Assembly: GCF_011759585.1 (NCBI RefSeq)
Contig: NZ_JAAOYV010000001.1
Span: 248,001 to 312,000, forward strand
Source: Frigoribacterium endophyticum
GTDB lineage: Bacteria; Actinomycetota; Actinomycetes; Actinomycetales; Microbacteriaceae
Length of the DNA: 64,000 nucleotides
Direction of reading: 5' to 3'
Below are positions 1 through 64,000 of this stretch, one piece after another. The position numbers and the translations under genes were made by a program. Numbering within the stretch: the stretch's first letter is position 1; each line of letters starts with the position of its first letter. The notes under the pieces are model-generated. The model did no database searches and was not told the origin of the DNA. It saw only the letters and a program-made list of their open reading frames with translations.

Positions 1-1640
1 TCGGCGTCGACCCGGCCGGTGCCGTCGGGGTAGCGCAGGGCCTTGCCCGCGGACCAGCCGGAGTCGGTGGCCGGGGCCCAGCCCCCCGCGCCGTCCGAGA
101 CGATGCGGTAGAGCAGGCCGTCGCCGTTCTGCACGGCCCAGAGGGTGCCGTCGGCCGAGGTTCCCGAGGGCTCGTAGTCGAGGCCGCTGAGGTCGCCGGT
201 GAAGGTCGCCTCGTCGTCGAGCGGCAGCTCGTCCGGGCCGCCGGGCCACGGCTGGGTGAGGACGGTGCCCGCGGCGATGTTCGCCGAGCCCTTGGTGGCC
301 TCGAGCGTGGCCGTGAAGTCGCCGGTGCCGTCGGGGCTGCGGCCCCAGGTCACCGCGGCGTGCTGCGTCCAGGCCCAGGAGTCGACGAGGGTGACGCCGT
401 CGCGCGCGAACAGGCGGACGCTGTCCGCGCCTCCCAGTCCGAAGTCGAACCCGGCGGGCGTCGTCGTCGTCAGCTCGTCGAGCACGAGGAAGCCCCCGGG
501 CTGGATGACGGAGCCCGTCGGCAGCACGTACCGGTGCGTGTCGTCGCTGTCACGGAGCACGAAGCCGCTGACGTCGACGGGGGTCGCGCCGACGGTGGTG
601 AGCTCGACCCAGTCGCCGGGCGTGCCGCCGCTCGACTCGACCTCGTTGAGGCGAACGGGGGAGGAGCAGTCGTTCGCCGCGCCCTTCGTGCTCGTCGTCG
701 TGGTGGCGAACTCGCCGGTGCCGTCGGGGCAGCGGCCGTAGCTGACGAGGCTGTGCTCGGTCCAGCTGTAGGTGAGCGCCAGGGCGCCCGAGGTGTCGTA
801 GACGCGGGCGGAGTCGGCGCCGCCGAGGCCGAAGTCGAAGCCGGGGCGGACGCCCTGGGCCTGGTCGATGACGAAGAAGCCGCCGGGGGCGACGGTCGAG
901 CCGGCGGGCAGCACGTACTTCGCGTGGGAGTCGTCGCCGTCGAGGAAGGACCAGCCGGAGACGTCGACGGCGGCGCTGCCGACGTTGGTCAGCTCGACCC
1001 AGTCGGTGTCGTCGCCGTTCGACTCGACCTCGTTGATGCGCAGCGTCGTCGCGACCGGCGCGGGGGCGGGCGTCGGAGCCGGGGTGGGCGCGGGGGTCGG
1101 AGCCGGCGTCGTGCCGGGGTCGGTCGGCGTCGTCGCCGCGGCGTTGGCCGTGCCCTTGCTCGAGGCGGGCGTGACGCCGAAGGCGCCCGTGCGGTCGGGC
1201 AGGCGACCGTACGTCGTGGCGGCGGCGGCCGTCCAGCTGTACGAGTCGAGCAGCGTCGTGCCGTCGGCGTCGAACAGGCGCACCGAGTCGGCCTTGCCGA
1301 GGCCGAAGCTGAGGCCCGTGGCCGGGTCGGTCGACTCGTCGACGACGAGGAACCCGAGGGCCGGGAGGGTCGTGCCCGCCGGCAGGGTGAAGGCGTGGGT
1401 GTCGTCGTTGTCCTTCAGCACGAGGCCGGAGACGTCGACCGGGGCCGAGGTGGTGTTGGCGAGCTCGATCCAGTCGCCGGGCGTGCCGCCGTCCGACTCG
1501 ATCTCGTTGACGACGACCGTGCCGAGGAGCGTCGGGGCTCCCGTGGCGGCCGAGGCGGGGGCGGCGGTGCCGACGAGCCCGACGGCGGCGACGCAGCCGA
1601 CGAGGGTCGTCGCGCCGAGGCGCCGGAGGAGGGGGTGCAT
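1..1640 (-). CDS. Secreted multi-domain lamin-tail protein with esterase-like C-terminus (3' end outside window)
   Basis: The frame runs from ATG at 1640 to the window edge without a stop (at least 546 residues), so the C-terminus is missing. An N-terminal signal peptide is visible (basic MHPLLRRLG, hydrophobic core, cleavage likely after ASA near residue 32). Three lamin tail domains follow at about residues 40-165, 198-320 and 327-455, each opening with a V/R-x-NEVES/NEIES motif followed by DW(V/I)EL and a DVSG turn. A proline-rich PTPAPTPAP linker (about 170-196) separates the first two. From about 480 the sequence (DYEPSGTS, GTLWAVQNG) resembles the beta-propeller esterase-like/phytase-like domain often fused to lamin tails in actinobacteria. 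That domain is cut by the window edge, so enzymatic function is inference. The protein is expected outside the cell. Confidence 0.8.
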   Translation of the reverse strand, partial: MHPLLRRLGATTLVGCVAAVGLVGTAAPASAATGAPTLLGTVVVNEIESDGGTPGDWIELANTTSAPVDVSGLVLKDNDDTHAFTLPAGTTLPALGFLVVDESTDPATGLSFGLGKADSVRLFDADGTTLLDSYSWTAAAATTYGRLPDRTGAFGVTPASSKGTANAAATTPTDPGTTPAPTPAPTPAPTPAPAPVATTLRINEVESNGDDTDWVELTNVGSAAVDVSGWSFLDGDDSHAKYVLPAGSTVAPGGFFVIDQAQGVRPGFDFGLGGADSARVYDTSGALALTYSWTEHSLVSYGRCPDGTGEFATTTTSTKGAANDCSSPVRLNEVESSGGTPGDWVELTTVGATPVDVSGFVLRDSDDTHRYVLPTGSVIQPGGFLVLDELTTTTPAGFDFGLGGADSVRLFARDGVTLVDSWAWTQHAAVTWGRSPDGTGDFTATLEATKGSANIAAGTVLTQPWPGGPDELPLDDEATFTGDLSGLDYEPSGTSADGTLWAVQNGDGLLYRIVSDGAGGWAPATDSGWSAGKALRYPDGTGRVDA

Positions 1641-1656
1641 GCGTGATCCGTTCGTG

Positions 1657-1673
1657 GGGTGACGTGGTCACCC
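1657..1673. promoter_or_regulatory. 17-bp inverted repeat just upstream of the lamin-tail gene
   Basis: GGGTGAC-GTG-GTCACCC, seven-base arms around a 3-base centre, ending 16 bases before the ATG at 1640. The position in the presumed leader or promoter suits an operator, but the binding protein is unknown. Confidence 0.3.
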
Positions 1674-1701
1674 GCACTCTCGTGCCCCGCGACGTGCAGC
1701 C

Positions 1702-1719
1702 GGTGAACCCCCGGTGAAC
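1702..1719 (-). promoter_or_regulatory. PHO-box-like direct repeat (candidate PhoP site)
   Basis: On the minus strand two copies of GTTCACC lie exactly 11 bases apart (GTTCACCGGGG then GTTCACCGG), the spacing and core of actinobacterial PHO boxes described in Streptomyces. The site is 62 bases upstream of the lamin-tail/esterase-like gene and in the same orientation. Binding by PhoP is inferred from pattern only. Confidence 0.4.
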
Positions 1720-1816
1720 GACAGGTGGTGCGCATCACCGCGTCGACCGGGAGTGCTGCCTCCCGTCGGGCCGGCGGCCTGCCTCCCGTCGGGCCGGAGG
1801 CCTTCCCGGAGGGGGC

Positions 1817-2068
1817 TCAGGCCTCCTCGTCGTCCTCGTCCTCGTCGCCCTCCGCGTTGCCCGCGGCCTCGACCCAGTCGGTCGCCTCGTCGGAGAGGTA
1901 GAACTCGTCGTCGGTGCCCTCGCCGACCCAGGTGTCGTCGTCGCCCGGCTCGCCCGTGACGGCGGTGATCTGCTCGAGGATCTCCGGCGGCACGGCGTCG
2001 CCGGCGTTGTCGATCAGCCACTGCCGGGTGCTCGGGATCAGGTCGGGCCACCACTCGTCGATTCGCAT
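1817..2068 (-). CDS. Small acidic protein of unknown function (83 aa)
   Basis: Not recognised as a named family. The N-terminal half (MRIDEWWPDLIPSTRQWL) is an ordinary folded-looking helix with three tryptophans, and the C-terminal 25 residues are almost only D and E. No signal peptide or membrane segment. It is a single-gene unit between the lamin-tail gene and a leaderless SRPBCC-like gene. Codon use matches the neighbours, which supports it as real; a small acidic cytoplasmic protein is all that can be said. Confidence 0.65.
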   Translation of the reverse strand: MRIDEWWPDLIPSTRQWLIDNAGDAVPPEILEQITAVTGEPGDDDTWVGEGTDDEFYLSDEATDWVEAAGNAEGDEDEDDEEA

Positions 2069-2193
2069 GCGCCGAGCCTGGCACGCCGCGGCGGGCCGTG
2101 CCAGCCCGGAGGGGCGTGGTCGGAGCGGGCGTGGTCGGAGCGGGCGTGGCCCGGAAGGGTGCGACAGGGCCGGCCCGGCGCTAGTGTCCCGGC

Positions 2194-2637
2194 ATGACCT
2201 GGCCCGTCGTCCACCTCTCCCGCTCGTTCGACCACGACGTCGCCGCGGTGTCCCGCATCGCCGGGGACCCCGCGAACCTGCCCGCGTGGGCGGCGGGCCT
2301 CAGCGCGGGCGTCCGCCAGGAGGGCGGACGGTGGTTCGCGGACTCCCCGATGGGCGTCGTCGAGGTGGCCTTCACCGGGCCGGTGGAGCTGGGAGTCCTC
2401 GACCACGACGTGACCCTGCCCGACGGGACGACCGTACGGAACCCGTTCCGGGTCGTGGCCAACGACCAGGGCAGCGAGGCCGTGTTCACCCTCTTCCGGC
2501 GTGACGGCGTCTCCGAGGCGGAGTTCGCGGCCGACGCCGACGCGGTGCGGAGCGACCTGGACCGGCTGGCAGCGCTGCTCGACGAACGCCTCCCTCGCAC
2601 CCGCCAGGCGCCGCCGGTGGCCGTCGACCACCCTTGA
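2194..2637 (+). CDS. SRPBCC-like (polyketide cyclase/START fold) small protein
   Basis: 147 residues, opening HLSRSFDHDVAAVSRIAGDPANLPAWAAGL, the pattern of SRPBCC proteins where a short helix after the first strand carries the W of a ligand-binding pocket, and ending in a long C-terminal helix (ADADAVRSDLDRLAALLDERL). Soluble, no signal. A TAGTGT hexamer 6 bases before the ATG and lack of a Shine-Dalgarno suggest a leaderless mRNA. Ligand unknown; family assignment is by fold-like pattern and is moderately secure. Confidence 0.6.
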   Translation: MTWPVVHLSRSFDHDVAAVSRIAGDPANLPAWAAGLSAGVRQEGGRWFADSPMGVVEVAFTGPVELGVLDHDVTLPDGTTVRNPFRVVANDQGSEAVFTLFRRDGVSEAEFAADADAVRSDLDRLAALLDERLPRTRQAPPVAVDHP

Positions 2638-2713
2638 GGTCCTCCGACGACCAGCGCCGTTCGCCGGTGGTCTCAGCCTCCTCTCCGCACGGCGAAGGGC
2701 CGATGATGGAGCC

Positions 2714-3100
2714 ATGACCACCACACTGCACGGGATCGACGTCGCCGCTGAGCTCCGACAGGTCCGGGAGCACTGGACGCCGAGGGTCGTCGGGCGGGTG
2801 AACGACCAGTACGTGAAGGTCGCGAAGCTGCTCGGCGAGCTCGTCTGGCACGCGCACGACGCCGAGGACGAGATGTTCCTCGTCGTCTCGGGGCGCCTCC
2901 GGATCCAGCTGCCCGACGACGAGGAAGTCGTGCTCGAGCCGGGGCAGTTCTGGGTCGTCCCCCGGGGGGTGCAGCACAACCCGGTCGCGGAGGAGGAGGT
3001 CGAGATCGTCCTGATCGAGACGGTCACCACGGCGCACACCGGCGACGTCGTGGTCGAGGGGACCGTCCCGCTCGAGAGGCAGGTCGGCGACTTCCGCTGA
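2714..3100 (+). CDS. Cupin domain protein (128 aa)
   Basis: Single conserved beta-barrel cupin. Motif 1 is visible as WHAHDAEDEMFLVVSGRL (His, His, Glu metal ligands) and motif 2 as PGQFWVVPRGVQHNP. These are the standard metal-binding cupin residues, so a metal is probably bound; the substrate is unknown. ATG at 2714 is chosen because the cupin fold begins there and upstream sequence in the frame is non-cupin. 76 bases downstream of the SRPBCC-like gene, same strand. Confidence 0.75.
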   Translation: MTTTLHGIDVAAELRQVREHWTPRVVGRVNDQYVKVAKLLGELVWHAHDAEDEMFLVVSGRLRIQLPDDEEVVLEPGQFWVVPRGVQHNPVAEEEVEIVLIETVTTAHTGDVVVEGTVPLERQVGDFR

Positions 3101-3146
3101 CCCAGCCCGCCGCAGGCCCTCGCCGCTCGGCCCGGGAGGGCGCCGC

Positions 3147-3908
3147 CTAGAACGGCGCGACGCCCGAGCGGTCGATGAACGTGCCGGTCGGCCCCTGGCC
3201 GCCACGGGTCGCGAGCTCGACCACGGCGTCGGTGCCCTCGGTCACCGTCTGGTGGCCGCTGTTGCCGTTGAGGTCGGTCGCCGTGTAGCCGGGGTCGGCG
3301 GCGTTGACGCGGATCTCGGGCAGGGCCTTCGCGTACTGCACCGTCAGCATCGTGACGGCCGCCTTCGACGCCGTGTAGAGCGGCGCGACGACGGTCGACT
3401 CGATGCGGTCGGCGTCGTGCACCGCCGTGAACGAGCCGAGGCCGCTCGTCACGTTGACGATGGTCGGCGCCGACGAGCGGCGGAGCAGCGGCAGGAAGGC
3501 CGTCGTCGTGCGCACGACGCTCGCGACGTTGGTGTCGAGCACCTCGAGGGCGTCGGCCCCCGTGAGCTGGTCGGGGGCGGAGTGCGACCCCGTGATGCCC
3601 GCGTTGTTCACGAGGACGTCGAGGCCGCCGGCCGCGGCGATCGTCTCGGCGGCCGCGGCGACCGAGGCGTCGTCGGTGACGTCGAGCTGCACGAACCGGG
3701 CGCCGAGCTCGTCGGCGGTCGCGCGGCCCCTGGCCTCGTCGCGGGCCCCGATCCAGACCGTGTGGCCGGCCTCGAGGAGGCGCCGGGCGGTCTCGCGCCC
3801 CAGCCCCTTGTTGCCCCCGGTGACGAGGGTGGTCGTGGTCGCGGCGGTGTCGGCGGAGGTGGTGTCGGGGGAGGTGGTGGTGCCCGTGGTGGGCGTGTCG
3901 TTCGTCAT
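3147..3908 (-). CDS. Short-chain dehydrogenase/reductase
   Basis: 253 residues. A Thr-rich N-terminal extension of about 25 residues precedes TLVTGGNKGLGRE (Rossmann nucleotide-binding loop), NNAG, a catalytic Ser in NVTSGLG and YTASK (Y-x-x-x-K). Classical SDR of the NADPH-preferring carbonyl-reductase type; cytoplasmic. The gene is divergent from the XRE regulator at 4011, a frequent arrangement in which the regulator controls the reductase. Substrate unknown. The ATG has GAGACT six bases upstream, so the message may be leaderless. Confidence 0.85.
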   Translation of the reverse strand: MTNDTPTTGTTTSPDTTSADTAATTTTLVTGGNKGLGRETARRLLEAGHTVWIGARDEARGRATADELGARFVQLDVTDDASVAAAAETIAAAGGLDVLVNNAGITGSHSAPDQLTGADALEVLDTNVASVVRTTTAFLPLLRRSSAPTIVNVTSGLGSFTAVHDADRIESTVVAPLYTASKAAVTMLTVQYAKALPEIRVNAADPGYTATDLNGNSGHQTVTEGTDAVVELATRGGQGPTGTFIDRSGVAPF

Positions 3909-4010
3909 GACCCGAGTCTCCGCCCTGCCCCCGACGCCCATCCAGGCCCGCCCCGTCGGGAGGACTCGCAGTACCACCCCGCCGGCCCTCGGCGCTGCGA
4001 GACTGACGAG

Positions 4011-4874
4011 GTGGACACCCCTGCCGGCGACCTCGGCGCCCTGCTGCGCGCGTGGCGCGACCGCCTCTCGCCCGTCGACGTCGGCCTTCCCGCCGGCGAC
4101 CACCGCCGGGCCGCGGGCCTCCGGCGGGAGGAGCTCGCCGCGCTCGCGGGCCTCAGCGTCGACTACGTCGTGCGGCTCGAGCAGGGCCGGGCGCAGCACC
4201 CCTCGGCGCAGGTCGCCGCGGCGCTGGCGCGGGCCCTCCAGCTGAGCGACGCCGAGCGCGACCACCTCTTCGTGCTCGCGGGCCTCGTGCCGCCGTCGCC
4301 CGCCACCGTGCCCGAGCACGTGCCGCCGGGGGTGCAGCGGCTGATCGCGCGGCTCGGCGAGACGCCGCTCGCGGTCTTCACCGCCTCCTGGGACCTGCTC
4401 AGCTACAGCCCCCTCTGGGGCCGTCTCTTCGGCGAGCCCGTGGGCGAGGGCGGCGAGCGGCCGAACCTGCTGCGGTCGTGGTTCGGCGGCACGCAAGCGA
4501 TCACGCCGGGCGAGCGCGTCGAGCACGGGCGCGACGGCGGCCTGCGGGCGTTCGAGGCCTCGCTCGTCGCCGACCTGCGGCGGGTGCACGGCCGCTACCC
4601 GGGCGACCCGCGCGTGCGACGCCTGATCGACGACATGACCGTGGCGAGCGACATCTTCCGCGAGCTCTGGCGCACCGGGGCCGTCGGCGAGCACGTCTCC
4701 GAGCGCAAGGTGATCCGCCACCCGGTCGTGGGCGACGTCGAGCTCGACTGCGACGTGCTCACCGTGGCGGGCACCGATCTGCGCCTCGTCGCCTACACGG
4801 CCGCGACCGGCTCGCCCGCGGCCGCCGCCCTCGACTTCCTCCGCGTCTCCGCGGTCACGGCCGACGCCCGCTGA
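4011..4874 (+). CDS. XRE-type HTH regulator with MmyB-like ligand-binding domain
   Basis: 287 residues from GTG at 4011. The N-terminal HTH (about 5-75) shows the family signature RRAAGLRREELAALAGLSVDYVVRLEQGR, and the C-terminal two-thirds matches the PAS-like MmyB ligand-binding domain (ASWDLLSYSPLWGRLFGE, then EHVSERKVIRHPVVGDVELDCDVL). Such regulators usually repress a divergently transcribed SDR, which is the arrangement here (102-bp gap). GTG chosen because the HTH starts directly after it. Confidence 0.85.
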   Translation: MDTPAGDLGALLRAWRDRLSPVDVGLPAGDHRRAAGLRREELAALAGLSVDYVVRLEQGRAQHPSAQVAAALARALQLSDAERDHLFVLAGLVPPSPATVPEHVPPGVQRLIARLGETPLAVFTASWDLLSYSPLWGRLFGEPVGEGGERPNLLRSWFGGTQAITPGERVEHGRDGGLRAFEASLVADLRRVHGRYPGDPRVRRLIDDMTVASDIFRELWRTGAVGEHVSERKVIRHPVVGDVELDCDVLTVAGTDLRLVAYTAATGSPAAAALDFLRVSAVTADAR

Positions 4875-5018
4875 GGCGCGCCCGGCCGCTGCCCGCGCTC
4901 CGTGGCTGTGTACCCCGACGAGCGCGGCTCGTCGCAGCCCTGCGTCCGACCGGTCGACGGCCGCCGACGCCGCTGTCCCCCGAACGGGAAACGCGGGCGA
5001 CTGTCCGATTCACGCAAC

Positions 5019-5037
5019 TAGCTAGACCGTCTAACTG
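5019..5037. promoter_or_regulatory. 19-bp operator-like palindrome, copy 1
   Basis: TAGCTAGACCGTCTAACTG, an inverted repeat with arms TAGCTAGAC/GTCTAACTG around a central C. It matches copy 2 at 7815-7833 at 15 of 19 positions. Each copy lies about 100-120 bases upstream of one of two paralogous small membrane protein genes. TetR-family operators commonly have this form, and two TetR genes lie between the copies. Confidence 0.5.
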
Positions 5038-5056
5038 TTCAGTGTCATGATCGTCC

Positions 5057-5098
5057 CGTACCGGTTCACGGCGGTACGCGGCCCTGGCGACAGGGCCG
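5057..5098 (+). promoter_or_regulatory. Tandem stem-loops in the leader of small membrane protein gene 1
   Basis: Stem I: CGTACCG (5057-5063), loop GTTCACGG, CGGTACG (5072-5078). Stem II directly follows: CGGCCCTG (5079-5086), GCGA tetraloop, CAGGGCCG (5091-5098). The paralogous leader at 7760-7794 has stem I with the same 7 bp, the same TTCACGG loop and two compensatory pair changes, so selection on RNA (or DNA cruciform) structure is likely. It starts 20 bases after the palindrome in both loci. Confidence 0.5.
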
Positions 5099-5157
5099 AC
5101 CACCCGGTCACCACGGTCACCGACGGCAGCGCAGGGCTGCCAGAGACGAGCAGCACC

Positions 5158-5307
5158 ATGAGCCTCATCCACGCCAGCAGGAGCCCCTTCTCCGAGATCC
5201 GCGACGCTGATCGTCAGATCACGCTCCTCGTCATCGCCACGTCGGCGCTGGCGACCTGCGGCACCGCGATCGCCGGCATGCTCGTCGTCCTCGGCGCCGG
5301 CGCGTGA
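5158..5307 (+). CDS. Small single-span membrane protein, paralogue 1 (49 aa)
   Basis: Begins MSLIHASRSPFSEIRDADRQ, then one transmembrane helix (ITLLVIATSALATCGTAIAGMLVVLG) and a tiny tail. The segment SPFSE-I/V-R-D/E-A-D/E-R followed by the helix is shared with the gene at 7558-7716, so the two are paralogues. ATG 5158 is the start that aligns with the paralogue. Family not recognised. Its stop overlaps the GTG of a second tiny ORF. Confidence 0.6.
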   Translation: MSLIHASRSPFSEIRDADRQITLLVIATSALATCGTAIAGMLVVLGAGA

Positions 5308-5396
5308 CCGCCTCCGTCGCGATGGTCGACCACCTCGACCTCCCGATGACCGAGCCCCTCGACCTGGCGGAGCTCTTCACGAGCGACGCCGCCTGA
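5304..5396 (+). CDS. Candidate translationally coupled 30-residue acidic peptide
   Basis: GTG at 5304 overlaps the TGA of the upstream membrane peptide (GTGA). The ORF encodes VTASVAMVDHLDLPMTEP then LDLAELFTSDAA and ends at TGA 5394-5396. Every one of its 30 sense codons ends in G or C, as in real genes here. No cysteine, no hydrophobic span. The paralogous locus has no obvious counterpart, which lowers confidence. A hairpin terminator follows. Confidence 0.35.
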   Translation: MTASVAMVDHLDLPMTEPLDLAELFTSDAA

Positions 5397-5456
5397 CGCA
5401 CCCGCGTCGCCCCGGCCCGTACCAGCCGCCCACGTCGTGGGGGGCCGACGAGGGCC

Positions 5457-5492
5457 ACGTGCAGAGCCTCCCCCGGGAGGCTCTCCGCACGT
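5457..5492. terminator. Bidirectional hairpin between small-peptide genes and tetR 1
   Basis: Core AGAGCCTCCC (5463-5472) pairs with GGGAGGCTCT (5475-5484); outer ACGTGC (5457-5462) pairs with GCACGT (5487-5492). Lies in a convergent gap, so it can serve both sides; no U-tract, as is common in GC-rich actinobacteria. Confidence 0.55.
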
Positions 5493-5507
5493 CCGGGGGC
5501 GTCCGGG

Positions 5508-6173
5508 TCAGGCCGCGCCGACCAGCGCCAGGTCGTCGAGGTCCCAGGTGGGCGCCGCGTAGGGGCGCCCCCACCCGTCGCGGAGCCGCGTGACGGCACG
5601 GTCGTACGCGTCGAGGAGGTCCATGCGCGGCCGCACCATCGACTGCAGCTGCAGACCCTCGTAGAGGGCGAGCAGCTGCTCCGCGCCGCGGGCCGGCGCC
5701 ATGGTCGCGGGCTCGCGCCCGAGTTCGACGTCGCGGCGGAGGCCCTCGGCGACCATCCGGTGGAACCGGCTCCAGTCGCCCTGCAGCAGCTCGGAGAGCG
5801 GGTGCCCGGGAGTCGCGGCCACGTTGACGAGGGAGCTCAGCAACCGCATCAGCGACGGGTCCTCGATGTTCGACTGCACGATCCGGCGCAGGAAGAGCAC
5901 GGTGCCGTGCGACGCCATGACCGGCAGGAGGGGAGAGGTGCGCTCGGCCGTCCAGCGGTCGACGGCCGCGAGCAGCAGGCCGTTCCAGTCGGGGAAGTGC
6001 GCGGTCACCGCCTCCAGGGGCAGTCCTGCGGTCTCGGCCACCGCCTCCAGCGTGGTCTCGTGGAAGGCGCGGTGCCGGAAGGTCTCGATGGCGGCGGCCA
6101 CGACGCTGCGGCGCAGCTCGACGTGGGCCGACTCGGCGTAGAAGTCGTCGGGGGAGGCGTTCTGGTCGTTCAC
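5508..6173 (-). CDS. TetR-family regulator, paralogue 1
   Basis: 221 residues. The N-terminal HTH (about 18-65) reads AAIETFRHRAFHETTLEAVAETAGLPLEAVTAHFPDW, a TetR pattern with the usual Y/F-x-F recognition end. The all-helical C-terminal domain contains LLALYEGLQLQSMVRP, nearly matching LIALFEGLQLQMLLRP in the next gene. The two are therefore duplicates with diverged DNA-recognition helices. Placement between two paralogous membrane peptides with similar 19-bp palindromes suggests they regulate those genes; this is inference. Confidence 0.85.
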   Translation of the reverse strand: MNDQNASPDDFYAESAHVELRRSVVAAAIETFRHRAFHETTLEAVAETAGLPLEAVTAHFPDWNGLLLAAVDRWTAERTSPLLPVMASHGTVLFLRRIVQSNIEDPSLMRLLSSLVNVAATPGHPLSELLQGDWSRFHRMVAEGLRRDVELGREPATMAPARGAEQLLALYEGLQLQSMVRPRMDLLDAYDRAVTRLRDGWGRPYAAPTWDLDDLALVGAA

Positions 6174-6300
6174 GACAGCAATGTCACCAGAGCAGCGCGC
6201 GCCTGACGAGTCCCCGTTCTGGGGAAGGCGCGGGAGGCGCGAGGTGCGTCGACCCGCCGAGGCGCGGTCGACGGGTGGTCGCCTCAGCGGCGCCGCGCGG

Positions 6301-6903
6301 TCACCACGAGCAGGTGATCTCCGCGAGGGCGTGGTCGAAGGCCGTCGTCGGCTCGAAGCCGGGGCGCAGCAGCATCTGCAGCTGGAGGCCCTCGAACAGC
6401 GCGATGAGGGTCGTCGCGAGCGCCTTGACGTCGACGCCGGCGGGCACGACGCCCTCGCTCACGTCGAAGGCGAGCCCCTGCTGCACCATGGTGTGGAAGT
6501 CGCAGTACCGGTCGCGGAGGTAGAGCGACGCGAGGTGCCCGGGGTCGGTGCCCTCGACCGCGAGCGACAGGAGCGTGCGGGAGAGCGCGGGGTGCTGGGC
6601 GCCGTAGGCGACCAGCCCGCGCATGAAGCCGAGCGTCGCGCCGCCGGCGGTCTCGCGGGCGACCTGCTCGAAGCGGTCCTGGTTCCAGCGGTCGAGGGCG
6701 GCGAGCACGAGGCCGAGCCACGACGGGAAGTGGCGACGGACGGCGGCGACGGTCGTCTGCGCGGTCCGGGCGACGTCCTCGAAGCTCGTCCCGGCGTACC
6801 CGAGGCGCTCGAGCGTCTCGACGGTCGCGACGACGACGTCCTTGCGGTCGGCGACGGCGAGGTCGAAGGCGCTCGGATCAGGGGCGGTCGTCTCGATCGT
6901 CAC
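6301..6903 (-). CDS. TetR-family regulator, paralogue 2
   Basis: 200 residues. HTH at about 25-70 (VETLERLGYAGTSFEDVARTAQTTVAAVRRHFPSW). C-terminal ligand-binding helices include the LFEGLQLQMLLRPG motif shared with the gene at 5508. Same strand as paralogue 1, 127-bp gap with no obvious palindrome, so each may have its own promoter. Ligand unknown. Confidence 0.85.
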   Translation of the reverse strand: MTIETTAPDPSAFDLAVADRKDVVVATVETLERLGYAGTSFEDVARTAQTTVAAVRRHFPSWLGLVLAALDRWNQDRFEQVARETAGGATLGFMRGLVAYGAQHPALSRTLLSLAVEGTDPGHLASLYLRDRYCDFHTMVQQGLAFDVSEGVVPAGVDVKALATTLIALFEGLQLQMLLRPGFEPTTAFDHALAEITCSW

Positions 6904-7141
6904 GGTTCTCCTCGAGGGGTGGTGGGGTCCTCGGCCTCAGCATGTCGGTGCCGACGGCCGCCTGCCACGCCCCCTTCGGGGGCAGTGGGAGCCGCGGCGC
7001 CGGGGGCTCCGGCGTGCCCTGTGGAGAGACAGCGCCCCGCCCCGTGCCCGCTGCTACGGTGAGGTCGCTCGGTTCCGGGGGGATCCACGACCGGACGAGC
7101 AGCTGCCCTGCTCCGTTCCATCGACTCCTCAGGAGAGAACC

Positions 7142-7414
7142 ATGACCACCCCCCAGCCCTACGGCGCCGCCGGCGCCCCCGTCAAGACCAACGTCCTCGC
7201 GATCGTCGGCATCATCCTCGCCTTCTTCGTGCCCCTCGTCGGCGTCATCCTCGGCTTCGTCGCGCGCTCGCAGATCAAGCGCACCGGCGAGAAGGGCAGC
7301 GGCCTCGCGCTGGCCGCCATCATCATCGGCCTCGCGTTCATCGTGATCGGCATCATCATCAGCGTCGTCTTCGCCATCGCGGGGGCCAACGCCGGCGTCA
7401 GCACGACCTACTAG
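7142..7414 (+). CDS. DUF4190-type small membrane protein (90 aa)
   Basis: A short Pro/Gly/Ala-rich N-terminus (MTTPQPYGAAGAPVKTN) precedes a first transmembrane helix (VLAIVGIILAFFVPLVGVILGFVA), a basic loop with RSQIKRTGEKGSG and a second helix (LALAAIIIGLAFIVIGIIISVVFAIA). This GxxLAxxxI layout is that of the DUF4190 family, widespread and without assigned function. SD AGGAGAG precedes the ATG. A strong hairpin follows. Confidence 0.8.
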   Translation: MTTPQPYGAAGAPVKTNVLAIVGIILAFFVPLVGVILGFVARSQIKRTGEKGSGLALAAIIIGLAFIVIGIIISVVFAIAGANAGVSTTY

Positions 7415-7445
7415 GTCGCGACGGCCCGGCCACGGGCCGGACGGC

Positions 7446-7477
7446 AGGAGGCGCGGTGAGCGATCACCGCGCCTCCT
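7446..7477 (+). terminator. Strong hairpin terminator after the DUF4190 gene
   Basis: Perfect 14-bp stem AGGAGGCGCGGTGA / TCACCGCGCCTCCT with GCGA loop, 31 bases past the stop codon. Contains the recurrent GGAGGCGCGG motif of this genome. Confidence 0.8.
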
Positions 7478-7520
7478 CGCGTTCCCGGGGCTCGTCGGTC
7501 GCGCCGCGCCGCGCCGTGGG

Positions 7521-7571
7521 CGCTCAGGACGCCCGGACGCTCAGGAGGCCCGGACGTTCAAGAGGCCCCTA
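7521..7571. repeat. Three 17-bp tandem repeats at the 3' end of small membrane protein gene 2
   Basis: Units CGCTCAGGACGCCCGGA, CGCTCAGGAGGCCCGGA and CGTTCAAGAGGCCCCTA. The third covers the last codons and stop of the gene at 7558-7716, the others continue downstream, suggesting local duplication after the stop. Confidence 0.6.
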
Positions 7572-7716
7572 GGGCGACGAGCATGCCGGCCACGAGCATG
7601 CCGCAGGCCGACACCGCCGACGTCGCGACGACCAGGAGCGTCGTGCGACGTTCGGCCTCCCGCACCTCCGAGAAGGGCGAGGCCTCGGCGAACGGAGACT
7701 GTCGGAGGATGCTCAT
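7558..7716 (-). CDS. Small single-span membrane protein, paralogue 2 (52 aa)
   Basis: MSILRQSPFAEASPFSEVRE then AERRTTLL and a single transmembrane helix VVATSAVSACGMLVAGMLVALG. Aligns along its length with the 49-residue protein at 5158-5307. ATG 7716 has AGGAACGAGAAG upstream as a ribosome site. Function unknown; topology predicts a short cytoplasmic N-terminus and one membrane span. Confidence 0.65.
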   Translation of the reverse strand: MSILRQSPFAEASPFSEVREAERRTTLLVVATSAVSACGMLVAGMLVALGAS

Positions 7717-7759
7717 GGCGCTTCTCGTTCCTGACGGCCCTGCGCCGTCGTCCGTACCG

Positions 7760-7794
7760 GGCCCCACGGGGCCGCATCGCCGTGAATCGATGCG
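7760..7794 (-). promoter_or_regulatory. Tandem stem-loops in the leader of small membrane protein gene 2
   Basis: Read on the minus strand: CGCATCG (7794-7788), loop ATTCACGG, CGATGCG (7779-7773), followed at once by GGCCC-CGTG-GGGCC (7773-7760). Same stem length, loop core and order as the leader at 5057-5098. Confidence 0.5.
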
Positions 7795-7814
7795 CATGCA
7801 TACTCACATACGGA

Positions 7815-7833
7815 TAGCTAGATCGCCTAGCTA
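7815..7833. promoter_or_regulatory. 19-bp operator-like palindrome, copy 2
   Basis: TAGCTAGATCGCCTAGCTA; the outer seven bases of each arm are perfect complements. Located 99 bases upstream of the ATG at 7716 and 20 bases before stem-loop I, the same geometry as copy 1. Confidence 0.55.
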
Positions 7834-7889
7834 CACCCGCTAGAGGTCGCGCTCAGCGGACAGGGCCCGCGACCAGCGGACCGTCACGG

Positions 7890-8321
7890 TCAGGAGGCCG
7901 GGCCGAGCAGCACCGCGAGCATCGTCGCGGCCGAGCCGACGAGGAAGATCGCGGTGCCGAACTGCATCGTCTTCGTCTTGTTTCGGTCGGAGACCGGCAC
8001 GCTCACCTCGAGGATGGGGCAGCCCGACCAGCCGATCAGGCCGAGGCTCAGCGCCACGGCGCCGGCGCCGACCCAGAACAGCACCTCGCCGGGCGTCGAC
8101 AGGAGCTCCGGCCGCCAGCCCGAGAGCAGCACCGCCGCGAACGCCACGGCCACGGCCACGACGCCGCCGACGAACCACAGCGTGCCCGTCCACATGATGC
8201 GCTGGAGGTTCTCGACCGGGCCCATCAGGTCGCGCCCGCCCGGCAGCGGGGGCTGGCCGACCGTGGGCGCGGGGTCGGGCGAGGAGGCGGGGGTGCGGAG
8301 GGTCGGGTCGGTCTCGTTCAC
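7890..8321 (-). CDS. Membrane protein of unknown function, three predicted spans (143 aa)
   Basis: GTG at 8321 follows AGGGGGG. About 40 Pro/Asp-rich cytoplasmic residues precede three hydrophobic helices ([40 protein letters not shown] and [17 protein letters not shown]). A short charged loop with [10 protein letters not shown] separates the last two. No enzyme motif recognised. Its 3' end faces the small-peptide leader with only 56 bp to the palindrome. Confidence 0.7.
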
Positions 8322-8378
8322 CCCCCTACGCTGCCACTGTTCGCGCCGGAACGTGCACACGACGCACGTCTCCGTGCC

Positions 8379-9332
8379 TCAGCGGTGCAGCGTCACGCTC
8401 GGGTACTCGCCGAAGCGCTCGCGGTAGGTGCCCGAGAACCGGCCCAGGTGCCCGAAGCCCCACCGGCGGGCCACGTCGGCCACGGTCGCCCGCCGGGGGT
8501 CGAGCTCGGCCAGCTCTGCCCGGGCCCGGTCGAGGCGGACGGTGCGGAGGTAGAGCGTCGGCGTGGTGTCGAGGTGGCGGGCGAACGCCGCCTGCAGCCC
8601 GCGGCTGCTCAGGCCGACGGCGGCCGCGGCGTCCGCCACGGCGATCGGTTCGTGCGCGTGGTCGCGGAGGTACTCCACGGCGCGGCGGAGGCGCGAGCCG
8701 GAGGCCACCAGCGCGAGGGGCGACGACGCCCCCGCCTCGTGGGGGAAGGTGTCGAGCACCGCCAGGGCGAGGTGCCGGTCGGCCTCCGACCGGGTCAGCA
8801 GCGGGGTCGCCGCGTCGAGCAGCAGGGGCGTCGTGGCCGCCAGCACGCGGCGCCACCGTGCGAGGGCGTCCCGGCCCGGCTCGGCGGCGTGGTGGAACAG
8901 CAGGCGCCCGGGCTCGACGCCCTCGTGCTCGGCGGCCAGGCCCTCGAGGTAGCCGCCGTCGAGGTGGACGAGGTTCTGCCGGTAGTCGGCGTAGTCGAAC
9001 TCGTACGCCCGGGTGGGCGCGACGTGCGGCACGTGCAGCGTCTGGGCCGTCTCGTCGCGCCCGACGTCGGTCACGCCGTGGCCCTCGTGCAGCCACGAGA
9101 CGATGTACTCGCGCGTCTCCTCCGCGACGCCGTGGGCGGTCCCGCGGAACTCCGACGTACGGAGGGTCACGACCGCGTCGCCCGTCGAGGTGTAGCGGTA
9201 CGAGAACGGGCCGTCGCCGTGCTCGAGCCGGAAGCCGTCGCCCGGGTAGGCCGTCTCGTAGAGCAGGCGCGCCTCGTCGAGGTCGCGGCCGTCCGTGGCC
9301 GACCTCGTCATCGAGCCGTCTGCGTCATCCAT
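8379..9332 (-). CDS. AraC-family transcriptional regulator
   Basis: 317 residues from ATG 9332. The N-terminal half is an AraC-binding-like cupin-type sensor domain. The C-terminal 100 residues hold two HTH units: [29 protein letters not shown] and the conserved second segment with [23 protein letters not shown], the AraC/XylS signature. Upstream GTG codons are possible starts but the ATG is conservative. Divergent from a 36-residue membrane peptide and nadE. Ligand and targets unknown. Confidence 0.85.
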
Positions 9333-9423
9333 CCCGACCCCGATCCTGGCACGGCCCGGGCCGTCCTCCCATCCGCGTCTGCCACGATCGGTCCGACCGA
9401 CCCCGACCGGCAGGAGCCGACCC

Positions 9424-9534
9424 ATGGACAACGCCCAGATCGCCACCTTCTTCACCGTGCTCATCAGCGCCGTCACGGTCGCGGGCCTCGGCCTCGTGGT
9501 CGCGTCGTTCGTGGCCATGGGCTCCTCGAAGTAG
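9424..9534 (+). CDS. Tiny single-span membrane protein (36 aa)
   Basis: [20 protein letters not shown] followed by [16 protein letters not shown], one transmembrane helix. Strong SD (CAGGAG) six bases before the ATG supports translation. Sits alone between the AraC regulator and nadE. Not recognised; too short for a domain assignment. Confidence 0.5.
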
Positions 9535-9575
9535 GGCCCCGCGCAGCTGTCGGGCGTCGTGGCTACTCTCGACGC

Positions 9576-10403
9576 ATGAGACCGCTGCAGCAGACCATCA
9601 TCGCCGAGCTCGCCGTCGCCCCGCAGATCGACCCCGCCACCGAGGTCGAGACGCGCGTGGCCTTCCTCCGTGACTACCTGGAGACCACCGGCGCCGCGGG
9701 CTTCGTGCTCGCGGTCAGCGGCGGGCAGGACAGCACGCTCGCCGGTCGTCTCTGCCAGCTCGCCGTCGAGGGCGTGCGCCGCGACGGCGGCGAGGCCGAG
9801 CTCGTCACGGTCCGCATGCCCTACAAGGTGCAGGCCGACGAAGACGACGCGCAGCTCGCGCTCGGCTTCATCGACGGCGCCGAGGGCCTGGTCGTGAACA
9901 TCCAGGGCGGTGTCGACGGCACCGCCGGCGACGTCGCCGCCGCCCTCGGGGCGCCCGTCAGCGACTTCGCGAAGGGCAACGTCAAGGCCCGCACCCGCAT
10001 GGTGGCCCAGTACGCGATCGCGGGCGAGCGCGGCCTGCTCGTCGTGGGCACCGACCACGCGGCCGAGGCGCTCACCGGCTTCTTCACGAAGTACGGCGAC
10101 GGCGGGGTCGACCTCACGCCGCTCACCGGGCTCAGCAAGGGCCAGGGCGCCGCCCTCCTCCGGCACCTCGGCGCGCCGGCCCGCCTCTACGAGAAGGCGC
10201 CGACGGCCGACCTGCTCGACGAGACGCCCGGCCAGACCGACGAGGCGAACCTCGGCCTCACCTACGCCGACATCGACGCGTACCTCGAGGGGCGCGACGT
10301 CGACGACGCGACGGCCGAGCTGATCGAGCAGCGCTACCTCGCCACCGAGCACAAGCGCCGCGTGCCGGCCACCCCGCACGACACCTGGTGGCGCGAGGCC
10401 TGA
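9576..10403 (+). CDS. nadE: Ammonia-dependent NAD synthetase
   Basis: 275 residues, the short NadE form without an N-terminal glutaminase, so it uses ammonia to amidate deamido-NAD with ATP, the last step of NAD synthesis in the cytoplasm. The ATP-pyrophosphatase loop is SGGQDST (48-54); [20 protein letters not shown] and [11 protein letters not shown] are the other conserved NadE stretches. A TACTCT hexamer six bases before the ATG and no SD suggest a leaderless mRNA. Single-gene unit. Confidence 0.97.
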
Positions 10404-10541
10404 GCCCGCACCGGCTCCCCGCCCCGCGGGGCGGTCCGGGGAACGCGCCGGTCGGTGCGCTCCCCGGACACCCTCCGGTCGCTCCCAGGGCGCGGGTCCA
10501 GTGTCGGGGTCACATCCGACACGACACGAAGGAAGGCAGCC

Positions 10542-11390
10542 ATGCCCACCATCACCGTCCCCTCCGCCACCGGCCCCGAGGTCGAGCTCCACTACGAAGA
10601 CGCCGGCAGCGGCGCCCCCGTCGTCCTGATCCACGGCTGGCCCCTCAGCGGTCGCTCGTGGGAGGGCCAGGTGCCCGCGCTCGTCGAGGCCGGCCACCGG
10701 GTCATCACGTACGACCGCCGTGGCTTCGGCCAGTCGTCGCAGCCGTGGGACGGCTACGACTACGACACCTTCGCCGCCGACCTGGAGGCCGTGCTCGACA
10801 CCCTCGACCTGCACGACGTGACGCTGATCGGCTTCTCGATGGGCGGCGGCGAGCTGGCCCGCTACGTGAGCACCTACGGTCAGGACCGCATCGCGAAGCT
10901 CGTCTTCGCCAGCGCCGTGCCGCCGTACCTCTACAAGAGCGACGACAACCCCGAGGGCGGCGTCGACGACGACCTCGCCGCGTGGTTCCACGACGGCATC
11001 GTGGGCGACCGGCCCGCCTTCCTCGAGGAGTTCGTGAAGATGTTCTTCACGGCCGGCAAGCCCTCGCTGCTCAACGGCCCGAAGGTCAGCGACGCGCAGA
11101 TCGCCTACAACGTCGCGATCGCCGAGATGGCGTCGCCCAAGGGCACGCTCGACTGCACGGTGGCCTTCGCGACCACCGACTTCCGCGACGACCTGACGCG
11201 CATCACGGTGCCGACGCTCGTGATCCACGGCGACTCCGACAACACCGTCCCGTTCGAGGTCAGCGGCAAGCGCACGCACGAGGCGATCGCCGGCAGCGAG
11301 CTCGTCGTGATCGAGGGCGGCCCGCACGGCGTCACCGTCTCGCACAAGGACGAGTGGAACCGCCACGTGCTGGCGTTCCTCGCCAAGTAG
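10542..11390 (+). CDS. Alpha/beta hydrolase, non-haem chloroperoxidase-like
   Basis: 282 residues. Oxyanion region HGWPLSGRSW, nucleophile S99 in GFSMGGGE, acid D233 in HGDSDNTVP and catalytic H262 in GGPHG: a full triad. The GFSMGGGEL elbow and overall length match the cofactor-free (non-haem) haloperoxidase/esterase group; natural substrate is usually an ester or unknown. GGAAGG SD precedes the ATG. Convergent with the permease and separated from it by a hairpin. Confidence 0.9.
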   Translation: MPTITVPSATGPEVELHYEDAGSGAPVVLIHGWPLSGRSWEGQVPALVEAGHRVITYDRRGFGQSSQPWDGYDYDTFAADLEAVLDTLDLHDVTLIGFSMGGGELARYVSTYGQDRIAKLVFASAVPPYLYKSDDNPEGGVDDDLAAWFHDGIVGDRPAFLEEFVKMFFTAGKPSLLNGPKVSDAQIAYNVAIAEMASPKGTLDCTVAFATTDFRDDLTRITVPTLVIHGDSDNTVPFEVSGKRTHEAIAGSELVVIEGGPHGVTVSHKDEWNRHVLAFLAK

Positions 11391-11398
11391 GCCTTCCT

Positions 11399-11452
11399 GC
11401 ACGACCCGGCCCGCGCCTCCTCGTCACCGGGGAGTCGCGGGCCGCGTCGTGC
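11399..11452. terminator. Bidirectional hairpin between the hydrolase and permease genes
   Basis: GCACGAC (11399-11405) pairs with GTCGTGC (11446-11452) and GGCCCGCG (11408-11415) with CGCGGGCC (11436-11443), with a 2-base internal mismatch. Between two convergent stop codons. Confidence 0.65.
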
Positions 11453-11464
11453 GCGGCGGCCCGG

Positions 11465-12910
11465 TCAGCGGGTCGGCGGCTCCGGATCGGCCGCGAGCTG
11501 CGCGCCGCGGACGGCGTCGTGGGCGGACGGGCCCTCGGCGACGCTGTCGCCACCGCGGGCGACCCGCTCGCCGCCGAGCAGGAGGTTGAGGGCGATCGCG
11601 ACGATCGCCCCGGCGCTGATGCCGGAGTCGAAGACCAGCGTGAACCACGACGGGAACCGCTCGTAGATCGTCGGCGACACCGTCGGCAGGAGGCCGACGC
11701 CGACGGCGAGGGCGACGACCAGCACGTTCCGGTCGGTGAACCGCACCGTCGAGAGGGTGCGCACGCCGCTCGCCGCGACGATGCCAAAGAGCGCGACGCC
11801 GGCCCCGCCGAGCACGGCGAGCGGCACGGCCTCGACGACGGCGCCGAGCTTCGGCACGAGCCCCAACGCGATCAGCATCACGCCGGCGCAGGTGGCGACC
11901 CAGCGCGACTTGACGCCGGTGATGCTGACCAGCCCCACGTTCTGCGCGAACGCCGTGTACGGGAAGGTGTTGAACACCCCGCCGAGCACGGTGGTGAGCC
12001 CGTCGGCGCGGAGCCCGTCGGCCAGGCGGCGGGGCGTCAGCGGCCGGTCGACGATCTCGCTGACGGCGACGATGTCGCCGGTGGTCTCGGTCATGATCAC
12101 GAGGCCGACGATGAGCATCGAGATGACCGCCGCGGCCGGGAAGGTGGGCAGCCCGAACTGGAACGGCGTCGAGAAGCCGACCCACGGCTGCTCGCCGACG
12201 GCGCTGACGTCGACGAGGCCGAGCGGCACGGCGGCGAGCGTGCCCACGACGAGCCCGAGCAGGATCGACAGGCGCCCGAGGGCCGGCGGGGCGAAGCGCT
12301 CGATCAGCACGATGACCGCGAGGGTGCCGGCGGCGAGGGCGACGTTGACCGGCGGCGCCCCGTCGGTGGCGCCGTCGATCACCCAGCCGCCGGCCACGCT
12401 CATCAGCGAGAGGCCGATGACGAGGATGACCGTGCCGGTCACGAGCGGCGGGAAGAACCGCACGAGCTGCGAGAAGACGGGGGCGATGGCGAACATCATC
12501 AGCCCGCACATGATGACCGAGCCGTAGATGGCGCCGACGCCGTGCTCGGTGCCGATGGTGATCATCGGTCCGACCGATGCGAAGGTGCAGCCCTGCATCA
12601 GCGGCAGGCGGGCACCGACCCGCCAGACCCCGACCGACTGGAGCACCGCGCCGATCCCGGCGACGAAGAGATCGGCGGTGATCAGGTGCGGCAGGGCGCC
12701 GGGGTCGAGCCGCCCGGCCTCGATGAGGGCGGTGCCGATCACGAGCGGCACAGCGACGGCGCCCGCGTACATCGCGAGCACGTGCTGCAGGCCGAGCGGC
12801 AGCAGGCGGCGGAGCGGAGGCACCTCGTCGACGGGGTGCCGCGGCCCCGTCGCGCTCGTCGTCGTCGCGCCGTCGGCCGGGGCGGGGGCGGATCGGGGGT
12901 GGTCGCTCAT
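11465..12910 (-). CDS. Nucleobase:cation symporter-2 (xanthine/uric acid/uracil-type permease)
   Basis: 481 residues with about 14 hydrophobic segments, typical NCS2 length. Visible family features: GLQHVLAMYAGAVAVPL in TM1, LPLMQGCTFASVGPM (QGCTFA loop), ETTGDIVAVSEI in TM8 (Glu and the T-G-D substrate contacts) and NTFPYTAFAQNVGLVSITGVKSR in TM10 (the NCS2 signature with Asn/Gln). The QN-x-G-x-x-x-x-T-G-V-x-S-R form is typical of the purine (xanthine/urate) branch. SD GAGGAG. Inner membrane uptake, proton driven by family analogy. Confidence 0.9.
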   Translation of the reverse strand: MSDHPRSAPAPADGATTTSATGPRHPVDEVPPLRRLLPLGLQHVLAMYAGAVAVPLVIGTALIEAGRLDPGALPHLITADLFVAGIGAVLQSVGVWRVGARLPLMQGCTFASVGPMITIGTEHGVGAIYGSVIMCGLMMFAIAPVFSQLVRFFPPLVTGTVILVIGLSLMSVAGGWVIDGATDGAPPVNVALAAGTLAVIVLIERFAPPALGRLSILLGLVVGTLAAVPLGLVDVSAVGEQPWVGFSTPFQFGLPTFPAAAVISMLIVGLVIMTETTGDIVAVSEIVDRPLTPRRLADGLRADGLTTVLGGVFNTFPYTAFAQNVGLVSITGVKSRWVATCAGVMLIALGLVPKLGAVVEAVPLAVLGGAGVALFGIVAASGVRTLSTVRFTDRNVLVVALAVGVGLLPTVSPTIYERFPSWFTLVFDSGISAGAIVAIALNLLLGGERVARGGDSVAEGPSAHDAVRGAQLAADPEPPTR

Positions 12911-13196
12911 GCTGCTCCTCGCTGGGCCCCCGGCGGGGCCCCCTGACAGCTTGGCGTGCCCCGGGGGCCGCGCCGCGCCTCCGCCCTGATGTTTCACATG
13001 ACCGTAACGAAGGAGGCGCGAGTCGCTCCCTACAGGACGATCGTGTCCCGCGCCCAGATCGCTTAGCTCACGTCGTGCTCCAGCACCAGTTCTCGACGAG
13101 ACGTAACAGGGAACGCTCAGGCGTGGTTCAGTGGTCGGAGCGGCTGACCCGGCCGCTCTCGCATGTCGCAGACATGACAACATCAAGGAGAACACC

Positions 13197-13472
13197 ATGA
13201 TCGGCCTCATCATCAGCCTTCTCGTCATCGGGCTCATCGCCGGTGCCGTCGCTCGCCTCGTCGTCCCGGGCAAGCAGAACATCTCGATCCCCATGACCAT
13301 CCTGCTGGGCGTCATCGGTTCGTTCGTCGGTGGCTTCCTCGCCTACCTGCTCTTCGGCAGCGACAACGCTGACGGCTTCTTCCAGCCCTCCGGCATCATC
13401 GGCTCGATCATCGGCGCCATCATCGTCCTCGTGATCTACATCCAGGTCACCGGTCGTCGCAGCCGCCGCTAG
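13197..13472 (+). CDS. GlsB/YeaQ/YmgE-family stress response membrane protein
   Basis: 91 residues with three hydrophobic segments: MIGLIISLLVIGLIAGAVARLVVPG, IPMTILLGVIGSFVGGFLAYLLFG and GIIGSIIGAIIVLVIYIQV. The GLIAGxxARLxxPG and GxxGSxxGGxL motifs define the transglycosylase-associated (GlsB/YeaQ) family; function is unproven but stress induction is common. SD AAGGAG before the ATG. The 286-bp gap upstream holds no convincing operator. Confidence 0.92.
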   Translation: MIGLIISLLVIGLIAGAVARLVVPGKQNISIPMTILLGVIGSFVGGFLAYLLFGSDNADGFFQPSGIIGSIIGAIIVLVIYIQVTGRRSRR

Positions 13473-13506
13473 GCAGCAGCAGCACGGGCACGTCCCGTCG
13501 CGCACC

Positions 13507-13536
13507 GAAGGGCCCCGGCACTCGCCGGGGCCCTTC
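13507..13536 (+). terminator. Hairpin terminator after the GlsB-type gene
   Basis: Perfect 13-bp stem GAAGGGCCCCGGC / GCCGGGGCCCTTC with ACTC loop, 34 bases past the stop. Confidence 0.8.
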
Positions 13537-13587
13537 GTCGTACCCCGACGCCGCGGCCGCACCGGGGCGGGGGTGTTGGGTGGCCGC

Positions 13588-13899
13588 ATGATCATCGTCA
13601 CCGGACACCTGCTCGTCGACCCGGAGCTGCGCGACGACTACCTCGCCAGCCGTGCCCCCGAGATCGAGGCCGCGCGCGTCGCACCCGGCAACCTCGACTA
13701 CGCCCTCTCGCCCGACGTCGTCGACCCGGGCCGCGTCAACGTCGCCCAGCGGTGGGTCTCGGAGCAGGCGCTCGACGACTTCCGGGGCGAGGGCGCGTCG
13801 GAGGAGGACGAGGCCGAGGTGCGCGAGTCGCACGTGCACGACTACGCGCTCACCGGGCCGGAGGAGCCGTCGCTCTCGCCGGACGGCGACCTGGTCTGA
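13588..13899 (+). CDS. Antibiotic biosynthesis monooxygenase (ABM)-like small protein
   Basis: 103 residues with the ABM ferredoxin-like layout: MIIVTGHLLVDPELRDDY opening strand, helix, APGNLDYALSPDVVDPGRVNVAQRWVSEQALDDF (the conserved G-N/C-x-x-Y-x-x and W-x-s/n-x-x-a-x-x-x-H/F region). Acidic tail. Such proteins are usually dimers acting on quinones or small oxidised metabolites; substrate unknown. Confidence 0.7.
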   Translation: MIIVTGHLLVDPELRDDYLASRAPEIEAARVAPGNLDYALSPDVVDPGRVNVAQRWVSEQALDDFRGEGASEEDEAEVRESHVHDYALTGPEEPSLSPDGDLV

Positions 13900-13907
13900 G
13901 CCCCGCC

Positions 13908-14714
13908 CTAGTCGGTCCCGTCGATCCCGCCGAGGCGCTCGAGCACCCCGGTGAGGATCGTGCCGGCCGGGTCGGGCAGCACGTGGTGGTTGAGGTAGAT
14001 GCCCTCGAGCCACGACAGCACCTCGTCGGCGGGCATGCCCACCGCCGCCCAGTCGACGCCGGGCACGGCCCGGGTGACGGGCTGCTCGGTACCGGGCCGC
14101 AGCCAGGCCTCGGCGATGGGGGAGTCCGGCGTGCCGTCGGCCTCGGCCGTCCAGAGCAGGGCGATCGGGTGCTCGCGGTCGTCGTCGACGCCGTGGTCGA
14201 GGGCGCCGTGCGCCGACTCCTCGACGTGGTCGTGCTCGACGTGGCCGGCGCCGAGCCACGGCAGGGTCAGCAGCTCGCCCTCGATGTCGACCTCGATCAG
14301 GTCGAGCTGCGTGGGCTCCTCGACCTCGCAGACCCAGAGGGTCAGGCCGGCGTCGTGCCAGGCGGCCGCGTCGTCGACGTCGTCGAGCAGGTCGGGCACG
14401 AGCTGGTGGAAGTCGGAGAGGAGGGCCGACGACCAGTCGAGCAGCTGTCGCGTGTCGTCGCCGTTCCAGGGGCTGACGTCGGTGTCGTCGCCGCTGAGTT
14501 CGTGGAAGTGGTGCTCGATGCCCGTGGGCGCGGTGTCGAGGTGGATCTGCCCCGTGCCGAAGCCGACGTAGAGCGTGCTCTGCTCCGTCTCGTCGTCCCA
14601 CTCCGCGAAGAGGTTCGGGGCGCCGAGGGTCGTCGGGAGGGGCAGGCCGGCCGCGCGCCGGGTGCCGAGCGCGAAGACGGCGCGGAACCGCGTCGTCGGA
14701 AGCCGGAGGCTCAT
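13908..14714 (-). CDS. Acidic protein of unknown function (268 aa)
   Basis: I do not recognise a family. MSLRLPTTRFRAVFALGTRR opens a soluble, very acidic protein with several tryptophans and histidines (for example HVEHDHVEESAHGALDHGVDDD). No membrane segment or signal. ATG 14714 is chosen because upstream in-frame sequence is low-complexity; no clear SD is visible, so a GTG 9 bases upstream is possible. Convergent with the monooxygenase-like gene (8-bp gap). Confidence 0.6.
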   Translation of the reverse strand: MSLRLPTTRFRAVFALGTRRAAGLPLPTTLGAPNLFAEWDDETEQSTLYVGFGTGQIHLDTAPTGIEHHFHELSGDDTDVSPWNGDDTRQLLDWSSALLSDFHQLVPDLLDDVDDAAAWHDAGLTLWVCEVEEPTQLDLIEVDIEGELLTLPWLGAGHVEHDHVEESAHGALDHGVDDDREHPIALLWTAEADGTPDSPIAEAWLRPGTEQPVTRAVPGVDWAAVGMPADEVLSWLEGIYLNHHVLPDPAGTILTGVLERLGGIDGTD

Positions 14715-14923
14715 GTCAGTCACGGGGTGGTGGTCCAATCTCGATCGGCTCCACAGTACGGCCTCCCCGGCGCCGGTCGGCCCGTGCAGCGCCTGCACGT
14801 TCCCAGGGGTCTGTCGGCGCAGGCCCCTACCGTTCTCGCTCATGGACGACCCTCCCTCCCACATGCCCTGGCCCTTCCCGGCCCTGACCGCCTCGGCGGC
14901 CGCACCACGGGGGGAGGGGCATC

Positions 14924-16351
14924 ATGAATGAGTGGGTGATGCTGGGCATCGGTCTCGTCCTCACGGTCGGCACCGGCCTGTTCGTCGCGTCCGAGTTCTC
15001 ATTGGTCAACCTCGACCGCAACGACCTCGAGAAGCGCCAGGAGCGGGGCGAGAAGCGCCTCGGCCCGACCATCGCGGCCCTCCGCATCACGTCGACGCAC
15101 CTCTCCGGCGCGCAGCTCGGCATCACGCTGACGACGCTCCTGACGGGCTACACGTTCGAGCCGGCGATCAGCTCGCTGCTCGAGGGCCCGCTCACCGGCC
15201 TCGGCGTGCCCGAGGCGATCGTGCCCGGCATCGGCGCCGTCGTGGGCATCCTCGTCGCGACCCTCTTCTCGATGGTGATCGGCGAGCTCGTGCCGAAGAA
15301 CTTCGCCCTCGCCCTGCCCCTGGCCACCGCGAAGCTCGTGGTGCCGTTCCAGGCGGCCTTCACGACCGTCTTCAAGCCCGTGATCCTGCTCTTCAACAAC
15401 ACGGCCAACGCGGCCATCCGCCGCATGGGCATCGAGCCCAAGGAGGAGCTCTCGGGCGCCCGCTCGGCCGAGGAGCTCAGCTCGCTCGTCCGCCGGTCGG
15501 CGCTCGAGGGCGTCCTCGACGACGACCACGCGACCCTGCTGGGCCGCACCCTGCGCTTCTCCGAGCACGACGCCGTCGACGTGATGACGCCGCGCGTGCG
15601 CATGACGACCGTCCGGGCCACCGACACCGCCGCCGCGGTGGTCGAGGCCTCGCTGAGCAGCGGGTTCTCGCGGTTCCCCGTCATCGGCGACGACTCCGAC
15701 GACATCCTCGGCGTCGTGCACGTCAAGCAGGCGTTCGCCCTGCCCCTCGCCGAGCGCGACGAGGTCCTCGTCTCCTCCCTCGTCTCCGACGCGCGCTTCG
15801 TGCCCGAGACCATGGGCACCGACACGCTGCTCGGCCTGCTCCGCCGCGACGGCTTCCAGATCGCCGTGGTCACCGACGAGTTCGGCGGCACCGCCGGCCT
15901 CGTCACCCTCGAGGACCTCGTCGAGGAGATCGTGGGCGAGCTGGAGGACGAGCACGACCGGGCCCGCGTCGGCATCGTCCGCTCGGGCGGCACCGTGCTC
16001 TTCGACGCCGCGCTCCGCCCCGACGAGCTCCACGACCGGGCCGCGATCCGCGTGCCCGACGACGGCGACTACGAGACGGTCGGCGGCTTCGTCACCGAGC
16101 GGCTCGGGCGGCTGCCCGAGGTCGGCGACGAGGTGGAGGTCGCCGGCGGCGCCCTCCGCGTCGAGCGCGTCGTGGGCCAGCGCACCGAGCGGCTGCGCTT
16201 CGTGCCGCGGGCGGACGACGACGCGACCGGCCCGGCCGGCACGACCCGCGCCTCCGGCCCCGCCACCCCCGCCGAGAACCGCGACCGCGCCGACCGCGCG
16301 GAGCACGACCGCATCGCCACCGCCCTCCGAGAGGACCTGACCCATGAGTGA
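14924..16351 (+). CDS. CNNM/CBS-domain transporter-like protein (hemolysin C/CorC family), full length
   Basis: 475 residues in the order CNNM transmembrane domain (about 1-200, with FVASEFSLVNLDRNDLEKR and MVIGELVPKNFALALP), paired CBS domains (about 215-340, opening DVMTPRVRMTTV and closing GTAGLVTLEDLVEEIVGELEDE) and a CorC/HlyC C-terminal domain (about 355-430, YETVGGFVTERLGRLP). This family handles Mg/Co or other cation efflux; 'hemolysin' names are historical. A disordered D/R-rich tail of about 40 residues ends the protein. Overlaps the next gene by 8 bp, so the pair is an operon. Confidence 0.92.
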   Translation: MNEWVMLGIGLVLTVGTGLFVASEFSLVNLDRNDLEKRQERGEKRLGPTIAALRITSTHLSGAQLGITLTTLLTGYTFEPAISSLLEGPLTGLGVPEAIVPGIGAVVGILVATLFSMVIGELVPKNFALALPLATAKLVVPFQAAFTTVFKPVILLFNNTANAAIRRMGIEPKEELSGARSAEELSSLVRRSALEGVLDDDHATLLGRTLRFSEHDAVDVMTPRVRMTTVRATDTAAAVVEASLSSGFSRFPVIGDDSDDILGVVHVKQAFALPLAERDEVLVSSLVSDARFVPETMGTDTLLGLLRRDGFQIAVVTDEFGGTAGLVTLEDLVEEIVGELEDEHDRARVGIVRSGGTVLFDAALRPDELHDRAAIRVPDDGDYETVGGFVTERLGRLPEVGDEVEVAGGALRVERVVGQRTERLRFVPRADDDATGPAGTTRASGPATPAENRDRADRAEHDRIATALREDLTHE

Positions 16352-17384
16352 GTACCTGCCCGGCATCGTCTGGCTGGTGGTGCTGCTCGTCGTCAACGGC
16401 TTCTTCGTCGGCGCCGAGTTCGCCGTCATCAGCGCCCGTCGCTCGCAGATCGAGCCGCGCGCCGAGGCGGGCAGCAAGGCCGCCAAGACGACCCTGTGGG
16501 CGATGGAGCACGCCACGCTCATGCTCGCGACCAGCCAGCTCGGCATCACGGTCTGCTCGCTGGTGATCCTCAACGTGTCGGAGCCCGCGATCCACCACCT
16601 GCTCGAGATCCCGCTCGGGCTGACCACGCTGTCGGCCGAGGCCATCGGCGTCGTGGCGTTCGTCATCGCCCTCGTGCTCGTGACCTTCCTGCACGTGGTG
16701 GTCGGCGAGATGATCCCGAAGAACCTCTCGTTCTCGGTGCCCGACCGGGCCGCGCTCATCCTGGCCCCGCCGCTCGTCGTCGTGGCCCGCGTGTTCGGGC
16801 CCGTGATCTGGTCGCTCAACGGCATCGCCAACGGCGTGCTGCGGCTCTTCGGCGTGACGCCGAAGGACGAGGCGACCAGCACCTACACGCTCGACGAGGT
16901 CGCCGGCATCGTGCAGCAGTCGACGCGCGAGGGCGTGCTCGACGACGCGTCGGGCACCCTCAGCGCCGCGTTCGAGTTCACGACCCGGAAGGTGCGCGAC
17001 GTCGAGGTGCCGGTGGCCGACATGGTGCGCCTCGCCCCGGCGGCCACGCCGGCCGACGTGCAGCGGGCCGTCTCGGCCCACGGCTACTCGCGGTACGTCC
17101 TCACCGACGCCGACGGGCAGCCCACCGGCTACCTGCACCTCAAGGACGTCATGGACCTCACGACGCCGGAGTCGTTCCACGCCCCGGTGCCCGAGAAGCG
17201 CATCCGTCGCCTGGGGGCGGTCTCGCACGACGCCGACCTCGAGGACGCCCTCGCGGCCATGCGCCGCAGCGGCGCCCACGTGGCCCGCTCGGTGCGGGCC
17301 GACGGCACCACGACCGGCGTGCTCTTCCTGGAGGACATCATCGAGGAGCTCGTCGGCGAGGTCGACGACGCGACGACGGTCTAG
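16344..17384 (+). CDS. CNNM/CBS-domain transporter-like protein, short form
   Basis: 346 residues: CNNM domain (NGFFVGAEFAVISARRSQIE, VVVGEMIPKNLSFSVP) then CBS pair (about 210-340, ending TTGVLFLEDIIEELVGEV). It lacks the CorC_HlyC C-terminal domain found in the upstream paralogue. Start ATGAGTGA overlaps the upstream stop. Paired long/short CNNM genes are common in actinobacteria and may work as heteromers (inference). Its TAG stop shares the tetranucleotide CTAG with the convergent regulator's stop. Confidence 0.92.
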   Translation: MSEYLPGIVWLVVLLVVNGFFVGAEFAVISARRSQIEPRAEAGSKAAKTTLWAMEHATLMLATSQLGITVCSLVILNVSEPAIHHLLEIPLGLTTLSAEAIGVVAFVIALVLVTFLHVVVGEMIPKNLSFSVPDRAALILAPPLVVVARVFGPVIWSLNGIANGVLRLFGVTPKDEATSTYTLDEVAGIVQQSTREGVLDDASGTLSAAFEFTTRKVRDVEVPVADMVRLAPAATPADVQRAVSAHGYSRYVLTDADGQPTGYLHLKDVMDLTTPESFHAPVPEKRIRRLGAVSHDADLEDALAAMRRSGAHVARSVRADGTTTGVLFLEDIIEELVGEVDDATTV

Positions 17385-18145
17385 GCCTCGACGACGGGCT
17401 GGGCCTCGACGACGGGCTGGGCCTCGACGACGGGCTGGGCCTCGACGACGGGCTGGGCCGCGACCGGCCCCGGCCCGCCCCCGCGCGCCGGGGCGGGCCG
17501 TTCGCCCGGCAGCTCGTGCAGGGCCTCGGCGGCGAGCTCGGCGGTGATCGGGTCGCCGTCGAGCGTGGCCTGCCGCAGGAGGCGGTACTGCTCCGCCATG
17601 CCGGCCCAGTTGAGCACCTGGACGATGTTCGGCAGGCGGAGCTTGTAGGCGAGGCCGTCGGTCACGTCGCGGCAGACCCGCTGCAGCGAGGCGTTGCCGC
17701 AGTGGTCGACGTAGGTGGAGAAGAGCGCCACGGTGTGGGCGTTGAGCGCCGGGCCGTCCTCCGCGTCGAGGTCGGCGAGGCAGGCGTCGATGCCGGCCAC
17801 GATCTGGGCCGTCACGCCCGCCGACAGCAGGGGGACGGCGAGGCGCACGGCGCCGCCGAACAGGACGCCGAGCGTCTGGACGGCCTCGATGGCCTCCTCG
17901 GCCCGGGGAGTCGCGACCCGGGTGTAGCGGTTCGGCGCCATCTCGACGAGGCCGGCGCGCACGAGGTCGCCGAGCGCCTCGCGGATGGGGGTGCGCGACA
18001 CCTGGAGCCAGGCGATCAGCTCGTCGTCGTGCAGGCGTTCGCCGGGCTCGAGCGTGCCGTCGACGATCGCGTCGCGGATGCGCGAGCGGACCGTGTCGCG
18101 CAGCAGCTGACGCTCGACGGCGGGGGGCGAGGTGGGGATGGGCAC
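17381..18145 (-). CDS. GntR-family (FCD) regulator with AQPVVE repeat tail
   Basis: 254 residues. Winged HTH at about 10-75 (RIRDAIVDGTLEPGERLHDDELIAWLQVSRTPIREALGDLVRAGLVEM) and an all-helical FCD-like effector domain to about 225. The C-terminus is four near-perfect copies of the hexapeptide AQPVVE, encoded by 18-bp tandem repeats directly before the stop; such a tail is not part of the family. Convergent with the CNNM gene, sharing CTAG. Effector unknown. Confidence 0.88.
   Translation of the reverse strand: MPIPTSPPAVERQLLRDTVRSRIRDAIVDGTLEPGERLHDDELIAWLQVSRTPIREALGDLVRAGLVEMAPNRYTRVATPRAEEAIEAVQTLGVLFGGAVRLAVPLLSAGVTAQIVAGIDACLADLDAEDGPALNAHTVALFSTYVDHCGNASLQRVCRDVTDGLAYKLRLPNIVQVLNWAGMAEQYRLLRQATLDGDPITAELAAEALHELPGERPAPARGGGPGPVAAQPVVEAQPVVEAQPVVEAQPVVEA
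17384..17455. repeat. Four 18-bp tandem repeats at the 3' end of the FCD regulator
   Basis: Unit GGCCTCGACGACGGGCTG repeated four times without a mismatch. In frame in the minus-strand gene, giving AQPVVE repeats; a likely length-variable (slippage) site. Confidence 0.9.
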
Positions 18146-18267
18146 GGCGGTCTCCGTTCGGCACGAGGGCGGTACGGCACGACCCTACCGGAGAAGTGTC
18201 ACATACCAGTCCGTCGTCCGAGGGGGCGCAGGCTGTGGACGGCGGCCCGGGTCGCTCCCGGACGCAC

Positions 18268-18302
18268 GAGACCCGCCCGGCCCCGAGGGGCGGGCGGGTC
18301 TC
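18268..18302 (-). terminator. Hairpin terminator downstream of glpD
   Basis: GAGACCCGCCCG pairs with CGGGCGGGTCTC, and the loop itself pairs GCCCC with GGGGC, giving a long stem 98 bases after the glpD stop. Confidence 0.7.
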
Positions 18303-18399
18303 TCCTGGCGTGCGCACCGTGTCGGGTCAGGAACGCGACGCGCACGGGCCGGTGCACCGCGCCTCCCGGGGGCCCTCGCGGGTCAGGAGGCGCGGGTCG

Positions 18400-20145
18400 T
18401 CACTTCGAGGCCGTGGCGGTCTCGCTCGGCACGTGCTGCGAGCCGACCTCGACGCCGTGCGAGGCGCGCAGCGTCTCGATGGTCGCCTCGATCTCGGCGT
18501 CGCGCTGCTCGTCGCTCCAGTCGAGGGCGCGGCCCAGGACGTCGGCGATCTCGGTGAGCAGCTCGATGGTCACGCCGCCGACGAACGCGAGGTTCGTGCG
18601 GCGCAGCACCACGTCGGCGAGGTGGACGGCGTCCTCGTGCTCGGCGAAGTAGGCGATCTCGGCCTCGGTCAGCTCGGGCTCGCTGGCCAGCGGCTGCGAC
18701 GGCTGGTCGAGCAGCGTCTCGATCACGCTCTCGGCACGGGTGCCGTAGCGCGTCAGCAGGCGGTCGACCTGGTCACGGTCGAGGCCGTCGGCGTGCGCCG
18801 CGACCCACGTCGTGCGGGCCGCGTCGGTGGTCGGGAACCCCTTGCCGCCGCCGATCGCCATGCCCGTCGTGTCGACGGTGCGCTCGACGCCCAGGCGCTT
18901 CGTGGCCTCGGTCGACAGGTGCGCCGAGAGGGCGCGGAAGGTCGTCCACTTGCCGCCGACCAGGCTCAGCACGGTCGAGGTGAGGCCCGTGATGGGCGTC
19001 TCGACGATGCGGTAGTCGCGGGACACGAAGCCGGGGGCCGTGTCTTCGTGACGGGGCAGCGGGCGGATGCCCGAGTAGCGGTAGACGATGTGGTCGCGGC
19101 CGAGCTCGATCTGCGGGAAGACGTGCTTGACGAGGTCGAAGAAGTAGTCGACCTCCTCCTCGGTGCAGACCGCGGGCTGCGACGGGTCGGCATCGATGTC
19201 GGTCGTGCCGATCAGCACCCGGCCCTTGAGCGGGTAGATGAGCACGATGCGGCCGTCGTTGTTCTCGAAGAAGATCTCGCGGCCCTTGGTGGCCTCGAGC
19301 AGCTCGGCGTTGTCGACGACGATGTGCGAGCCCTTGGTGCCGCCCATGTACGCCGACTCGCCGCCGAACGCCTGGTTCGTGAGGTCGGTCCAGGGGCCGG
19401 AGGCGTTGATGACGACGTCGGCCTGGACGACGAACTCGGTGCCGCTGACGACGTCGCGGAGCAGCACGCCGCCGTCGCGAGAGCCGACGGCCTCGACGTA
19501 GTTGGCGCTGCGGGCGCCGGTGCCGACCGCGAGGCCGTCCTTGAGCACGTCGAGCGCGAGGCGCTCGGGCTCGTGGACCGACGCGTCGTAGTAGGTGCCG
19601 GTGTACTTGACGCCCTTGTTGAGGGCCGGCATGTCGTTCAGCGCGGCCTTGCCGGTGCGGAACACGTGGCGGGGCACGGAGCCGCCGTCGCGCGAGAAGG
19701 AGTCGTACAGGGTCATGCCGACCTTGATCAGCAGCGCGCCGCGCTCCTTGGTGGAGCGCTGCTTGTGCGTGAGCATGCGCAGCGGGGCGTTGAGGATGCC
19801 CGAGAAGGTCGAGAAGATCGGCATCGTCGTCTGCAGCGGCTTCACGTAGTGCGGGGCGATCTTGAGGAGGCCGTTGCGCTCCTCGACGCTCTCGCGGACG
19901 AGGCGGAACTCGCCGTTCTCGAGGTAGCGGATGCCGCCGTGGATCATGTGCGACGAGGCGGCCGAGGCGCCCGAGGCGTAGTCGTTGCGCTCGACGAGGA
20001 CGACGTCGACGCCCTGGAGGGCGAGGTCGCGGAAGGTCGCGATGCCGTTGATGCCCCCTCCGACGATCAACACCTTCGCGGTCGGGCGGTCGATGATCGC
20101 GGCGACGTTCTTGCGGATGCTCTGTGTCTTCTTCGACTCGGTCAC
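18400..20145 (-). CDS. glpD: FAD-dependent glycerol-3-phosphate dehydrogenase
   Basis: 581 residues. FAD-binding VLIVGGGINGIATFRDLALQG near the N-terminus, then ERNDYASGASAASSHMIHGGIRYLENGEFRLV (GlpD signature 1) and GGKWTTFR (signature 2), with the C-terminal helical GlpA/D cap domain. Oxidises sn-glycerol-3-phosphate to DHAP at the membrane, passing electrons to quinone. GTG 20145 is preferred over the ATG 15 bases upstream because GGAAGAAG lies at the right distance before GTG. Divergent from a SorC/DeoR-type regulator. DHAP made here is also the backbone for the ether-lipid cluster further on (inference). Confidence 0.95.
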   Translation of the reverse strand: MTESKKTQSIRKNVAAIIDRPTAKVLIVGGGINGIATFRDLALQGVDVVLVERNDYASGASAASSHMIHGGIRYLENGEFRLVRESVEERNGLLKIAPHYVKPLQTTMPIFSTFSGILNAPLRMLTHKQRSTKERGALLIKVGMTLYDSFSRDGGSVPRHVFRTGKAALNDMPALNKGVKYTGTYYDASVHEPERLALDVLKDGLAVGTGARSANYVEAVGSRDGGVLLRDVVSGTEFVVQADVVINASGPWTDLTNQAFGGESAYMGGTKGSHIVVDNAELLEATKGREIFFENNDGRIVLIYPLKGRVLIGTTDIDADPSQPAVCTEEEVDYFFDLVKHVFPQIELGRDHIVYRYSGIRPLPRHEDTAPGFVSRDYRIVETPITGLTSTVLSLVGGKWTTFRALSAHLSTEATKRLGVERTVDTTGMAIGGGKGFPTTDAARTTWVAAHADGLDRDQVDRLLTRYGTRAESVIETLLDQPSQPLASEPELTEAEIAYFAEHEDAVHLADVVLRRTNLAFVGGVTIELLTEIADVLGRALDWSDEQRDAEIEATIETLRASHGVEVGSQHVPSETATASK

Positions 20146-20244
20146 GGGGTCTTCTTCCATCTGGGGGTGGTGGCGGGGCGGGTGGACGCACCGTCTCGCC
20201 GGTAACCTCATGGTCGACCCCTCGGAGCGAGGGTGCAACGTATC

Positions 20245-20258
20245 TGCACACATGTGCA
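20245..20258. promoter_or_regulatory. Operator-like palindrome between glpD and its divergent regulator
   Basis: TGCACA-CA-TGTGCA, perfect 6-base arms, 12 bases before the regulator's GTG and 100 bases upstream of glpD. Similar TG-rich inverted repeats bind SorC/DeoR-type sugar-phosphate regulators. Confidence 0.45.
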
Positions 20259-20269
20259 CGGAGGTGCTC

Positions 20270-21232
20270 GTGACCGAGCTGACGACGGCGGAGAAGACCC
20301 AGGAGGCGCTGCGCGCGGCGCACCTCTACTACATGCAGGACCTCACGATGGAGGCGATCGCCTCGGAGCTGGGGACGTCCCGCTCGTCGGTCTCGCGCCT
20401 CCTGAAGTCCGCCCGCGAGTCGGGGCTCGTCGACATCCAGATCAAGTCGCCGCTCGACCAGGCGACCGCCGTCGCCGAGGGGCTGCACCGGCGCTTCGGC
20501 GTCGTGGCGCACGTCGTGCCGGTGCCCGACCAGACGAGCGACGTCGACCGGCTCGAACGGGTCGCCCTGTCGGCTGCACGAACGATCACGCCGTACGTCG
20601 ACTCGAACATGGTCATCGGGGTCGCCTGGGGCTCGACGCTCAGCGCCGTGAGCCGGTCGCTGGTGCCGAAGCCGACGCACAACTCGGTCGTCGTGCAGCT
20701 GAACGGCGCCGCGAACACGCGCACGACGGGCATCGAGTACGCGAGCGAGATCCTGCGGCGCTTCGGGCAGGCGTACACGGCGGCGATCCAGCAGTTCCCG
20801 GTGCCGGCGTTCTTCGACGACCCGGCGACGAAGCGGGCGCTGTGGCGGGAGCGGAGCACGAAGCGCGTGCTCGAGCTGCAGGCGTCGATGGACCTCGTCG
20901 TCTTCGGCGTCGGCTCGCGCGACGCACGAGTGCCCAGCCACGTCTACTCGGGCGGCTACCTCGAGCAGAGCGACCACGACAGCCTCGACGCCGACCACGT
21001 CGTCGGCGACGTGGCGACGGTCTTCTACCGCGCCGACGGCTCGTCGACCGACATCGAGCTGAACGCCCGCGGCACGGGGCCCGACCTCGCCACCGTCCGC
21101 CGGGCTCCCCGACGGGTCTGCGTCGTCGCCGGCGAGGCGAAGGTCGCGGGCGTGCGCGGCGCCCTCGCGGCCGGGCTGGCGACCGACCTCATCCTCGACG
21201 AGGGCACGGCGCGGGCGCTGCTCGCGAGCTGA
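20270..21232 (+). CDS. SorC/DeoR-type sugar-binding transcriptional regulator
   Basis: 320 residues. N-terminal HTH (AAHLYYMQDLTMEAIASELGTSRSSVSRLLKSARESGLVDIQI) followed by a sugar-phosphate-binding domain of the SorC/CggR type (ITPYVDSNMVIGVAWGSTLSAV; VVQLNGAANTR; GTGPDLATVRRAPRRVCVVAG). GTG 20270 chosen because CGGAGG lies five bases upstream; an ATG at 20252 falls inside the palindrome. Likely controls glpD and itself through that palindrome; a glycolytic or glycerol metabolite is the probable ligand. Confidence 0.88.
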   Translation: MTELTTAEKTQEALRAAHLYYMQDLTMEAIASELGTSRSSVSRLLKSARESGLVDIQIKSPLDQATAVAEGLHRRFGVVAHVVPVPDQTSDVDRLERVALSAARTITPYVDSNMVIGVAWGSTLSAVSRSLVPKPTHNSVVVQLNGAANTRTTGIEYASEILRRFGQAYTAAIQQFPVPAFFDDPATKRALWRERSTKRVLELQASMDLVVFGVGSRDARVPSHVYSGGYLEQSDHDSLDADHVVGDVATVFYRADGSSTDIELNARGTGPDLATVRRAPRRVCVVAGEAKVAGVRGALAAGLATDLILDEGTARALLAS

Positions 21233-21385
21233 GGCGGGCGCGCGCCGACGCCGTGGCCCGGGGGGCGGAGGAGCCCCGGGGAGGCGTGCCCGCAGCACCG
21301 ACGACACGCCGACGTGAGAGACCCTTGCGTCTGGGGCTGTGCGTCCCCCATGATGGGGACGCTCCGGGGCCCACCCCACCTCGGA

Positions 21386-21397
21386 GTGAGCGCTCAC
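21386..21397. promoter_or_regulatory. LacI-family operator-like palindrome upstream of the pectinesterase gene
   Basis: GTGAGCGCTCAC, a perfect 12-bp palindrome identical to the core of the ideal symmetric lac operator, 118 bases before the ATG at 21516. LacI-family regulators of sugar-polymer genes in actinobacteria use such CG-centred sites. No lacI gene is in the window. Confidence 0.4.
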
Positions 21398-21515
21398 CCG
21401 AACCTGCGATGCACGATCGCCGCGCACCCGTCCCGCCCCACGGCCCCCGGCCGTGGTGCGTCGGCGCGTGCCCGGGCGGTCGGTCGCCGCGCCTACCCGA
21501 AGGCACCCCACCGCC

Positions 21516-24500
21516 ATGCCCGGTCGTCCCGTCACGCCCTCTCCCGACTCCGCCCCCGTCGCCCCGTCCCCGCGGGCGCACGGCCGACGCGCCGCCCGCC
21601 GCCGCGGCGCCTCCGCCCCCGGGCGCACGCGCGCCGTCGTCGCCGTCGCCGCCGTGGTCGCGCTCGCCGGCGCGGCCCTGCCGATCCAGGCCGCCACGGC
21701 CGCGGCTGACACGACGCCGCCGTCCGCGCCGAGCAGCCTGAAGGTCAGCTACAGCGGCGGCGTCGGCAGCTCGCTGAGCTGGGGCAAGGTCTCGGCCGGC
21801 GACCTCGCCGGGTACCGCGTGTACCGCTCGACCACGTCGTCGGTGTCGACGTCGTCGACCCTCGTCGCCAGCCCCACGACCCCGTCGGCGGTCGACGCGA
21901 CGATCACGGGCGGGGCGAAGGCCTCCTACGCCGTGGCCGCGGTCGACCGCTCGGGCAACGTCTCGAAGCTCTCGAGCGTCAAGTCGGTCACGGCGACCGA
22001 CACGACGAAGCCCTCGGCGCCCGCGAAGCTCAAGGCCACCGTCTCCGCCGCCGGGGTCGCCCTCGACTGGGCCGACGCGACGGAGCCCGACGTCGCCGGC
22101 TGGACGGTCACCCGCACCGCCTCCTCCGGCGGCTCCGCCGTGCAGCTCACCAGCTCGCCGGTCACGACGTCGCAGTTCACCGACGCCCAGGCGCCCTCGG
22201 GCGTGAAGTCGACCTGGCGCGTGACCGCCGTCGACCACAGCGGCAACGTGTCGTCGGCCACGACGGTCAGCGCCACCCGCCCCGCGGGCCCCGCGGTCGT
22301 CCCCGCCGCCCCGGCCGGGCTCGCCGTGAAGCTCAGCAGCGCCGGCGTGCCCACCGTCTCGTGGTCGGCCACGCCGGGCGCCACCGGCTACGTGCTCTCC
22401 CGCGGCGTCGCGGCGTCCGGGCCGTGGGTGCGCGTGCCCACCTCCTCCGCGACGGCGACGAGCGCCGTCGACGCCGCCGCCCCCGCCGGGGCGACGTCGT
22501 GGTGGTCCGTCGTCGCGACGAACGCCGCGGGGCAGGGCCCGGCAGCCGTCGTCAGCACCGCCGTCCCCGGCGACACCACGCCGCCCCGCGCTCCGTCGAG
22601 CCCGAAGGTCGTCGTGCTGGCGACCGGAGGCGTGACGGTCTCGTGGACGGGCGGCGGCGAGGCCGACCTGGCCGGCTACGCCGTGACGAAGCGGAACGGC
22701 GACGAGGTCTACGTGCCCCACCTCCCGGCGGGCGGGCAGGGCGTCCTCGTCGCGTCGACCTTCACCGACCCGACCGTCGCCGAGGGCGACACCGTCTACT
22801 ACCGCGTGCGCGCCGTCGACCGCTCGGGCAACGCGTCGTCGTACCTCGCCGTCACGGCGAAGTCGCCGAACGTCGCCCCGGGTGCTCCGGGCTCGCTGAA
22901 GGTCGCCGCCGGCCCGACCGCCGGCCTCGCGCTCTCCTGGACGGCCCCGAAGGACCTCGACCTCGCCGGCTGGGCCGTGTCGCGCAGCGTCGCGGGGGGC
23001 ACGTGGACCCTGCTGGCGACCGTCCCGCTCGACGCGTCCGGCGCCTCCCCCCGCTTCGTCGACACCAGCGCGCCCCAGGGAGTCGCGGCCTCGTACCGCG
23101 TGACCGCCCAGGACCGCGTCGGCAACGTCTCGAAGGCCAGCGGCGTCGTCACCGCGACCTCGCGCACCGTCGCCGTGCCCCTGCCCGTCGTGCAGACCGT
23201 GCTGACCGTCGGACCCGAGGGGACCTACGCCACCATCGGTGCGGCCCTCGCCGCGATCCCGCGCGCCGCGCTCGACGCGTACCGCGTCGACGTCGCCCCC
23301 GGCACCTACGACGAGTCGTTCGAGATCTCGCGGCCCAACGTCCAGGTGCACGGCACCGGGGCGACCCCCGGCGAGGTCGTGATCCGGTCGGCCCGCGCCT
23401 CGGGCAGCGCCGACCCCGACGAGCCGGAGTCGACGCTCGGCACCGCCGGCAGCGCCGTCGTGCTCGTCACCGCCGCGAACGTGACCCTCGACCACCTCAC
23501 CGTGGCCAACACCTTCGACGAGGCCGCGAACCCGCAGATCACCAGCGCCCAGGCCGTCGCCCTCCGCGTCGAGGGCGATCGCTTCGTCGCCGACACCGTC
23601 CGCCTGCTCGGCAACCAGGACACCCTGCTGGCCGACACCCCGAAGCCCACCACGCGCATCCGCCAGTACTACGTCGACAGCTACGTCGAGGGCGACGTGG
23701 ACTACGTCTTCGGCGCCGGCACCGCGGTGTTCCAGCGCGTGACGTTGCGGTCGCTGGACCGGGGCAAGGCGAACAACGGCTACCTCACCGCCGCCAGCAC
23801 CGACACGGGCAGCAAGTACGGCTTCCTGATCACCGACAGCAAGGTCGTGAGCGACGCCGCCGCCGGCACGGTCAACCTCGGCCGCCCGTGGCACCCGAGC
23901 GCCGACCCCGACGCGCTCGGCTCGGTCGTCGTCAAGGACACCTGGCTGCCCCGCGCGATCGACGCGGCGGCCCCCTGGGACGACATGTCGTCGACGAACT
24001 CGTCGGGCGTCAAGGTGCCCTTCTCCTGGAAGGACGCCCGCTTCGCCGAGAGCGGCAACACCGGCCCCGGCGCCGGCACGAACGAGAACCGCCCGCAGCT
24101 GACGGCCAAGGAGGCCGCGGCGGCGACGCCCGAGAAGTACCTCGCCGGCAAGGACGGCTGGAACCCCGTCCGTGCCGCGTCGACCGCGCTGCCGGCGACC
24201 CCGACCGACGTCGTCGCCTCGCCCGACGCCCGCGTCGTGCACCTGAGCTGGAGCGACGACGCCTCCGCCGCCGTCACCGGCTGGCAGGTGCTGCGCGCCG
24301 ACGAGACCGGGCCCTTCGCGCCGGTCGCCACCGTCGACGCGCCGACCTGGAGCGACACCACGGTCAGCACCGGGTCGACGTACCGCTACGTCGTCGTGGC
24401 GCTCTCGCGCACCGGCGCCGTGTCGGCGCCGTCGGCCGAGGTCACGGCGCTCGTCGCCGCGGCCCCGCTCGTCACCGACGTCGTCGTCGACCCGGCGGCC

Positions 24501-27500
24501 CCCGCCGACGGCGTGACGCGCTTCACGACGCTCCGCGACGCCCTCGCGGCGGCCCCCGCGGGCACCGCGACCGACCCCACCGTCATCTCGCTGGCCGCGG
24601 GCCGGTACGCGGAGTACGCCACGATCAGCAAGCCCCACACGATCGTCGTGGGCGCCACCGGCCAGGCCGGCGACGTCGTCATCACCGGCGACCGCGCGGC
24701 GGGCACGCCGACCGGCACCACGACGAACGGGGTCGCCGACACCTACGGCACCTCGGGGAGCGCGACGCTCGTCATCACCGGCAACTCGGTGCAGCTGCGC
24801 GACCTCACGGTCGAGAACGCCTACGTCGAGGGCACGTACGCCTCCGGCCAGGCCGTCGCCCTCCGCACCACCGGCGACCGCCTCGTGTACGAGAACGTGC
24901 ACCTGCTCGGCAACCAGGACACCTGGTACGCCAACAGCCCGTCCGCGGGCGTGCCGGCGCGCTCGTACTTCCACGGCGGGTACGTCGCCGGCGACGTCGA
25001 CTTCGTCTTCGGGCGCGGCACCGTCGTGATCGACGACTCCACCCTCGCGGCGCTCGACCACGGCACGTCGCCGAACGGCGCCGTCACCGCGGCCAGCACG
25101 GACGTCTCGCAGCGCTTCGGCGTGCTGATCACGGGCAGCCGCATCGTCGGCACCGCCCCCGACGGCTCGCAGTCGCTCGGCCGCCCCTGGCAGCCCGGCA
25201 AGGCGCAGGCCGACGGCACGAGCGTCGCCGACTCGTCGGCGATCGCCCAGGTCGTCGTCCGCGACACCTGGCTCGGACCGGTGGTCAGCTCGACCCAGAC
25301 CTGGACGAACATGGTCAACAGCGGCGTCACCACCACCTGGCAGAGCGCCCGCTTCGCCGAGCACGGCAACGTCGGGCCCGGCAGCGGCACCTCCGCCACC
25401 CGCCCCCAGCTCACCGACGACGAGGCGCGCGGCTACACGGCCGCGACCTACCTCGCGGGCAGCGACGGCTGGGACCCGGTCGCGGCCCCGCGCCCCGACG
25501 TGGCGCCCCTCGCCGTGGCCGGGCTGGTCGCCAGCCCCGACGAACAGCGCGTCGGCCTGTCGTGGACGGAGTCGATCGAGGCCGACGTGACGGGCTACCG
25601 GGTCTACCGGTCGACCGGTGACGAGCCCGTCGCCGTCGACCCGGCCCAGCTCGTCGCCGAGGTCGCGAAGCCGACCTTCGTCGACACGGGCCTCGCGAAC
25701 GGCACGGCCGTCCACTACCTCGTGGTCGCCGTCGACCGGGCCGGCACGTCGTCCGCCCCGGCCGCCGTCACCGCGGTGCCCGCCCCCGCGCCGCTGGTCG
25801 CCGACGTCACCGTCGCCGCCGACGGCTCGGGCGACGTCACGACCCTCCAGCAGGCCCTGGCGGCCGTCCCCGCCGGCACGGCGACGAAGCCCTCCGTGGT
25901 CGTCGTCGAGCCCGGCACCTACCGCGGCGTGGTCTCGTCGTCGAAGTCGAACCTCGTCATCGCCGGCAGCACGGGCGACCCCCGCGACGTCGTGCTGACC
26001 TTCGACAACGCCAACGGCACGCCCCGCTCCGCCACCACCTGCCCCGCCGTCGTCGCCGCCACCTGCGGCACCGCCGGCAGCGCCACCGTCACCCTGTCGG
26101 GCGCCGGCGTGCAGGTGCGCGACCTGACGATCAGCAACACGTTCGACAAGGCGGCGCACCCCGAGATCGGCACCTACAACACGCAGGCCGTCGCCCTCCG
26201 CGCGACGGGCGACCGCCAGGTCTACCGCGACGTGCGCCTCCTCGGCGTGCAGGACACCCTCAACGCCGACGCGTCCGGCAACATCACCGCCGACGGCAGC
26301 GGCTACCCCCGCCAGTACTACGTCGACAGCTTCGTCGAGGGCAACGTCGACTTCGTCTTCGGGCGGGCGACCGCGGTCTTCGACCGGACGACGATCCACG
26401 CGACCGCGCACGGCGGGGGCACGATCTTCGCGCCGAGCACCGCCAGCAAGGCCCGTGGCTACCTCGTGGTCGACAGCCGGATCGCCAGCGACGCCGACGA
26501 GACGTTCGCGCTCGGCCGGCCCTGGCGCTCGTGGAGCGACGGCGCCTACGGCGACGACTCCCGCGGCCAGACCGCGCTGGTCGACACCTGGATCTCGGAC
26601 GGCGTCTCGACGTCGCAGCCCTGGGTCGACTTCGCCCCGAACGTCTGGACCGACGGCCGGTTCGCCGAGCACGGCACGACGGGCCCCGGCGCCACGGTCA
26701 ACGACAAGAGGCCGCAGCTCAGCGACGCCGACGCCGCGGCCGCGACGCCGTCGGCCTGGCTCGCCGGCACCGACGGCTGGGACCCGACGCTCGCGCCGGT
26801 CGCCGACGTCGCCCCCTCCGCCCCGGTCGGCCTCGCCGTCGCGGGCGGCAGCGGCCAGGCCGTCCTCACCTGGGACGAGTCGACCGAGGCCGACGTCGTC
26901 GGCTACCGCGTCCAGCGCGACGGGGTCGAGGTCGGCGCGACCACGACGCAGGGCTTCACGGCCACGGGCCTGACCAACGGCACGGAGACCTCGTTCACCG
27001 TCACGGCGGTCGACGCCTCCGGCGCCGAGTCGGCCCGCAGCGCGGCCGTCGCGGTGACGCCGGCGCAGCGCGTCGACGCGGTCGTCCAGGCCGGCGGCCC
27101 CTACCCGACGCTCCAGTCGGCGGTCGACGCCGCCACCGGCTCCGGCCCCTGGGTCGTCCGGGTGGAGCCCGGCAGCTACGTCGGCAGCACGACCATCGCG
27201 CGGTCGAACGTGACCGTCCTCGGCGGCGGGGCCCGCGCCTCCGACGTGACCCTGATCAGCAGCACGGCCGCGCCCGCCCTGTCGATCACCGGCTCGGGCG
27301 TGACGGTGCAGGGGCTGTCGGTCGAGAACACCTCGGGCGCCTCGAACGGCCCGGCCGTCTCGATGACGGGCGACCGGGTGCTCCTCACCGGCGTGGCGCT
27401 GAGCGCCGTCGACCGTGCCGTCTGGGCCGACGTGCCCACTGCCGGCGCGACCAGCCGACAGATGATCGAGTCGTCGACCGTCCGCGGAGCGAGCAACGTC

Positions 27501-29516
27501 CTGCTCGGCCGGGCGTCGCTGGTGGTGCACGACACGACCATCACGCCGACCCGCACCTCGGGCACCGTGCTCATCCCGTCGACCACCGCGGTCGGCGGAC
27601 GGGGCTTCCTCGTCGTCGGCTCGACGATCGCCCCGGCGGCCGGGGTCACCGACGTGCGCCTCGGCGGCCCGTACGCCCAGGGCACGACGACCGCCGCGAA
27701 CGCGCCCCAGGCGATCATCCGCGAGACCGTGCTGGGCACCGGCGTCAAGTCGTCGCCCTGGCAGGACTTCAACGGGTACGCCTGGACGGCGGCCCGGTTC
27801 GCCGAGTTCGGCAACACCGGGCCCGGCGCCGCCGCGACCGCCACCGCGTCACGTCCGCAGCTCACCCCCGCCGAGTCGGTCACCGCGACCGTGTCCGCCT
27901 GGCTGGGCGCCGCCTCCTGGTACCCCGCCGTGGCCGACCCGGCTGCTCCGGCCGACGCCACCGCCCCGGGCGCGGCCACCGCGCTGACCGCCGTCGCGGG
28001 CTCGCGGTCGGCGACCCTGGGCTGGACGGCGCCGGCCGACGCCGACGTCGTCGGCTGGTCCGTCCACCGGGCACCCGGCACGACCGTCACGCCCTCGGCC
28101 GCGAACCTCGTCGCCTCGGTCGGGCCGGTCACGAGCTGGAGCGACACCGGCCTCACCGACGGCCAGCCGTACACCTGGGCCGTGGTCGCGGTCGACGCGG
28201 CGGGCAACCGCTCCGCGCCGGCCACCGTGACGGCGACGCCCGCCACGGCCGTCACGCCGGTGACCCCGACGGAGCCGGTCGACCCGGGGGCCGTCGCCCC
28301 CGTCGCCCCCACGGCGGTCACGACCACCCTCGGCAAGGGCTCGGTGACCGTCGGCTGGGCCGCGAGCACCGCCTCCGGCGTCACCGGGTACGACGTGGTC
28401 CGCAGCTCGGCCTCCGCCGGCTCGGCCGTCGTCGCCTCGCTGGGCGCCGAGGCCACGCGCTTCGTCGACCAGTCGGTCGTCGTCGGCACCGCCTACTCGT
28501 GGTCGGTCGTCGCGAAGGCCGGAGGCGCGGTGTCGGCCCCCTCGGCGGTCGCCTCCGCGACCCCCGTCAAGGTCGACTACGTGGTCGCCGCCGACGGCAG
28601 CGGCGACGCCACGACGCTGCAGGGCGTGCTCGGCCAGGTCGACGCGGCCGGCGCCCTGGTCGCGGCCTCGCCGGGCCTCCTGCCGAACAACGCCGACTAC
28701 ACGACCCAGGGCGGCCGCACCGTGCTGGTGCTGCCGGGCGCCTACTCGGGCCCGGTCGTCAGCGGCAACCGCTACGGGGTGACGATCGTCGGCGCGACCG
28801 GCGACCCCGCCGACGTCGTGGTCACCGCCCCCGGCGGCGCGGTCGCCGCGATGACGATCTCCGGGCCCCAGTGGACCCTGCGGGCCCTCACGCTCAAGAG
28901 CGTGGCGAGCACGCCGGGCGCTCAGGCGACGGCGCTGCAGGTGAAGTCGGGAGACAAGCAGGTCGTCGACCACGTGCGCCTGCTCGGCGACAAGCAGACG
29001 CTGCTCGCCTCCACGGCGAACACGTCGACCTTCAGTCGCGTCTTCGTCACGGGGTCGTACCTCGAGGGCGGGGCCGACCTGGTGCTCGGCCGGGCCGTCA
29101 CGGTGATCGACCACAGCACCGTGCACGTGCTCGACCGTCCCGGGGCCTCGCTCACCGACTCCTCGGTCTCCGCGGCGTCGCCGTTCGGGTTCCTGGTCAC
29201 CGACAGCACGATCGTCACCGACGGCGCCGCCGGGACGATCTACCTCGGCCGGCCGTACTCGACGCAGGGCAAGGCGCAGGTCGTCGTCCGCGACACCGTG
29301 CTCGGGTCGGCCGTCGCGGTCGACAAGCCGTGGAACGACTGGGACGCCGTGACGACCTGGACGGCCGGCCGGTTCAGCGAGTACCGGAACACCGGCCCCG
29401 GCGCCGTGGTGACGACGCCGGCGACCCGCCCGCAGCTCAGCGACGACGCGGCGGCCGGCATGACGGCGGCGGCGTACCTCGCCGGGACGGACGGCTGGGA
29501 CCCGACGCGGCGCTGA
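21516..29516 (+). CDS. Giant secreted pectin methylesterase: five PME domains with FnIII modules (2,666 aa)
   Basis: Long basic N-region, hydrophobic core at 40-56 and AxA cleavage near 64 give a secreted protein; no sorting motif or C-terminal anchor is seen. Five FnIII modules (about 66-550) precede PME1 (561-883), then FnIII, PME2 (983-1323), FnIII, PME3 (1426-1759), FnIII, PME4 (1852-2138), two FnIII and PME5 (2353-2666). PME1-3 keep all catalytic elements: Q-D-T with D702, D1135 and D1580; D[FY]VFG with D729, D1162 and D1612; LGRPW with R790, R1223 and R1668. PME4 has R1967, N1994 and G2051 at these positions and is dead. PME5 has Q2494 for the acid/base Asp but keeps D2521 and R2579. 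Expected to de-esterify plant pectin. Each PME ends with a shared RPQL...YLAG.DGW(D/N)P module. Confidence 0.93.
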   Translation: MPGRPVTPSPDSAPVAPSPRAHGRRAARRRGASAPGRTRAVVAVAAVVALAGAALPIQAATAAADTTPPSAPSSLKVSYSGGVGSSLSWGKVSAGDLAGYRVYRSTTSSVSTSSTLVASPTTPSAVDATITGGAKASYAVAAVDRSGNVSKLSSVKSVTATDTTKPSAPAKLKATVSAAGVALDWADATEPDVAGWTVTRTASSGGSAVQLTSSPVTTSQFTDAQAPSGVKSTWRVTAVDHSGNVSSATTVSATRPAGPAVVPAAPAGLAVKLSSAGVPTVSWSATPGATGYVLSRGVAASGPWVRVPTSSATATSAVDAAAPAGATSWWSVVATNAAGQGPAAVVSTAVPGDTTPPRAPSSPKVVVLATGGVTVSWTGGGEADLAGYAVTKRNGDEVYVPHLPAGGQGVLVASTFTDPTVAEGDTVYYRVRAVDRSGNASSYLAVTAKSPNVAPGAPGSLKVAAGPTAGLALSWTAPKDLDLAGWAVSRSVAGGTWTLLATVPLDASGASPRFVDTSAPQGVAASYRVTAQDRVGNVSKASGVVTATSRTVAVPLPVVQTVLTVGPEGTYATIGAALAAIPRAALDAYRVDVAPGTYDESFEISRPNVQVHGTGATPGEVVIRSARASGSADPDEPESTLGTAGSAVVLVTAANVTLDHLTVANTFDEAANPQITSAQAVALRVEGDRFVADTVRLLGNQDTLLADTPKPTTRIRQYYVDSYVEGDVDYVFGAGTAVFQRVTLRSLDRGKANNGYLTAASTDTGSKYGFLITDSKVVSDAAAGTVNLGRPWHPSADPDALGSVVVKDTWLPRAIDAAAPWDDMSSTNSSGVKVPFSWKDARFAESGNTGPGAGTNENRPQLTAKEAAAATPEKYLAGKDGWNPVRAASTALPATPTDVVASPDARVVHLSWSDDASAAVTGWQVLRADETGPFAPVATVDAPTWSDTTVSTGSTYRYVVVALSRTGAVSAPSAEVTALVAAAPLVTDVVVDPAAPADGVTRFTTLRDALAAAPAGTATDPTVISLAAGRYAEYATISKPHTIVVGATGQAGDVVITGDRAAGTPTGTTTNGVADTYGTSGSATLVITGNSVQLRDLTVENAYVEGTYASGQAVALRTTGDRLVYENVHLLGNQDTWYANSPSAGVPARSYFHGGYVAGDVDFVFGRGTVVIDDSTLAALDHGTSPNGAVTAASTDVSQRFGVLITGSRIVGTAPDGSQSLGRPWQPGKAQADGTSVADSSAIAQVVVRDTWLGPVVSSTQTWTNMVNSGVTTTWQSARFAEHGNVGPGSGTSATRPQLTDDEARGYTAATYLAGSDGWDPVAAPRPDVAPLAVAGLVASPDEQRVGLSWTESIEADVTGYRVYRSTGDEPVAVDPAQLVAEVAKPTFVDTGLANGTAVHYLVVAVDRAGTSSAPAAVTAVPAPAPLVADVTVAADGSGDVTTLQQALAAVPAGTATKPSVVVVEPGTYRGVVSSSKSNLVIAGSTGDPRDVVLTFDNANGTPRSATTCPAVVAATCGTAGSATVTLSGAGVQVRDLTISNTFDKAAHPEIGTYNTQAVALRATGDRQVYRDVRLLGVQDTLNADASGNITADGSGYPRQYYVDSFVEGNVDFVFGRATAVFDRTTIHATAHGGGTIFAPSTASKARGYLVVDSRIASDADETFALGRPWRSWSDGAYGDDSRGQTALVDTWISDGVSTSQPWVDFAPNVWTDGRFAEHGTTGPGATVNDKRPQLSDADAAAATPSAWLAGTDGWDPTLAPVADVAPSAPVGLAVAGGSGQAVLTWDESTEADVVGYRVQRDGVEVGATTTQGFTATGLTNGTETSFTVTAVDASGAESARSAAVAVTPAQRVDAVVQAGGPYPTLQSAVDAATGSGPWVVRVEPGSYVGSTTIARSNVTVLGGGARASDVTLISSTAAPALSITGSGVTVQGLSVENTSGASNGPAVSMTGDRVLLTGVALSAVDRAVWADVPTAGATSRQMIESSTVRGASNVLLGRASLVVHDTTITPTRTSGTVLIPSTTAVGGRGFLVVGSTIAPAAGVTDVRLGGPYAQGTTTAANAPQAIIRETVLGTGVKSSPWQDFNGYAWTAARFAEFGNTGPGAAATATASRPQLTPAESVTATVSAWLGAASWYPAVADPAAPADATAPGAATALTAVAGSRSATLGWTAPADADVVGWSVHRAPGTTVTPSAANLVASVGPVTSWSDTGLTDGQPYTWAVVAVDAAGNRSAPATVTATPATAVTPVTPTEPVDPGAVAPVAPTAVTTTLGKGSVTVGWAASTASGVTGYDVVRSSASAGSAVVASLGAEATRFVDQSVVVGTAYSWSVVAKAGGAVSAPSAVASATPVKVDYVVAADGSGDATTLQGVLGQVDAAGALVAASPGLLPNNADYTTQGGRTVLVLPGAYSGPVVSGNRYGVTIVGATGDPADVVVTAPGGAVAAMTISGPQWTLRALTLKSVASTPGAQATALQVKSGDKQVVDHVRLLGDKQTLLASTANTSTFSRVFVTGSYLEGGADLVLGRAVTVIDHSTVHVLDRPGASLTDSSVSAASPFGFLVTDSTIVTDGAAGTIYLGRPYSTQGKAQVVVRDTVLGSAVAVDKPWNDWDAVTTWTAGRFSEYRNTGPGAVVTTPATRPQLSDDAAAGMTAAAYLAGTDGWDPTRR

Positions 29517-29553
29517 CCCGGACGGCGCGCGGGTGGCCGGCGCCGAGGTCGTG

Positions 29554-29586
29554 GCGGGCTCCGGGGGACACCCTCCCGGAGCCCGC
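29554..29586 (+). terminator. Hairpin terminator after the pectinesterase gene
   Basis: GCGGGCTCCGGG pairs with CCCGGAGCCCGC (12 bp, 9-base loop), 38 bases after the stop. Confidence 0.75.
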
Positions 29587-29660
29587 GCCCAGCGGCCCGG
29601 CGTAGACCGTGAGGGTCATCACACGAGGCCCGCCCGGCGGGCCACCGAGGAGGAACCCCC

Positions 29661-30236
29661 ATGGCAGACACCGATCTCACCGGTCGCCGCGTTCTCGCGA
29701 TCGTCACCAACTACGGCGTCGAGCAGGACGAGCTCGTCGTGCCGACCGAGGCCCTGCGCGCGGCCGGCGCCACCGTCGTCGTCGCGGCCCAGTCGACCGG
29801 CCCCGTCGAGACCCTCGTCGGCGACAAGGACCCGGGGCAGTCCGTCCGCCCCGACACCACCATCGAGGAGGCCTCCGCGGCCGACTACGACCTGCTGCTC
29901 GTGCCCGGCGGCACGATCAACGCCGACACGCTGCGCCAGGACGACGCCGCGGTCGCCCTGGTGAAGGCCTTCGCCTCGGCCGGTGCGCCCGTCGCGGCGA
30001 TCTGCCACGGGCCGTGGCTCCTCGTCGAGGCCGACCTGCTGAAGGGCAAGGAGCTCACCTCCTTCGCCTCGCTCCGCACCGACGCGACGAACGCCGGCGG
30101 CAGCTGGGTCGACCGCTCGGTCGTCACCGACGTCGAGGGCGGCTTCACGCTGGTCACGTCGCGCACGCCCGACGACCTCGACGACTTCGTCGGCGCCGTC
30201 CGCGACGCGCTGACGACGGAGCCCGCGGGCGCCTGA
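29661..30236 (+). CDS. DJ-1/PfpI-family type 1 glutamine amidotransferase-like protein
   Basis: 191 residues. E23 in GVEQDEL, nucleophile elbow AAICHGPWLL with C115-H116, and VPGGTINADTLR: the PfpI/YhbO pattern. Family members act as deglycases, proteases or stress chaperones; the true activity is debated. SD GAGGAGGAA precedes the ATG. Single gene with its own terminator. Confidence 0.9.
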   Translation: MADTDLTGRRVLAIVTNYGVEQDELVVPTEALRAAGATVVVAAQSTGPVETLVGDKDPGQSVRPDTTIEEASAADYDLLLVPGGTINADTLRQDDAAVALVKAFASAGAPVAAICHGPWLLVEADLLKGKELTSFASLRTDATNAGGSWVDRSVVTDVEGGFTLVTSRTPDDLDDFVGAVRDALTTEPAGA

Positions 30237-30260
30237 CGCCCGGTCGCCCAGGCCACGACC

Positions 30261-30296
30261 ACGGCCCCGTCCGCCCTCCGGGGCGTGCGGGGCCGT
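30261..30296 (+). terminator. Hairpin terminator after the PfpI gene
   Basis: ACGGCCCCG pairs with CGGGGCCGT, and an inner CGCCC-TCCG-GGGCG stem fills the loop. Confidence 0.7.
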
Positions 30297-30389
30297 CGCC
30301 GTTCCCGGCGGGTGGAGGAGGGACGGGCCGAGACGTGCTTTGATCGACGGGACGCTCGGAGCCGAGCGGGTGATCGGGAGGAGACCGGC

Positions 30390-30983
30390 GTGAAGTGGTC
30401 GAGGAGCCCTCGGGGCGACGCCGCCGAGCCCGCCCCGGTCGACCCGGTCGCCCTCGAGCGCGCCGTGGGGGAGGGCCTGCTCATCGCCCGGGCCGCCGCC
30501 GTCGTGTCGGTCGCGAACCGCATCGTGGTCAGGGCCCTGCGCGACGACGACGTCTTCGACCGTGACGAGACCGCGGAGGCGGTGGGCCGGACCCTGCACC
30601 GCCTCGCCGAGGAGCAGCGCTACCAGAACAAGCGCATCGAGGCCGCCCGCGCGAAGACCAAGGGCAGCCGCGGCCGCTCCCGCCACCAGCACGACTACCG
30701 GAGCGCGGACGACGCGACCCTGTGGTTCCGGGAGAACACCTACGTCGCCGTCGCCGACCGGCTCGACGCCCTCCGCAGCGACCGCGACTACGTCGACGGC
30801 ATCGTCGCCTCCGCCGTCGAGCGCGCCTGGGCCGACGTCGGCTCCGCCGTCGTGACGCGCGTGCGCGCCGCGGGCACCGTCGACCCCGCCTACGAGGCCG
30901 AGCGCGACGAGCGGCTCGCCGGGCTCGGCGACGACCTCGCCGCGCTGGGAGAGGCGCGGCGCAGCCCCGACGACCGGGGCTGA
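30390..30983 (+). CDS. Unrecognised soluble helical protein (197 aa)
   Basis: GTG 30390 follows GGGAGGAGA at good spacing. The protein (VKWSRSPRGDAAEP...) is rich in charged helices, with EEQRYQNKRIEAARAKTKGSRGRSRHQHDYRS in the middle, a basic patch that could bind nucleic acid, and a long acidic C-terminal helix. No signal or membrane span. I do not recognise the family. Codon bias matches the neighbours. Confidence 0.6.
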   Translation: MKWSRSPRGDAAEPAPVDPVALERAVGEGLLIARAAAVVSVANRIVVRALRDDDVFDRDETAEAVGRTLHRLAEEQRYQNKRIEAARAKTKGSRGRSRHQHDYRSADDATLWFRENTYVAVADRLDALRSDRDYVDGIVASAVERAWADVGSAVVTRVRAAGTVDPAYEAERDERLAGLGDDLAALGEARRSPDDRG

Positions 30984-31131
30984 CCGGGGGCTCGACCCGC
31001 GACTCCCCGCGCCCCCGTCCGGGGGCTTGCCGCCCCGGGCTGCGTGGGCCAGGATCGAACGTCCACGATCAGGCCCCGCCCCCGCCCGATCCACCACCCT
31101 CTCTCCCGTCACCCGGGGACGGAGCTGCCGC

Positions 31132-32376
31132 ATGTCGCTGATGCACCGAGCCGTCCGAACGGTCGCCCGCGGGCGCTACCGCGTCGTCGACGACTTCCTC
31201 ACCACGCCCCGCCCCGACGACGCCCCCTCGGCGCACGCGCCGGGCACCGACCCCGACCGCGTGCTCGTGTTCGGCAACGGCCCCGCCGTCGGCTGGGGCG
31301 TCCGCAGCCACGACCTCGCGCTGCCGGGGCACCTCGCCCGACGGCTCTCCGCCCTGACCGGGCGCGGCGCCGACGTCGACGCCCTGGCCGACCCGCACGT
31401 CACCGTCGCGACCGCCCACGAGCTCGCCGCGTCGCGCCCCCTCCGCGGCTACGACGCCGTCGTCGTCGTGCTCGGCATGAGCGACGCCCTCCAGCTGCTG
31501 CCCGGTCACCGCTGGAGCAGCCACCTCTGCGCCCTGCTGTCGCAGCTCGAGCAGGCCACCGACCCGAGCTGCCACCTGCTCGTGGTCGGCATCCAGCCCC
31601 CGAGCTCGGTGCAGAAGTTCGGCGCCGCCCGCGGCGGGGCGGCCGACCAGCAGGCCGGCGTGCTCAACCGGCTGTCGGCCGACCTCTGTGCGGGGCGTGA
31701 GCGCCTGCACTTCCTGCTGCCGCCGGTGCCGTCGACGGGCTCGGCCGAGCAGGGCCGGACGGGCTCAGCCGTCGGCGGCACGGGCGACCGCCGCCTGCAG
31801 GTGCTGCGCTACGGCGCCTGGGCCGCCGACCAGGCCGCCCTGCTCGCCCCCCTGATCGACCGCGAGCTCGACCGCGGAGCCACGGCCCGGCGCGCCCGGC
31901 ACGCCCCGCAGGACGCCGAGGCCCAGCTCGCCGCCGTGCGCGCCCTCGGCCTGCTCGACACCCCGCCCGAGAAGCGGTTCGACGACATCGTCGAGCGCGC
32001 CCGCGTGCTGCTCGGCGGGCAGGGCGCCTCGTTCGCCCTGATCGACGAGGGCCGACAGTGGAACAAGGCCGTGTCGGGCCAGATGCGGGTCGAGCAACCG
32101 ATCGCCGACTCGTTCTGCGCCCACACGGTGCGCGACGGCCAGGCTCTCGTCGTGCCCGACGCCTGGGCCGACCCGCGCTTCGCGTCGCACCCCTCGGTGC
32201 GGTTCTACGCCGGCCACCCGGTCGAGACGGCCGACGGCGTGCGGGTCGGGGCGCTCTGCGTCACCGACGTCGTGCCGCGCAGCGCCGAGAGCGTCGACCT
32301 CGTGCTGCTCCGCGAGCTGGCGCTGCAGGTGCAGCGCGAGCTGCAGGACCTCCCGGCGCGGACGCCCGCCGCCTGA
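31132..32376 (+). CDS. SGNH-hydrolase-like domain fused to a GAF domain
   Basis: 414 residues. The first 240 residues have the SGNH-like alternation of strands and helices (VLVFGNGPAVGWGVRSHDLALPGHLARRL; YDAVVVVLGMSDALQLLP), but the GDS nucleophile block reads FGNGP, the GxND block reads GMSDA and no D-x-x-H is evident, so the hydrolase triad looks lost. From about 265 a GAF domain follows (LGLLDTPPEKRFDDIVERARVLLG, then DSFCAHTVRDGQALVVPDAWADPRF), a type seen at the N-terminus of signalling proteins, here C-terminal with no output domain. Probably a sensor or scaffold; function unknown. Confidence 0.7.
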   Translation: MSLMHRAVRTVARGRYRVVDDFLTTPRPDDAPSAHAPGTDPDRVLVFGNGPAVGWGVRSHDLALPGHLARRLSALTGRGADVDALADPHVTVATAHELAASRPLRGYDAVVVVLGMSDALQLLPGHRWSSHLCALLSQLEQATDPSCHLLVVGIQPPSSVQKFGAARGGAADQQAGVLNRLSADLCAGRERLHFLLPPVPSTGSAEQGRTGSAVGGTGDRRLQVLRYGAWAADQAALLAPLIDRELDRGATARRARHAPQDAEAQLAAVRALGLLDTPPEKRFDDIVERARVLLGGQGASFALIDEGRQWNKAVSGQMRVEQPIADSFCAHTVRDGQALVVPDAWADPRFASHPSVRFYAGHPVETADGVRVGALCVTDVVPRSAESVDLVLLRELALQVQRELQDLPARTPAA

Positions 32377-32634
32377 GCCGGCCCGGTCCGGGGTACAGCG
32401 CGTACCCCGATCCGGGCGGCGGGGCCCCTACGTCCCGAGCTCTCGCCTGGCCACCCCCCTGACGCGACACGTGTCGACCGGTAGCGTCGACCAGGTCCCG
32501 GGCACGTGAGGGCTCCGGCCCGGTCGACGGTCGGCACCCGCCGACGGGGCGCGGCCGGGAGGATTCGGGTCCGACCCGGCCGTGCTCCCCTCGCCCTGCT
32601 CCCTCCCCGCCCCGCGCCTCCGCCCGGCGCCCCC

Positions 32635-35031
32635 TCAGCGGGCGATCGGGTTCGGCAGGGTGCCCGCGTAGATCAGCGACGACGACTGCGCCCCGAGGTC
32701 GACCATCTGCCTCGTGTCTCGCAGCTGCAGACGGTTCAGGCACGAGTGGTCGAACCGGGCCGCCCGCAGGTCGACGGCGCCGTGCAGCCCGGGGTGCTCG
32801 ACCGCGTGCCGGTCGACGCACTCCGCGACGAGCCGCCAGAAGAGCGCCTCCGGCAGCACCCGGTCGACGTCGAGGATCGCCGCGAGGTGCCGCAGCACCC
32901 CGTCGAAGACGTCGGTGAAGACGGCCAGCGCCTTCTCCCGGTCGTCGACCGGCGACACGACGCGGCGCAGCTCGGGCGGCAGCTCGTCGGGCGACGACGG
33001 CTCGGCGAGCAGGGCGACCTCCTCGCCGATGTCCTTCATCACGACGCCCGTGGGCACGTGGTCGCGCAGCACCGTGATCACGTTCTCGCCGTGCGGCATG
33101 AAGGCGAGGTCGTGGGCGAGCAGGCAGTGCACGACGGGCCGCAGGTAGGCGTGCAGGTACGACCGCAGCCACCGCTCGGCCCCGACGCCGGAGGCCCGGA
33201 TCATCGCCGTCGCCAGCGCGTGCCCGTCTCGGTCGCGGTGCAGCAGCGCCGCCATCGTCGCCAGCCGCTCGCCCGGGGCGAGCAGCGGCACCGGGCTCTC
33301 GCGCCAGAGCGCCGCGAGCATCTTCCGCTGCGGGGACGCCGTCGCGGTGCGGTGGTAGACGTCGCCGGTGTACCCCAGGGAGGCGCGCTCCCGGAGGACG
33401 CGGAACCGCGCCTCCCGCAGGGTCGGGTCCGCCGAGACGAGGTCGTGCACCCAGTCGTTGATCGCCGGCGTCGGCCGCATGTACTCGGGGGAGAGGCCGC
33501 GGAGGAACCCCATGTTCTGGATGGACAGGGCCACCTTGACGTAGCTGCGTTCGGGGTGCGTCGGGGCGAAGAACGTGCGGATCGACTGCTGCGCACGGTG
33601 CTCGACGTCGCCCTCGCCGAGCAGGACGAGGTCGCGGCGGGCGACGTCGGCGGCGAAGGTGACGGCGACGCGGTGCTGCCACTGCCACGGGTGCACCGGG
33701 AGGAGGTGGAAGTCGTCGGGGTCGAGGCCCCGGCCGCGGAGGGTCGCGGCGAAGCGCTCCAGCGTCTCGTCACCGAGCTCGGCACGGCGGTGCGCGGCCT
33801 CGTCGAGGCCCCGGCCGAGGGCGAGGTGCGCGTGGGCGCGCCGGGCCGCCAGCCAGAGCAGGCGCACGGGCTCGCCGTTCTCCGGGGCGAAGGCCCGCGA
33901 CTCGTCGAGCCCGAACCCGATCCGGCCCGCGTTCGCGACGAACGAGGGGTGCCCCTCGGTCATCGCCGCCTCGATGGTCGCGTGGTCGGCGGTCGTCAGC
34001 TGCTCGCTCGACGGCCCGCCCCGGTGGTGCTTGTGGGCGAGGCCGGCGAGGGTCGCCGAGACCTCCTCGAGGTAGGTGGCGAGGAGGTGCTCGGGCACGG
34101 CGAGGAGGGGCTGCAGCTCGACGACCAGCTCGAGGGCGTCGAGCGGGGCGGGGCGCCCGTCGACCGTGCGCGTCACGCTCGCCTCGTCGATCGCCCAGTG
34201 CTCGAGGGCGAGCCGCCGGGCGCGGAAGCGGTAGGCGACGGTCGGGGCCGGGGCCGGGGCCGGTGCCGGGGCCGGGGTCGGTGTCGGCGTCCGCGTCGGG
34301 GCGACGTCCGGCACCGCGGCCGTGCCCGCCGCCGCGTCGTGCCGCGGCAGCGCGCCGAGCACCACCTCGAACGCGTCGTCGCCCAGGTCGGCCGGCGCCA
34401 GCAGCCGCTCGTGCGAGAACTCGGCGAGGGCCTTCGTCACGAGGTGCCGGTGCGCGACCGCCATCGGCCCGGGCGCGAGGTGCGCCGCGGCACGGTCGTC
34501 GCGGGTCAGCACCGACAGGGCCGCACGCTTCTCGGGCAGCTCCAGCTCGCGCAGCACGCGGAAGCCCGCCTCGTCGTTCTTCGCCCTGATCGCCGCGTTG
34601 CGCACGTCGGGCTCGACGACCACCCTGGTCGCCCCCAGCCCGTCGAGCACGAAGCTCGTCACGGCGGCCATCACGGCGGAGGTCAGCCCGTGCACGCGTC
34701 GCTCGACCGGCGGAGCGACGAGCAGGTGCACGCCCACGTCGCCGGGGCGCACCTCGGGCACCCCCGCCAGCAGCACGCGCGTGGGGTCGTACGTCTCGAC
34801 GTAGAAGAGCGGCTCGCCGTCGACGCGGCCCAGCCAGGCCCGCTGGTGCGGGTCGGCCTCGATCGCGGCGAGGTGGGCGCGGACCTCGTCGGTGCTGAGG
34901 CCCGCCATGCCCCACCACGAGGAGGCGGGGTGCGAGAGCCAGCGCCGCAGCGGCACCGCGTGCGGGTGCGCCTCGAACGGCTCGATCGTGACCAGCCCGC
35001 ACGAGGCGCGGTGCTCGGCGACCGCGGTCAT
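32635..35031 (-). CDS. DesC-DesD fusion: acyltransferase plus NIS siderophore synthetase
   Basis: 798 residues. Residues 1-180 are a GNAT-type acyltransferase of the IucB/RhbD kind (GVHLLVAPPVERRVHGLTSAVM, then ATRVVVEPDVRNAAIRAKNDEAGF), which acylates N-hydroxycadaverine. From about 190 an IucA/IucC synthetase follows (EGHPSFVANAGRIGFG at 359-374, VHPWQW, GENVITVLRDH) that condenses and cyclises hydroxamate units with ATP. A proline-alanine stretch (232-264) is inserted inside the synthetase part. The two activities are separate genes desC and desD in Streptomyces. Last gene of a 3-gene operon, overlapping desB by 4 bp. Cytoplasmic. Confidence 0.9.
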   Translation of the reverse strand: MTAVAEHRASCGLVTIEPFEAHPHAVPLRRWLSHPASSWWGMAGLSTDEVRAHLAAIEADPHQRAWLGRVDGEPLFYVETYDPTRVLLAGVPEVRPGDVGVHLLVAPPVERRVHGLTSAVMAAVTSFVLDGLGATRVVVEPDVRNAAIRAKNDEAGFRVLRELELPEKRAALSVLTRDDRAAAHLAPGPMAVAHRHLVTKALAEFSHERLLAPADLGDDAFEVVLGALPRHDAAAGTAAVPDVAPTRTPTPTPAPAPAPAPAPTVAYRFRARRLALEHWAIDEASVTRTVDGRPAPLDALELVVELQPLLAVPEHLLATYLEEVSATLAGLAHKHHRGGPSSEQLTTADHATIEAAMTEGHPSFVANAGRIGFGLDESRAFAPENGEPVRLLWLAARRAHAHLALGRGLDEAAHRRAELGDETLERFAATLRGRGLDPDDFHLLPVHPWQWQHRVAVTFAADVARRDLVLLGEGDVEHRAQQSIRTFFAPTHPERSYVKVALSIQNMGFLRGLSPEYMRPTPAINDWVHDLVSADPTLREARFRVLRERASLGYTGDVYHRTATASPQRKMLAALWRESPVPLLAPGERLATMAALLHRDRDGHALATAMIRASGVGAERWLRSYLHAYLRPVVHCLLAHDLAFMPHGENVITVLRDHVPTGVVMKDIGEEVALLAEPSSPDELPPELRRVVSPVDDREKALAVFTDVFDGVLRHLAAILDVDRVLPEALFWRLVAECVDRHAVEHPGLHGAVDLRAARFDHSCLNRLQLRDTRQMVDLGAQSSSLIYAGTLPNPIAR

Positions 35032-36380
35032 CGGACCGTCACCCCCTCGGCGGCGGGGGCTCCCGGGGAGCCGACCCGCGACTCCTCGGTCGGCAGCCCG
35101 AACGTCTGGAAGGCGACCCGCCGCTCGACCGGGTAGACCTCGCGGCCGGTGATCGACGCGAGGATGCTCGAGCTGCGCCAGGCGCCCATGCCCAGGTCGG
35201 GCGCGGTGAGGCCGTGGGTGTGCTCCTCGCCGTTCTGCACGAAGAGGCGGCCGCGGCCGCCGTCGACGCTGTGGTCGCGGGCGACGGCGAGCCGCCCGCG
35301 GGTGTCGCGCTCGACCTGGTCGCCGAGCGGGTCGAGCACCGAGGTCGACCGCGGGGCGTACCCCGTCGCCAGCACGAGGGCGGCGGACTCCCGCACGGCC
35401 GTCGTGCCCAGCTGCGCGTGGCGGAGGGTCAGCGTGAAGAGCCCGCGGTCGGAGTCCCAGGCCGCGTCGACGAGCTCGGTCTCGGTGAGGAGGGTCGTGT
35501 CGAGCGGGCCGTCGACGCTGCGGCGGTAGAGCGTCTCGTGGACGTCGTCGACGAGGTCGCCGCTGATGCCCTTGTACAGGCTGCGCTGCTCGCGGCCGAG
35601 CCGGTCGCGCTCGGCGAGGGGGAGGCCGTGGAAGTGGTCGGTGTACTCGGGGCTCGTGAGCTCGAGGGTGAGCTTCGTGTACTCCATGGCGAAGAACCGG
35701 GGGGAGCGGGTGACCCAGTCGAGCCGGGCGCCGGAGCCCGCGACGCCCTCGCGCCCGACCCCGTCGAGCAGGTCGCGGTAGATCTCGGCCGCGGACTGCC
35801 CGCTGCCGACGATCGTCACGGAGGGCGCGTCACGCAGCCGGTCACGGGCGTCGAGGTAGTCGGCGCTGTGCACGACCGGGCCGTCGAGCCCGGTCAGGTG
35901 CGACGGGACGGCGGGCTCGGTGCCCGTGCTCAGCACCACGTGCCGGGTGCGCCAGGTCTCGTCGCCGGCGTGCACGAGCAGCGTCCCGTCGTCGAGGTCG
36001 GTGACGGCCGTCACGCGACGGCCCCAGCGCAGCGTGCCGAGCTGGTCGGCGACCCACCGGCAGTAGGCGTCGTACTCGACGCGGAGCGGGAAGAAGCTCT
36101 CGCGGACGTAGAACGGGTAGAGGCGCCCGGTCTGCTTCAACCATTCGAGGAAGGAGAACCGGGAGGTCGGGTCGGCCATCGTCACGAGGTCGGCCAGGAA
36201 GGGGACCTGGATGGTGGCGCCCTCGATCATCATGCCGGGGTGCCAGCGGAACCCGTCGGCCGCATCGAGGAAGACTGCGTCGAGGTCGTCGACGGGGTCG
36301 CTGAGGGCGGCGAGTCCGAGCCCGAAGGGGCCGAGGCCGACGCCGACCAGGTCGTGGACGTGCTCGGGGACGGCGCTCAT
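35028..36380 (-). CDS. desB: Cadaverine/lysine N-hydroxylase (flavin monooxygenase)
   Basis: 450 residues. FAD site GVGLGPFGLGLAAL (13-26), substrate/FAD region GMMIEGATIQVPFLADLVTMADPTS, NADPH site IVGSGQSAAEIY (190-201) and C-terminal LATGY: the IucD/PvdA/DesB family of N-hydroxylating monooxygenases. In a desferrioxamine pathway it hydroxylates cadaverine produced by DesA. Start overlaps the desA stop (ATGA) and its own stop overlaps the next start, so the three proteins are co-translated. Confidence 0.92.
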   Translation of the reverse strand: MSAVPEHVHDLVGVGLGPFGLGLAALSDPVDDLDAVFLDAADGFRWHPGMMIEGATIQVPFLADLVTMADPTSRFSFLEWLKQTGRLYPFYVRESFFPLRVEYDAYCRWVADQLGTLRWGRRVTAVTDLDDGTLLVHAGDETWRTRHVVLSTGTEPAVPSHLTGLDGPVVHSADYLDARDRLRDAPSVTIVGSGQSAAEIYRDLLDGVGREGVAGSGARLDWVTRSPRFFAMEYTKLTLELTSPEYTDHFHGLPLAERDRLGREQRSLYKGISGDLVDDVHETLYRRSVDGPLDTTLLTETELVDAAWDSDRGLFTLTLRHAQLGTTAVRESAALVLATGYAPRSTSVLDPLGDQVERDTRGRLAVARDHSVDGGRGRLFVQNGEEHTHGLTAPDLGMGAWRSSSILASITGREVYPVERRVAFQTFGLPTEESRVGSPGAPAAEGVTVR

Positions 36381-37918
36381 CGGACGACCGCCGCGCTGGC
36401 CGCGCCGTCGGTGCTGCCGACGTGCAGGGCGCTCGCCGCCTCGCGGACGAGGTCGAGCACCCCCTCGACGTCGGCCAGGGTCGTGTCGGGGTCGAGCAGC
36501 GTGAGCTTCAGGCACGGCCTCCCGTCGATCACCGTCTGCGCGACCGCGGCGCGCCCCGACTCGAACAGGGCGCGTCGGACGAGCGGCACGAGCCGGTCGG
36601 CCTCGGCGTCGTCCAGCCCCTCCGGGCGCCAGCGGAACAGGACCGTGCTCAGCTGCGTCTCGCCGATCAGCTCGAGGTCGTCGGAGGCGCGGACGGCCCC
36701 GGTCGCGGCCGCGCCCAGCTCGACGACGCGGTCGATCATCGCTCCCAGCCCGTCGGCACCGACGGCCCGCAGGGTCGCCCAGAGCTTGAGGGCGTCGAGC
36801 CGCCGGGTCGTCTGCAGCGACTTGTCGACCTGGTTCGGGTCGGCGGCGCCCACCGGGTTGAGGTAGTCGGCGTGCCAGGCGAGCGGCTCGAGGTCGGCCC
36901 GGTCTCGCACGACGAGCGCGCTCGACGACACGGGCTGGAAGAAGGTCTTGTGGAAGTCGACGGTGACCGACCGGGCCCGCTCGACGCCCTCGAGGAGGCG
37001 CCGCCGCGTCGTCGAGACCAGCAGGCCCCCGCCGTAGGCCGCGTCGACGTGCAGCCAGACGTCGGCGTCGTCGCAGACGTCGGCGATCGCGGCCAGCGGG
37101 TCGAGGCAGCCCCGGTCGGTCGTCCCCGCCGTCGCCACGACGGCGACGACGACGTGGCCGGCCTGGACGAGGGCGTCGAGGGTCACGCGGAGCGCGTCGG
37201 GCCGCATCCGGCCGAGGTCGTCGGTGGGCACGGCGACGACGCTGTCCGGCCCCAGGCCGAGCACCCGCGCGGCCGTCGAGACGCTGAAGTGGCTCTGGTC
37301 GGTGGCGAGCACCACCATCCGCTCGAGGACCTCGTGCAGGGAGCGCGGGCGCCGGTCGGGGCGTCGACCGGGCCCGCTCGTGCTCCTCAGCCGCGCCTCC
37401 TCGTCGAGGTCCTGACGTCGGGCCCGCCCGGCGGCGCGCTCGCGGGCCAGCAGCAGGGCGTGCAGGTTCGACTGCGTGCCGCCCGAGGTGAACACCCCGT
37501 CCGCGGTGTCGGCGGGGAGGCCGGCGCGCTCGGCCGTCCAGGCGATCAGCCGCCGCTCGACGAGGGTGCCGACGGTCGACTGGTCGTAGGTGTCGACCGA
37601 GGGGTTGACCGCGGCGAGCACGGCCTCGGCGGCCACCGCCGGCAGGGCGACCGGGCAGTTGAGGTGCGACTGGTAGGCCGGGTGGTGGAACCAGACGGCG
37701 TGTGCGGTGAAGAGCTCGTCCACCTCGCGGAGGGCGGCGTCGGTGCCGGTGCCGGGGCCGTCCAGGTCGACGGCGTCGACGAGGGCCTGGAGGTCGGCGC
37801 GGGGCACGCCCGACGACGGCTGGTCGACGACCCGGAACCGGTCGGCGAGGCGCTCGACGACGGCGGTCGTCGAGCGGGCGTAGGCGTCGGCCGTGGCGGC
37901 GGACAGGAGGTGGGTCAC
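36377..37918 (-). CDS. desA: PLP-dependent lysine (or diaminobutyrate-type) decarboxylase of siderophore synthesis
   Basis: 513 residues, group II decarboxylase fold. FTSGGTQSN (143-151) phosphate loop, HVDAAYGG (290-297) with the PLP-pyridine Asp, and DFHKTFFQP with PLP lysine K324. Adjacent hydroxylase and NIS synthetase make lysine to cadaverine for desferrioxamine the most likely reaction; sequence-similar enzymes use 2,4-diaminobutyrate. First gene of the operon, 54 bp downstream of a DtxR/IdeR-type iron box. Confidence 0.9.
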   Translation of the reverse strand: MTHLLSAATADAYARSTTAVVERLADRFRVVDQPSSGVPRADLQALVDAVDLDGPGTGTDAALREVDELFTAHAVWFHHPAYQSHLNCPVALPAVAAEAVLAAVNPSVDTYDQSTVGTLVERRLIAWTAERAGLPADTADGVFTSGGTQSNLHALLLARERAAGRARRQDLDEEARLRSTSGPGRRPDRRPRSLHEVLERMVVLATDQSHFSVSTAARVLGLGPDSVVAVPTDDLGRMRPDALRVTLDALVQAGHVVVAVVATAGTTDRGCLDPLAAIADVCDDADVWLHVDAAYGGGLLVSTTRRRLLEGVERARSVTVDFHKTFFQPVSSSALVVRDRADLEPLAWHADYLNPVGAADPNQVDKSLQTTRRLDALKLWATLRAVGADGLGAMIDRVVELGAAATGAVRASDDLELIGETQLSTVLFRWRPEGLDDAEADRLVPLVRRALFESGRAAVAQTVIDGRPCLKLTLLDPDTTLADVEGVLDLVREAASALHVGSTDGAASAAVVR

Positions 37919-37972
37919 GGTGGGCTCCCGGTGGTGCGTGATCGCGGCAGGCTCTCTGCGGCCTGCCCGAGG

Positions 37973-37991
37973 TTAGGCAAGGCTCACCTAA
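37973..37991. promoter_or_regulatory. DtxR/IdeR-type iron box controlling the siderophore operon
   Basis: TTAGGCAAGGCTCACCTAA closely matches the 19-bp actinobacterial iron-box consensus TTAGGTTAGGCTAACCTAA. Located 54 bp upstream of desA, where Fe-loaded repressor would block transcription. Confidence 0.85.
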
Positions 37992-38035
37992 ATCGCAAGA
38001 CGCGGCTGCATCATGAAACAGGCTCATGACCAGGG

Positions 38036-38126
38036 GTTCACCGGGTGTCCACCGAAAGGGCGACCCGGAGGTCGCCCGGAGCGACGGGCGCGACACGCCC
38101 GGGGTGTGGACAGCGACACGCCCGGG
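38036..38126 (+). other. Structured non-coding stretch upstream of the small ORF and rtcB
   Basis: Three things are visible between the iron box and the small ORF at 38211. An 11-base-spaced pair GTTCACC/GTCCACC starts at 38036 and 38047 (weak PHO-box look). A perfect hairpin GGGCGACC-CGGA-GGTCGCCC spans 38058-38077. A direct repeat GCGACACGCCCGGG occurs at 38090 and 38113. No function assigned. Confidence 0.35.
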
Positions 38127-38210
38127 CTGTACTGTCACCTCTCGTGCCGATCGTCGGCACGACCCGTCGCCTCGTCGACGTCGAGCACCCCCGAGAGAGA
38201 GGCCAGCACC

Positions 38211-38345
38211 GTGTCGAACCGCACCTTCGCCGACCTGCGTGCACCGCGCCTCCTCGACGGCCGCGGTCGCTCCTGGCACCCCGGGCAGTACGCATCGCCC
38301 GAGCAGCAGGAGAAGACCATGCTCGAACTCGACACCCTCTCGTAG
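38211..38345 (+). CDS. Small basic ORF ahead of rtcB (44 aa)
   Basis: GTG 38211 opens VSNRTFADLRAPRLLDGRG, then RSWHPGQYASPEQQEKTMLELDTLS. GAGAGAGAGG lies about 6-15 bases upstream as a possible ribosome site, and nearly all third positions are G/C. No homologue recognised; no membrane segment. It ends 131 bases before rtcB on the same strand, so it may share the transcript. Confidence 0.4.
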   Translation: MSNRTFADLRAPRLLDGRGRSWHPGQYASPEQQEKTMLELDTLS

Positions 38346-38476
38346 GCCGCGCGCGTCACCCGACGCCCCAGCCCACGAGGGCCGGGGCACCTCTCGCATC
38401 CACCGACACTGCAGGGTCGGAGTGCGTCCGTCCGCCCCGGACGACGACACCCCCCCCACAGAGGACCGAGAGGACC

Positions 38477-39643
38477 ATGGAGAAGATCACCGCCCGGCTG
38501 TTCTGCTGGGCCAGCCTGCTCGAGGAGAAGACCGCGCAGCAGGCCAGGACGACGTCGACGATGCCGTTCATCTACCCGCACCTCGCACTGATGCCCGACG
38601 CCCACCTGGGCCTCGGCGCGACCGTCGGGTCGGTGATCCCGACGCTCGGCGCCGTGATGCCGGCCGCCGTCGGCGTCGACATCGGCTGCGGCATGATCGC
38701 CGTGCGCACGCAGTTCACGGCGGCCGACCTGCCCGCCGACCGCAGGCCGCTCCGCGAGCAGATCGAGCGGGCCGTGCCGACCTCGGCCGGCGCGTACAAC
38801 CGCAAGGTCGTCGCCACGGCCGAGCCCCGCGTCGCCGAGCTCGAGGCGCTGGCCGCCGAGGCGGGCTTCGACCCGGCGTCGTACGCCAAGAACTGGCAGC
38901 TGCAGCTGGGCACGCTCGGCAGCGGCAACCACTTCATCGAGGTCAGCCTCGACGAGACGGACGCCGTGTGGCTCTTCCTGCACTCGGGGAGCCGGGGCGT
39001 GGGCAACAAGATCGCTCAGGCGCACATCAAGGTCGCCCAGGCGGCCATGACGCGCTGGTGGATCACGCTGCCCGACCCGGACCTCGCCTACCTCGTCGAG
39101 GGCACGGCCGAGTTCGACCGGTACATCGCCGAGCTCGGCTGGGCCCAGCGCTTCGCCCTGCTGAACCGGGAGGAGATGATGGACCGCGTCGTGCGCCAGT
39201 TCGCCGACTGGGTCGGAGCGCCCGTGGAGGAGCAGGAGCGGATCAACTGCCACCACAACTTCACGCAGCGCGAGCGGCACTTCGGCAAGGACGTGTGGCT
39301 CAGCCGCAAGGGCGCCATCTCGGCCCGGGCGGGGCAGGCCGGGCTCATCCCCGGGAGCATGGGCACCGCCTCCTACGTGGTCGAGGGCAAGGGGAACCCC
39401 GTCGCGCTCGAGTCGTCACCGCACGGCGCCGGCCGGGCGTACTCGCGGAGCGCCGCCCGCAAGAAGTTCACGCACGACGAGCTGCGCACCGCGATGGAGG
39501 GCATCGAGTACCGCGACACCGACGCGTTCCTCGACGAGATCCCCGCGGCGTACAAGCCGATCGACCAGGTGATGGCCGACGCGGCGGAGCTCGTGACGAT
39601 CCGGCACACGCTGCGCCAGATCGTCAACGTCAAGGGCGACTAG
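38477..39643 (+). CDS. rtcB: RtcB-family RNA-splicing ligase
   Basis: 388 residues. Metal/GMP-site motifs are visible: MPDAHLGLGATVG, VGVDIGCGMIAVRT (Asp-Cys), LGSGNHFIEV, LHSGSRGVGNK, NCHHNF and SSPHGAGRAYSR with the guanylylated His. Seals 2',3'-cyclic phosphate (or 3'-phosphate) and 5'-OH RNA ends using GTP and Mn. No rtcA, rtcR or archease neighbour is present, so it is an orphan repair ligase. SD GAGAGGA before the ATG. Confidence 0.95.
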   Translation: MEKITARLFCWASLLEEKTAQQARTTSTMPFIYPHLALMPDAHLGLGATVGSVIPTLGAVMPAAVGVDIGCGMIAVRTQFTAADLPADRRPLREQIERAVPTSAGAYNRKVVATAEPRVAELEALAAEAGFDPASYAKNWQLQLGTLGSGNHFIEVSLDETDAVWLFLHSGSRGVGNKIAQAHIKVAQAAMTRWWITLPDPDLAYLVEGTAEFDRYIAELGWAQRFALLNREEMMDRVVRQFADWVGAPVEEQERINCHHNFTQRERHFGKDVWLSRKGAISARAGQAGLIPGSMGTASYVVEGKGNPVALESSPHGAGRAYSRSAARKKFTHDELRTAMEGIEYRDTDAFLDEIPAAYKPIDQVMADAAELVTIRHTLRQIVNVKGD

Positions 39644-39646
39644 CGG

Positions 39647-39674
39647 GGAGGCGCGGGCTGCGGCTCGCGCCTCC
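39647..39674 (+). terminator. Hairpin terminator after rtcB
   Basis: GGAGGCGCGGGC pairs with GCTCGCGCCTCC (one G-U), TGCG loop, three bases after the stop. Confidence 0.7.
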
Positions 39675-39686
39675 TCGCCGCCGTCT

Positions 39687-39767
39687 CGTGTCGACGGTTC
39701 AGGAGCGGGCGGCGCGGGCGGCCCGTGCGGGCGCGCTCGCGCGGCTGCCTCCTGAGCCGTCGACACG
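39687..39767. repeat. 81-bp palindromic repeat element, copy 1
   Basis: CGTGTCGACGGTTCAGGAG (39687-39705) is matched in inverse by CTCCTGAGCCGTCGACACG (39749-39767), one wobble mismatch, with a 43-bp GC-rich interior. Copy 2 at 49855-49933 has the same arms and an interior of exactly the same length. Both sit between genes, like REP/MITE-type elements. Confidence 0.75.
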
Positions 39768-39813
39768 GCGGGCCGCCCGGCCGCGCCGCGCGCGCCCCGG
39801 GCAGACTGGCCCG

Positions 39814-40128
39814 GTGACCGACCCGCTCGTGACCCCCGACGGCCGCTACCTCGTCGTGCGCGGCCGGCTGTGGCGGCGCACCGACCCGGCCCTGCCGGAG
39901 GAGCGGCGGTCCGAGCTCGTCCACGAGCTGATGGACGCCCGCCGCGCGAAGAAGACGGCCCTGGCGGCCGACGACCACGCCGGTGTCGAGGCGGCGAAGG
40001 CCCGGGTCGACGCGGCCAAGACGGGCCTCGGCGAGCGGGGGCCGGTGTGGTGGAGCGACGACGCCCCCGACGAGACCCGGCGCATGGCCGAGAACACCCG
40101 CTACGCGGAGTGGTTCGCCTCGCTCTGA
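39814..40128 (+). CDS. Conserved small protein of unknown function (104 aa)
   Basis: VTDPLVTPDGRYLVVRGRLW, RRTDPALPEERRSELVHELMDARRA and a C-terminal PVWWSDDAPDETRRMAENT. This kind of short protein is found in many bacteria and, from memory, is sometimes auto-named a biopolymer transporter Tol, a label the sequence does not support (no membrane span). GTG start with CAGACT six bases upstream and no SD, so possibly leaderless. Confidence 0.65.
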   Translation: MTDPLVTPDGRYLVVRGRLWRRTDPALPEERRSELVHELMDARRAKKTALAADDHAGVEAAKARVDAAKTGLGERGPVWWSDDAPDETRRMAENTRYAEWFASL

Positions 40129-40144
40129 CGACCAGCGGCCGGAG

Positions 40145-40492
40145 CTAGCGCCCCTGGCGCTTCTTGAACGGCTTCGGCTGCCCCTTGACCGCCGGGGTGC
40201 GCCCCTTGCCCTTCGACGCCTTGGCCTTGCCGCCCGCCGGCACGGGGGGCGGCGGCGGGGGAGTCGAGGGGCTCGCGAGCTCCTCCTCGGCGACGAGGAT
40301 CGCGGCCTGACCCGCCTTCGTCAGCCGGTAGGGGCTGGCGTCGCGGTCGAACAGCTTGGTGCCGAACTCGAGCTCGAGCGCCTCGATCGACGACTCGAGC
40401 TTCTGGCGCGAGATGCCGAGCTTGTCGGCCGCGACCGGGAAGTGCAGCACCTCGGCCGCGACGAGGAAGTGCCTCAGGTGGCTGGTCTTCAC
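40145..40492 (-). CDS. Stand-alone LysR-type winged HTH with a basic tail (115 aa)
   Basis: The first 65 residues match only the LysR DNA-binding domain (VKTSHLRHFLVAAEVLHFPVAADKLGISRQKLESSIEALELEFGTKLFDR), with no co-inducer domain. Then come a Pro-rich linker (STPPPPPPVP) and a Lys-rich tail (KAKASKGKGRTPAVKGQPKP). GAGAGG lies upstream of GTG 40492. It may be a small nucleoid-like DNA-binding protein derived from LysR. Same strand as and 65 bp after the di-iron gene, so it may be co-transcribed. Confidence 0.7.
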   Translation of the reverse strand: MKTSHLRHFLVAAEVLHFPVAADKLGISRQKLESSIEALELEFGTKLFDRDASPYRLTKAGQAAILVAEEELASPSTPPPPPPVPAGGKAKASKGKGRTPAVKGQPKPFKKRQGR

Positions 40493-40557
40493 GGTGTCGC
40501 CTCTCGCTGGTCGGCCGGGTGCCCGACGCCCCAGACTACCGCCGACGACCGAGCGGC

Positions 40558-41385
40558 TCAGGCCACCGACACCCCGCCGGCGACCGGCGACGTGTGGCTG
40601 ACGCCGAGCCCGTCGAGCGCCTTCTGGAAGATCTTCAGCCCGGTCATGCCGGGCAGGTTCGAGATGTTCGAGTCGAGCTTCTCGGCGGCCTTGCGGCCTT
40701 CCTCGCCGCTCATCAGCTGGCCGAACACGAAGCGGACGTCGTCGATCTCCATGATCGACGAGCCGACCGGGGCCCAGACCTTCTGCAGCAGGAAGCGGGT
40801 CAGCTTCTGCGCCTTCTTGCTCTTGAGCAGCCGCTCGCGGGCCTGCGACACGTAGAAGGCCACGTGGCGCGACTCCTGGCGGGCGATGCGGACGAGCAGC
40901 TCTGCGAGGACCGGGTCCTTCTCGAGGGCGGCCATGCGCTTGTACGCGGCGACGGCCGAGTACTCGTTGGCGGCGCCCCACGACATGTGGACGGCGACGA
41001 AGTCCGAGCCGACGAACTTGCCGAGCAGGCCCTGCTTGACCGGGTCGAGCTTGTCGCGCCAGCCGAGCTTGAGTCGGTTCGCGCGCAGCTGGTCGTAGTC
41101 GACCTTGACGCCGTGGACCTCGAGGATGGCGGCGAGGGCCTCGCCGTGCCAGAACTCCTCGCGGTTCCACATCGTCATGAAGGTCGAGACGTCGCCCTCC
41201 TTGTGCGAGGGCGTCGTCAGCAGGTCACGGGTGTAGCACACGGTGTGGTACTCGACGTCGGCCATGTAGCGCAGGGTGCGGAGCGAGTCCGCGCTGAGCG
41301 GGTTCTCCTTGAAGTGGTCGAGGTCGAGGTCGTCCCACGTGATCCGCTCGCTGGTCGCGGCGAACTTGTCGATGTCGAATGCCAT
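40558..41385 (-). CDS. Ferritin-like di-iron protein, acyl-ACP-desaturase-like (complete ligand set)
   Basis: 275 residues. Four-helix-bundle ligands appear in the order and spacing of acyl-ACP desaturases: E45 (MADVEYHT), E77-x-x-H80 (NREEFWHGEAL, compare EENRHG in desaturases), E141 (ANEYSAVAAY) and E171-x-x-H174 (RQESRHVAF). This supports a carboxylate-bridged di-iron oxidase. Soluble. Lies 23 bp downstream of the acyl-reductase/HAD gene, so probably one operon. Candidate roles: acyl/alkyl desaturation or vinyl-ether formation (inference). Confidence 0.75.
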   Translation of the reverse strand: MAFDIDKFAATSERITWDDLDLDHFKENPLSADSLRTLRYMADVEYHTVCYTRDLLTTPSHKEGDVSTFMTMWNREEFWHGEALAAILEVHGVKVDYDQLRANRLKLGWRDKLDPVKQGLLGKFVGSDFVAVHMSWGAANEYSAVAAYKRMAALEKDPVLAELLVRIARQESRHVAFYVSQARERLLKSKKAQKLTRFLLQKVWAPVGSSIMEIDDVRFVFGQLMSGEEGRKAAEKLDSNISNLPGMTGLKIFQKALDGLGVSHTSPVAGGVSVA

Positions 41386-41408
41386 GTGGTGTCGGGAGGC
41401 GCGGGTCG

Positions 41409-43793
41409 TCAGACCTGCCCTCCGTCTCCTTTCCGTGTGGTGCTGCCGCCGGTCGTCGCTGTGACCGCGCCCCGGGCCCTGGCCCAGTCGCGGATGCTCC
41501 ATCTTCTTCGGAGCGCCTCGCGGGCGAGATTGGAGTCGGGGTTGACGGCGGACGGGTTGCCGAGCAGCTCCAACCAGGCGAGGTCGGCGTGGGAGTCACC
41601 GTACCCGTACGACCCCGTGAGGTCGATCTCGTTCTCCCGTGCCCACTGCGTCAGCCACGCAGCGCGGGCTTCGTCCACCAACGGCGGCTGGGCGAGGTAC
41701 CCGGTGAGCACTCCGTCGCGCTCGTGCATGGTGCTGCCGACGACCTCGTCGAACAGGTCGGCGATCGGCCCGGCGAGGGTCGCGATGGAGCCCGTGACCA
41801 GCACGGTCCGGTGACCGGCGGCACGGTGCTCCGCGATGCGGGCGAGCGCCTCGGGCAGGGTGTGGCGGCGCACGGCGTCGGCGTAGCCGCCGGAGCGCAC
41901 CACTCCGCGGAGGCGCGAGACGGGCATGCCGCTGTACCGCCTCAGGAAGCTGCGGATGAACTCGCCGCGATCACGCGACTCCGCCCGGAGGTAGGCCGGC
42001 AGGCCGGTCAGCAGCGACGCGACCTCGCCCGGCCAGGCCGCCTTGCGGAACCCGTTAGAGCGCACCCAGAGGTACTGCTCGACGATGTTCGAGTCGAGCA
42101 CCGTCCCCTCGAGGTCGAACACGGCGACCACGTCGGTGCGGGGCGGCAGCGGCCGGGTGTCGACGACGGCGCCGACCGCGGCGGGGCGCACCGAGAAGGC
42201 GCGCGTCATGGCCGTGATCGACGGGAAGTGCACGGTCTGGAAGTACTCCTCCCAGTCGATGTCGGTCACGTCGAAGCCGACGTCGGCGGGGGAGCCCTCG
42301 GGCAGCCCGTCGTGCAGCGCCCGGGTGCGGCGGTCGTCGAAGATGATCTCGGACTGCACGTAGTGGCGGTAGAGGTCGGTCAGGCTCTGCAGCGACTCGA
42401 GGTCGGCCCGCCGGGTCTGCACGTCGCTCAGCGCGGTGCGCGTGTGCTGGTTCGAGGGCAGGTGCGTGAGCACGCGCTCGCGCCAGTCGTTCGTCCGCTG
42501 CTTGAAGCGGATGGCGCCCTCGACCTTGCGCACGCCGGGGAAGTCCCAGTGCGGCACCGGGATGGTCGTGTGCTCGTCGCGCGGCAGCGGGTTCGCCGTG
42601 AAGAACGCGTTGAGGTTCTCGAACATGCGCAGGATGGGGAACGGGTTCGCGTTGCCCGACGCCACGTGGAAGTACTGCGCCTCGGGGCCCGCCGGAGTCG
42701 CGGTGCGGGTCGCCGGCACCGCCGCGGCCGCGTCGTCGGTCACCGGGCGCGCCGGGGGGTTCGCCCCGACCGCGAGGATGACGTTCACCACGAAGTCGAC
42801 GGGCACGATGTCGAGCACGCTGTCGGGCACCCCGGGGAACTCCGGCAGGAGCCCGCGGGCGTACGACATGATCAGCGGGTCGGCGACCTTGAAGCCGTCG
42901 ATCCAGCCCGGGTACGGGTGGCGGAGCGCGCTCTCGACGATGGCGGGGCGGACGACCGACAGGCGGTGGCCGTCGGCGGCCCACAGCTCCTCGGCGGCGC
43001 GCTCGGCGAAGGCCTTGGTGAGCGTGTAGACGTCCGTCCAGCCGAGGGTCTCGGCCCGGGTGCGGCCGTAGTCGACGAGACGGGCGGCGACCCAGGCGAC
43101 CCGCGCCTCCTCGGCGGCCGTCGCGACGGCCTGGGGCCCGGTCTTGCCGTGACGGGCGCGGCCCTCGGCGATGAAGCGGCGGAGGGTCTCGGGCTGCCGC
43201 GACGCGGCCTCGACGCGGGCGCGGGCGTCGCGGGCGGCAGCGTGCTCGGCGCGCCAGTCGACGGCGTGCGTGAGCGCCGCCTCGGGGAAGACGCCCTTGC
43301 GGATGCCGCCGACGTACGCGGTCGACACGTGCACGACGTGCGGGTCGCCGCCCGCGCGGCGCAGGGCCTCGTACAGGCCGACGGCCCCGCCGACGTTCGT
43401 GTCGAAGGCCTGGTCGATGGGCGGGTCGAACGAGACGGTCGACGCGCTGTGGATGACGACGTCGAGGTCGGCCGGCAGGTCGGGCAGCGAGCCGAGGCTG
43501 CTCTCGACGACGCGGAGCCGCTCGGTGAGCGCGCGCTCGACCTCGTCGGCGCCGACGCGCTCGCGCCAGCTCGCGAACACCGGCTTCTTGAGCAGGTGCC
43601 GCAGCCGACCGAGGGCCGGCGTGCCGGCCTTGGGCCGGATCAGCAGGGTGACCGTCGTGTCGGGGTGGGTCGAGAGCAGGCGCTCGAGGATCGCCTGGCC
43701 GACGAATCCGGTGCCGCCCGTGAGCAGCACGTGCGCCGAGCCGAGGCTGGCGACGGTGGAGCCCGGCGTGGCGGAGGGGAGGGGTGCGGTCAT
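41409..43793 (-). CDS. Fatty acyl reductase (extended SDR) fused to a HAD-IB phosphatase
   Basis: 794 residues. The N-terminal NAD(P) fold VLLTGGTGFVG (22-32), VSTAYVGG (156-163) and Y256-x-x-x-K260 (DVYTLTK), with the PVDFVVN and substrate segments, match fatty acyl-CoA/ACP reductases of the FAR type. A FAR C-terminal helical region spans about 430-540. From 555 a HAD-IB domain begins (VAVFDLEGT with nucleophile D560; the usual second Asp is E562), with VTGS and YGYGDSHADL motifs. The reductase should give fatty aldehyde/alcohol; the phosphatase substrate is unknown. Starts inside the stop of the upstream ferritin-like gene (4-bp overlap). Confidence 0.85.
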   Translation of the reverse strand: MTAPLPSATPGSTVASLGSAHVLLTGGTGFVGQAILERLLSTHPDTTVTLLIRPKAGTPALGRLRHLLKKPVFASWRERVGADEVERALTERLRVVESSLGSLPDLPADLDVVIHSASTVSFDPPIDQAFDTNVGGAVGLYEALRRAGGDPHVVHVSTAYVGGIRKGVFPEAALTHAVDWRAEHAAARDARARVEAASRQPETLRRFIAEGRARHGKTGPQAVATAAEEARVAWVAARLVDYGRTRAETLGWTDVYTLTKAFAERAAEELWAADGHRLSVVRPAIVESALRHPYPGWIDGFKVADPLIMSYARGLLPEFPGVPDSVLDIVPVDFVVNVILAVGANPPARPVTDDAAAAVPATRTATPAGPEAQYFHVASGNANPFPILRMFENLNAFFTANPLPRDEHTTIPVPHWDFPGVRKVEGAIRFKQRTNDWRERVLTHLPSNQHTRTALSDVQTRRADLESLQSLTDLYRHYVQSEIIFDDRRTRALHDGLPEGSPADVGFDVTDIDWEEYFQTVHFPSITAMTRAFSVRPAAVGAVVDTRPLPPRTDVVAVFDLEGTVLDSNIVEQYLWVRSNGFRKAAWPGEVASLLTGLPAYLRAESRDRGEFIRSFLRRYSGMPVSRLRGVVRSGGYADAVRRHTLPEALARIAEHRAAGHRTVLVTGSIATLAGPIADLFDEVVGSTMHERDGVLTGYLAQPPLVDEARAAWLTQWARENEIDLTGSYGYGDSHADLAWLELLGNPSAVNPDSNLAREALRRRWSIRDWARARGAVTATTGGSTTRKGDGGQV

Positions 43794-44611
43794 GCGGTGA
43801 GCTTTCGGGTCACGGTGGAGCCGACGCGGGCGTCGAGCCCCGGCAGGGCGGCGACGCGGTCGCCGACCGAGTCGGCGCGGAGGTGGCCCTCGGCCCCGCC
43901 CCAGACGACCGTGTCGAAGAAGGTGCGCTCGGAGTCGGCGCGCTCGATGGCACCGATCGGCCAGACGGCCTTCGCGAGGGAGGCGCGGGTCTGCTTGACG
44001 GCACGCGCCGAGTCGGCGAGGCGCCAGTGGGCCTCGAGGTCGAAGAACCGCTCGTGGCGGCGCTTGATCGCCCGGACGCGGTCGAGGACGGCGCTCAGCG
44101 CCGGGCTCGCGGCGCGGAGCTCGAGCACGTCGTAGGCCTCGCCGAGCACCCACTCGTCGACGAGCCCGGTGGTCATGTGCTCGGCGACGATCGGCACGCC
44201 CTTGTTGATCGCCTCGAGGGCGCGGGTGATCGGGCCGCGGCGCTCGGCGGCCTCGGAGGCGGCGTGGCGGCGCGGGCCCTCCTCGTCGTCACGGAGGCGC
44301 GGGCGGCCGTGCGCCTCGAGCACGGCGTCGAGGGCGTCGGCCAGCCAGAACTTCTCGAAGGCCCACGTGACGAGGAAGGCGGTGACGCGGGCGTCCTTGT
44401 GCGTCGCGGTGACGAGGAGGTTGCGGAGGTGCTCCATCGTGGCGGCCTCGAGCCGGCCGAGGTGGCGCAGCAGGCGCAGCTCGTCGTCGCCGAGCGGGGA
44501 GGCCTCGAAGGGCGTCAGGTCGAGCTCGGGGCGGAGGGTGCCCTGGGCGGTCAGGGTGAACTCGCGCATGTCGAACTCGGTGGTGTCGTAGGGGTCACCG
44601 TCGATCGTCAT
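43790..44611 (-). CDS. Ferritin-like paralogue with degenerate metal site
   Basis: 273 residues, clearly homologous to the protein at 40558 (DLTPFEASPLGDDELRLLR against DLDHFKENPLSADSLRTLR; FLVTWAFEKFWLADAL against FMTMWNREEFWHGEAL). E55 and E153 remain, but the E-x-x-H of helix 2 has become K87/L90, and helix 4 lacks the E-x-x-H. It therefore probably cannot hold two irons and may be a structural partner of the intact paralogue. ATG 44611 with GAGAGGATC upstream; first gene of the minus-strand operon. Confidence 0.7.
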   Translation of the reverse strand: MTIDGDPYDTTEFDMREFTLTAQGTLRPELDLTPFEASPLGDDELRLLRHLGRLEAATMEHLRNLLVTATHKDARVTAFLVTWAFEKFWLADALDAVLEAHGRPRLRDDEEGPRRHAASEAAERRGPITRALEAINKGVPIVAEHMTTGLVDEWVLGEAYDVLELRAASPALSAVLDRVRAIKRRHERFFDLEAHWRLADSARAVKQTRASLAKAVWPIGAIERADSERTFFDTVVWGGAEGHLRADSVGDRVAALPGLDARVGSTVTRKLTA

Positions 44612-44684
44612 GACCAGTGATCCTCTCGTGACGCGTTCGTGCGGGCGGGCGGGGCACGATGCACGCTGCGAGCCCTCAAGACCG

Positions 44685-44690
44685 TATCGT
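44685..44690 (+). promoter_or_regulatory. -10 element for a leaderless SDR transcript
   Basis: TATCGT ends 7 bases before the ATG at 44698 and no SD is present (AAGCGGC), the layout of actinobacterial leaderless mRNAs. Lies in the 86-bp divergent gap of the lipid cluster. Confidence 0.45.
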
Positions 44691-44697
44691 AAGCGGC

Positions 44698-45477
44698 ATG
44701 GCAACAGCGCTCGTCACCGGGGGCACGTCCGGCATCGGAGCCGAATTCGCCCGCCAACTCGCCGCACGTGGCTGGGACCTCGTCCTGGTCGCGCGTGACG
44801 CGACCCGACTCGACGAGACGGCCGCCGCGCTCCGCGCGACGGGCCGCCGGGTCGAGGTCCTCTCCGCCGACCTCGGCGACCGCTCCGACGTCGACCGGGT
44901 CGCCGCCCGGCTGGCCGACGAGGCCTCCCCGGTCGAGCTGCTCGTCAACAACGCCGGCTTCGGCGTGCACACGCCCCTGACGTCGGAGGACGTCGCGACG
45001 CACGACGCGGCGTTCGAGGTGATGGTCCGCAGCGTGCTGGTGCTGTCCGGGTCCGCGGCACGCGCCATGCGCCTCCGGGGCCGCGGCCGCATCGTCAACG
45101 TGTCGAGCACGGCCGGCTTCATGACCATGGGCGGCTACTCGGCCATCAAGGCCTGGGTGACCTCGTTCAGCGAGAGCCTGTCGGTCGAGCTGGCGGGCAC
45201 GGGCGTCGGCGTCACGGTGCTGCTGCCGGGCTGGGTGAAGACGGAGTTCCATCAGCGCGCCGGCATCCGGTCGTCGAGCATCCCGAACGCATTGTGGCTC
45301 GGCGCCGAACCACTGGTCGCCGCGTGCCTGCGCGACGTCGATGACAACAAGGTGGTCTCCATGCCCACGGTTCGGTACCGCGTGCTGTTCTGGTTGGTGC
45401 GGCACGCTCCGCGCAGCGTCGTGCGCCGCGTCTCGGGCGCCATCTCGTCGAGCCGTCGGAAGCCCGCGGAGTCGTGA
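44698..45477 (+). CDS. SDR of the ether-lipid cluster (candidate alkyl-/acyl-DHAP reductase)
   Basis: 259 residues, classical SDR: TGGTSGIG (7-14), NNAG (84-87), S136/S137, Y147 and K151 (GGYSAIK). The C-terminal basic segment (RYRVLFWLVRHAPRSVVRRVSG) is amphipathic and could hold the enzyme at the membrane, as in DHRS7B/AYR1-type lipid reductases. First of three tightly overlapping genes (SDR, acyltransferase, AGPS-like). Role in reducing alkyl-DHAP is inferred from context. Confidence 0.85.
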   Translation: MATALVTGGTSGIGAEFARQLAARGWDLVLVARDATRLDETAAALRATGRRVEVLSADLGDRSDVDRVAARLADEASPVELLVNNAGFGVHTPLTSEDVATHDAAFEVMVRSVLVLSGSAARAMRLRGRGRIVNVSSTAGFMTMGGYSAIKAWVTSFSESLSVELAGTGVGVTVLLPGWVKTEFHQRAGIRSSSIPNALWLGAEPLVAACLRDVDDNKVVSMPTVRYRVLFWLVRHAPRSVVRRVSGAISSSRRKPAES

Positions 45478-46400
45478 GCGACCCCAGCCGGCCCGGCCAC
45501 CCGCGGCGCGAGGCCGTCGCCCGCGCCGCGACCGACGTCACCGACCGCTTCAGCTCGCGCGGCCGGGCGATGGCCCGGTACGTCGCCCAGCGCGTCGTCC
45601 TCAAGCCGACGATCTGGTCGATCACGAGCGTCACCGTCATCGACCGCGACCGCCTCAAGGGCGTCGAGGGCGGCTTCATCGTGGTCGCGAACCACTCGAG
45701 CCATCTCGACGCGCCCCTCATTCTCGGCGCGCTGCCGCGCCGGCTCGCCCGCTACCTCGCCACCGGGGCCGCGGCCGACTACTTCTTCGACGTGCCGTGG
45801 CGCCGTCAGCTGACCGAGCTGTTCTTCAACGCCTTCCCCGTGCAGCGCGGCTCGTCGACCGCGACGCCCGCGGGCACGCCCGGCTCGGCGACGCCCCAGG
45901 CCCCCGGGGCCGTCGCCGCGGCGGCGGCCGCGGCCGCCGCGCACCCGTCGACCGGCGCGACGCCGGCGCAGTCCGCCGCCCGCCGCAAGGCCGCCGCGAA
46001 GTCGGCCGCCCGCAAGCGCGCCGGCCAGCCCACGGTCAGCGCCCGGTCGCTGCTCGAGCGCGGCTACCCCGTGCTGGTCTTCCCCGAGGGCACGCGCTCG
46101 AAGGACGGCTCGGTCGCCGCGTTCAAGCCCGGTGCCGCCGCGCTGTCGGCGGCGTGCGACGTGCCGATCATCCCCCTCGCCCTGATCGGGGCGCACATCG
46201 CCCACCCCCGCGGGTCGGCCTGGCCGAGGCCCGGCCGGCTGCCCGTCGGCGTGGCCTTCGGCGACCCGATGCGGCCCGAGCCCGGCGAGACGCCGGTGCA
46301 GTTCTCGGCCCGCCTGCGCGACGAGATCCTGCGTCTGAAGGACGCGAACACCGCCCGTATCCTGGGTCCCGAGACCCCGTCCGAAGGAGCACGACCGTGA
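45474..46400 (+). CDS. PlsC-type 1-acylglycerol-3-phosphate (or related) acyltransferase
   Basis: 308 residues from GTG 45474, overlapping the SDR stop. Motif I N73-H74-SSHL-D79 (catalytic His/Asp) and motif III FPEGTRS (203-209) are intact. Between them lies an Ala/Pro/Lys-rich low-complexity insertion of about 60 residues (127-187) absent from usual PlsC proteins. Expected to acylate a lyso-phospholipid or DHAP at the inner membrane face. Its stop overlaps the AGPS start (GTGA). Confidence 0.9.
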   Translation: MSDPSRPGHPRREAVARAATDVTDRFSSRGRAMARYVAQRVVLKPTIWSITSVTVIDRDRLKGVEGGFIVVANHSSHLDAPLILGALPRRLARYLATGAAADYFFDVPWRRQLTELFFNAFPVQRGSSTATPAGTPGSATPQAPGAVAAAAAAAAAHPSTGATPAQSAARRKAAAKSAARKRAGQPTVSARSLLERGYPVLVFPEGTRSKDGSVAAFKPGAAALSAACDVPIIPLALIGAHIAHPRGSAWPRPGRLPVGVAFGDPMRPEPGETPVQFSARLRDEILRLKDANTARILGPETPSEGARP

Positions 46401-48103
46401 CCGACGTCCAGAGCAAGCCGGAGACCGAGGTGCGCGACCACGGCGTCGCGCACATGAAGTGGTGGGGCTGGGGCGTCGAGGGCGTCGCCTTCCACCACGA
46501 CGACAAGCCGGGCTTCGCCCCGTTCGTCAAGAAGATCGTCGGCGTCGAGCTGTCGCAGGGCCAGCACGACACGGGCCTCGACTTCTCGCAGCTGACCGTC
46601 CCGGCCTCGCGCGCCTCCTCCGAGGTCGTCGACTCGCTCGTGCAGATCGTCGGCACCGAGCACGTCGACCAGGGCGACCACGACCGCGTCGTCCACACGT
46701 ACGGCAAGAGCATCCGCGACCTGATCCGCATCCGTGCGGGCGTCCTCGACCGGGTGCCCGACGTCGTCGTCTACCCGGCCGACGAGGCCGAGGTGCAGCA
46801 GATCGTCGACCTCGCCGTCGCGAGCGACGTCGTGCTCATCCCCTTCGGCGGCGGCAGCAACATCGTCGGCAGCCTCGAGCCGATGCCCACGGAGGAGCGC
46901 ACCGTCGTCTCGCTCGACATGGGCCGCCTCTCGAAGGTGCTCCACGTCGATGAAGACAGCGGTCTCGCCCGCATCCAGGCCGGCGGCCAGGGCCCCGACC
47001 TGGAGGAGCAGCTCAACGCCCGCGGCTGGACCCTCGGCCACTTCCCCGACAGCTTCACGCACTCGACGATGGGGGGCTGGGTCGCGACCCGCTCCTCCGG
47101 CATGCAGAGCGACAAGTACGGCGACATCGCCGACATCACCAAGGGGCTGCGCGTCGTCCGCCCCGGGGGCGTGCTCGTCATCCGGGCCGTGCCCAGCGCC
47201 TCCACCGGGCCGTCGCTCCGCGAGATGATCATCGGCTCCGAGGGGCGCCTCGGCGTCATCACCGAGGTCACCGCGCAGGTGCACCGCCTGCCCGAGAAGC
47301 GCGAGATCCTCGCCTACCTCTTCCCGTCGTGGCACGACGGCCTCGCGGCGATGCAGGCCATCGCCGAGAGCGACGCCCACCCGTCGGTGACGCGCGTCAG
47401 CGACGCCCACGAGACCGCGTTCTCGTTCGCGACCTCGAAGGAGAGCAAGGGCATCTCGAAGGTCGTCAACGACGCCCTGCCCAAGGTGCTGAAGGCCAAG
47501 GGCTGGGACGTCGAGGCGATGTGCCTGTCGTTCATCGGCTACGAGGGCAGCCCCGAGCACGTCGCCCAGACGCAGAAGGCCGTCGCCAAGATCGTGAAGG
47601 CGAACCGCGGCATGAGCGTCGGCAAGGGGCCGGGCAAGCTCTACGACCAGAAGAAGTTCGACACGCCCTACCTGCGCGACTTCTTCATGGACCACGGAGG
47701 CGCGGCCGACGTCAGCGAGACCGCCGCGCCGTGGTCGAAGCTGCGCGACGTCTCCGCCCGCGTCTACGCCGCGGCGAACCAGGCGTTCGACCAGATCGGC
47801 GTGCAGGGCTGGATCATGGGCCACCTGTCGCACTCGTACCACTCGGGGGCGTGCCTCTACTTCACCTTCGCCTTCGAGCACGGCGCCGACGCCGAGGCCG
47901 AGTACGACGTCGTGAAGCACGCGATCCAGCAGGCGTTCATCGACACCGGCGCGACCGTGTCGCACCACCACGGCGTCGGCCTCGAGCACGCCCCGTGGCT
48001 CGAGCAGGACGTCTCGACGCAGGGCATCCAGGTGATGCAGGGGCTGTTCGACTCGGCCGACCCGGGCCGCGTCTTCAACCCGGGCAAGATCACCGGCGCG
48101 TAG
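46397..48103 (+). CDS. Alkylglycerone-phosphate (alkyl-DHAP) synthase-like FAD enzyme
   Basis: 568 residues. MKWWGWG near the N-terminus and the FAD-binding PCMH domain (PFGGGSNIVGSLE; HSTMGGWVATRSSGM) are followed by the FAD-oxidase C domain with GHLSHSYHSGACLYFTFAF and the triple histidine SHHHGVG (H523-H525). These are the hallmark segments of alkyl-DHAP synthase (AGPS), which swaps the acyl chain of acyl-DHAP for a fatty alcohol to form the ether bond. Ends in a long hairpin terminator. With the reductase next door it gives the core of an ether-lipid pathway. Alternative: a generic FAD-linked oxidase, less likely given the motifs. Confidence 0.88.
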   Translation: MTDVQSKPETEVRDHGVAHMKWWGWGVEGVAFHHDDKPGFAPFVKKIVGVELSQGQHDTGLDFSQLTVPASRASSEVVDSLVQIVGTEHVDQGDHDRVVHTYGKSIRDLIRIRAGVLDRVPDVVVYPADEAEVQQIVDLAVASDVVLIPFGGGSNIVGSLEPMPTEERTVVSLDMGRLSKVLHVDEDSGLARIQAGGQGPDLEEQLNARGWTLGHFPDSFTHSTMGGWVATRSSGMQSDKYGDIADITKGLRVVRPGGVLVIRAVPSASTGPSLREMIIGSEGRLGVITEVTAQVHRLPEKREILAYLFPSWHDGLAAMQAIAESDAHPSVTRVSDAHETAFSFATSKESKGISKVVNDALPKVLKAKGWDVEAMCLSFIGYEGSPEHVAQTQKAVAKIVKANRGMSVGKGPGKLYDQKKFDTPYLRDFFMDHGGAADVSETAAPWSKLRDVSARVYAAANQAFDQIGVQGWIMGHLSHSYHSGACLYFTFAFEHGADAEAEYDVVKHAIQQAFIDTGATVSHHHGVGLEHAPWLEQDVSTQGIQVMQGLFDSADPGRVFNPGKITGA

Positions 48104-48110
48104 CGACCGG

Positions 48111-48154
48111 GCCGGAGGCGCGGGTGGGCCCTCGGGCCGACCCGCGCCTCCGGC
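48111..48154 (+). terminator. Hairpin terminator of the lipid operon
   Basis: 15-bp stem GCCGGAGGCGCGGGT / ACCCGCGCCTCCGGC, 7 bases past the stop; loop also self-pairs (GGCCC/GGGCC). Confidence 0.85.
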
Positions 48155-48261
48155 ACGTCCGGCACGTCCTGCACCTCCGGTCACCGGGAACACGGCCGAC
48201 CTAGGATGTGTTGATCGCAGGTACCGCTCGCACCCGGCGGGCCCTCACGGAAGAGACGCGC

Positions 48262-49206
48262 ATGACCGGCATCCACGGCGACATCACCTCGGCCTTCGGC
48301 GACACCCCCCTCGTACGGTTGAACGCGCTCGCCGTGCCCGGCGGCGCGGAGGTCGTCGTCAAGCTGGAGTTCTACAACCCCGGCGGCAGCGTCAAGGACC
48401 GCCTCGGCGTGGCCATCGTCGACGCGGCCGAGGCGAGCGGCGAGCTCAGGCCCGGCGGCACGATCGTGGAGGGCTCCAGCGGCAACACCGGCATCGCCCT
48501 CGCGCTCGTCGGCGCCGCCCGCGGCTACCGCGTCGTCGTCACGATGCCCGAGACGATGAGCGTCGAGCGCCGCACGATCATCGCCGCCTACGGCGCCGAG
48601 GTCGTGCTCACCCCCGGCAGCGAGGGAATGCGCGGCGCCGTCGAGCGCGCGAAGCAGATCGTCGACGAGACCGAGGGCGCCGTCTGGGCCCGGCAGTTCG
48701 AGACCGAGGCCAACGCGGAGATCCACCGCCGGACGACCGCCCCCGAGATCCTGCGCGACACGGACGGGAAGATCGACTTCTTCGTCGCCGGCGTCGGCAC
48801 GGGCGGCACCATCACCGGCGTCGGCCAGGTGCTGCACGAGCAGGTGCCCGGCGTGAAGGTCGTGGCCGTCGAGCCCGCCGACTCGCCACTGCTCAGCGAG
48901 GGCAAGGCCGGCCCGCACAAGATCCAGGGCATCGGCGCCAACTTCGTGCCGGAGCTGCTCGACCGGTCGCAGATCGACGAGGTGTTCCCCGTCCAGCTCG
49001 ACGACGCCCTGCGGGTCGCCCGCGACCTCGCCGCGAGGGAGGGCATCCTCTCCGGCATCTCGTCGGGAGCGATCGTCCACGCCGCGCTCGAGATCGCCGC
49101 CCGGCCCGAGAACGCCGGCAAGCGCATCGTGGCCATCGTCTGCGACACGGGCGAGCGCTACCTGTCGACGGTCCTCTTCCAGGGCCTCGCGGGCGCCGGC
49201 GCTTAG
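48262..49206 (+). CDS. cysK: Cysteine synthase A (O-acetylserine sulfhydrylase)
   Basis: 314 residues. PLP lysine in NPGGSVKDRLG, EGSSGNTGIAL substrate loop, GVGTGGTITGVG phosphate loop and SSGA near the end, all as in CysK/CysM. Makes cysteine from O-acetylserine and sulfide in the cytoplasm. ATG 48262 (RMTGIHGDITSAFGDTPLV) aligns with family starts. One base separates it from cysE: a typical actinobacterial cysK-cysE pair. Confidence 0.96.
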   Translation: MTGIHGDITSAFGDTPLVRLNALAVPGGAEVVVKLEFYNPGGSVKDRLGVAIVDAAEASGELRPGGTIVEGSSGNTGIALALVGAARGYRVVVTMPETMSVERRTIIAAYGAEVVLTPGSEGMRGAVERAKQIVDETEGAVWARQFETEANAEIHRRTTAPEILRDTDGKIDFFVAGVGTGGTITGVGQVLHEQVPGVKVVAVEPADSPLLSEGKAGPHKIQGIGANFVPELLDRSQIDEVFPVQLDDALRVARDLAAREGILSGISSGAIVHAALEIAARPENAGKRIVAIVCDTGERYLSTVLFQGLAGAGA

Positions 49207-49207
49207 C

Positions 49208-49759
49208 GTGCGGGCGGTCGCCCGCCTGGCGGAGGACGTCGCGGCCGTGCGGCGGCGCGACCCCGCCGCCCGGGGGCGTCTCGAGACGGCCCTGGTCTAC
49301 CCGGGGCTGCACGCCGTGTGGCTGCACCGCGTGGCGAGCCGCCTGTGGCGGGCCGAGGGCCCGGCCCGCCGGCTCGGCGGGCGCGTCGCCGCGCGGCTGG
49401 TGGCCCACGCGGCGCGGTCGCTGACGGGGGTGGAGATCCACCCCGGGGCCCGCCTGGGGCGCCGCTTGTTCATCGACCACGGCCTGGGCACGGTCGTCGG
49501 CGAGACGGCGGTCGTGGGCGACGACTGCACGCTCTTCCACGGCGTGACGCTCGGCGGCAAGGGCGGGCGGGGCGCGGGGGCGCGCCGCCACCCGACGCTC
49601 GAGGACGGCGTGACGGTGGGCGCGGGCGCCTCCGTGATCGGCGGGGTCGTGGTCGGGGCGCGCAGCGTCGTGGGCGCGGGCGCCGTCGTCACGAAGGACG
49701 TGCCGGCGGACTCGGTCGCGACCGGGGTGCCCGCCGTGAGCCGGCCGCGCGGCGCCTGA
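49208..49759 (+). CDS. cysE: Serine O-acetyltransferase, short form
   Basis: 183 residues. Left-handed beta-helix hexapeptide repeats with the SAT motifs ALVYPGLHAVWLHRVAS, GVEIHPGARLGRRLFIDHGLGTVVGETA and FHGVTLGGKGG; catalytic His in DHG. Acetylates serine for CysK. GTG start two bases after the cysK stop, so translation is coupled. Truncated N-terminal helical part is normal for this branch. Confidence 0.95.
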   Translation: MRAVARLAEDVAAVRRRDPAARGRLETALVYPGLHAVWLHRVASRLWRAEGPARRLGGRVAARLVAHAARSLTGVEIHPGARLGRRLFIDHGLGTVVGETAVVGDDCTLFHGVTLGGKGGRGAGARRHPTLEDGVTVGAGASVIGGVVVGARSVVGAGAVVTKDVPADSVATGVPAVSRPRGA

Positions 49760-49854
49760 GCGGCGGCGCCTGCCTGCTCGCGCGCCTGCGCGCCCGCACG
49801 CCCGCTCTGCTCGGCGTGCTCGGCATGCTCGGCGTGCTCGCGTGGCCTCGGCGT

Positions 49855-49933
49855 GCGTCGACGGTTCAGGAGGCGGCGGCGTCCCGTGCGCCGCGCGGGC
49901 GCCTCGCGCCGGCCGCTCCTGAACCGTCGACGC
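49855..49933. repeat. 79-bp palindromic repeat element, copy 2
   Basis: GCGTCGACGGTTCAGGAG (49855-49872) and its perfect inverse CTCCTGAACCGTCGACGC (49916-49933) flank a 43-bp interior, homologous to the element at 39687-39767. In the convergent gap between cysE and the ABC permease. Preceded by imperfect TGCTCGGCG tandem repeats (about 49808-49843). Confidence 0.75.
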
Positions 49934-49939
49934 GGCCCG

Positions 49940-50701
49940 TCAGCGCCGCGGCTCCCACCGGAACGACCGCATCGCCGCGACGCCCCCCACCACGGCCCAC
50001 CCCACGCTCGGCAGCAGCAGCCACGGCAGCAGCCCCAGGTCGCCGCCGTCCCACGCCAGGGTCACCAGCTCCATCAGCCCGCCGCCCGGCAGCAGCCGCT
50101 TGACGGCGACGAGGTCGTCCGCACCCGTCAGCTGGAACCAGAACCCCACCCCGAGCGTCAGCAGGAAGAAGGGCATCGTCGTGTACTGCGCGTGCTCCGG
50201 CGACGTGGTGACGCCGGCCGTGGCGAGCGCCGCCCCGACGAACATCGCCTCCGCGATCAGCACGGCCACGACGAGCAGCCCGGCGTGCACCGGCGGTCTC
50301 TGCACCCCGAGCACCCCCAGCACGACGACGAGCTGCGCCACGCTCACCGCCACCACGGGCAGCACGAGCCCGGCGAGCAGCCCGCGGTCCGACACCGACC
50401 CCCCGCGCAGCCGCTTGAGGTACAGCGTCTGCCGGCGGGCGGCGAGCGTCGTCGTCACGGTGACGTAGACGCCCATGCCGACCATGCCGAGGATCTGCAC
50501 GCCGGCGAGCACGCCGGCGCTGTCGGCCCCGTCGAGCACGAGCAGCAGGGCTCCGAAGGCGAGCGGCACGAGCACGGCGCACGCGGCGACCGTGCGGTTG
50601 CGCACGATCATGCGCAGCTCGGCGACGCCGATCGCGAGCACGGCGTTCACGGGTCGCCCGGTCGTCGGGCGGGGAGGGGCGGTGGCGGTCGAGGTGGTCA
50701 C
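49940..50701 (-). CDS. ABC-2-type transporter permease
   Basis: 253 residues, six hydrophobic segments, with ELRMIVRNRTVAACAVLVPLAFG at the first span as in ABC-2 exporters. GTG start at 50701. Encoded 56 bp after the ATPase and on the same strand. Exports an unknown substrate, probably a drug, peptide or lipid; the adjacent two-component system would sense it. Confidence 0.85.
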   Translation of the reverse strand: MTTSTATAPPRPTTGRPVNAVLAIGVAELRMIVRNRTVAACAVLVPLAFGALLLVLDGADSAGVLAGVQILGMVGMGVYVTVTTTLAARRQTLYLKRLRGGSVSDRGLLAGLVLPVVAVSVAQLVVVLGVLGVQRPPVHAGLLVVAVLIAEAMFVGAALATAGVTTSPEHAQYTTMPFFLLTLGVGFWFQLTGADDLVAVKRLLPGGGLMELVTLAWDGGDLGLLPWLLLPSVGWAVVGGVAAMRSFRWEPRR

Positions 50702-50756
50702 GAGAGGTCCTTCCGGTGGGGTGTGCAGGAGGCGCGGGTCGGCCCGAGCGGGCCGG

Positions 50757-51668
50757 TCACGCGTGGCTCAGCGAGCGGAACACGTCGTCGAGCCCCGACT
50801 CGTGCGCGCTGAGGCGCTCGAGCTCGTGCCCGGCGTCGGTCGCCCAGGCGAGCAGGGCGGCGACGTCGCGCTGCGGGTCGGCGGTCTCGACGACGACCAG
50901 CCCGTTCTCGGTGCGGGCGACGGGCAGCGGCAGGTCGTCGAGCGGCCCCGGGGCGACGAAGCGCACGGTCGTGGTCGACCCCGCGGTGAGGTCGGCCACG
51001 GTGCCCTCGCGGCGGAGCGTGCCCCGGTGCATCAGGCCGATGCGGTCGGCGTGCTGCTGGGCCTCCTCGAGGTAGTGGGTGGTCAGGAGGAAGGTGACGC
51101 CCGCCTCCCGCAGCTCCGTCACGACGGCCCAGAGCCGGTCGCGGGCCTCCGGGTCGAGGCCGGTCGTGGGCTCGTCGAGGAAGACCAGCTCGGGCGTGCC
51201 CCAGATCGCCCCGGCGAAGTCGACGCGGCGCTTCTCGCCGCCCGACAGCTGGAGCACGCGCGCGTCGGCGCGGTGGTCGATGCCCACCCGGGCGAGCACG
51301 GCGTCGACGTCGTCGGCCCGGCCCGACACGGCGCCCGAGAGGGCGACGCTCTCGCGCACGGTGAGCTCGCCGGCCAGGCCGGAGTCCTGCAGCATCAGGC
51401 CCACGCGGGGCCGGGTGCGGGCGCGGTCGGCGGGGTCGCCGCCGAGCACCTCGACGCGGCCCGTGGTGGGGCGCCGGTGCCCCTCGAGCACCTCGAGCGT
51501 GGTCGTCTTGCCCGCGCCGTTCGTGCCGAGCAGGGCGTACAGCTCTCCGCGGCGCACGGTGAGGTCGAGGTCGGAGACGGCGACGTGCCCGTCGTAGGAG
51601 CAGCCCAGGCCGGAGGCGCGGATCACGTCGTCCGTCGCCGGCGGGGCCGGTCGTGTGGTGTCGGTCAT
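50757..51668 (-). CDS. ABC transporter ATP-binding protein (drug/ABC-2 export type)
   Basis: 303 residues. Walker A GTNGAGKTTT, Q-loop LMLQDSGL, signature LSGGEKRRVDFA, Walker B LVFLDEPTTGLDP, H-loop TTHYLEEA. The C-terminal 90-residue extension is typical of exporter ATPases (CcmA/DrrA type). Start ATG 51668; divergent from the histidine kinase with a perfect palindrome in the gap. Confidence 0.93.
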   Translation of the reverse strand: MTDTTRPAPPATDDVIRASGLGCSYDGHVAVSDLDLTVRRGELYALLGTNGAGKTTTLEVLEGHRRPTTGRVEVLGGDPADRARTRPRVGLMLQDSGLAGELTVRESVALSGAVSGRADDVDAVLARVGIDHRADARVLQLSGGEKRRVDFAGAIWGTPELVFLDEPTTGLDPEARDRLWAVVTELREAGVTFLLTTHYLEEAQQHADRIGLMHRGTLRREGTVADLTAGSTTTVRFVAPGPLDDLPLPVARTENGLVVVETADPQRDVAALLAWATDAGHELERLSAHESGLDDVFRSLSHA

Positions 51669-51722
51669 GACCACGACGATCCCCGGTGCGGGCGTCGGGG
51701 CCCAGTGTCGCCGGGGCACGAG

Positions 51723-51746
51723 TCGACGTGACACTTGTCACGTCGA
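51723..51746. promoter_or_regulatory. Perfect palindrome in the ABC/two-component divergent promoter
   Basis: Arms TCGACGTGACA (51723-51733) and TGTCACGTCGA (51736-51746) around CT: 11-base perfect inverted repeat. Position between the ABC gene (start 51668) and the kinase gene (start 51799) makes it a candidate binding site for the response regulator. Confidence 0.5.
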
Positions 51747-51798
51747 GTCGTGACGGGAGGCGGGTCCGGCCCGCGGGCGCGGCCGTTACCGTGGGGGG

Positions 51799-53010
51799 AT
51801 GGACCTCCCGGGCGTGACCGCCGACCGACCTGCCGAGCCCGTCGGGCCCGCAGTGCGGCCGGGGCCCGTCGAGCCGGCGCGCCCCGGCGACGGGACCACC
51901 GCCTCCCCCCTGGCCCGGATGCGGCGCTACACCACCCTCTCGTTCTCGGGCATGGTCGCCGTGCTGACGGGAGTGCTCGTGCTCGTGACGGCGACCGCGA
52001 CGCGCTCGCCCGCGGCGGTCGCGGCCGCCCTGCTCGTCGGGGCGCTCGTGACGGTGCTGTCGCTGTCGTGGGAGCACGGCCCGCCCCGGTCGCTGGCGAT
52101 CGTCGCCCTCGTGCTCGCGGAGGCCGCCTGGTGCGTCTCGCTCGCCCTCGGCACGAGCGCGTGGGGAGCGCTGCCCGTCGCCGTCGCCGTGGCCGTCGTC
52201 GCCACGACGCCTCGGTCGGGGGCGCCGCGGGGCAGCGCTCCGCGCGGCTGGCCCTGGCTCGTGGGCGGCGTGCTCGCCGTGGCCGCGCCCCCCGTGATGG
52301 CCGGGGCCCTGGGCGAGCTGCCCGCCGCCGCGGTGGCGCCGGTGACGACGAGCGCGGTCGTGTTCGTCGTGGCCGCGTGGAGCGCCTACCGCCTCAACCG
52401 CTACCAGTTCGCGCTGTACCTCGAGATCGACGCGGCGCGCGCGACGGAGGCCGAGCTCGCCGTGCTGCGCGAGCGCTACCGGTTCTCGACCGACCTGCAC
52501 GACATCCAGGGCCAGGCCCTGCACGTCGGCCGGCTGCAGCTGCAGCTCGCCGACAAGACGCTCGACCGCGACGTCGAGGCCGCCCGGGGCCACCTGAGGG
52601 AGGCCGAGCAGCTGATCGCCCAGACGATCGCCGAGACGCGGCGGCTGGCCTACGGCGAGCGGACGGTGACCCTCGCGGGCGAGGTGGCCAACTCGGCCGA
52701 GCTCATCCGGGCCGCGGGCATCGAGCTGCGGGTCGACGGCGCCGTGCCGGCGGCCCAGCCGCTGGACGACCTGCTCGGGCTGGTCGTGCGGGAGGCGACG
52801 ACGAACCTGCTGCGGCACGCGCAGGCCGAGCACGTGGTGATCGAGCTGGCTCCCGGTGCGGTCTCGGTGGTCAACGACGGCGCCGCGCCGAGCGGCCGGG
52901 GCCTAAGCGGCCTGGCCCGGCTCGGCGACCGCTTCGCCGCGGCCGGGGGAGTGCTCGAGACGTCGCAGCACGGCGGCACGTTCCGCACCGCGGCGCGGGC
53001 GGCGCCGTGA
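51799..53010 (+). CDS. Sensor histidine kinase (NarL/DesK type)
   Basis: 403 residues. Pro-rich N-terminal 40 residues, then about six membrane spans (45-195), a HisKA_3 dimerisation/phosphorylation segment STDLHDIQGQALHVGRLQLQL with H234, and a compact ATPase domain (REATTNLLRHA N-box; GRGLSGLARLGDRF G-box). DesK-like, membrane bound. TACCGT six bases ahead of the ATG suggests a leaderless start. Overlaps the response regulator by 4 bp. Confidence 0.93.
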   Translation: MDLPGVTADRPAEPVGPAVRPGPVEPARPGDGTTASPLARMRRYTTLSFSGMVAVLTGVLVLVTATATRSPAAVAAALLVGALVTVLSLSWEHGPPRSLAIVALVLAEAAWCVSLALGTSAWGALPVAVAVAVVATTPRSGAPRGSAPRGWPWLVGGVLAVAAPPVMAGALGELPAAAVAPVTTSAVVFVVAAWSAYRLNRYQFALYLEIDAARATEAELAVLRERYRFSTDLHDIQGQALHVGRLQLQLADKTLDRDVEAARGHLREAEQLIAQTIAETRRLAYGERTVTLAGEVANSAELIRAAGIELRVDGAVPAAQPLDDLLGLVVREATTNLLRHAQAEHVVIELAPGAVSVVNDGAAPSGRGLSGLARLGDRFAAAGGVLETSQHGGTFRTAARAAP

Positions 53011-53609
53011 TCCGCGTGGTGCTCGCCGACGACGAGACGCTGCTGCGCACCGCGCTCGCCGCGCTGCTCGACCTCAGCGACGAGATCGAGGTCGTCGCCC
53101 GGGCCCAGGACGGCCTCGAGGCGGTCGCCCTGGTCGAGCGGCACCGGCCCGACGTGGTGCTGCTCGACCTCGAGATGCCCGGGCTCGACGGCGTCGACGC
53201 GGCCACCCGCATCCTCGCCGCGCGCCCCGACCAGGCCGTCGTGCTGCTCACCCGCCACGGCCGGCCGGGGGTGCTGAAGCGGGCGCTGTCGGCCGGGGTG
53301 CGGGGGTTCCTGCTCAAGTCGGTCGACCCCGACGAGCTGGTGCGCGTCGTGGTGCACGTGCACGGCGGCCGCCGCTGGATCGACGCCGACATCTCGGCCG
53401 CGGCCATGATGGACGACTGCCCGCTGACCGCACGCGAGCTCGACGCGCTGCGCCTCACCGCCGAGGGGTGGTCGGTGCGCGAGATCAGCACGCGACTCCA
53501 CCTGGCCTCCGGCACCGTCCGCAACTACCTGTCGTCGGCGATGTCGAAGACGGGCAGCAGCTCGCGGCACGCGGCCGCCCGGGTCGCCCGCGAGCGCAGC
53601 TGGCTCTGA
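53007..53609 (+). CDS. NarL/FixJ-family response regulator
   Basis: 200 residues. Receiver: D8/D9 acidic pocket (LADDE), phospho-acceptor D54 in LLDLEMPG, T82 region VLLTRHGRP, K104 in FLLKSVD. LuxR-type HTH at about 138-195 (LTARELDALRLTAEGWSVREISTRLHLASGTVRNYLSSAMSKTG). GTG start inside the kinase stop. Likely activates the divergent ABC exporter through the palindrome at 51723-51746. Confidence 0.93.
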   Translation: MIRVVLADDETLLRTALAALLDLSDEIEVVARAQDGLEAVALVERHRPDVVLLDLEMPGLDGVDAATRILAARPDQAVVLLTRHGRPGVLKRALSAGVRGFLLKSVDPDELVRVVVHVHGGRRWIDADISAAAMMDDCPLTARELDALRLTAEGWSVREISTRLHLASGTVRNYLSSAMSKTGSSSRHAAARVARERSWL

Positions 53610-53655
53610 GGAGTCGCGGCGGGCGCCCCGACGCGGGGCCGGTCGGCCACCGTGG

Positions 53656-54405
53656 TCAGCGCTGCGAGCCCTCGACGTCGGCGTGGCCGACGCGCTCGCC
53701 GGCGGTGGCCATGTGCGCCCGCATCGCCTCGAGGGCGGCGTCGGGGTCACGGCGCGAGATCGCCTCGAAGACGGCGAGGTGCTCGCGGTAGGCGACCTGG
53801 GCCTGGCTGCGCTCGCTGAGGCCGCGCTCGACCCAGAGGCGCAGCAGCGAGCGGGTGCTCTGCAGCAGGTCGCGCAGCACGACGTTGTCGGCGCTCACCG
53901 CGATCTGGAGGTGGAACCGCAGGTCGGCCTGGAGGAACGCGTCGAGGTCGTCGAGGCTGTCGCGCATCGTGTCGACGAACCCGCGGAGCGCCTCGACCGC
54001 CTCGTCGTCGACGCGCTGGGCGGCGTAGGTCGCGGCCTGGATCTCGAGCCCGCTGCGCACCTCGATCAGCTCGCGGGTGCGCGCGGCGTTGAGCATCATG
54101 CCCCAGCTGAGGGTGGTCGGCAGCAGCTCGGACGTGGTGTCGCGCAGGTACGTGCCCGAGCCCGGCCGGACCGAGACGATGCCGAGGATCTCGAGCGCCG
54201 CGAGGGCCTCGCGCACCGCCGAGCGCCCGACGCCGAGCTGCTCGGCCAGCTGACGCTCCGGGGGGAGGCGCGACCCTGGGACGAGATCGCCGACGGTCAG
54301 CAGCGCGATCAGCTGCTTCACGACCTCGCCGACGGCGGTGCCCTTCGGCACGAGCTCGAGCTCGAGCCGCAGGCTCGTGGGGTCGTCGTCGGGGTAGGCA
54401 GGCAC
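53656..54405 (-). CDS. FadR-type GntR regulator of the sugar-acid operon
   Basis: 249 residues. HTH at about 25-80 (VGDLVPGSRLPPERQLAEQLGVGRSAVREALAALEILGIVSVRPGSGTYL) and an FCD domain with the metal/ligand residues (DLRFHLQIAVSADN...REHLAVFEAI). Divergent from an MFS gene with a perfect palindrome in between. Probable local repressor induced by the pathway substrate or an intermediate. GTG 54405 keeps a short N-terminus. Confidence 0.9.
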   Translation of the reverse strand: MPAYPDDDPTSLRLELELVPKGTAVGEVVKQLIALLTVGDLVPGSRLPPERQLAEQLGVGRSAVREALAALEILGIVSVRPGSGTYLRDTTSELLPTTLSWGMMLNAARTRELIEVRSGLEIQAATYAAQRVDDEAVEALRGFVDTMRDSLDDLDAFLQADLRFHLQIAVSADNVVLRDLLQSTRSLLRLWVERGLSERSQAQVAYREHLAVFEAISRRDPDAALEAMRAHMATAGERVGHADVEGSQR

Positions 54406-54480
54406 GGCCCCGAGCTTACTGAGCGGCCCGGCGCGGCTGCTGGCGACCCTCCCGCGGGTGCTCGTCGGGTGCACCGACTG

Positions 54481-54494
54481 GTCAACCGGTTGAC
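54481..54494. promoter_or_regulatory. GntR/FadR-type operator palindrome
   Basis: GTCAACCGGTTGAC, perfect 14-bp palindrome, flanked as TG...AA to give the TGGT/ACAA-like form of FadR-subfamily sites. 75 bp upstream of the regulator start and 88 bp upstream of the MFS start. Confidence 0.6.
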
Positions 54495-54582
54495 AAGTCG
54501 GCCGTGACGGGGGCAGCATGGACACCACGCCGCCGAGCCCACGGTCGGCCCGAACGATGACGTTGAGCACGAAGGAGTCGAT

Positions 54583-55974
54583 GTGGACACCACCGCCCGA
54601 GCGACGGAGGCCATGAGCCCCGTCGAGAAGTCCGCGATCAGGAAGGTCGCGATCCGGCTGGTGCCGTTCGTCGCGTTGATGTTCTTCATCAACTACCTCG
54701 ACCGCACCGCGATCGGCTTCGCCGCCCCGAACGGCATGGAGAGCGACCTCGCCCTGTCGGCCGCTCAGTTCGGCTTCGCGTCGGGCGTCTTCTTCATCGG
54801 CTACATCCTGCTCGAGGTGCCCTCGAACCTCGCCCTGCACAAGTTCGGCGCCCGCAAGTGGCTCGCTCGGATCATGGTCACCTGGGGCGTCGTCGCGCTG
54901 CTCTTCACCTGGGTGCAGAACTTCGAGCAGCTCGTCGTGCTGCGCTTCCTGCTCGGCGTCATGGAGGCCGGCTTCTTCCCCGGCGCCATCCTCTTCCTCA
55001 GCCTGTGGGTGCCGGCGCGGCACCGCAGCAAGATCCTCGCCCTGTTCTACCTGGCGCAGCCCCTGACCACCGTGATCGGCGCCCCGCTCGCCGGCTGGCT
55101 GATCAGCCACGACGGTGCGTTCTTCGGCCTCGAGGGCTGGCGCTTCATGTTCCTCGGCGTCTCCGTGCCGGCGATCGTGATCGGCGTCGTGGCGTGGTTC
55201 TACCTCAAGGACAGGCCCTCCGACGCGAAGTGGCTCACCCGGGAGGAGCAGGTCTGGCTGACCGGCGCCCTGCAGAAGGAGGCGGCGACCAAGACCGGCT
55301 CGACCGCCGGCGGGAAGCACCCCAGCATGTGGAAGGTCTTCGGCAACGGCCGGGTCTGGATGCTGAGCTTCATCTACTTCGGCTTCGTCTACGGCCTCTA
55401 CGCGCTCGCCTTCTTCCTGCCGACGATCATCGGCGGGTTCCAGGAGCAGTACGGCACCGACTTCAGCATCACCGAGCGCGGCTTCATCACGGCCATCCCG
55501 TACGTGCCCGCCGCGATCGCGCTGTACTTCTGGTCGCGTGACGCCACGAAGCGCGGCCTCCGCACCTGGCACATCGCCCTGCCGGCGCTGGTCGGGGCGG
55601 TGAGCATCCCGCTCGCGCTGTTCGCCGGCTCGCCCGCCGCCACCATCGCGGTGATCGCGGTCACGGCCATGGCCATCTTCGCGGCGCTGCCCAACTTCTG
55701 GACCCTGCCCACGCAGTTCCTCACCGGCGTCGCGGCCGCCGCGGGCATCGCCCTGATCAACACGATCGGCAACCTCGCGGGCTTCAGCGCCCCGTACATC
55801 ACCGGGGCGGTCACCGACTGGACGGGCAACTACGAGGTGCCCATGTTCATCGTCGGCGGCTTCATGCTCCTGTCGGCCGTGCTGATGGTCGTGCTGAGCC
55901 GGATGAAGAAGCCCGACGGCGCCGCGACGCCCGAGGAGGCCCGCGACCTGGCCGCCACCGCCGGTCTCGACTGA
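54583..55974 (+). CDS. MFS transporter, anion:cation symporter (ACS) type
   Basis: 463 residues, 12 spans. NYLDRTAIGFAAP in TM1, GYILLEVPSNLALHKFGARKWLARIM loop 2-3 signature and GVMEAGFFPGAILFLSLWVPARHR are typical of the ACS family (hexuronate, tartrate, phthalate-type acids). GTG 54583 with GAAGGAG upstream. A hairpin separates it from the kinase gene. Suggests that the pathway substrate is an organic or sugar acid. Confidence 0.92.
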   Translation: MDTTARATEAMSPVEKSAIRKVAIRLVPFVALMFFINYLDRTAIGFAAPNGMESDLALSAAQFGFASGVFFIGYILLEVPSNLALHKFGARKWLARIMVTWGVVALLFTWVQNFEQLVVLRFLLGVMEAGFFPGAILFLSLWVPARHRSKILALFYLAQPLTTVIGAPLAGWLISHDGAFFGLEGWRFMFLGVSVPAIVIGVVAWFYLKDRPSDAKWLTREEQVWLTGALQKEAATKTGSTAGGKHPSMWKVFGNGRVWMLSFIYFGFVYGLYALAFFLPTIIGGFQEQYGTDFSITERGFITAIPYVPAAIALYFWSRDATKRGLRTWHIALPALVGAVSIPLALFAGSPAATIAVIAVTAMAIFAALPNFWTLPTQFLTGVAAAAGIALINTIGNLAGFSAPYITGAVTDWTGNYEVPMFIVGGFMLLSAVLMVVLSRMKKPDGAATPEEARDLAATAGLD

Positions 55975-56005
55975 GGCCCGGCCGCCGCCGCGCGGCCCCT
56001 CGACC

Positions 56006-56042
56006 GCACGGGCCCGGGCGTCCCCCCTCCCCGGGCCCGTGC
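56006..56042 (+). terminator. Hairpin between the MFS and kinase genes
   Basis: 13-bp stem GCACGGGCCCGGG / CCCGGGCCCGTGC. It may terminate the MFS message or only reduce read-through; the downstream genes follow on the same strand. Confidence 0.6.
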
Positions 56043-56109
56043 GCCCCACCCCACCGCCTCGCCGACCGTGCCGCCGCGGCCGCTCGACCCCCGCCTCCCT
56101 GGAGCTCCC

Positions 56110-57846
56110 ATGACCCGCCTCTACAACGACCCGAGCGACTTCGCCGACGAGATGACCGACGGCTTCGTCGCCGCGAACCAGCGCTGGGTGCGCCGCGTGC
56201 ACGGCGGCGTCGTCCGCGCCACGCGCTCGACGCCCGGCACCGTCGCGCTGGTCGTCGGCGGCGGCTCGGGCCACTACCCCGCCTTCGGCGGCCTGGTCGG
56301 CCAGGGCCTCGCCCACGGGGCCGCCCTCGGCAACCTCTTCGCCTCGCCCTCGTGGCAGCAGGTGCGCTCCGTGGCCCGCTCCGCCCACACCGGCGGGGGA
56401 GTGCTGCTGAGCTACGGCAACTACGCGGGCGACGTGCTCAACTTCGACGCGGCGCAGGCGAAGCTGGTCGCCGAGGGCATCGAGACCCGCACGGTGCGCG
56501 TCACCGACGACATCGCCAGCGCCCCCGCGGCGGAGGCCCACAAGCGCCGCGGCATCGCCGGCGACCTGACCGTCTTCAAGGTCGCCGCCGCCGCGGCCGA
56601 GGCGGGCTGGTCGCTCGACGAGGTCGTCCGCGTCGCCGAGACGGCCAACGCCCGCACCCGGAGCGTCGGCGTCGCCTTCACCGGCTGCTCGCTGCCCGGC
56701 GCTGACGAGCCCCTGTTCACCGTGCCCGAGGGGCGCATGGCGGTCGGCATGGGCATCCACGGCGAGCCCGGCATCGGCGAGGTCGACGTGCCGACCGCCG
56801 ACGGCCTGGCCGCACTGCTCGTCGAGTCGCTGCTGGCCGACGCCGAGCGGCCCGAGGGCGTCGAGGAGGCGCGGGGCCAGCGGGTCGCCGTGCTCCTGAA
56901 CGGCCTGGGCTCGGTCAAGTACGAAGAGCTGTTCGTCGTCTACGCGAAGGTCGACGCGCTGCTGCGCGAGGCCGGGGTCGAGATCGTCGAGCCGGAGGTC
57001 GGCGAGCTCGTCACGAGCTTCGACATGGCCGGCGCGTCGCTCACGCTGTTCTGGCTCGACGACGAGCTGGAGTCGCTCTGGGCGGCGCCCGCCGACGCCC
57101 CGGCGTACAAGAAGGGCTCCGTCGACGTCGCGGCGCGCGCCGACGACGCGGAGCTCGAGGCGCTCGTCGCCGCGCCCGTGCCGCCCGCGACGGCCGCGTC
57201 GCGCGAGGCGGCCGAGCTCGTGCTCGCCGCCCTCGAGGCGGTCCGGGCCACCGTCGAGCAGCACGCCGACGAGCTCGGCCGGATCGACGCGGTGGCCGGC
57301 GACGGCGACCACGGCATCGGGATGCTCCGTGGCGTGGGCGCCGCGGTCGCCGCGGCCCGCGAGGCGCTGCAGGCGGGGGCCGGCGCCGGCACCCTCCTCG
57401 ACCGGGCCGGCGACGCCTGGTCCGACCGCGCCGGCGGCACCTCCGGCGCCCTGTGGGGCTCCGCGCTGGCGAGCCTCGGCGCAGCCGTCGGCGACGACGA
57501 GGCGCCGACGCGCACCTCCGTCGTGGCCGGAGTCGGCGGAGCGACCGAGGCGATCCTCGAGTTCGGCGCCGTCGTCGGCGACAAGACCATGGTCGACGTG
57601 CTCGTGCCCTTCGACGAGGCCCTCCGGGCCGAGGTCGAGCGGGGCGCCGACCTCGCGACGGCCTGGGCCCGGGCCTCGGGCGTCGCCCTCGCCGCCGCCG
57701 CCGCGACGGCCGACCTCCTGCCGCGCATGGGCCGCGCCCGCCCGCACGCCGAGAAGAGCCTCGGCACCCCCGACGCCGGCGCGACCTCGCTCGCGCTGAT
57801 CACGGAGGCCGTCGGCCTCGTCGTCGCGAGCCGGCAGCGGGCCTGA
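56110..57846 (+). CDS. Dihydroxyacetone-kinase-family kinase (DhaK-DhaL fusion, erythrulose-kinase-like)
   Basis: 578 residues. DhaK part (1-330) with [12 protein letters not shown] and the substrate-binding H217 in GMGIHGEPG; DhaL part (about 375-578) with GDGDHGIGM (metal/ADP site) and the [15 protein letters not shown] segment. An ATP-dependent single-chain kinase. Sequence context with RpiB- and TIM-like isomerases is that of tetrulose (erythrulose) kinases of threitol/erythritol catabolism; plain dihydroxyacetone kinase remains possible. Confidence 0.9.
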
Positions 57847-57898
57847 CCCGCGCCTCCTGCACGCCCCTTCCCCGCACCACCCCACGAAAGGCACCACC

Positions 57899-58390
57899 AT
57901 GGCTGACCAGCTGCGCATCGTCGTCGGATCGGACGACGCCGGGTTCGACTACAAGGAGGTCCTCAAGGCGGACCTCGCGGCGAACGACGGCGTCGCCAGC
58001 GTGGTCGACGTCGGCGTCGGCTCCGACGGGCACACCGCCTACCCCCACGTCGCCGTCGACGCCGCCCGGATGGTGGCCTCGGGCGAGGCCGACCGCGCGA
58101 TCCTGATCTGCGGCACGGGGCTCGGCGTCGCCATCGCGGCGAACAAGGTGCCCGGCGTCCGCGCCGTCACCGCCCACGACTCGTTCTCGGTCGAGCGGGC
58201 CGTCCTCTCGAACGACGCGCAGGTGCTGTGCATGGGCCAGCGGGTCGTCGGCGTCGAGCTGATGCGCCGCCTGGCGCGCGAGTACCTGACCTACCGCTTC
58301 GACACGACGAGCGCCTCGGCCGACAAGGTCGCGGCGATCTGCGGCTACGACGGCTCGGCCGAGCCCGTCGGGATCGACGCGCGGTCGTGA
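57899..58390 (+). CDS. RpiB/LacAB-family sugar-phosphate isomerase
   Basis: 163 residues. [18 protein letters not shown] (RpiB start), catalytic C71 in [38 protein letters not shown]. Isomerises aldose/ketose phosphates; in this operon more likely a tetrose or pentose phosphate of the pathway than housekeeping ribose-5-phosphate. Start has GAAAGGCACC upstream. Overlaps the next gene by 4 bp. Confidence 0.92.
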
Positions 58391-59202
58391 CGGCCGACTC
58401 GCCGGCCTTCACGATCGGGGTCAGCTTGAAGACGTACCTCAGCCACGCGCGCACCGTGGCGTGGGCGACCGAGCTGGCCGAGGTCGCCCGACGCCACCCC
58501 GCGGTGCGCGACGGGGTCGTCGAGCTGTTCGTCGCGCCCACCTTCCCGGCGCTCGTGCCCGTGCGAGACGTGCTCGCCGGCACCGGCGTGCGCCTCGCCG
58601 CGCAGGACGTCTCGGCCACCGGCCCGGGGGCGTCCACCGGCGAGGTCAGCGCGGACGAGCTCGCCGAGATCGGCTGCTCGATCGCCGAGGTGGGGCACGC
58701 CGAGCGGCGCGCGCTCTTCCAGGAGGACGACGCGGTCGTCGCGGCCAAGACGGCCGCCGCGCTGCGGAACGGCCTCACGCCGCTGATCTGCGTCGGCGAG
58801 GACGACCGGGCGCCGGCCGCCGCCGCCGCGCGCGAGGTGAAGCGGCAGGTCGACGCGGCGCTGGCCGCCGTCGAGGACTCAGGACGCGTCGTCGTCGCGT
58901 ACGAGCCGGTGTGGGCGATCGGGGCGGAGTCTCCTGCGTCGTCGACGCACATCGCCGCCGTGGTCGACGCGCTCGAGGCGCACCTCGCCGCGCTGCCCGG
59001 GCACGCCGACAGCCGCGTCATCTACGGCGGCAGCGCCGGGCCCGGCCTGCTCACCGAGCTCGGGGGGCAGGTGCGCGGCCTCTTCCTGGGGCGTCGCGCG
59101 CACGACGTGCCCGCCGTCGAGGGCGTCCTCGACGAGGCGCTGGCGCTGGCGGCGATCGCGCCGGTGGCGACGGCCGGGGCGGCCGCGGAGGTCGCCTCGT
59201 GA
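58387..59202 (+). CDS. Triose-phosphate-isomerase-like protein (pathway paralogue)
   Basis: 271 residues. Catalytic residues K15 (SLKTY), H104 (VGHAERR) and E173 (AYEPVWAIG) are kept, plus IYGGSAGPG and [10 protein letters not shown]. The usual N-W-K-M-N opening is VSLKTY here, so the Asn four before Lys is lost, unlike housekeeping TpiA. Such divergent TIM paralogues act on tetrulose phosphates in erythrulose pathways (family knowledge); exact substrate unknown. GTG start overlaps the RpiB stop. Confidence 0.88.
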
Positions 59203-60008
59203 TCGGCCTGAGCACCTACGCCTACTTCTGGCGCGGCAGCGAGCACGTGCCCGCGCCGATGAGCCTCGCCGACATGCTGCGCGACACCGCGGCGCAGGGC
59301 GTCCGGCTGTTCCAGATCTGCGACCACGCCCCGCTGGCCGCGTACGACGACGAGCAGCTCGCCGCCCTGCGTGCACTCGCCGACGAGCTCGGGCTCACGC
59401 TCCAGCTCGGCACCCGGGGCACCGACCCGGCCGTGCTGCGGAGCTGGCTGCGCCTCGCGGTCGCGCTCCGCGCCTCCCTCGTCCGCACGATGTGGACGGC
59501 CGGCGACGACCGTCCCGACGCCGTCGAGACGGAGCGTCGCCTGCGGGCCGTGCTGCCCGAGTACGAGGAGGCGGGGGTCACCCTCGGCCTCGAGACCTAC
59601 GAACAGGTGGGATCCGCCGAGCTCGTGGCGGTCGTGCAGGCCGTCGGCAGCCCGCGGCTCGGCATCGTGCTCGACCCCGCGAACACCGTCGCGGCCCTCG
59701 AGCACCCCGCCGACGTGACCGCGCGGTGCCTGCCCTTCGTCGTCAACTGGCACGTCAAGGACTTCGCCTTCTCGCGGCAGGACGGCTGGGTCGGGTTCGC
59801 GCTCACCAGCACGCCCCTCGGGGAGGGCCGCCTCGACTACGACGGCATCCGTGCCGCGCTCGACGCGCGCGACGGCGGTACCAGCGACGTCGACGAGGTC
59901 GTCGAGCACTGGCTGCCCTGGCAGGGCGACCCCGAGACCACCACGCGGCTCGAAGCCGAGTGGACCACCCACACCATCTCTCAGCTGAGGAGCAAGAACA
60001 ATGACTGA
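59199..60008 (+). CDS. Sugar phosphate isomerase/epimerase (AP-endonuclease-2 TIM barrel)
   Basis: 269 residues. [13 protein letters not shown] start, GLETYEQVGS (metal Glu), LDPANTVAALE (Asp) and VVNWHVKDFAF (His, Lys) are the metal-binding positions of xylose-isomerase-like TIM barrels. Likely isomerises or epimerises a pathway sugar/acid. Overlaps both neighbours (4 and 8 bp), so it is strictly co-translated. Confidence 0.88.
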   Translation: MIGLSTYAYFWRGSEHVPAPMSLADMLRDTAAQGVRLFQICDHAPLAAYDDEQLAALRALADELGLTLQLGTRGTDPAVLRSWLRLAVALRASLVRTMWTAGDDRPDAVETERRLRAVLPEYEEAGVTLGLETYEQVGSAELVAVVQAVGSPRLGIVLDPANTVAALEHPADVTARCLPFVVNWHVKDFAFSRQDGWVGFALTSTPLGEGRLDYDGIRAALDARDGGTSDVDEVVEHWLPWQGDPETTTRLEAEWTTHTISQLRSKNND

Positions 60009-60921
60009 CACCCTCGACACCACCGCCCCCGAGAGCACCGTCACCCACGCCGACGGCCAGGGCTCGCCCGACGTGACGGTCGCCGTCATCGGCGCCGGCG
60101 GCAAGATGGGCCAGCGCGTCTCGAACAACCTGGCCAAGAGCGCCTACACCGCCCTCTACAGCGAGGCGTCGCCCGCCGGCGTCGAGCTGATCGAGTCGCT
60201 CGGCCGCACCGTCACGCCGACCGACGTGGCCGTGGCCGACGCCGACGTGGTCATCCTGGCCGTGCCCGACGTCGTGCTCGGGAAGGTCTCCGAGCAGGTC
60301 GTGCCCGCGATGAAGTCGGGCGCGGTCATCCTCACCCTCGACCCCGCCGCGGCCTACGCCGGCCTGCTGGCCGACCGCGACGACATCCACTACGCCGTCG
60401 CGCACCCGTGCCACCCGTCGGTGTTCCTCGAGCGCACCACGAAGGAGGAGTGGGCCGACACGTTCGGCGGCGTGGCCGCCCCCCAGGAGGTCATCGCGGC
60501 CCTCGAGGGCGTCGACGAGGGCTCGCCCGTTCGCGAGCTGGCCACCCAGGTCATCTCGACGATCTACGCCCCCGTCATCGCGGTGCACTACGTGACCGTG
60601 AAGCAGCTCGCCGTCCTCGAGCCCACGCTCGTCGAGACGATCGCGTGCATGGTCGGCGCGTTCCTCAAGGAGGCGCTGGAGGAGACCGTCGACGGCGTCG
60701 GCGTGCCCTACGAGGCGGCCCGCGCCATGCTCTACGGCCACACCTGGATCGCGCTGACCAACGGCCTGCGCGGCTCGAACCCGTTCAGCGACGCCTGCCA
60801 CATCGCCATGGACTACGGCCGCGAGTCGATCGTGAAGGACGACTGGAAGAAGATCTTCGACGACAGCGAGCTCGACTCCGTCATCGCGCGCATGCTGAAG
60901 ATCGACGCCGTGCAGCGCTGA
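60001..60921 (+). CDS. 6-phosphogluconate-dehydrogenase-like oxidoreductase
   Basis: 306 residues. N-terminal Rossmann VAVIGAGGKMGQRVSNNL and an all-helical C-terminal domain of the PGDH_C type; distinctive AHPCHPSVF loop and LTNGLRGSNPFSDACHIAMDYGRE near the end. Family includes D-apionate oxidoisomerase, so a sugar-acid dehydrogenase role is plausible; substrate not fixed by sequence. Last gene of the operon, followed by a strong terminator. Confidence 0.85.
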   Translation: MTDTLDTTAPESTVTHADGQGSPDVTVAVIGAGGKMGQRVSNNLAKSAYTALYSEASPAGVELIESLGRTVTPTDVAVADADVVILAVPDVVLGKVSEQVVPAMKSGAVILTLDPAAAYAGLLADRDDIHYAVAHPCHPSVFLERTTKEEWADTFGGVAAPQEVIAALEGVDEGSPVRELATQVISTIYAPVIAVHYVTVKQLAVLEPTLVETIACMVGAFLKEALEETVDGVGVPYEAARAMLYGHTWIALTNGLRGSNPFSDACHIAMDYGRESIVKDDWKKIFDDSELDSVIARMLKIDAVQR

Positions 60922-60956
60922 GGGCGACCTGCGCCACGCTGGTGAGCGGGGCGTGG

Positions 60957-60997
60957 AGGAGGCGGTGGCGGCGTCGGCGACGCGGCCACCGCCTCCT
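60957..60997 (+). terminator. Strong hairpin terminator of the sugar-acid operon
   Basis: AGGAGGCGGTGGC pairs with GCCACCGCCTCCT, and inside it GCGTC pairs with GACGC: a stem of about 18 bp, 35 bases past the stop. Confidence 0.85.
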
Positions 60998-61052
60998 CTC
61001 GTGCGTGCCGGGCACCCCTCGCCGGGTGCCCCGTCGCCGGGTGCCCCGCGGC

Positions 61053-61092
61053 GGGTCGGCTCGGGTCAGCTGGGGTCGGCTCGGGTCAGCTC
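61053..61092. repeat. Two 20-bp tandem repeats
   Basis: GGGTCGGCTCGGGTCAGCTG and GGGTCGGCTCGGGTCAGCTC. They run into the last codons of the minus-strand gene ending at 61086; two short CCGGGTGCCCCG repeats lie just before. Confidence 0.7.
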
Positions 61093-61331
61093 GGCATGGT
61101 CGGGGCGGCCTGCTCGTCGTCGAGGGCCTCCTCGCCGGCCTCCTCGTCGGCCGCGGCCTGCGGGTCGGTGCCGGTCTCGCCCTGCCGCTCGCGGAGGACG
61201 TCGTCCTTCGCCGCGTCGCCCTCGCCGGCGTGGTCGTGCTCGACCTGCTCGGCCAGGCCACGGGTCTTCTCGGCGTCGGTGGCCTCGTCGGCACCGTCCA
61301 TGATGGGTCGGGTCATCTTCTCGTCGCTCAT
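61086..61331 (-). CDS. Small, highly acidic, probably disordered protein (81 aa)
   Basis: MSDEKMTRPIMDGADEATDA and then a run dominated by E, D, Q and A ending QAAPTMPS. No hydrophobic core is evident, so likely disordered. No family recognised. Single gene, convergent with the sugar-acid operon and divergent from the phosphatase gene. Confidence 0.6.
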   Translation of the reverse strand: MSDEKMTRPIMDGADEATDAEKTRGLAEQVEHDHAGEGDAAKDDVLRERQGETGTDPQAAADEEAGEEALDDEQAAPTMPS

Positions 61332-61454
61332 GGTCGGAGGGTACCTCCCGACGCCGTGCGGGCGGGGGCCCGCGTCCAGGCAGCCTCGGCGGGGCCGGCC
61401 GCACCCGGCCGCGGAGCCGTGCGGGCCCGCGCCGATCGGCCTACCGTCGCCCGC

Positions 61455-62231
61455 ATGATCAGGGAACTCTGGCTCCTCCGGCACGGCGAGAGCACCGCCA
61501 ACGTCGCCGCCACCGCCGCCGAGCAGGCCGGCTCCGAGACCATCGACGTCGAGCAGCGCGACGCCGACGTGCCGCTCAGCGAGCGCGGCGTCGAGCAGGC
61601 CCGGGCGCTCACGGGCTGGCTCGCCGAGCACGGGCTCGACGCCTCGACGGTGGGCGCCGCCTCCCCGGGCGGCGACGGGGGCTCGTCCGCCACGTCGTTC
61701 TGGTGCTCGCCCTACCTCCGGGCCCGGCAGACCATCGGCACCGCGCTCGACGAGGCCGGGCTCGCCCCGGTGGTGCGGGTCGACGAGCGCCTCCGCGACC
61801 GCGAGCTCGGCGTCCTCGACCTGCTCACCCGGCGCGGCGTCGCGGCCCGGCACCCCGACGAGGAGGCGCGGCGCGAGCGGCTGGGCAAGTTCTACCACCG
61901 GCCTCCCGGCGGCGAGTCGTGGGCGGACGTCGCCCTGCGGGTCCGGTCGCTGCTGCGCGACCTCGACGAGCTGCCCGGCGACCGGGTCGTCGTGACCGCC
62001 CACGACGCCGTCGTCATGCTCTTCCTCTACGTCTGCACCGGCCTGAGCGAGGCCGACCTGCTCGAGTTCGCCCGGTCGAACACCGTCACCAACGCCTCCG
62101 TCACGCGGCTCTCCCGCGCCGACGGCGACGCGTGGTGGACCCTCGACGCCTTCGCCGACGTCGCCCACCTCGACCGCGGCGACGCCCCGGTCACGACCCA
62201 CGGAGGAGACCGTGATGTCCAGCCCCGATGA
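61455..62231 (+). CDS. Histidine phosphatase (phosphoglycerate mutase-like)
   Basis: 258 residues. LLRHGESTAN (RHG catalytic motif), SPYLRARQTI, RERLRDRELG region (DERLRDRELGVLD) and VVTAHDAVV, where the usual second catalytic His-Gly-x is AHDAV with His kept. Cytoplasmic phosphatase of unknown substrate. TACCGT seven bases before the ATG indicates a leaderless message. Its end overlaps nnrD by 17 bases. Confidence 0.9.
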   Translation: MIRELWLLRHGESTANVAATAAEQAGSETIDVEQRDADVPLSERGVEQARALTGWLAEHGLDASTVGAASPGGDGGSSATSFWCSPYLRARQTIGTALDEAGLAPVVRVDERLRDRELGVLDLLTRRGVAARHPDEEARRERLGKFYHRPPGGESWADVALRVRSLLRDLDELPGDRVVVTAHDAVVMLFLYVCTGLSEADLLEFARSNTVTNASVTRLSRADGDAWWTLDAFADVAHLDRGDAPVTTHGGDRDVQPR

Positions 62232-63084
62232 GATCGTCGTCACCCCCGACCTGCTCCGCGGGTGGGAGCTCCCGTCCGCCGGCGCCGGCAAGTACTCGCG
62301 CGGCCAGGTCGTCGTGGTCGGCGGCGCGGCCCGCACCCCGGGCGCGGCCATGCTCGGCGCGTGGGCCGCGCTCCGGGTCGGGGCGGGCCGCCTGACGCTC
62401 GCCGTCGCCGGGTCCGTCGCCCCGCACGTGGCCGTGGCCCTGCCGGAGGCGGGGGTCGTGCCCCTGGGGGAGACCGACGGCGGCCACGTGGTCGGCTCGT
62501 CGCTCGCCCGGGCCTCGAGCGACCTGGAGGGCGCCGACGCCGTGCTCGCCGGGTCGGGGCTCGACGACGCGGACGAGGCGGAGGCCCTGGTGCGACTCCT
62601 GCCCGACCTCGTCGGCGGCGACGCCGTCGTCGTGCTCGACGCGTTCGCGCTGGGGGTGCTGCCGCGGTGCGGCGACGCGGTAGACCCGCTCCGCGGGCGC
62701 CTCGTGCTGACGCCGAACCCGAGCGAGGCCGGCCGGCTGCTCGGGCGCGACGTCGACGACCTGCCGAGCGACCTCCTCGAGATCGCCCGGCGCTGGGGCG
62801 CCGTCGTGGCGTGCCAGAGCTTCGTCGCCTCCGACGACGGACGGCTGTGGCGGTCGGGCGCGGGGCACCCGGGGCTCGGCACGTCGGGCAGCGGCGACGT
62901 GCTCGCCGGAGCGGTCGCGGGGCTCGCGGCCCGCGGGGCGACCCCGGCACAGGCGGCGGTGTGGGCGACCCACGCGCACGCGACGGCCGGTGACCGGCTG
63001 TCGGTGGGGGTCGGGCCGATGGGGTTCCTCGCGAGCGAGCTGCTCGACGAGCTGCCGCGCGTGCTGGTCGAGGTGGGGGCGTAG
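62215..63084 (+). CDS. nnrD: ADP/ATP-dependent NAD(P)H-hydrate dehydratase (single domain)
   Basis: 289 residues. GKYSRGQVVVVGGAARTPGAAML, LTPNPSEAGRLLG and GTSGSGDVLAGAVAGL are the ribokinase-like NnrD/YjeF-C motifs. Repairs damaged NAD(P)H hydrates. The NnrE epimerase half fused in many bacteria is absent here. ATG 62215 is preferred over GTG 62212 because GGAGGAG (62202-62208) is six bases upstream. Confidence 0.93.
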   Translation: MSSPDEIVVTPDLLRGWELPSAGAGKYSRGQVVVVGGAARTPGAAMLGAWAALRVGAGRLTLAVAGSVAPHVAVALPEAGVVPLGETDGGHVVGSSLARASSDLEGADAVLAGSGLDDADEAEALVRLLPDLVGGDAVVVLDAFALGVLPRCGDAVDPLRGRLVLTPNPSEAGRLLGRDVDDLPSDLLEIARRWGAVVACQSFVASDDGRLWRSGAGHPGLGTSGSGDVLAGAVAGLAARGATPAQAAVWATHAHATAGDRLSVGVGPMGFLASELLDELPRVLVEVGA

Positions 63085-63121
63085 CTGGCGCTCACGGCTA
63101 CGGCGTCGGTGGCGGTAGCGC

Positions 63122-64000
63122 CTAGGCGTCGACGCGCGGGCGCGTCTCGGCGGCGACGGACGTCGCGGGAGCAGCCTCCGCTCGTCCGGACTCCTCGCGG
63201 GTCGGGGTCGACGACGGCTCGAACCGGTCCTTGAGGCGCAGCGCGGGCTGCTCGACGAAGCGGTGCGACAGCCAGGCGGTCGTCACGGCCGCGGCGATGA
63301 CGGCCACGGTGCCGAGCGCACCGGGCACGACCGGCTCGATGAGGGCGATGAACACGACGTGCCAGAGGTAGAGCGGGTACGACAGCGCCCGGCCGAACCA
63401 GGCGACCGGCCCGAGCGACAGCACCCGCGCCGGCAGGGTCGGGCGGCAGGCGAGACCGCCGATGAGCAGGGCCGAGGCCACCGCGACGCCGGGCAGCATC
63501 ACCGTGAACGTCGTGACCTGCTGCTGCCAGCCGCTGCCGATGACGGCCAGCGAGCCGACGACGCCGACGAGGCCGGCCCAGGTCGCGACCGTGCCGAACC
63601 GGCCCTGGAACGCCGCACGGCCGCGGTCGGAGCCCAGCACCAGCGCCAGGGCACAGCCGAGCAGCAACGGGGCCACGTTCAGGACCGGACTGAAGTAGAT
63701 GTCGGGGGTGGCGCCTCCGGCGGGGGCGTCGAAGAGGACGCCCGAGGCGACCACCGACGCGACCACGAGGGCCGCGAGCACGGCCACGGCGACGCGACGC
63801 GCGGCCTTCAGCGCGAAGAGCAGCATGAGGAGCGGGGGCCAGACGAGGTAGAACTGCTCCTCCATCGAGAGGCTCCACATGGGGGAGAAGACGCCCTGCG
63901 ACTCGCCGAGGAAGGAGCGGGCCACGTTGCCGGTGTACGTGACCGCCACCAGGCCGGCGCCGAGGGCGCTCATCGTCGAGCCCTGGTAGTCGCCGATCAG
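63122..64000 (-). CDS. Acyltransferase-3 family membrane protein (N-terminus outside window)
   Basis: The frame is open to the window edge (LIGDYQGSTM...), so the 5' part with the catalytic His is missing. FSPMWSLSMEEQFYLVWPPLLML is the Acyl_transf_3 (OafA/NodX/YrhL) signature, followed by about eight spans and a C-terminal EQPALRLKDRF, after which comes a soluble, disordered tail of about 35 residues. Acylates cell-surface sugars or peptidoglycan by family analogy; no SGNH tail is present in this protein. Confidence 0.88.
   Translation of the reverse strand: MIGDYQGSTMSALGAGLVAVTYTGNVARSFLGESQGVFSPMWSLSMEEQFYLVWPPLLMLLFALKAARRVAVAVLAALVVASVVASGVLFDAPAGGATPDIYFSPVLNVAPLLLGCALALVLGSDRGRAAFQGRFGTVATWAGLVGVVGSLAVIGSGWQQQVTTFTVMLPGVAVASALLIGGLACRPTLPARVLSLGPVAWFGRALSYPLYLWHVVFIALIEPVVPGALGTVAVIAAAVTTAWLSHRFVEQPALRLKDRFEPSSTPTREESGRAEAAPATSVAAETRPRVDA

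Follow-up and report, generated by a model that had tools for sequence, protein, structure and literature searches.

The window analysed here, 64,000 nucleotides of Frigoribacterium endophyticum DNA, holds a compact set of lipid-type genes at positions 40145-48103. These genes form two divergent operons, which lie 86 bases apart. The minus-strand operon consists of fer2 (43790-44611), a fer1 paralogue whose metal site is destroyed and which is probably the non-catalytic partner of fer1; the gene for a fatty acyl reductase with a C-terminal HAD-IB domain (FAR; 41409-43793); and fer1 (40558-41385), which encodes a ferritin-like di-iron protein with a six-ligand set, a candidate for the catalytic subunit of a vinyl-ether (plasmanyl) desaturase. 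The plus-strand operon encodes an SDR, the candidate alkyl-DHAP reductase (44698-45477); a PlsC-family acyltransferase, the candidate DHAP (or sn-2) acyltransferase (45474-46400); and an AGPS-like FAD enzyme, the candidate alkyl-DHAP synthase (46397-48103). FAR and fer2, SDR and PlsC, and PlsC and AGPS each overlap by 4 bases. An earlier sequence-only reading of this DNA had described divergent, tightly overlapping operons, which these coordinates bear out, and all five enzymes that it named are present. It overlooked fer2, the HAD domain of FAR and a short LysR-type gene. A promoter and terminator scan in and around the gap between the divergent operons, 301 bases in all, returned no element, and none was expected.

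The neighbourhood comparison proposed in that reading revealed the six genes in identical order and orientation in 63 of 80 named loci, a set representing 80 of 254 relatives. In this count, the AGPS of one locus (L123) comprises only 32 residues before the contig end, and another locus has a second, distant SDR match. Conservation on this scale implies that the cluster is not a chance assembly. The LysR gene (40145-40492, minus strand) lies just downstream of fer1 and encodes a 115-aa protein made up of an HTH_1 domain (PF00126, E 2.2e-13) and a low-complexity tail. Among the 80 named loci, twelve Frigoribacterium isolates (L051-L061, L066) are the only ones in which it adjoins fer1; it is absent beside fer1 in L085 and L086, two MAGs that bear the title Frigoribacterium, and one further match of 47%, in L105, is unlinked. 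The gene probably stands outside the conserved cluster.

The FAD enzyme carries the motifs HSTMGGWVATR (residue 222) and SHHHGVG (residue 522), as the earlier reading had noted. In a phmmer search of the PDB, it matched Dictyostelium ADPS (2uuu) with E 7.9e-118 and 397.6 bits and mammalian AGPS (4bby) with E 3.8e-85, versus E 3.3e-21 and 78.7 bits for the best D-lactate dehydrogenase. Its alignment retains the equivalents of R419, R515, Y578 and H615-H617, which we take to be the catalytic residues of mammalian AGPS, and these positions are at least 98% conserved in 83 distinct AGPS rows. Clustering with lactate or glycolate oxidases had been named as the result that would speak against an AGPS; the alignment scores, rather than a tree, favour AGPS, and the oxidase assignment was rejected on the two bit scores. 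The enzyme is thus of the AGPS type by sequence and a candidate alkyl-DHAP synthase.

The reductase part of FAR matches NAD_binding_4 (PF07993, E 8.6e-45) and fatty acyl-CoA reductase 7eoz (E 6.3e-45, residues 16-527), with the motifs TGGTGFVG at 25 and VYTLTK at 255; its Sterile domain is weak (29.5 bits, under the cut-off of 35.4). The C-terminal HAD domain (PF12710, E 1.3e-30) has the motif FDLEGT at 559. Such domains normally carry DxD, and in FAR a glutamate takes the usual position of the second aspartate. This domain is perhaps an alkyl- or acyl-glycerophosphate phosphatase. The SDR (PF00106, E 2e-43) contains TGGTSGIG at 7 and YSAIK at 147, and its nearest NCBIfam model is mycolate_SDR, at 152 bits versus a cut-off of 380. 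The acyltransferase (PF01553, E 1.9e-20) shows NHSSHLD at 73 and FPEGTRS at 203 and matches the PlsC structure 5kym (E 1.2e-13); DHAP is its candidate substrate, with sn-2 acylation as the other option.

Fer1 has the six di-iron ligands E45, E77xxH80, E141 and E171xxH174. This EEHEEH set is intact in 31 of 31 cluster rows, in 11 of 11 rows from loci in which fer1 and fer2 occur as an orphan pair, in 2 of 2 other rows and in 15 of 16 distant rows, the remaining one being gapped at E45. A Foldseek search with the AlphaFold2 model of fer1 (pLDDT 84.5) gave zero matches at E<=1e-3; the eleven best, with E values of 1.2e-3 to 5.2e-3 and a query TM of 0.53-0.62, were plant acyl-ACP desaturases. The score against the soluble acyl-ACP desaturase model (PF03405, FA_desaturase_2), 19.9 bits, lies under the Pfam cut-off of 22.7, and Lipid_desat (PF10520) gave no match at E<=1. 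The kinship of fer1 to any enzyme of known reaction is distant only, and roles as an acyl desaturase, an alpha-hydroxylase or an aldehyde oxygenase were also considered. Fer1 resembles the acyl-ACP desaturase and R2-like oxidase superfamily in its fold, through weak matches, and in its E...ExxH...E...ExxH ligands, but differs in falling under the Pfam cut-off and in usually being paired with a metal-dead paralogue.

In that paralogue, the first ligand is still E, but E77 is K and H80 is I, L or M in 29 of 29 cluster rows, and E171 is K in 28 of them and R in one. Three of the six metal ligands are lost in 40 of 41 fer2 rows, a set from which f2_L122 was left out as a copy of fer1. Fer2 gave no match to the Pfam models (E<=1) or to those of NCBIfam (E<=0.01); its AlphaFold2 model (pLDDT 89.5) weakly resembles the R2-like/desaturase fold (best E 4.4e-3). 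It diverges faster than fer1, with a mean pairwise identity of 46% versus 73% over 41 loci. A view of the two as equal oxidases is too simple, because the metal site of fer2 is lost. The di-iron oxidase of the earlier reading thus stands as regards fer1 and its six ligands, but not as a single protein: the activity probably belongs to a pair of catalytic fer1 and metal-dead fer2, which would form a dimer.

Ether lipids are fats best known from animals. The cluster is probably a full aerobic ether-phospholipid pathway ending in plasmalogens. This proposal builds on gene content, enzyme families, retained catalytic and metal-binding residues, gene order and co-occurrence, from which we infer every reaction in this organism, including the vinyl-ether step. 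In the first step, FAR would reduce acyl-CoA or acyl-ACP to a fatty alcohol; acyl chains are mostly branched C15-C17 in the published profiles, as far as given in the available parts of PMC5945732 and PMC12823222. PlsC would acylate DHAP, and the AGPS-like flavoenzyme would exchange the acyl group for the alcohol to yield 1-alkyl-DHAP. The SDR would convert this to 1-alkyl-glycerol-3-phosphate, which would enter ordinary phospholipid synthesis. Finally, O2-dependent fer1, with fer2 as its partner, would desaturate the C1'-C2' bond of the alkyl ether and so produce the vinyl ether. The formation of alkyl ether lipids is very likely on the sequence evidence; that fer1 and fer2 act on the ether lipid appears reasonably probable, and a vinyl-ether product is an evenly balanced prospect. 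The ether-lipid assignment made earlier holds in its four-step alkyl-ether logic, matched by enzyme family, though its FAR also carries the HAD domain.

The distribution of these genes is consistent with a joint function. FAR occurs in 41 of 150 Microbacteriaceae genomes, in which the overlaps of FAR, AGPS and fer1 were tallied by hand. An AGPS orthologue (at least 60% identity) is present in 40 of the 41 FAR genomes versus 0 of the 109 others. For fer1, at E below 1e-100, the counts are 39 of 41 versus 5 of 109 without FAR, and they exclude three weaker fer matches (G113, G045, G092). One genome (G101, locus L036) has FAR, SDR, PlsC and AGPS without fer1 or fer2.

In animals and myxobacteria, vinyl-ether desaturation is the work of CarF/PEDS1. 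The domain of CarF/TMEM189 (PF10520) was found in 0 of 45 genomes, that of F. endophyticum included. This agrees with the earlier statement that the window has no CarF-like gene, but it is a soft negative, since the model was also silent in 14 of 14 control genomes. FA_desaturase proteins occur in 43 of the 45 genomes and could carry out the desaturation there; the two cluster-bearing genomes without them are G041 (98% complete) and G130 (96% complete).

The expectation that dimethylacetals (DMAs) would occur in cluster-bearing genera was confirmed in part. A 15:0 anteiso aldehyde/DMA is reported for Frigoribacterium faeni and strain D8 (in the available part of PMC12823222) and iso-C15:0 DMA, at <=4%, for Agreia (likewise, PMC5945732). 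The full cluster is present in F. faeni NBRC 103066 (L055), Agreia bicolorata and A. pratensis (L077, L090). Frondihabitans, by contrast, is described as lacking DMAs in the accessible text of PMC5945732 but carries the cluster (L062, L063, L072); in L062, AGPS is split over two frames. Two other Frigoribacterium species are reported without DMAs in the accessible text of PMC12823222. DMAs are also reported for Subtercola, another member of the family (PMC5945732, in part). Only the Subtercola and Frigoribacterium papers reported DMAs elsewhere in Microbacteriaceae among the open-access matches listed. From retention values, we suspect that the '14:0 2-OH' of some Microbacteriaceae profiles is misread anteiso-15:0 DMA.

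A possible but less probable explanation is that the cluster yields saturated alkyl ethers only. Fer1 and fer2 would then oxidise or desaturate some other lipid, and any vinyl ether would come from a membrane FA_desaturase or from another route such as PlsA/PlsR, which is reported in several actinobacterial orders (PMC9702350, in its available part). The presence of FA_desaturase in 43 of 45 genomes and the likeness of fer1 to acyl-ACP desaturases fit this explanation, as do orphan fer2-fer1 pairs, which lack FAR and AGPS at their locus, in 11 of the 80 named loci (Agromyces, Leifsonia, Humibacter and Glaciibacter flavus). These pairs imply that fer2-fer1 can serve without the ether pathway. 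However, in a quick tree the orphan pairs form one derived clade inside cluster-linked fer1 (SH-aLRT 84 for fer1 and 92 for fer2; deeper nodes reach 99 and 100), so that linkage to FAR and AGPS is older. Lone fer1 homologues in distant Actinomycetota, unlinked to FAR, also favour an independent role, but 17 of 19 of these genomes do have a FAR of the cluster type (in G287 only the first part, at a contig end). The two cluster-bearing genomes without FA_desaturase and the DMAs reported in cluster-bearing genera likewise argue for desaturation of the ether lipid by fer1 and fer2.

The cyanobacterial AAR/ADO pair joins an acyl reductase and a ferritin-like di-iron protein, and the adjacency of fer1 to FAR resembles it. 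Fer1 and fer2 might accordingly use the fatty aldehyde of FAR in the manner of an aldehyde-deformylating oxygenase, for alkanes or aldehyde control, while AGPS takes the alcohol. This is improbable: acyl-ACP desaturases and R2-like oxidases lead the Foldseek matches, with no aldehyde-deformylating oxygenase among the best 50 of 340, and a FAR search of five orphan-pair genomes returned none, apart from a single weak hit on the HAD domain. Least credible is a lactate/glycolate-type dehydrogenase in a cluster for wax esters or another fatty-alcohol product. In its favour, the best NCBIfam model is glcD, at a sub-threshold 129.5 bits (cut-off 568). Against it, the alignment gives 398 bits to ADPS versus 79 to D-lactate dehydrogenase, SHHH and the R419, R515 and Y578 equivalents are conserved in the 83 rows, and all 40 of 40 AGPS-holding Microbacteriaceae genomes also have FAR.

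The proposed ether-lipid pathway matches four activities of the animal peroxisomal pathway (FAR1, GNPAT, AGPS and acyl/alkyl-DHAP reductase) by family, but it lies in one 8-kb locus, with a FAR-HAD fusion, a PlsC-family acyltransferase and, as a soft negative, no CarF/PEDS1. The myxobacterial system (elb operon; MXAN_1676-1674; CarF) is also aerobic and includes AGPS, FAR, an acyltransferase and a HAD protein (PMC9131029, available part). Its main enzyme is the multidomain ElbD and its desaturase CarF, whereas the present cluster includes AGPS and has the ferritin-like pair as its sole oxidase. The anaerobic PlsA/PlsR route may share the end product but is reductive and starts from diacyl lipids, unlike the present proposal (PMC9702350, in part). 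In the accessible text of a review, plasmalogens in aerobic bacteria are essentially a myxobacterial exception (PMC9131029), and among the open-access matches listed, none proposed genes for Microbacteriaceae DMAs or described actinobacterial AGPS or plasmalogen genes. The cluster provides candidate genes for these DMAs, and fer1 is a candidate vinyl-ether desaturase other than CarF, perhaps an enzyme not described before.

Elsewhere in the phylum, FAR-HAD is accompanied by a homologue of nickel-pincer LarA in 86 of 93 genomes, usually in one operon with FAR-HAD, an MDR and PlsC. Lar_N was found in both of the two operon proteins scanned (E 1.4e-39), and one matched a LarA-like PDB entry with E 4.8e-38. 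H124, K199, H214 and H215, presumably including the NPN-binding lysine and catalytic histidine of LarA, are invariant in 32 of 32 LarA rows from FAR-MDR-LarA-PlsC operons. LarC, an NPN biosynthesis gene, is present in 19 of 19 genomes tested with such operons versus 0 of 61 Microbacteriaceae, the two groups counted. Three loci have both AGPS and LarA; there K199 is A and H124 is R in all three, H215 is G, a gap or T, and their genomes have no LarC. With its cofactor lysine and catalytic histidine lost beside AGPS, LarA seems to have been displaced, AGPS taking its place in this family.

These findings hint at a nickel route to ether lipids, unrecognised so far. Tentatively, Actinomycetota may have a second ether-lipid route, with an ancestral module of FAR-HAD, MDR, a LarA-type enzyme and PlsC, in which LarA would borrow a hydride to form the ether bond. 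The fatty alcohol might be oxidised to an aldehyde, to which a glycerol or DHAP hydroxyl adds before the hydride returns to the oxocarbenium ion; or C2 of an acyl-glycerophosphate might be transiently oxidised, enabling AGPS-type exchange. A flavin module of AGPS, SDR and PlsC would have replaced LarA in Microbacteriaceae, leaving the dead LarA of the three hybrid loci as a fossil, and fer1, later joined by metal-dead fer2, would be a vinyl-ether desaturase unrelated to CarF that serves both modules. The operon could instead be a long-chain 1,2-diol pathway with LarA acting on 2-hydroxy acids. No publication among the open-access matches listed ties LarA to lipids. The nickel cofactor of LarA is known from racemases, and if the displacement is true, it would also take part in lipid synthesis throughout deep Actinomycetota. 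The likeness to lactate racemases lies in these distant operons, not in the Frigoribacterium genome; unlike racemases, the LarA homologues have lipid enzymes as operon partners, and the AGPS-adjacent copies have lost key residues. Actinoplanes has a fer2-fer1 pair that shares its ancestry with Frigoribacterium/Frondihabitans and adjoins the nickel module.

Seven genes lie within window 40145-48103, with two divergent operons 86 bases apart. The minus strand reads fer2 (43790-44611), the fatty acyl reductase FAR (41409-43793), fer1 (40558-41385) and a LysR DNA-binding domain alone (40145-40492). The plus-strand operon comprises an SDR (44698-45477), PlsC (45474-46400) and an AGPS-like FAD enzyme (46397-48103), and three junctions of the cluster are four-base overlaps. 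The LysR protein has no effector domain and a tail rich in lysine and proline; among 80 named loci, its gene adjoins fer1 only in twelve Frigoribacterium isolates. Frigoribacterium also supplies the closest named relatives of the window in the named scan. One flank carries siderophore genes and RtcB, the other cysK/cysE-like genes (named from translations), and both look unrelated to the cluster. The siderophore operon (32635-37918, minus strand) is of the hydroxamate type, with an IucA/IucC-GNAT-FhuF fusion, a lysine/ornithine monooxygenase and a PLP decarboxylase.

Alkyl ether synthesis by this cluster is likely. The sequence-only reading, which had proposed an ether-lipid cluster, was right in its observation but incomplete, since it left out fer2 and the HAD domain of FAR. 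In a phmmer search against the PDB, the AGPS-like enzyme matches Dictyostelium ADPS (E 7.9e-118) and mammalian AGPS (3.8e-85), against 3.3e-21 for its top D-lactate dehydrogenase match; this comparison with lactate/glycolate oxidases is one of alignment scores rather than of a tree. Its NCBIfam match is to a glycolate-oxidase relative only, and sub-threshold. The printed alignment shows equivalents of mammalian R419, E471, R515, Y578 and H615-617, which have functional roles in that enzyme; among the 90 hits, 83 distinct rows keep them at no less than 98%. In Frondihabitans sucicola (L062) and Arenivirga flava (L118), AGPS is split over two frames by a frameshift or sequencing error. FAR joins a NAD_binding_4 reductase (E 8.6e-45) to a HAD-IB domain (E 1.3e-30) with the motif FDLEGT; glutamate also occupies the second acidic place in 13 distant FARs, namely those, of 17 rows, where the pattern was found. 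The SDR and PlsC are each typical of their family.

Among the best 80 of 254 relatives in one named scan with fer1, the order and orientation of the full six-gene set are the same in 63 loci; L123 is counted here, though just 32 residues of its AGPS are visible before the contig end. The other 17 comprise 11 fer2-fer1 pairs without FAR or AGPS (orphan pairs; Agromyces, Leifsonia, Glaciibacter flavus and Humibacter), fer1 alone in L076 and L117 (the latter 1.6 kb from a contig end), short contigs bearing part of FAR (L120 and L124), one locus with all but AGPS at a contig end (L128) and, last, L096 from Actinoplanes. On the short contig L120 (1770-4305), the order is fer1, fer2-like, FAR; elsewhere it is fer2-FAR-fer1. 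In 150 Microbacteriaceae genomes, with overlaps counted by hand, FAR occurs in 41, and 40 of these have an AGPS orthologue. fer1 is found in 39 of the 41 versus 5 of 109 without FAR, the weaker matches in G045 and G092 being left out of the five. The two exceptions are G101, whose locus reads FAR-SDR-PlsC-AGPS with no fer gene, and G113, a fragmented genome whose sole fer match is fer2-like.

The di-iron ligands of fer1 (E45, E77xxH80, E141 and E171xxH174) form a full set in 59 of 60 rows, the remaining row being gapped at E45. In its paralogue fer2, all 29 cluster rows have E77 replaced by K, H80 by I, L or M, and E171 by K or R; the same positions are changed in 12 further rows (11 orphan loci and Actinoplanes), with E171 to D in one. 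Over 41 loci, mean pairwise identity is 46% for fer2 versus 73% for fer1, and lower for fer2 in 819 of 820 pairs; by this measure fer2 is the faster-diverging of the two. The structure models are confident (pLDDT 84.5 for fer1, 89.5 for fer2), and the top Foldseek matches are plant acyl-ACP desaturases for fer1 and R2-like oxidases for fer2, none of them as good as E 1e-3. From sequences and models, we read fer1 as the probable catalytic subunit and fer2 as a structural pseudo-enzyme partner in a putative complex. In L117 of Jiangella ureilytica, fer1 (1606-2403) is near the cluster type (64%) and keeps all six ligands; fer2 is absent from this 12-kb locus, where the contig breaks off 1.6 kb upstream of fer1. 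As to other desaturases, the CarF model PF10520 matches none of 45 genomes, nor any control genome, and FA_desaturase (PF00487) is present in 43 of the 45, the exceptions, G041 and G130, both being cluster-bearing. The chances that fer1/fer2 is a vinyl-ether desaturase are about even.

Methanolysis of vinyl ethers yields dimethylacetals (DMAs), and the '14:0 2-OH' of two profiles is possibly, to judge by retention values, a misreading of anteiso-15:0 DMA. It stands at 17% in Frigoribacterium D8 (PMC12823222) and 10% in Subtercola lobariae (PMC5945732), and the main acids of these profiles are branched. PMC5945732 gives iso-C16:0 DMA up to 17%, plus others, for Subtercola species, iso-C15:0 DMA at no more than 4% for Agreia, and describes Frondihabitans as without dimethyl acetals. 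PMC12823222 gives 15:0 anteiso aldehyde/DMA for F. faeni and strain D8, and its absence from two other Frigoribacterium species. F. faeni carries the cluster, as do two named Agreia species, and it is also present in three loci from Frondihabitans. In these reports, F. faeni and Agreia agree with cluster presence and Frondihabitans disagrees, the comparison covering these three taxa.

Outside the family, fer1 homologues occur in 19 of 396 genomes of the phylum. FAR lies within 20 kb of fer1 in none of the 19, by coordinates (loci L178 and L186 are poorly called), and a FAR of this type is found elsewhere in the genome in 17 of them, versus 93 of the 396 overall. With the family's own added, the counts are 18 of 22 fer1 genomes versus 75 of 374 (Fisher p 4e-9, uncorrected for kinship). 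The phylum operon runs FAR-HAD, MDR, LarA-like gene, PlsC, and the first 17 loci include 10 that also have TetR; across 37 loci read, MDR is present in 35 and LarA in 32, the remaining loci being at contig ends. This operon, with its LarA-like nickel-pincer protein, is conserved in deep Actinomycetota (L192-L228) and in Actinoplanes (L096). Of the 93 FAR genomes, 86 have a LarA orthologue, and FAR is present in 86 of 90 LarA genomes, the 90 excluding 14 weaker LarA matches (37-44% identity), all in FAR-less genomes. LarA is missing from seven FAR genomes: that of the window, where AGPS is present, and six others whose completeness is 62-94%. FAR and LarA are at most 1.8 kb apart in 31 of 40 genomes hand-picked from the 86. 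The nickel-insertion protein LarC is present in 19/19 LarA genomes tested, 0/61 Microbacteriaceae and 6/14 controls.

Both modules occur together in three Microbacteriaceae loci among 115 searched (some without clusters), where FAR and fer1 of an AGPS cluster flank a LarA-like gene and an additional PlsC. Their LarA-like genes (L046:12598-14055, L138:12231-13664 and L139:5984-7537) have K199 changed to A and H124 to R in all three, and H215 is lost; all three residues are invariant in the 32 other rows. The positions agree with the PDB alignment, and the roles of cofactor lysine and catalytic histidine are assumed from lactate racemase. No LarC was found in the genomes of these three loci. In Actinoplanes L096, FAR-MDR-LarA-PlsC stands opposite LarB-LarC-fer2-fer1, with no AGPS within 20 kb. 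A quick tree of 102 rows, in which support is SH-aLRT only and long branches are flagged, places its fer1 with those of Frigoribacterium and Frondihabitans (SH-aLRT 98). On this grouping, the fer2-fer1 pair was probably transferred to Actinoplanes, there joining the nickel module. Taken together, LarA co-occurrence, the hybrid loci and L096 say that AGPS plus SDR and LarA plus MDR are alternatives for the step or steps after FAR. By hypothesis, LarA would form the ether bond; the LarA module could conceivably make a 1,2-diol instead, or the fatty alcohol be used otherwise. A complication is G420, where a LarA-type FAR has an AGPS-like gene (34%) some 4 kb away and LarA is on a different contig.

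The orphan pairs weaken a strict single-function reading of fer1/fer2. In the same tree, the 11 orphan fer1 rows form a single group (SH-aLRT 84) inside cluster fer1, and their fer2 are likewise grouped (SH-aLRT 92). Because the orphans are nested inside cluster-linked fer1/fer2, the FAR/AGPS link came first and one lineage has since lost the rest; this nesting does not favour an independent origin of the pairs. An epoxide-hydrolase-like gene lies upstream of fer2 in L071 (Leifsonia), L031 and L032. Near the orphan pairs of the Agromyces loci L064, L069 and L087 are msrA/msrB-like genes, joined in L064 and L069 by a flavin-reductase-like gene; all these names were read from sequence.
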